From positions 1 through 9,430 of the forward strand of contig JAFQWB010000125.1 of the NCBI GenBank assembly GCA_017407725.1: a stretch of 9,430 nt of DNA, written 5' to 3'. Each line of letters opens with the position of its first letter. Position 1 is the first letter of the stretch. This DNA is from Clostridia bacterium (GTDB lineage Bacteria; Bacillota_A; Clostridia; Oscillospirales; CAG-272). A program made the position numbers and the translations under genes. Of this stretch, positions 1 to 9,430 are shown piece by piece. The notes under the pieces were generated by a model. It did not search any database and was not told the DNA's origin. It saw nothing but the letters and a program-made list of their open reading frames with translations.

Positions 1-914
1 CTTACCTTAAGATCGAAGTTGAAGCCTGTTCCGAAAATATTTTCACCTATAACGCCGTATTCCTTAGCCTGCTCGATAGCAGCCTCAAGACGCTCGATAG
101 CGATAGGATACTCTGCACGAACGTATACGTAACCCTCGTCTGCACCGATAGCGTAAGCTGCAATAGCCATAGCCTCGATAACCGCATGCGGGTCACCCTC
201 AAGAACAGATCTATCCATGAATGCACCGGGGTCGCCCTCGTCGGCATTACATGCAACATACTTCTTAACCTGTCCTCTGTTTGCGCAAGCGAACTTCCAC
301 TTAAGACCTGTGGGGAATCCGCCGCCGCCTCTTCCTCTGAGTCCGCTATCAAGAACTGTAGCGATAACGTCATCGGGAGTCATTTCTGTGAGCGACTTTG
401 CAAGAGCCTGGTAACCGTCTCTTGCTATGTACTCTCTGATATCCATAGGATTGATAACACCGCAGTTACGAAGAGCAACTCTCTCCTGCTTCTTATAGAA
501 GGTCATCTCGTTAAGAGATGCTACTGCATGGTGGTCACCTGTCATCTCGTGGAACTGAATACGCTCAACGGGAACGTTGTTTACGATGTGAGATTCAACG
601 ATCTCCTTAACGTCCTCAACCTTAACCATTGAATAGAAGGTTCCTTCGGGATAAACTATTACAACAGGGCCGAGTGCACAAAGACCGAAGCATCCTGTAA
701 GAACGAGCTTTGTTGTCTCTTCTACGCCTGCTGCCGCGAGTTCCTTCTGGAACTCATCATAAAGAACTGTACTTCCTGAAGATGTACATCCTGTACCGCC
801 GCAAACAAGAACGTGCTTCTTGTAGGGGCTATCTACGTGATCCTTCTCACGAAGAGTGACAAGAGGAAGATATTCAGCTCTTGCCAGCTTAAGATCTGCT
901 ACTGTTTTAATCAT
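1..914 (-). CDS. NuoF/HndC-like NADH-binding flavoprotein subunit of an NAD(P)-linked hydrogenase or oxidoreductase (partial, 3' end off window)
   Basis: The first 304 residues are visible; the C-terminal part lies beyond the left edge. An N-terminal thioredoxin-like [2Fe-2S] domain has cysteines C38, C43, C75 and C79 (CX4C and CX3C). The NuoF core follows, with the FMN/NADH-binding glycine-rich motif GLRGRGGGGFPTGLKW (191-206) and ADEGDPGAFMDR (224-235). By family knowledge such subunits oxidise or reduce NAD(P)H at FMN and pass electrons to Fe-S clusters. The fused N-terminal ferredoxin-like domain is typical of HndC/HydB subunits of multimeric [FeFe] hydrogenases rather than of complex I NuoF. 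The start at 914 has GGAGG 11 nt upstream. An in-frame ATG at 932 overlaps the stop of the preceding gene (TAATG) but has no Shine-Dalgarno of its own and would put the GGAGG inside the coding region. The gene is co-transcribed with the NuoE-like gene. The catalytic partner is not visible, so hydrogenase versus another NADH-linked complex cannot be settled here. Confidence 0.93.
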   Translation of the reverse strand, partial: MIKTVADLKLARAEYLPLVTLREKDHVDSPYKKHVLVCGGTGCTSSGSTVLYDEFQKELAAAGVEETTKLVLTGCFGLCALGPVVIVYPEGTFYSMVKVEDVKEIVESHIVNNVPVERIQFHEMTGDHHAVASLNEMTFYKKQERVALRNCGVINPMDIREYIARDGYQALAKSLTEMTPDDVIATVLDSGLRGRGGGGFPTGLKWKFACANRGQVKKYVACNADEGDPGAFMDRSVLEGDPHAVIEAMAIAAYAIGADEGYVYVRAEYPIAIERLEAAIEQAKEYGVIGENIFGTGFNFDLKV

Positions 915-931
915 ATCTTTCTCTGCCTCCA

Positions 932-1429
932 TTAGTTTTTATATTTTGCAACAATTCCGGGGATCATATCGGTTGTAAGTCTTCCGTATACTTCTCCGTT
1001 AATTGTCATAACAGGTGCAAGTCCGCATGCACCGATGCATCTGTTTGCTTCGAGTGAGAACTTTCCGTCGGGTGATGTTGATCCGGGCTCAAGAGAAAGC
1101 TCCTTTTCGAGTGCATCGAGAATGTCCTTGCTTCCCTTAACGTAGCAAGCAGTACCGAGACAAACCGCAATAGCGATCTCGCCTGTAGGATTGAGAGAGA
1201 ACTGTGCGTAGAAGGATGCTACGCCGTAAACCTCCTCAAGAGATACGTCAAGCTCGAGAGCGATTATACGCTGAACCTCGATCGGAAGATAACCGTAAAT
1301 GCCCTGTGCTGCCTGAAGTACGGGCATAAGCGCGCCGGGTATTCCGCGATTCTTTTCAATTGCGGCACGAAGCTGCGCTTCCTGTTCCGCGGTTCCCTTG
1401 AAGGCAACCGTTGTCAGTTTCTTTTTCAT
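932..1429 (-). CDS. NuoE/HndA-like [2Fe-2S] subunit (24-kDa subunit family)
   Basis: A 165-residue thioredoxin-like ferredoxin, the usual length for the NuoE family. The four [2Fe-2S] ligands are intact: C90 and C95 (CLGTAC), C131 and C135 (CIGAC). A helical N-terminal part carries the family segment GIPGALMPVLQAAQGIYGYL (29-48). By family knowledge it transfers electrons between the flavin subunit and other clusters in NADH dehydrogenases and NAD(P)-linked [FeFe] hydrogenases, in the cytoplasm. The start at 1429 is preferred because an AGGAGG lies just upstream and the protein then begins MKKKLTT. A longer reading to 1474 adds 15 hydrophobic, non-conserved residues and runs through the Shine-Dalgarno. 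It is first in the operon, with its stop overlapping an in-frame ATG of the NuoF-like gene, and is served by the extended -10 promoter at 1500-1528. Confidence 0.94.
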   Translation of the reverse strand: MKKKLTTVAFKGTAEQEAQLRAAIEKNRGIPGALMPVLQAAQGIYGYLPIEVQRIIALELDVSLEEVYGVASFYAQFSLNPTGEIAIAVCLGTACYVKGSKDILDALEKELSLEPGSTSPDGKFSLEANRCIGACGLAPVMTINGEVYGRLTTDMIPGIVAKYKN

Positions 1430-1499
1430 TGGAAAAACCCTCCTGTGAAATATATTAATTAAAAATAAGACCAATAAACAGACTTTTCAGTCTCATAGT

Positions 1500-1528
1500 A
1501 TTATAGCACATATCGCTTACAATTTCCA
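1500..1528 (-). promoter_or_regulatory. Sigma-A-type promoter with extended -10 for the NuoE/NuoF operon
   Basis: On the minus strand a perfect TATAAT (1505-1500) is preceded by TGC, an extended -10. Exactly 17 bp upstream is TGGAAA (1528-1523), four of six matches to TTGACA. Predicted transcription starts near 1493, leaving a leader of about 65 nt before the ATG at 1429. T-runs on the plus strand at 1533-1538, 1554-1559 and 1561-1567 are A-tracts upstream of this -35 and could act as an UP element. Confidence 0.7.
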
Positions 1529-1690
1529 TAGGTTTTTTAAAAATATTTCGTGGTTTTTTCTTTTTTTACATCAAAAACAGGCGTATTTTACAAGCAATTA
1601 CCGAAAAAGCTCGGCATCGGAATCAAAAGACGCCTTACAATGCTTTGAAACGGCATATTTTCAGAAGGATAAAAGTTTTTACAAATTCAC

Positions 1691-1719
1691 TTGATAAAAA
1701 GAATTTTTTGTGATATAAT
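1691..1719 (+). promoter_or_regulatory. Sigma-A-type promoter for the Mrp-family gene
   Basis: TTGATA (1691-1696) and TATAAT (1714-1719) are separated by exactly 17 bp, and TG at 1711-1712 gives an extended -10 (TGATATAAT). Transcription would begin near 1726, about 35 nt before the ATG at 1761. This is a near-consensus vegetative promoter, so strong constitutive expression is the simplest inference. Confidence 0.82.
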
Positions 1720-1760
1720 TTAAGAGTAAATATACATCTTAGGAAAGGAAAGTGAAAACT

Positions 1761-2609
1761 ATGGATGATATGGAAAAAACCGAAGGCTGTACTCACGATT
1801 GTTCAACGTGCTCTGCAGCTTGTTCATCAAAAAACAAAGGTCAGACAGATTCTCTTAAGGAAGCACAGAATCAGCTGAGCGACGTTAAAAAGGTAATTGC
1901 GGTAGTAAGCGGCAAGGGCGGCGTAGGAAAATCGCTCGTAACCTCTATGATGGCAGTTACTGCGTCTCGCGCAGGCTATAAGACCGCTATACTCGACGCG
2001 GATATAACAGGTCCTTCTATCCCCAAGATATTCGGAATAAAGGGCGAGGTTACCGGATGCGAATACGGAATGTTCCCTCTCAAGAGCACTACCGGAATAC
2101 GCGCCATGAGCGTCAATATGCTTCTTGAGGACGAAACCGCTCCCGTTGTGTGGAGAGGACCTGTTATCGCAGGAACGGTAAAGCAGTTCTGGACAGACGT
2201 ATGCTGGGGCGACGTAGACTATATGTTCGTCGATATGCCCCCCGGAACAGGCGACGTTCCGCTTACAATATTCCAGTCACTTCCCGTTGACGGAATCATT
2301 ATTGTAACTTCTCCTCAGGATCTCGTATCCATGATCGTTGCAAAGGCAGTAAACATGGCAAAGATGATGAATATTCCAATCATCGGAATAGTTGAAAACT
2401 ACAGCTATTTCGTTTGTCCCGACTGCGGCAAAACACACAACATTTTCGGTGAGAGCAACAGCGAGAAGGTTGCTGAAGAATACGGTCTCAAGCTTCTTGC
2501 AAAGCTTCCGCTTGACAGAAAGCTCGCCGCTCTGTGCGACAGAGGTATGATCGAGCTTATGGAAAACGACTATCTTGATGGCGCCTTCTGTGAAATAGAC
2601 GGCAAATAA
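1761..2609 (+). CDS. Mrp/NBP35-family Fe-S cluster carrier P-loop ATPase
   Basis: A 282-residue cytoplasmic ATPase of the Mrp/ApbC/NBP35 family, which by family knowledge binds an Fe-S cluster and delivers it to apo-proteins. A cysteine-rich N-terminus has C10, C14, C17 and C21 (CX3CX2CX3C), resembling eukaryotic NBP35. A deviant Walker A GKGGVGKS (51-58) follows, then a Walker B-like FVDMPPGTGD (156-165) and the CxxC pair C219/C222 (CPDC), the usual cluster site at the dimer interface. There is no DUF59 domain in front, as is common in clostridial members. The start is ambiguous: a GTG at 1752 would add MKT, and the AGGAAAGGA stretch at 1741-1749 could serve either codon. It is transcribed from 1691-1719, ends at a strong terminator, and diverges from Fe-S-rich redox genes that are plausible cargo (inference). 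Confidence 0.93.
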   Translation: MDDMEKTEGCTHDCSTCSAACSSKNKGQTDSLKEAQNQLSDVKKVIAVVSGKGGVGKSLVTSMMAVTASRAGYKTAILDADITGPSIPKIFGIKGEVTGCEYGMFPLKSTTGIRAMSVNMLLEDETAPVVWRGPVIAGTVKQFWTDVCWGDVDYMFVDMPPGTGDVPLTIFQSLPVDGIIIVTSPQDLVSMIVAKAVNMAKMMNIPIIGIVENYSYFVCPDCGKTHNIFGESNSEKVAEEYGLKLLAKLPLDRKLAALCDRGMIELMENDYLDGAFCEIDGK

Positions 2610-2617
2610 CCGATTTC

Positions 2618-2650
2618 AAGGGAGTGAAGAGTCATCTTCACTCCCTTTTT
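2618..2650 (+). terminator. Rho-independent terminator after the Mrp-family gene
   Basis: GGGAGTGAAGA (2620-2630) pairs perfectly with TCTTCACTCCC (2635-2645) around the 4-nt loop GTCA, extendable by two A-T pairs, and is followed by TTTTT (2646-2650). Only 28 bases separate its T-tract from the next ATG, so it could also work as an attenuator of the lipoprotein gene. Confidence 0.9.
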
Positions 2651-2678
2651 GCAGATTTTCGGAAAGGAACTAAAGAAA

Positions 2679-5600
2679 ATGAAAAAAATCAAAATCATTA
2701 CTCTGCTTTCGGCCATTCTCATTCTTACATCACTTCTTGTTTCGTGCGGCGGTAAAAGCGAAATCACCCACAAGGTAAGCTTCAACGGTGCCGAGATCGA
2801 AGTCAAGGCAGGCTCACTTCTGGAAAAGCCCTCCGACCCGAAAAAAGCACCTACAGACGCTCTTATCTATACCTTCAAGGGCTGGTACGTAGAAGGCACC
2901 GACAAGGAGTGGAACTTCGAGAAAGACAAGGTCACATCAGACGTAAGCCTTGTTCCTCTCTTCTCAGAGTCAGCCCGCACGTACACCGTAACATTTGAAA
3001 ACGACGAAAAAGTAACACTTGCATACGGCTCGCTTATAACAGAGCCCGCAACACCCGAAGCACCTGTCAAGGAAAATACACGATATATTTTTGATGGATG
3101 GTATAATACTTCAACTATGGAAAAATGGAATTTTGAAAGTGACACTCTAAAGGGAGACGTTACCCTTGCCGCACGTTTCACCGAAGAAGGAAAATCCGAT
3201 CTCAAGATAACACTAAGGCCTACCGAGGTAACGCTTGACGGAACTTCATTCCCCTCATTTTCTTACACACAGGAAGAATATAAGGGCATGACCCTCACGG
3301 TTACCGACGAAGCCAAAAACGAAGTAGCATCGGTAAAACTGAGCGATGCAGGAAACGCGCTCCTTTCTCTCTTCCCCGGAAAATACACCTGCAAGATCGA
3401 GACCCCCGACGGCTCTGTAAGTGCCACGTACAATCACTCTGCAAATGAAGAGCAGACGATCACCGTAACAAGAACTGCCAAATATCCTTCAACCATGGGA
3501 AGCTCATCCGACCCGTACAAGTATCCCTCATACGGTTCAAACTACAGAATTTCAAAAGGACAAATATATCTTTCAAGCTACACCTACATATACCTCGGAG
3601 ACGGAACTCTTACCGACAAGGTGTACATCGAAGCAACGGTAAATCTTCCCTCATCCATGCTCGGATCAATGTACGGAATCATGCCTGCGTGTGAGTACGG
3701 AAACCTCTCAAACGATGCAAACAAGGCTCTCGCCGGTGCATCCGACAAAGCTGCAAAGAAGCTTGTATTCGGATATTCGGCAAACAACACTCTATACTCT
3801 CAGAGCATTAGCGGATGGAGCGGTTCTTCAATAGTTTCCGAAAAGGTATTCAGCTCATCCGAAGTCAAGAACACAAGCCACAAGCTTGGAGTTTTAAGAT
3901 GCGGAAACTACTATTTCGTATTTGTTAACGGCAATCTCGCATGTGAATACTACACCGATGAATACGGAAAGTCGGGATACGGATTTGCACTCACCTCTCC
4001 CGTAGGCTCAAGTCTTATCGGATTTTCCGATATCATTACAATCACCGATGATTCGATCATAAACAGCATGGCTGAAAAATACGCAGGAACCACCTCTGTT
4101 GAATATGATTCTTCTCTTTTCACCATGGAGCAGGGCGGCGTAACGGTTAAGGACAGCGTTATAAAGGGTATTCCCGTAACCGCCACCGTAAAGCTCGGAG
4201 CAAACGAAACGATCCTCTCGTATTCAGTAAAGCTTGACGGCAAGGAGATTGAATTCACAGAAGCAGGAAGCACTGTTTCCTTCACTCCCCTTTCGGACGG
4301 AAAATACGTCGTCAGTGCAGTCAAGACCGCAAAAGCCGAAAGCACTTTGAATTACACCGTCAAGCCCTTTGAGATCAGTCTTTCAGACAAATCGTACACC
4401 CTCAGAGATTTCAGCTTCGACATGAGCGAGGTCAAGGTTTCGATTTACGACAAGACGTCGGGCAAGACAAGCGCTCTCACTCTTGACAAAAACGGATCGC
4501 TCGCACTTGACTGCGGAAGATACACGGTAAGAGCGGAATACAAGTCGAACGTATTTGAAAAGGATATCACGGTATATTCGAATCTTACGAACACAATTGA
4601 TATTTACTTATCCGATTCCTATCTCGGAGGCGCGATCACCCTTAACGGCACAAAATTCTACAGCTACAACGAGGCAACCGAGACTGCCGAAAAGGGCGTT
4701 TCGTGGTCGCTTATAGACAAGATGCGCGACAGCGTTCTTCTCACCTCATACACATACGCCTTCCAGAAAGGATTCACGGGAACAAGATATTACGTTGAAG
4801 GAACCTTTGATTCCTCACTTCCCTCTTACAATATAAGATCGGGACTCGGCGCGCTTCTTGTCTCTCACGGACCGAAAAAGCTTGCCGACTCAAGCGACGT
4901 CAAGGTAATGGCGGCAATTTACGGCGAAAGCGTTATACTTTGCGTATCGGACAACTGGGCTGCAGACAAAACCATAACACTTGCCAACTACACCGACTTT
5001 GGCGTAGAGCCGGGTGAGAGCGTACGTCTCGGAGTTGTGCGCGACGGCACCGATTATTATTTCTTTGTTAACGACACCTATGTTGCTTACAGAAAGATCG
5101 AGAGTGTAAAGGGCGAATGCGGAATCGGAGTTGCCGGCTTCCCCTCATCTGTTGAAATAAGAAAATTCAACTACTCTGATTCAGACGAGCTCATAGATGC
5201 CCTCATAGCTGAAAAGACACCTTCTCCCACATCTATCGACATCTACCTCATTGCAGGTCAGTCCAACGCATCGGGTTACTCACTCGGAAACGCATCCTCG
5301 CTTCTTTCGGGCGACAAGAGATACGTTTACGGAAACTCAAATATCCTCTATGCAGGTAACGGTCAGTCCACAAACTGGAACAATCTCACAACAGGCTCTT
5401 TCAACAGCAACCGCTATGAGTGGGGCGTTGCAAGATTCGGTCAGGGTCATTCTCCGAATCATTTAAGTGCGGAGGTCGGAATGATCTCGGCTCTCTCTGA
5501 ATACTACAACACCGAAACGGGCAGAGTTGCGGGCATCATTAAATACGCTCACGGCGGAACCTCCCTTCTGAACAACGAGGGCGGCGAAAACATATGTGCA

Positions 5601-6158
5601 GGTAACTGGATGTCTCCCTCGTATGCAGAGTCGCTCAAAAAGAACTACACGGGTCTTTGCGGCGGTCTTTACAGAAACCTTCTTGCAGAGGTCACGGCAA
5701 GAGTTGCGGAGCTCAGAGCGATGGGCTTTACCGAAATAAACCTCAAGGGAATGTTCTGGATGCAGGGCGAAGCCGATCTCACCGCGCTTACTGCTTATGA
5801 GAAGTCCTTCACGTATTTCGTTTCGGATATCAGACGCGATCTCGGCAAAATAATGGGCGAGGATCTTTCGGACTTTGCCTTTATCGTCGGTGAGGTTTCA
5901 GAAACGTTTGCAAGTGCAAGCTCGGGACAGGTAAACACCAACAAGAACTTCATAAAGCTTCAGAGAAAGCTTGCGGAGAACATTGACGGCGTTTATACTA
6001 TCGAGTCAAGCAAATATGACATCAACAAGCTTGTAGGAGGCTCAAGCGTTGCAGTCGGAACAGACATTTACCACTGGTCGGGCAATGATATGGTTGAAAT
6101 CGGAAAGCTTGTAGGAAAATCGATTCTCAAAAACATTCTTAACATAACCGAAAGCTGA
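2679..6158 (+). CDS. Large surface lipoprotein with InlB-type repeats, duplicated beta-sandwich modules and a C-terminal SASA-type (sialate O-acetylesterase / acetylxylan esterase) SGNH domain
   Basis: A 1159-residue exported protein. A lipoprotein signal peptide has lysines at 2, 3 and 5, a hydrophobic core, and lipobox LVSC with C23. Two Listeria-Bacteroides (InlB B-type) repeats follow (about 29-97 and 101-168), each with the GWY signature (68-70, 140-142). Next come two related modules of a small beta domain plus a jellyroll-like domain (about 173-460 and 560-835), linked by an Ig-like stretch. The catalytic domain (about 850-1155) has GQSN with candidate nucleophile S862, HGGTS (958-962), WMQGEAD (1027-1033) and DIYH with D1129 and H1132. 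These match the SASA/CE6 family, which removes O-acetyl groups from sialic acids or xylan; the substrate cannot be chosen from sequence. The ATG at 2679 is preferred over the TTG at 2649 because it gives the signal peptide and has AAGGA 10 nt upstream. It is monocistronic, between two terminators. Confidence 0.9.
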   Translation: MKKIKIITLLSAILILTSLLVSCGGKSEITHKVSFNGAEIEVKAGSLLEKPSDPKKAPTDALIYTFKGWYVEGTDKEWNFEKDKVTSDVSLVPLFSESARTYTVTFENDEKVTLAYGSLITEPATPEAPVKENTRYIFDGWYNTSTMEKWNFESDTLKGDVTLAARFTEEGKSDLKITLRPTEVTLDGTSFPSFSYTQEEYKGMTLTVTDEAKNEVASVKLSDAGNALLSLFPGKYTCKIETPDGSVSATYNHSANEEQTITVTRTAKYPSTMGSSSDPYKYPSYGSNYRISKGQIYLSSYTYIYLGDGTLTDKVYIEATVNLPSSMLGSMYGIMPACEYGNLSNDANKALAGASDKAAKKLVFGYSANNTLYSQSISGWSGSSIVSEKVFSSSEVKNTSHKLGVLRCGNYYFVFVNGNLACEYYTDEYGKSGYGFALTSPVGSSLIGFSDIITITDDSIINSMAEKYAGTTSVEYDSSLFTMEQGGVTVKDSVIKGIPVTATVKLGANETILSYSVKLDGKEIEFTEAGSTVSFTPLSDGKYVVSAVKTAKAESTLNYTVKPFEISLSDKSYTLRDFSFDMSEVKVSIYDKTSGKTSALTLDKNGSLALDCGRYTVRAEYKSNVFEKDITVYSNLTNTIDIYLSDSYLGGAITLNGTKFYSYNEATETAEKGVSWSLIDKMRDSVLLTSYTYAFQKGFTGTRYYVEGTFDSSLPSYNIRSGLGALLVSHGPKKLADSSDVKVMAAIYGESVILCVSDNWAADKTITLANYTDFGVEPGESVRLGVVRDGTDYYFFVNDTYVAYRKIESVKGECGIGVAGFPSSVEIRKFNYSDSDELIDALIAEKTPSPTSIDIYLIAGQSNASGYSLGNASSLLSGDKRYVYGNSNILYAGNGQSTNWNNLTTGSFNSNRYEWGVARFGQGHSPNHLSAEVGMISALSEYYNTETGRVAGIIKYAHGGTSLLNNEGGENICAGNWMSPSYAESLKKNYTGLCGGLYRNLLAEVTARVAELRAMGFTEINLKGMFWMQGEADLTALTAYEKSFTYFVSDIRRDLGKIMGEDLSDFAFIVGEVSETFASASSGQVNTNKNFIKLQRKLAENIDGVYTIESSKYDINKLVGGSSVAVGTDIYHWSGNDMVEIGKLVGKSILKNILNITES

Positions 6159-6170
6159 TCATCACAAACA

Positions 6171-6206
6171 AAAACACGGTCTTGCATTTTCGCAAGACCG
6201 TGTTTT
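6171..6206. terminator. Bidirectional rho-independent terminator between the lipoprotein and mnmA
   Basis: AAAACACGGTCTTGC (6171-6185) and GCAAGACCGTGTTTT (6192-6206) form a perfect 15-bp stem around a 6-nt loop. A T-run extends to 6209 on the plus strand, and the 5' A-run supplies a U-tract on the minus strand. It lies between two convergent genes, 12 bp after the lipoprotein stop and immediately before the mnmA stop at 6208, and probably terminates both. Confidence 0.93.
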
Positions 6207-6207
6207 T

Positions 6208-7260
6208 TTATATCCGTTTGTTTCTTTCTATTATACCGCTGAAAAGAACAGCTCCGTCGTCAGAATAAAACACCGCGAACTGCCCGGGTGCGGCAATCTG
6301 AGAGACGCCGTCGTACTCGACCGTTGCTCTTTGGTTTTTGATGGTAACTCTCGCATCTCTTTCGCCCGCGGAGTATCTTATCTTGACCTTTGCAAAGATC
6401 TCAGCATCATCTGTCGGGGGAAGCCCCAAGAACGAGAGATCCTTTACAGAAAAGCTTTTTTCGGTAAAATCCTCTTTTGCGGCAAGAGTTACCGTATTTG
6501 CCAAAGGGTCTATGTCGGTAACAAAGGCTCTGTGACCAAGCGCGATTCCGAGTCCTCTTCTCTGTCCGACGGTATAATTAAGTATACCCTCGTGCATGCC
6601 GAGCACCCTTCCGTTTTTGTCAACGAAGCTTCCCTTTTCGGTATCTCTGTAATTTTCTCTTATATATGACGCGTAGTCGTTACCCTCTACAAAACAGATA
6701 TCCTGGCTTTCGGAAAGCGAGGCAGACGTTTTTTTCGTATCAAGTGCGATACGCTTTATCTCATCCTTTGAGTAAAGCTCAAGCGGTGCGGTAAAGCGCT
6801 CTATCTGATACTGCTCCAGTCTTGAAAGCATATAGCTCTGATCCTTCTTTAGGTCGCTTCCCTTTTTAACGGTATATCTTCGGTTATCAAGCAAAATCGG
6901 AGAGGCATAGTGACCGGTTGCATATTTATCCGCACCAAGCTCCTCTGAAAGTCTGCAAAGACTTTCCATCTTGACAAATCTGTTACAAATAACGCAGGGG
7001 TTGGGTGTTCCTCCCTCAAGATAGGTGTTTGCAAAATAGTCTATGACATTTTTCTTGAATTCCTCGCGCCTATCGATAACGTAAAGAGGAATATCAGCCT
7101 CTTTTGCAGCTACCCTTGCCCTTTCGGGATCATCTCTGTCCGAAAAGATTATATAAGCTCCGACAACCTCGGAAAAACTGTTTTTGAGAAGCTCTGCGCA
7201 GACAGACGAGTCTACACCGCCGCTCATTCCGAGCAGCACCTTTGATCTCTTTGTACTCAT
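6208..7260 (-). CDS. mnmA: tRNA-specific 2-thiouridylase MnmA
   Basis: A 350-residue cytoplasmic enzyme that activates the C2 of wobble uridine-34 in tRNA Lys, Glu and Gln with ATP and replaces oxygen with sulfur. The N-terminal PP-loop SGGVDSS (13-19) binds ATP. ATGHY (114-118) is present. The two catalytic cysteines fall in TPNPCVICN (85-93; C92) and SQDICF (185-190; C189). The central domain has GQRRGLGI (232-239) and the C-terminal beta-barrel has APGQFAVFY near the end. Length is close to the family norm. C89 is an extra cysteine three residues before the catalytic C92. It is last in a three-gene operon, 10 nt after the dihydroorotase-like stop. No good Shine-Dalgarno is seen in that gap, only GTGGAA inside the preceding gene's end, so translation may depend on coupling. 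Confidence 0.95.
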   Translation of the reverse strand: MSTKRSKVLLGMSGGVDSSVCAELLKNSFSEVVGAYIIFSDRDDPERARVAAKEADIPLYVIDRREEFKKNVIDYFANTYLEGGTPNPCVICNRFVKMESLCRLSEELGADKYATGHYASPILLDNRRYTVKKGSDLKKDQSYMLSRLEQYQIERFTAPLELYSKDEIKRIALDTKKTSASLSESQDICFVEGNDYASYIRENYRDTEKGSFVDKNGRVLGMHEGILNYTVGQRRGLGIALGHRAFVTDIDPLANTVTLAAKEDFTEKSFSVKDLSFLGLPPTDDAEIFAKVKIRYSAGERDARVTIKNQRATVEYDGVSQIAAPGQFAVFYSDDGAVLFSGIIERNKRI

Positions 7261-7270
7261 AATAATTATT

Positions 7271-8554
7271 TTATTCCACTAATTTTCCACCAATAACACG
7301 GAGCATTATCTTACCGCCGAGAGTCATTCCTATGCAGGGCGTATTCTTGGCCTTGCTCTTAAGCGCATTCTCGCTAACCGTAGTTTTTCCCTCAAGCGAG
7401 AGCAAGAGAAGATTCGCGATCTCTCCCTCTTTTATCTCGTTTGATCTTCCCACAAACGAGGACGGAAAATCCGAAAAAAGTGAGCACAGCCTGAATATAT
7501 CTACGTACCCCGCAGAAAGAAGCGCGCTCACGGCAAGAGAGAATGCTATATCAAGTGAAACCGCACCGAATGCCGCATCAGAGACGGGCAGACTCTTTTC
7601 TGCGGGGGCGCAGGGTGTATGATTTGATACAATGGCATCGACCGTTCCGTCAGAAATAGCCTCAATAACGGCAAGTCTGTCATCCTCGCTCGAAAGCGGC
7701 GGATCTGTTTTGGCATTCTGTCCGTAGAAAATAACGTCGTTATCTATCATAAAGAAATGGTAAGGACTTACGCTGCAGCTGATATTCGATCCCTCAGCCT
7801 TTGCCCTTCTGACCATCTCAAAGGACTCTCTTTTTGAAAGCAGAGCTACGTGCACGGGGCATCCCGTTTCCCTTGCGAGAACGAGTATTTTTGCAAGTGC
7901 AAGAGTCTCTGCGCATCTCGGTATCGGCTCTGCCTTAAGCATATTTGATGCGCGTCCGGGCGAGAGCGCGCCCTTTTTATACATTTCGCTTTCTTTACAT
8001 CTTACGATAAGCGGATATCCTGCGCTTTTGCATTTTAACATAGCATCGTAAAGCTCATACGTGCTGTCATCGCCCTCGCTTACAAAAACAGAAGCCCCTT
8101 CTGCAAAAAGCGCAGGCATAGAGATCGGCTCACGCCTTTCTCCTCTTTCGCCCGTAATGGGGGCGGCACAGAGCACCTCGCTTACACATCTTGACGAGTG
8201 TGCCTTAATATGTCTTACGACCGCACTCTCTGAGGTTCCCTTCGGAACGTCGGGAATGACCACCATCTGAGCGTATCCGCCCTCAAGAGCCGCCTCTGCA
8301 CTTTTTGAAATGGTATCTCTGTACGCGTATGCAGGCTCACCCGTTCTTGCATACAGGTCTGTAAAAGCAGGGACTACAAGATGCCCCATGGCGTTTATGA
8401 CCTTTGCATTCATTGTGCGTGTGAGTGTGATCTCTTTATCTGTTTTTTCTATCCTTCCGCTATTAAGATCGATAAGAATATCCGAATCCTCAAAGGTCTT
8501 TTCCCTGCTTCTTACGATTCTTGCGTTTTTTATAAGAAGGTGAGTGAGACTCAT
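7271..8554 (-). CDS. Dihydroorotase homologue of the amidohydrolase superfamily, catalytic metal ligands lost (probable pseudoenzyme)
   Basis: The 427 residues span a complete type I dihydroorotase fold, about the normal length (~425). Family landmarks are recognisable but altered. The metal motif normally DLHVHLREPG reads DLYARTGEPA (66-75), so both histidines are Y68 and R70 and the substrate arginine is G72. MPNT becomes IPDV (100-103), FSDDG becomes FVSEG (157-161), HAED becomes RCKE (185-188), CHVST becomes ALLSK (237-241), and DHAPH becomes NHTPC (311-315). Retained are VSPYH (262-266) and PPL (285-287). Every expected metal ligand appears replaced, so conversion of carbamoyl aspartate to dihydroorotate is unlikely. 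Known inactive homologues such as Pseudomonas PyrC' have a structural role with aspartate transcarbamoylase, but no pyrB is in the window. Its ATG overlaps the regulator's stop (ATGA), implying translational coupling. The frame is open throughout, so it is a conserved protein rather than a decayed gene. Confidence 0.88.
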   Translation of the reverse strand: MSLTHLLIKNARIVRSREKTFEDSDILIDLNSGRIEKTDKEITLTRTMNAKVINAMGHLVVPAFTDLYARTGEPAYAYRDTISKSAEAALEGGYAQMVVIPDVPKGTSESAVVRHIKAHSSRCVSEVLCAAPITGERGERREPISMPALFAEGASVFVSEGDDSTYELYDAMLKCKSAGYPLIVRCKESEMYKKGALSPGRASNMLKAEPIPRCAETLALAKILVLARETGCPVHVALLSKRESFEMVRRAKAEGSNISCSVSPYHFFMIDNDVIFYGQNAKTDPPLSSEDDRLAVIEAISDGTVDAIVSNHTPCAPAEKSLPVSDAAFGAVSLDIAFSLAVSALLSAGYVDIFRLCSLFSDFPSSFVGRSNEIKEGEIANLLLLSLEGKTTVSENALKSKAKNTPCIGMTLGGKIMLRVIGGKLVE

Positions 8555-9144
8555 TTTAAGTCACCCGAGCCTGCAAGCATATATCCGATTCCTCTCACCG
8601 TAACGATAAATCTCTTACCGAATCTGAAATCTATCTTCTTTCTGATATAATTTATGTATACAACAAGAGAATTTCCCTTTTCGTCGCCGCCCCACACGCG
8701 TCTTGTTATCTCCTCCGCGCTTACAGCCGTTCCTCTTTTTTCAAGAAGAATTTCAAATATTGAATATTCGATCTCTGACAGAGGTATTACCGATTTGTTA
8801 TATATAAGCGCGCCCGGAACAAGTGTGAAATCCTCGCTATCGGTTTCCTCTGCAGAAAGTCTGCTTCTGACCTGCCTTACAAAGGCATCCATCTCAAAGG
8901 GTCTTACGAAGGTTGGCTCAAGTGTAGCGTCTGTTGAAAAGGTTATATCTGCGCCCGACGATGCCTTGGCACTGTCGAGATCGACGATCGAAAAGCATCT
9001 CTTCTTGGGAAGTGTGCTTACTATCGCCGCCGTGAAGCCCTCTTCCTCAAGAACAAGCTGTATCATTCGTGAAAATCTTCTGTCCTGAGAAACTATATAA
9101 ACGTCGGCGTATGCCGATGTCATAATATCGGGGTTTATTGCCAT
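8551..9144 (-). CDS. OmpR/PhoB-type winged-helix transcriptional regulator with a degenerate, shortened receiver domain
   Basis: A 197-residue DNA-binding protein. The C-terminal half (about 105-193) is a convincing Trans_reg_C winged helix, with PLSEIEYSIFEILLEKRG (121-138), the recognition-helix region SLVVYINYIRKKI (149-161) and the wing TVRGIGYML (182-190). The N-terminal half starts like a receiver (VYIVSQD, 15-21) but has S19-Q20 where the acidic pair should be. A possible phospho-acceptor is D55 in IVDLD, and R81 in VRPF stands where the conserved lysine is expected. D55 to R81 is 26 residues, against about 50 in normal receivers, so alpha-3/beta-4 is largely missing. The start at 9144 has AAAGGGA upstream. 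The longer reading to 9210 would be encoded by the aldolase terminator hairpin. The stop overlaps the dihydroorotase-like ATG. No histidine kinase is nearby; phosphorylation-independent action is inferred. Confidence 0.88.
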   Translation of the reverse strand: MAINPDIMTSAYADVYIVSQDRRFSRMIQLVLEEEGFTAAIVSTLPKKRCFSIVDLDSAKASSGADITFSTDATLEPTFVRPFEMDAFVRQVRSRLSAEETDSEDFTLVPGALIYNKSVIPLSEIEYSIFEILLEKRGTAVSAEEITRRVWGGDEKGNSLVVYINYIRKKIDFRFGKRFIVTVRGIGYMLAGSGDLK

Positions 9145-9178
9145 ACCGTTATCCCTTTCGTGATTTTCTTTATTATTC

Positions 9179-9210
9179 AAAATGGCTGCCGCTGAAACGG
9201 CGGCAGCCAT
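9179..9210 (-). terminator. Rho-independent terminator of the fructose-bisphosphate aldolase gene
   Basis: ATGGCTGCCGC (9182-9192) and GCGGCAGCCAT (9200-9210) form a perfect 11-bp GC-rich stem with a 7-nt loop. On the minus strand it is followed by TTTT and an A/T-rich stretch. It lies 17 bases past the aldolase stop and upstream of the regulator start. The short T-run suggests some readthrough into the regulator operon is possible. Confidence 0.82.
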
Positions 9211-9227
9211 CCTTATTTTCCTGTCTG

Positions 9228-9430
9228 TCAGTTAGCGTTTTCAGATCCGAGAACGTTCTTGATCTTGTGAGCAACCATCTTCTTAACCTCTGCTCTTGCA
9301 ACGGTAAGATAGGTTCTGGGGTCAAATACGTCGGGCTGATCGTGGAATACCTGACGGATTCCTGCAGTCATAGCAAGACGGATATCGGAGTCGATGTTGA
9401 TCTTACATACCGCCATGGAAGCTGCCTTGC
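9228..9430 (-). CDS. fba: Class II fructose-bisphosphate aldolase, C-terminal fragment (5' end off window)
   Basis: The last 66 residues of the protein are present. They include CKINIDSDIRLAM, the C-terminal family signature containing the conserved NIDSD phosphate-binding segment. The tail FDPRTYLTVARAEVKKMV and HKIKNVLGSENAN is typical of the class II (zinc-dependent) aldolases of Firmicutes. By family knowledge the enzyme cleaves fructose-1,6-bisphosphate to glyceraldehyde-3-phosphate and dihydroxyacetone phosphate in glycolysis. An internal ATG at 9416 is not the start, since the frame stays open to the window edge. The catalytic zinc ligands lie outside the window. The gene ends at TGA (9230-9228) and is followed by its own hairpin terminator, so it is probably a separate transcription unit from the regulator. 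Confidence 0.93.
   Translation of the reverse strand, partial: KAASMAVCKINIDSDIRLAMTAGIRQVFHDQPDVFDPRTYLTVARAEVKKMVAHKIKNVLGSENAN

What the first reader, a model, noticed from the sequence alone, without database searches (positions are those of the whole stretch)
7271..8554. Full-length dihydroorotase homologue with all catalytic metal ligands replaced
The landmark motifs align along the whole protein at normal spacing: R185, L238 and N311 are 53 and 73 residues apart, as are the equivalent His, His and Asp of true type I enzymes. Yet HxH is Y68-A-R70, the substrate Arg is G72, and the His of HAED, the His of CHVST, the Asp of DHAPH and the DDG aspartate are all changed. The reading frame is intact and the gene sits in a tight operon. 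This suggests selection for a non-catalytic function such as scaffold, ligand sensor or regulator partner. The known precedent is the inactive Pseudomonas PyrC' that supports aspartate transcarbamoylase assembly, but no pyrB is here.
Basis: partly seen in the sequence, partly recalled or inferred. Interest (0 to 1): 0.7.

Follow-up and report, generated by a model that had tools for sequence, protein, structure and literature searches.

The report
Dihydroorotase lookalike without its active site
This bacterial gene encodes a complete relative of a pyrimidine-making enzyme that has lost every metal-binding residue, and it belongs to a small family of similarly altered relatives, so it probably works as a protein-binding part rather than as an enzyme.

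Summary
The gene is on the minus strand (7271-8554, 427 aa), aligns end to end with type I dihydroorotases, and all six metal-site residues differ: Y68, R70, E160, R185, L238, N311. The predicted fold is intact (mean pLDDT 96.1). It is not a one-off: eight database relatives, 28-97% identical, also lack HxH and form one supported clade with it. The emptied pocket is no better conserved than the rest. Best reading: a pseudoenzyme working through protein contacts. No genome is held, so pyrB and a canonical pyrC could not be sought. Trees place the clade apart from PyrC', but AU tests do not reject a common group. A metal-independent active enzyme, like Pseudomonas PyrC2, is unlikely but not excluded. 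New clade of a known kind of pseudoenzyme, in a different operon setting.

The parts
7271..8554 (-). Pseudo-dihydroorotase gene, 427 aa, with Y68/R70/G72/D102/E160/R185/L238/N311/C315 in place of the catalytic residues
8551..9144 (-). Upstream, overlapping (ATGA) OmpR-family winged-helix regulator gene with a shortened, divergent receiver domain, 197 aa from the ATG at 9144 (219 aa from the upstream ATG at 9210)
6208..7260 (-). mnmA, tRNA 2-thiouridine(34) synthase, start 10 nt downstream of the pseudo-dihydroorotase stop
   Evidence: (NF001138, 315.5 bits, cut-off 284)
9182..9210 (.). Inverted repeat, terminator-like, between the aldolase gene and the regulator gene; probable 5' border of the three-gene operon (listed by the scan on the + strand; the T-run on the minus strand was read by eye)
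6170..6207 (-). 17-pair terminator-like hairpin directly after mnmA; probable 3' end of the operon

Best explanation
A pseudoenzyme: a dihydroorotase homologue that keeps the whole type I fold but has no catalytic metal centre, and is maintained because it binds another protein. I judge the most likely single partner to be an aspartate transcarbamoylase catalytic chain encoded elsewhere, which it would assemble or stabilise as PyrC' does in Pseudomonas (about 0.35 of the total). The co-translated regulator is close behind (about 0.3). Shown: homology, loss of ligands, a clade-wide pattern, predicted intact fold, operon anatomy. Inferred: lack of activity, selection for a protein-contact role, and the partner. 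The confidence given is for a non-catalytic, protein-contact role, whichever the partner; it therefore includes the first rival below.
Against: No pyrB was identified in the window, and the gene lies with mnmA and a regulator, not with pyr genes. The clade does not group with PyrC'-type rows in either tree, although AU tests do not reject such a group (p 0.14, 0.25 and 0.18). The better Z to the transcarbamoylase-bound Aquifex form may only reflect its ordered loops; Foldseek ranks a Bacillus dihydroorotase, 4yiw, first by E-value, with Aquifex slightly ahead by TM-score (0.92 against 0.90). Position 102 is Asp or Glu in 9 of 9 clade rows, a hint that part of the pocket may matter. P0002 and P0003 alone show no significant excess of loss on the six columns (p 0.16, 0.21). 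Pseudomonas PyrC2 reportedly lacks the zinc residues yet is active (PMC2770081, passages), so loss of ligands does not prove inactivity. No dN/dS could be measured.
Confidence: 0.72

Rival explanations
1. Partner of the co-translated regulator: the pseudo-dihydroorotase binds the OmpR-type protein, whose receiver is reduced and perhaps unfit for normal phosphorelay, and passes it a pyrimidine-related or other signal. (A special case of the non-catalytic reading above.)
For: ATGA overlap. Regulator homologues P0107 and P0108 have longest contigs of 7057 and 3246 bases, the same lengths as those of P0001 and P0003, from which I infer adjacency, in the second case at 59% and 50% identity. The receiver is shortened and has lost one of its two usual N-terminal acids (the role of the acids is recalled).
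Against: P0110, a regulator homologue at 58% on 13 contigs (longest 14238), has no counterpart with that contig length among the 77 and 83 hits; P0109 (longest contig 1737) has none either. No regulator hit matches the contigs of P0004 (21861) or P0082 (49257), though the word-based search (255 candidates) could have missed it. The Asp after the third receiver strand is kept in the window and four close homologues, so phosphorylation is not excluded. The old ligand pocket is not conserved above background. No precedent is known to me.
Confidence: 0.3
2. An active, metal-independent or differently metallated hydrolase, like Pseudomonas PyrC2.
For: PyrC2 is reported to lack the zinc residues yet to have dihydroorotase activity (PMC2770081, passages) and to complement loss of its paralogue (PMC10393844, passages). 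Aquifex type I enzyme tolerates loss of its beta-site His residues (PMC3880350, passages). P0002 and P0003 keep Asp at 160 and 311.
Against: HxH is lost in 9 of 9 clade rows, and the positions of the substrate residues Asn-102 and His-315 are changed in 9 of 9; 315 is Cys in one subclade and Asn in the other. No zinc-responsive neighbours such as folE2 were identified in the window.
Confidence: 0.12
3. A decaying gene: a recent pseudogene still open by chance.
For: The pocket is variable, and the branch leading to the clade is long (0.74 and 0.70 changes per column).
Against: The window and eight relatives down to 28% identity are all full length, though a protein database holds open frames by construction. 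The window keeps 31 of 58 strongly conserved dihydroorotase columns (27 lost). The fold prediction is confident and the gene sits inside an operon.
Confidence: 0.06

Closest known systems
PyrC' (pseudo-dihydroorotase, pDHO) of class A2 aspartate transcarbamoylase, Pseudomonas and other Proteobacteria
   Same: Full-length type I dihydroorotase homologue without zinc ligands; as in the betaproteobacterial-type rows presumed to be PyrC': Arg in place of the second His of HxH and at the H180 position, acid in place of Asn at 102, and mostly HTP instead of HAP
   Different: PyrC' is known next to pyrB; this one sits with a regulator gene and mnmA. The clade is separate in the trees. The window also lacks the D305 equivalent, which those rows keep (P0002 and P0003 of the clade keep it too)
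Active type I dihydroorotase (PyrC; S. aureus 3gri, Aquifex 3d6n)
   Same: Fold, length, spacing of landmark motifs, C-terminal motifs
   Different: All six metal-site residues and three presumed substrate residues changed; below the TIGR00857 cut-off
Pseudomonas PyrC2 (zinc-independent paralogue)
   Same: Reported to lack the conserved zinc-binding residues
   Different: Reported active and zinc-regulated; its sequence was not fetched here, so closeness was not measured
Degenerate dihydroorotase homologues of Bacteroidota type (P0068-P0070, P0094, P0101-P0103, Rufibacter L014)
   Same: Full-length homologues with a broken metal site and, in Rufibacter, no pyrB on the plasmid
   Different: A separate supported clade with different replacements; in Rufibacter, the one whose neighbours were seen, different neighbours

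Membership tests
Active type I dihydroorotase (PyrC) | Type I dihydroorotase fold and end-to-end sequence homology | tested here: met
Active type I dihydroorotase (PyrC) | Score above the curated TIGR00857 cut-off | tested here: not met
   236.2 against 279.05 bits
Active type I dihydroorotase (PyrC) | Alpha-site metal ligands HxH, Asp153, Asp305 (Aquifex numbering) | tested here: not met
   Y68, R70, E160, N311
Active type I dihydroorotase (PyrC) | Dihydroorotase activity | not testable with these tools
   needs an assay
PyrC' of class A2 aspartate transcarbamoylase | Dihydroorotase-sized homologue lacking zinc ligands | tested here: met
   definition from PMC7053772 (passages)
PyrC' of class A2 aspartate transcarbamoylase | Encoded beside pyrB | tested here: inconclusive
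   no pyrB identified among the window's main ORFs; the rest of the genome is not held
PyrC' of class A2 aspartate transcarbamoylase | Groups with PyrC' in a tree | tested here: inconclusive
   separate clade in two trees; AU tests do not reject union; the PyrC' rows are presumed, Pseudomonas PyrC' itself was not fetched
PyrC' of class A2 aspartate transcarbamoylase | Binds the catalytic chain and is needed for its activity | not testable with these tools
   needs biochemistry
Zinc-independent PyrC2 | Lacks the zinc-binding residues | tested here: met
Zinc-independent PyrC2 | Active without the zinc residues, zinc-regulated, clustered with folE2 and a carbonic anhydrase paralogue | tested here: inconclusive
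   no such neighbours were identified in the window; activity and regulation not testable

The most novel reading that the evidence does not exclude
A dihydroorotase-derived pseudoenzyme has become the input subunit of a transcription regulator whose receiver has shrunk, forming a two-protein switch that ties pyrimidine status (or another signal) to an operon that also makes the tRNA-thiolating enzyme MnmA.
Probability: 0.22. Interest if true: 0.75.

Novelty: new variant of a known kind. Interest (0 to 1): 0.45.

Why it matters
In the passages I read, pseudo-dihydroorotases appear as aspartate transcarbamoylase partners in Proteobacteria and fungi. A separate clade, with no pyrB beside it in the window and co-translated with a reduced response regulator, would either extend class A2-type assembly to another lineage or show a second fate for this fold. 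It also warns that automatic 'dihydroorotase' calls can give a false impression of pyrimidine prototrophy.

Tried and rejected
Whole-genome checks for canonical pyrC and pyrB failed: no genome is held. The one scan of genome contigs gave only two distant loci, in a Gastranaerophilales and a Sulfurimonas genome, at 25% identity; in those two genomes the TIGR00857 matches were below cut-off (0 of 2 over it). Five scans of viral contigs gave two distant loci (28%) from the clade alignment, which were not read, and no confirmed relative for the four single proteins, so a viral origin has no support. In plasmid records, 230 matched; the 15 listed reach at most 30.2% identity. Five of those were fetched and none joins the clade. 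No Rfam family reaches its gathering score in the window.

A count of 7 of 60 beta-PyrC'-specific residues shared by three window-subclade rows (three alpha rows share 10, three Bacteroidota-type rows 3) was set aside as weak. Its canonical control is circular, because the residues were picked for being rare there. dN/dS was not possible: only proteins, not DNA, of the clade relatives could be had. Residue contacts in the Aquifex complex could not be checked, because the 2009 structure paper is not held and no coordinates are given.

Rows dropped: alignment A5 used 88 of the 106 proteins found; 18 were left out by hand as near-duplicates, fragments or distant rows. Tree 1 has 68 rows, tree 2 has 50. 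One search tested 7 of the 9 clade rows (P0001 and P0078, close copies, left out).

Full report
What is there. The gene lies on the minus strand at 7271-8554 and encodes 427 residues with no internal stop. Its ATG overlaps the stop of an upstream regulator gene (ATGA), and mnmA starts 10 nt after its stop. Terminator-like hairpins lie before the regulator gene (9182-9210) and after mnmA (6170-6207) (consensus matches only, 11 found against 3.4 in shuffles), so the unit is probably a three-gene operon: regulator, dihydroorotase-like gene, mnmA. The class II aldolase gene further upstream is separated by the first hairpin.

Homology. NCBIfam places the protein in the dihydroorotase families end to end, but below the TIGR00857 cut-off (236.2 against 279.05 bits). 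No Pfam family reaches E 0.001. The best solved-structure relative by sequence is S. aureus dihydroorotase 3gri, E 1.5e-53, residues 7-424.

The metal site. Aligned to the Aquifex ligands named in PMC3880350 (passages), H61, H63, D153, H180, H232 and D305 are Y68, R70, E160, R185, L238 and N311. The roles of R72, N102 and H315 in substrate binding are recalled, not taken from a call; all three are changed too (G, D, C). The spacing of the landmark positions equals that in Bacillus velezensis PyrC. The same paper reports that the beta-site ligands can be replaced without effect in the Aquifex enzyme, so loss of HxH is the strongest sign.

A family, not an accident. Two protein searches (77 and 83 hits) gave eight relatives lacking both His of HxH that group with the window: P0001 (97%), P0002 (60%), P0003 (50%), and P0004, P0078, P0079, P0080 and P0082 (28-35%). 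In trees of 68 and 50 rows these nine form one clade with support 100/100. P0002 and P0003 still have Asp at 160 and 311; the other seven have none of the six canonical residues. Degenerate homologues of Bacteroidota type, alpha type and beta type form their own groups (alpha weakly: 95/62 and 94/88); alpha, beta and Bacteroidota type join at 85/93 in tree 1, alpha and beta at 100/99 in tree 2. In tree 1 the place of the clade among canonical rows is unresolved. In tree 2, with the catalytic columns left out, its nearest row is a canonical dihydroorotase, P0081 (95/84), which tree 1 places elsewhere. This suggests a separate loss, but AU tests do not reject a single clade with the beta rows (p 0.14), with beta and alpha (0.25), or with all degenerate rows (0.18).

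Selection. Of 58 columns at least 95% constant in 41 canonical rows, the window differs in 6 of 6 metal-site columns and 21 of 52 others (p 0.0073). Seven of the nine clade rows were tested: five (window, P0004, P0079, P0080, P0082) show 6 of 6 with p below 0.01; P0002 and P0003 show 4 of 6 and are not significant (p 0.16, 0.21). The canonical rows were chosen for four of those residues, which favours the result. The nine pocket columns are not better conserved inside the two subclades than other columns (4 of 9 invariant in each, p 0.55 and 0.26; 0 of 9 across 7 rows), on small samples. This fits relaxed constraint on the pocket with constraint on the rest. Against a wholly relaxed pocket, position 102 is acidic in 9 of 9 clade rows and Asn in 41 of 41 canonical ones. 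dN/dS could not be measured.

Function. The most likely reading is a pseudoenzyme acting by protein contact. In Pseudomonas the inactive pDHO is required for an active aspartate transcarbamoylase (PMC7053772, passages and Discussion), and in Sinorhizobium a homologue with a degenerate site lies directly after pyrB. The R70 and R185 replacements recur in the beta-type rows; calling those rows PyrC' rests on motif, source names for two of them (P0083 Betaproteobacteria, P0099 Caldimonas) and recall, not on a gene context seen here. Against this stand the absence of an identified pyrB in the window and the different operon. The regulator is the rival partner. A metal-independent active enzyme is possible in principle, since Pseudomonas PyrC2 is described as lacking the zinc residues yet active (PMC2770081 passages; PMC10393844 passages). 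Neither a canonical pyrC nor a pyrB could be sought in the genome, because none is held.

Novelty. I ran six literature searches and saw their listings. Of the papers listed I saw passages of PMC7053772 (plus its Discussion), PMC2770081, PMC3880350, PMC10393844 and PMC4581275. In these, pseudo-dihydroorotases appear as aspartate transcarbamoylase partners in Proteobacteria and fungi. One search, which asked for four of five terms on pseudoenzymes and Clostridia, returned none. The library lacks most subscription papers. The host lineage is not named. The three best MnmA matches in plasmid records are two Lachnospira eligens records (42.6%) and Monoglobus (39.9%), which hints at Clostridia but does not show it.

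Noticed in passing
8551-9144 (minus): OmpR-type regulator with a receiver about 30 residues shorter than normal; the helices after strands 2-4 are missing in a middling-confidence model. One word-limited search found four close homologues.
   Followed up: partly
2649-6158 (plus): 1169-aa protein with a lipoprotein-like N-terminus (read by eye), two Listeria-Bacteroides repeat domains and a sialic acid-specific acetylesterase (SASA) domain.
   Followed up: no
3-1474 (minus): NuoE/HoxE-like subunit and a NuoF-like subunit cut by the window's end; the NuoF-like protein carries an N-terminal thioredoxin-like ferredoxin domain.
   Followed up: no
1752-2609 (plus): Mrp/NBP35-type iron-sulphur carrier P-loop ATPase (PF10609, 302 bits; MrpORP model 340 bits against a cut-off of 450).
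   Followed up: no
L014:2995-4275: Bacteroidota (Rufibacter) dihydroorotase homologue with a degenerate HxH site (DLSAFTGEP) on a 12.5-kb plasmid, overlapping a 556-aa hypothetical gene and beside DUF4199 and glycosyltransferase genes, with no annotated pyrB; it belongs to a separate supported clade of unknown role.
   Followed up: partly
L013:2051-4281: Sinorhizobium meliloti pSymB: pyrB followed at once by a dihydroorotase homologue whose HxH motif is lost (DARVFVGEP) but which is annotated simply as dihydroorotase.
   Followed up: partly
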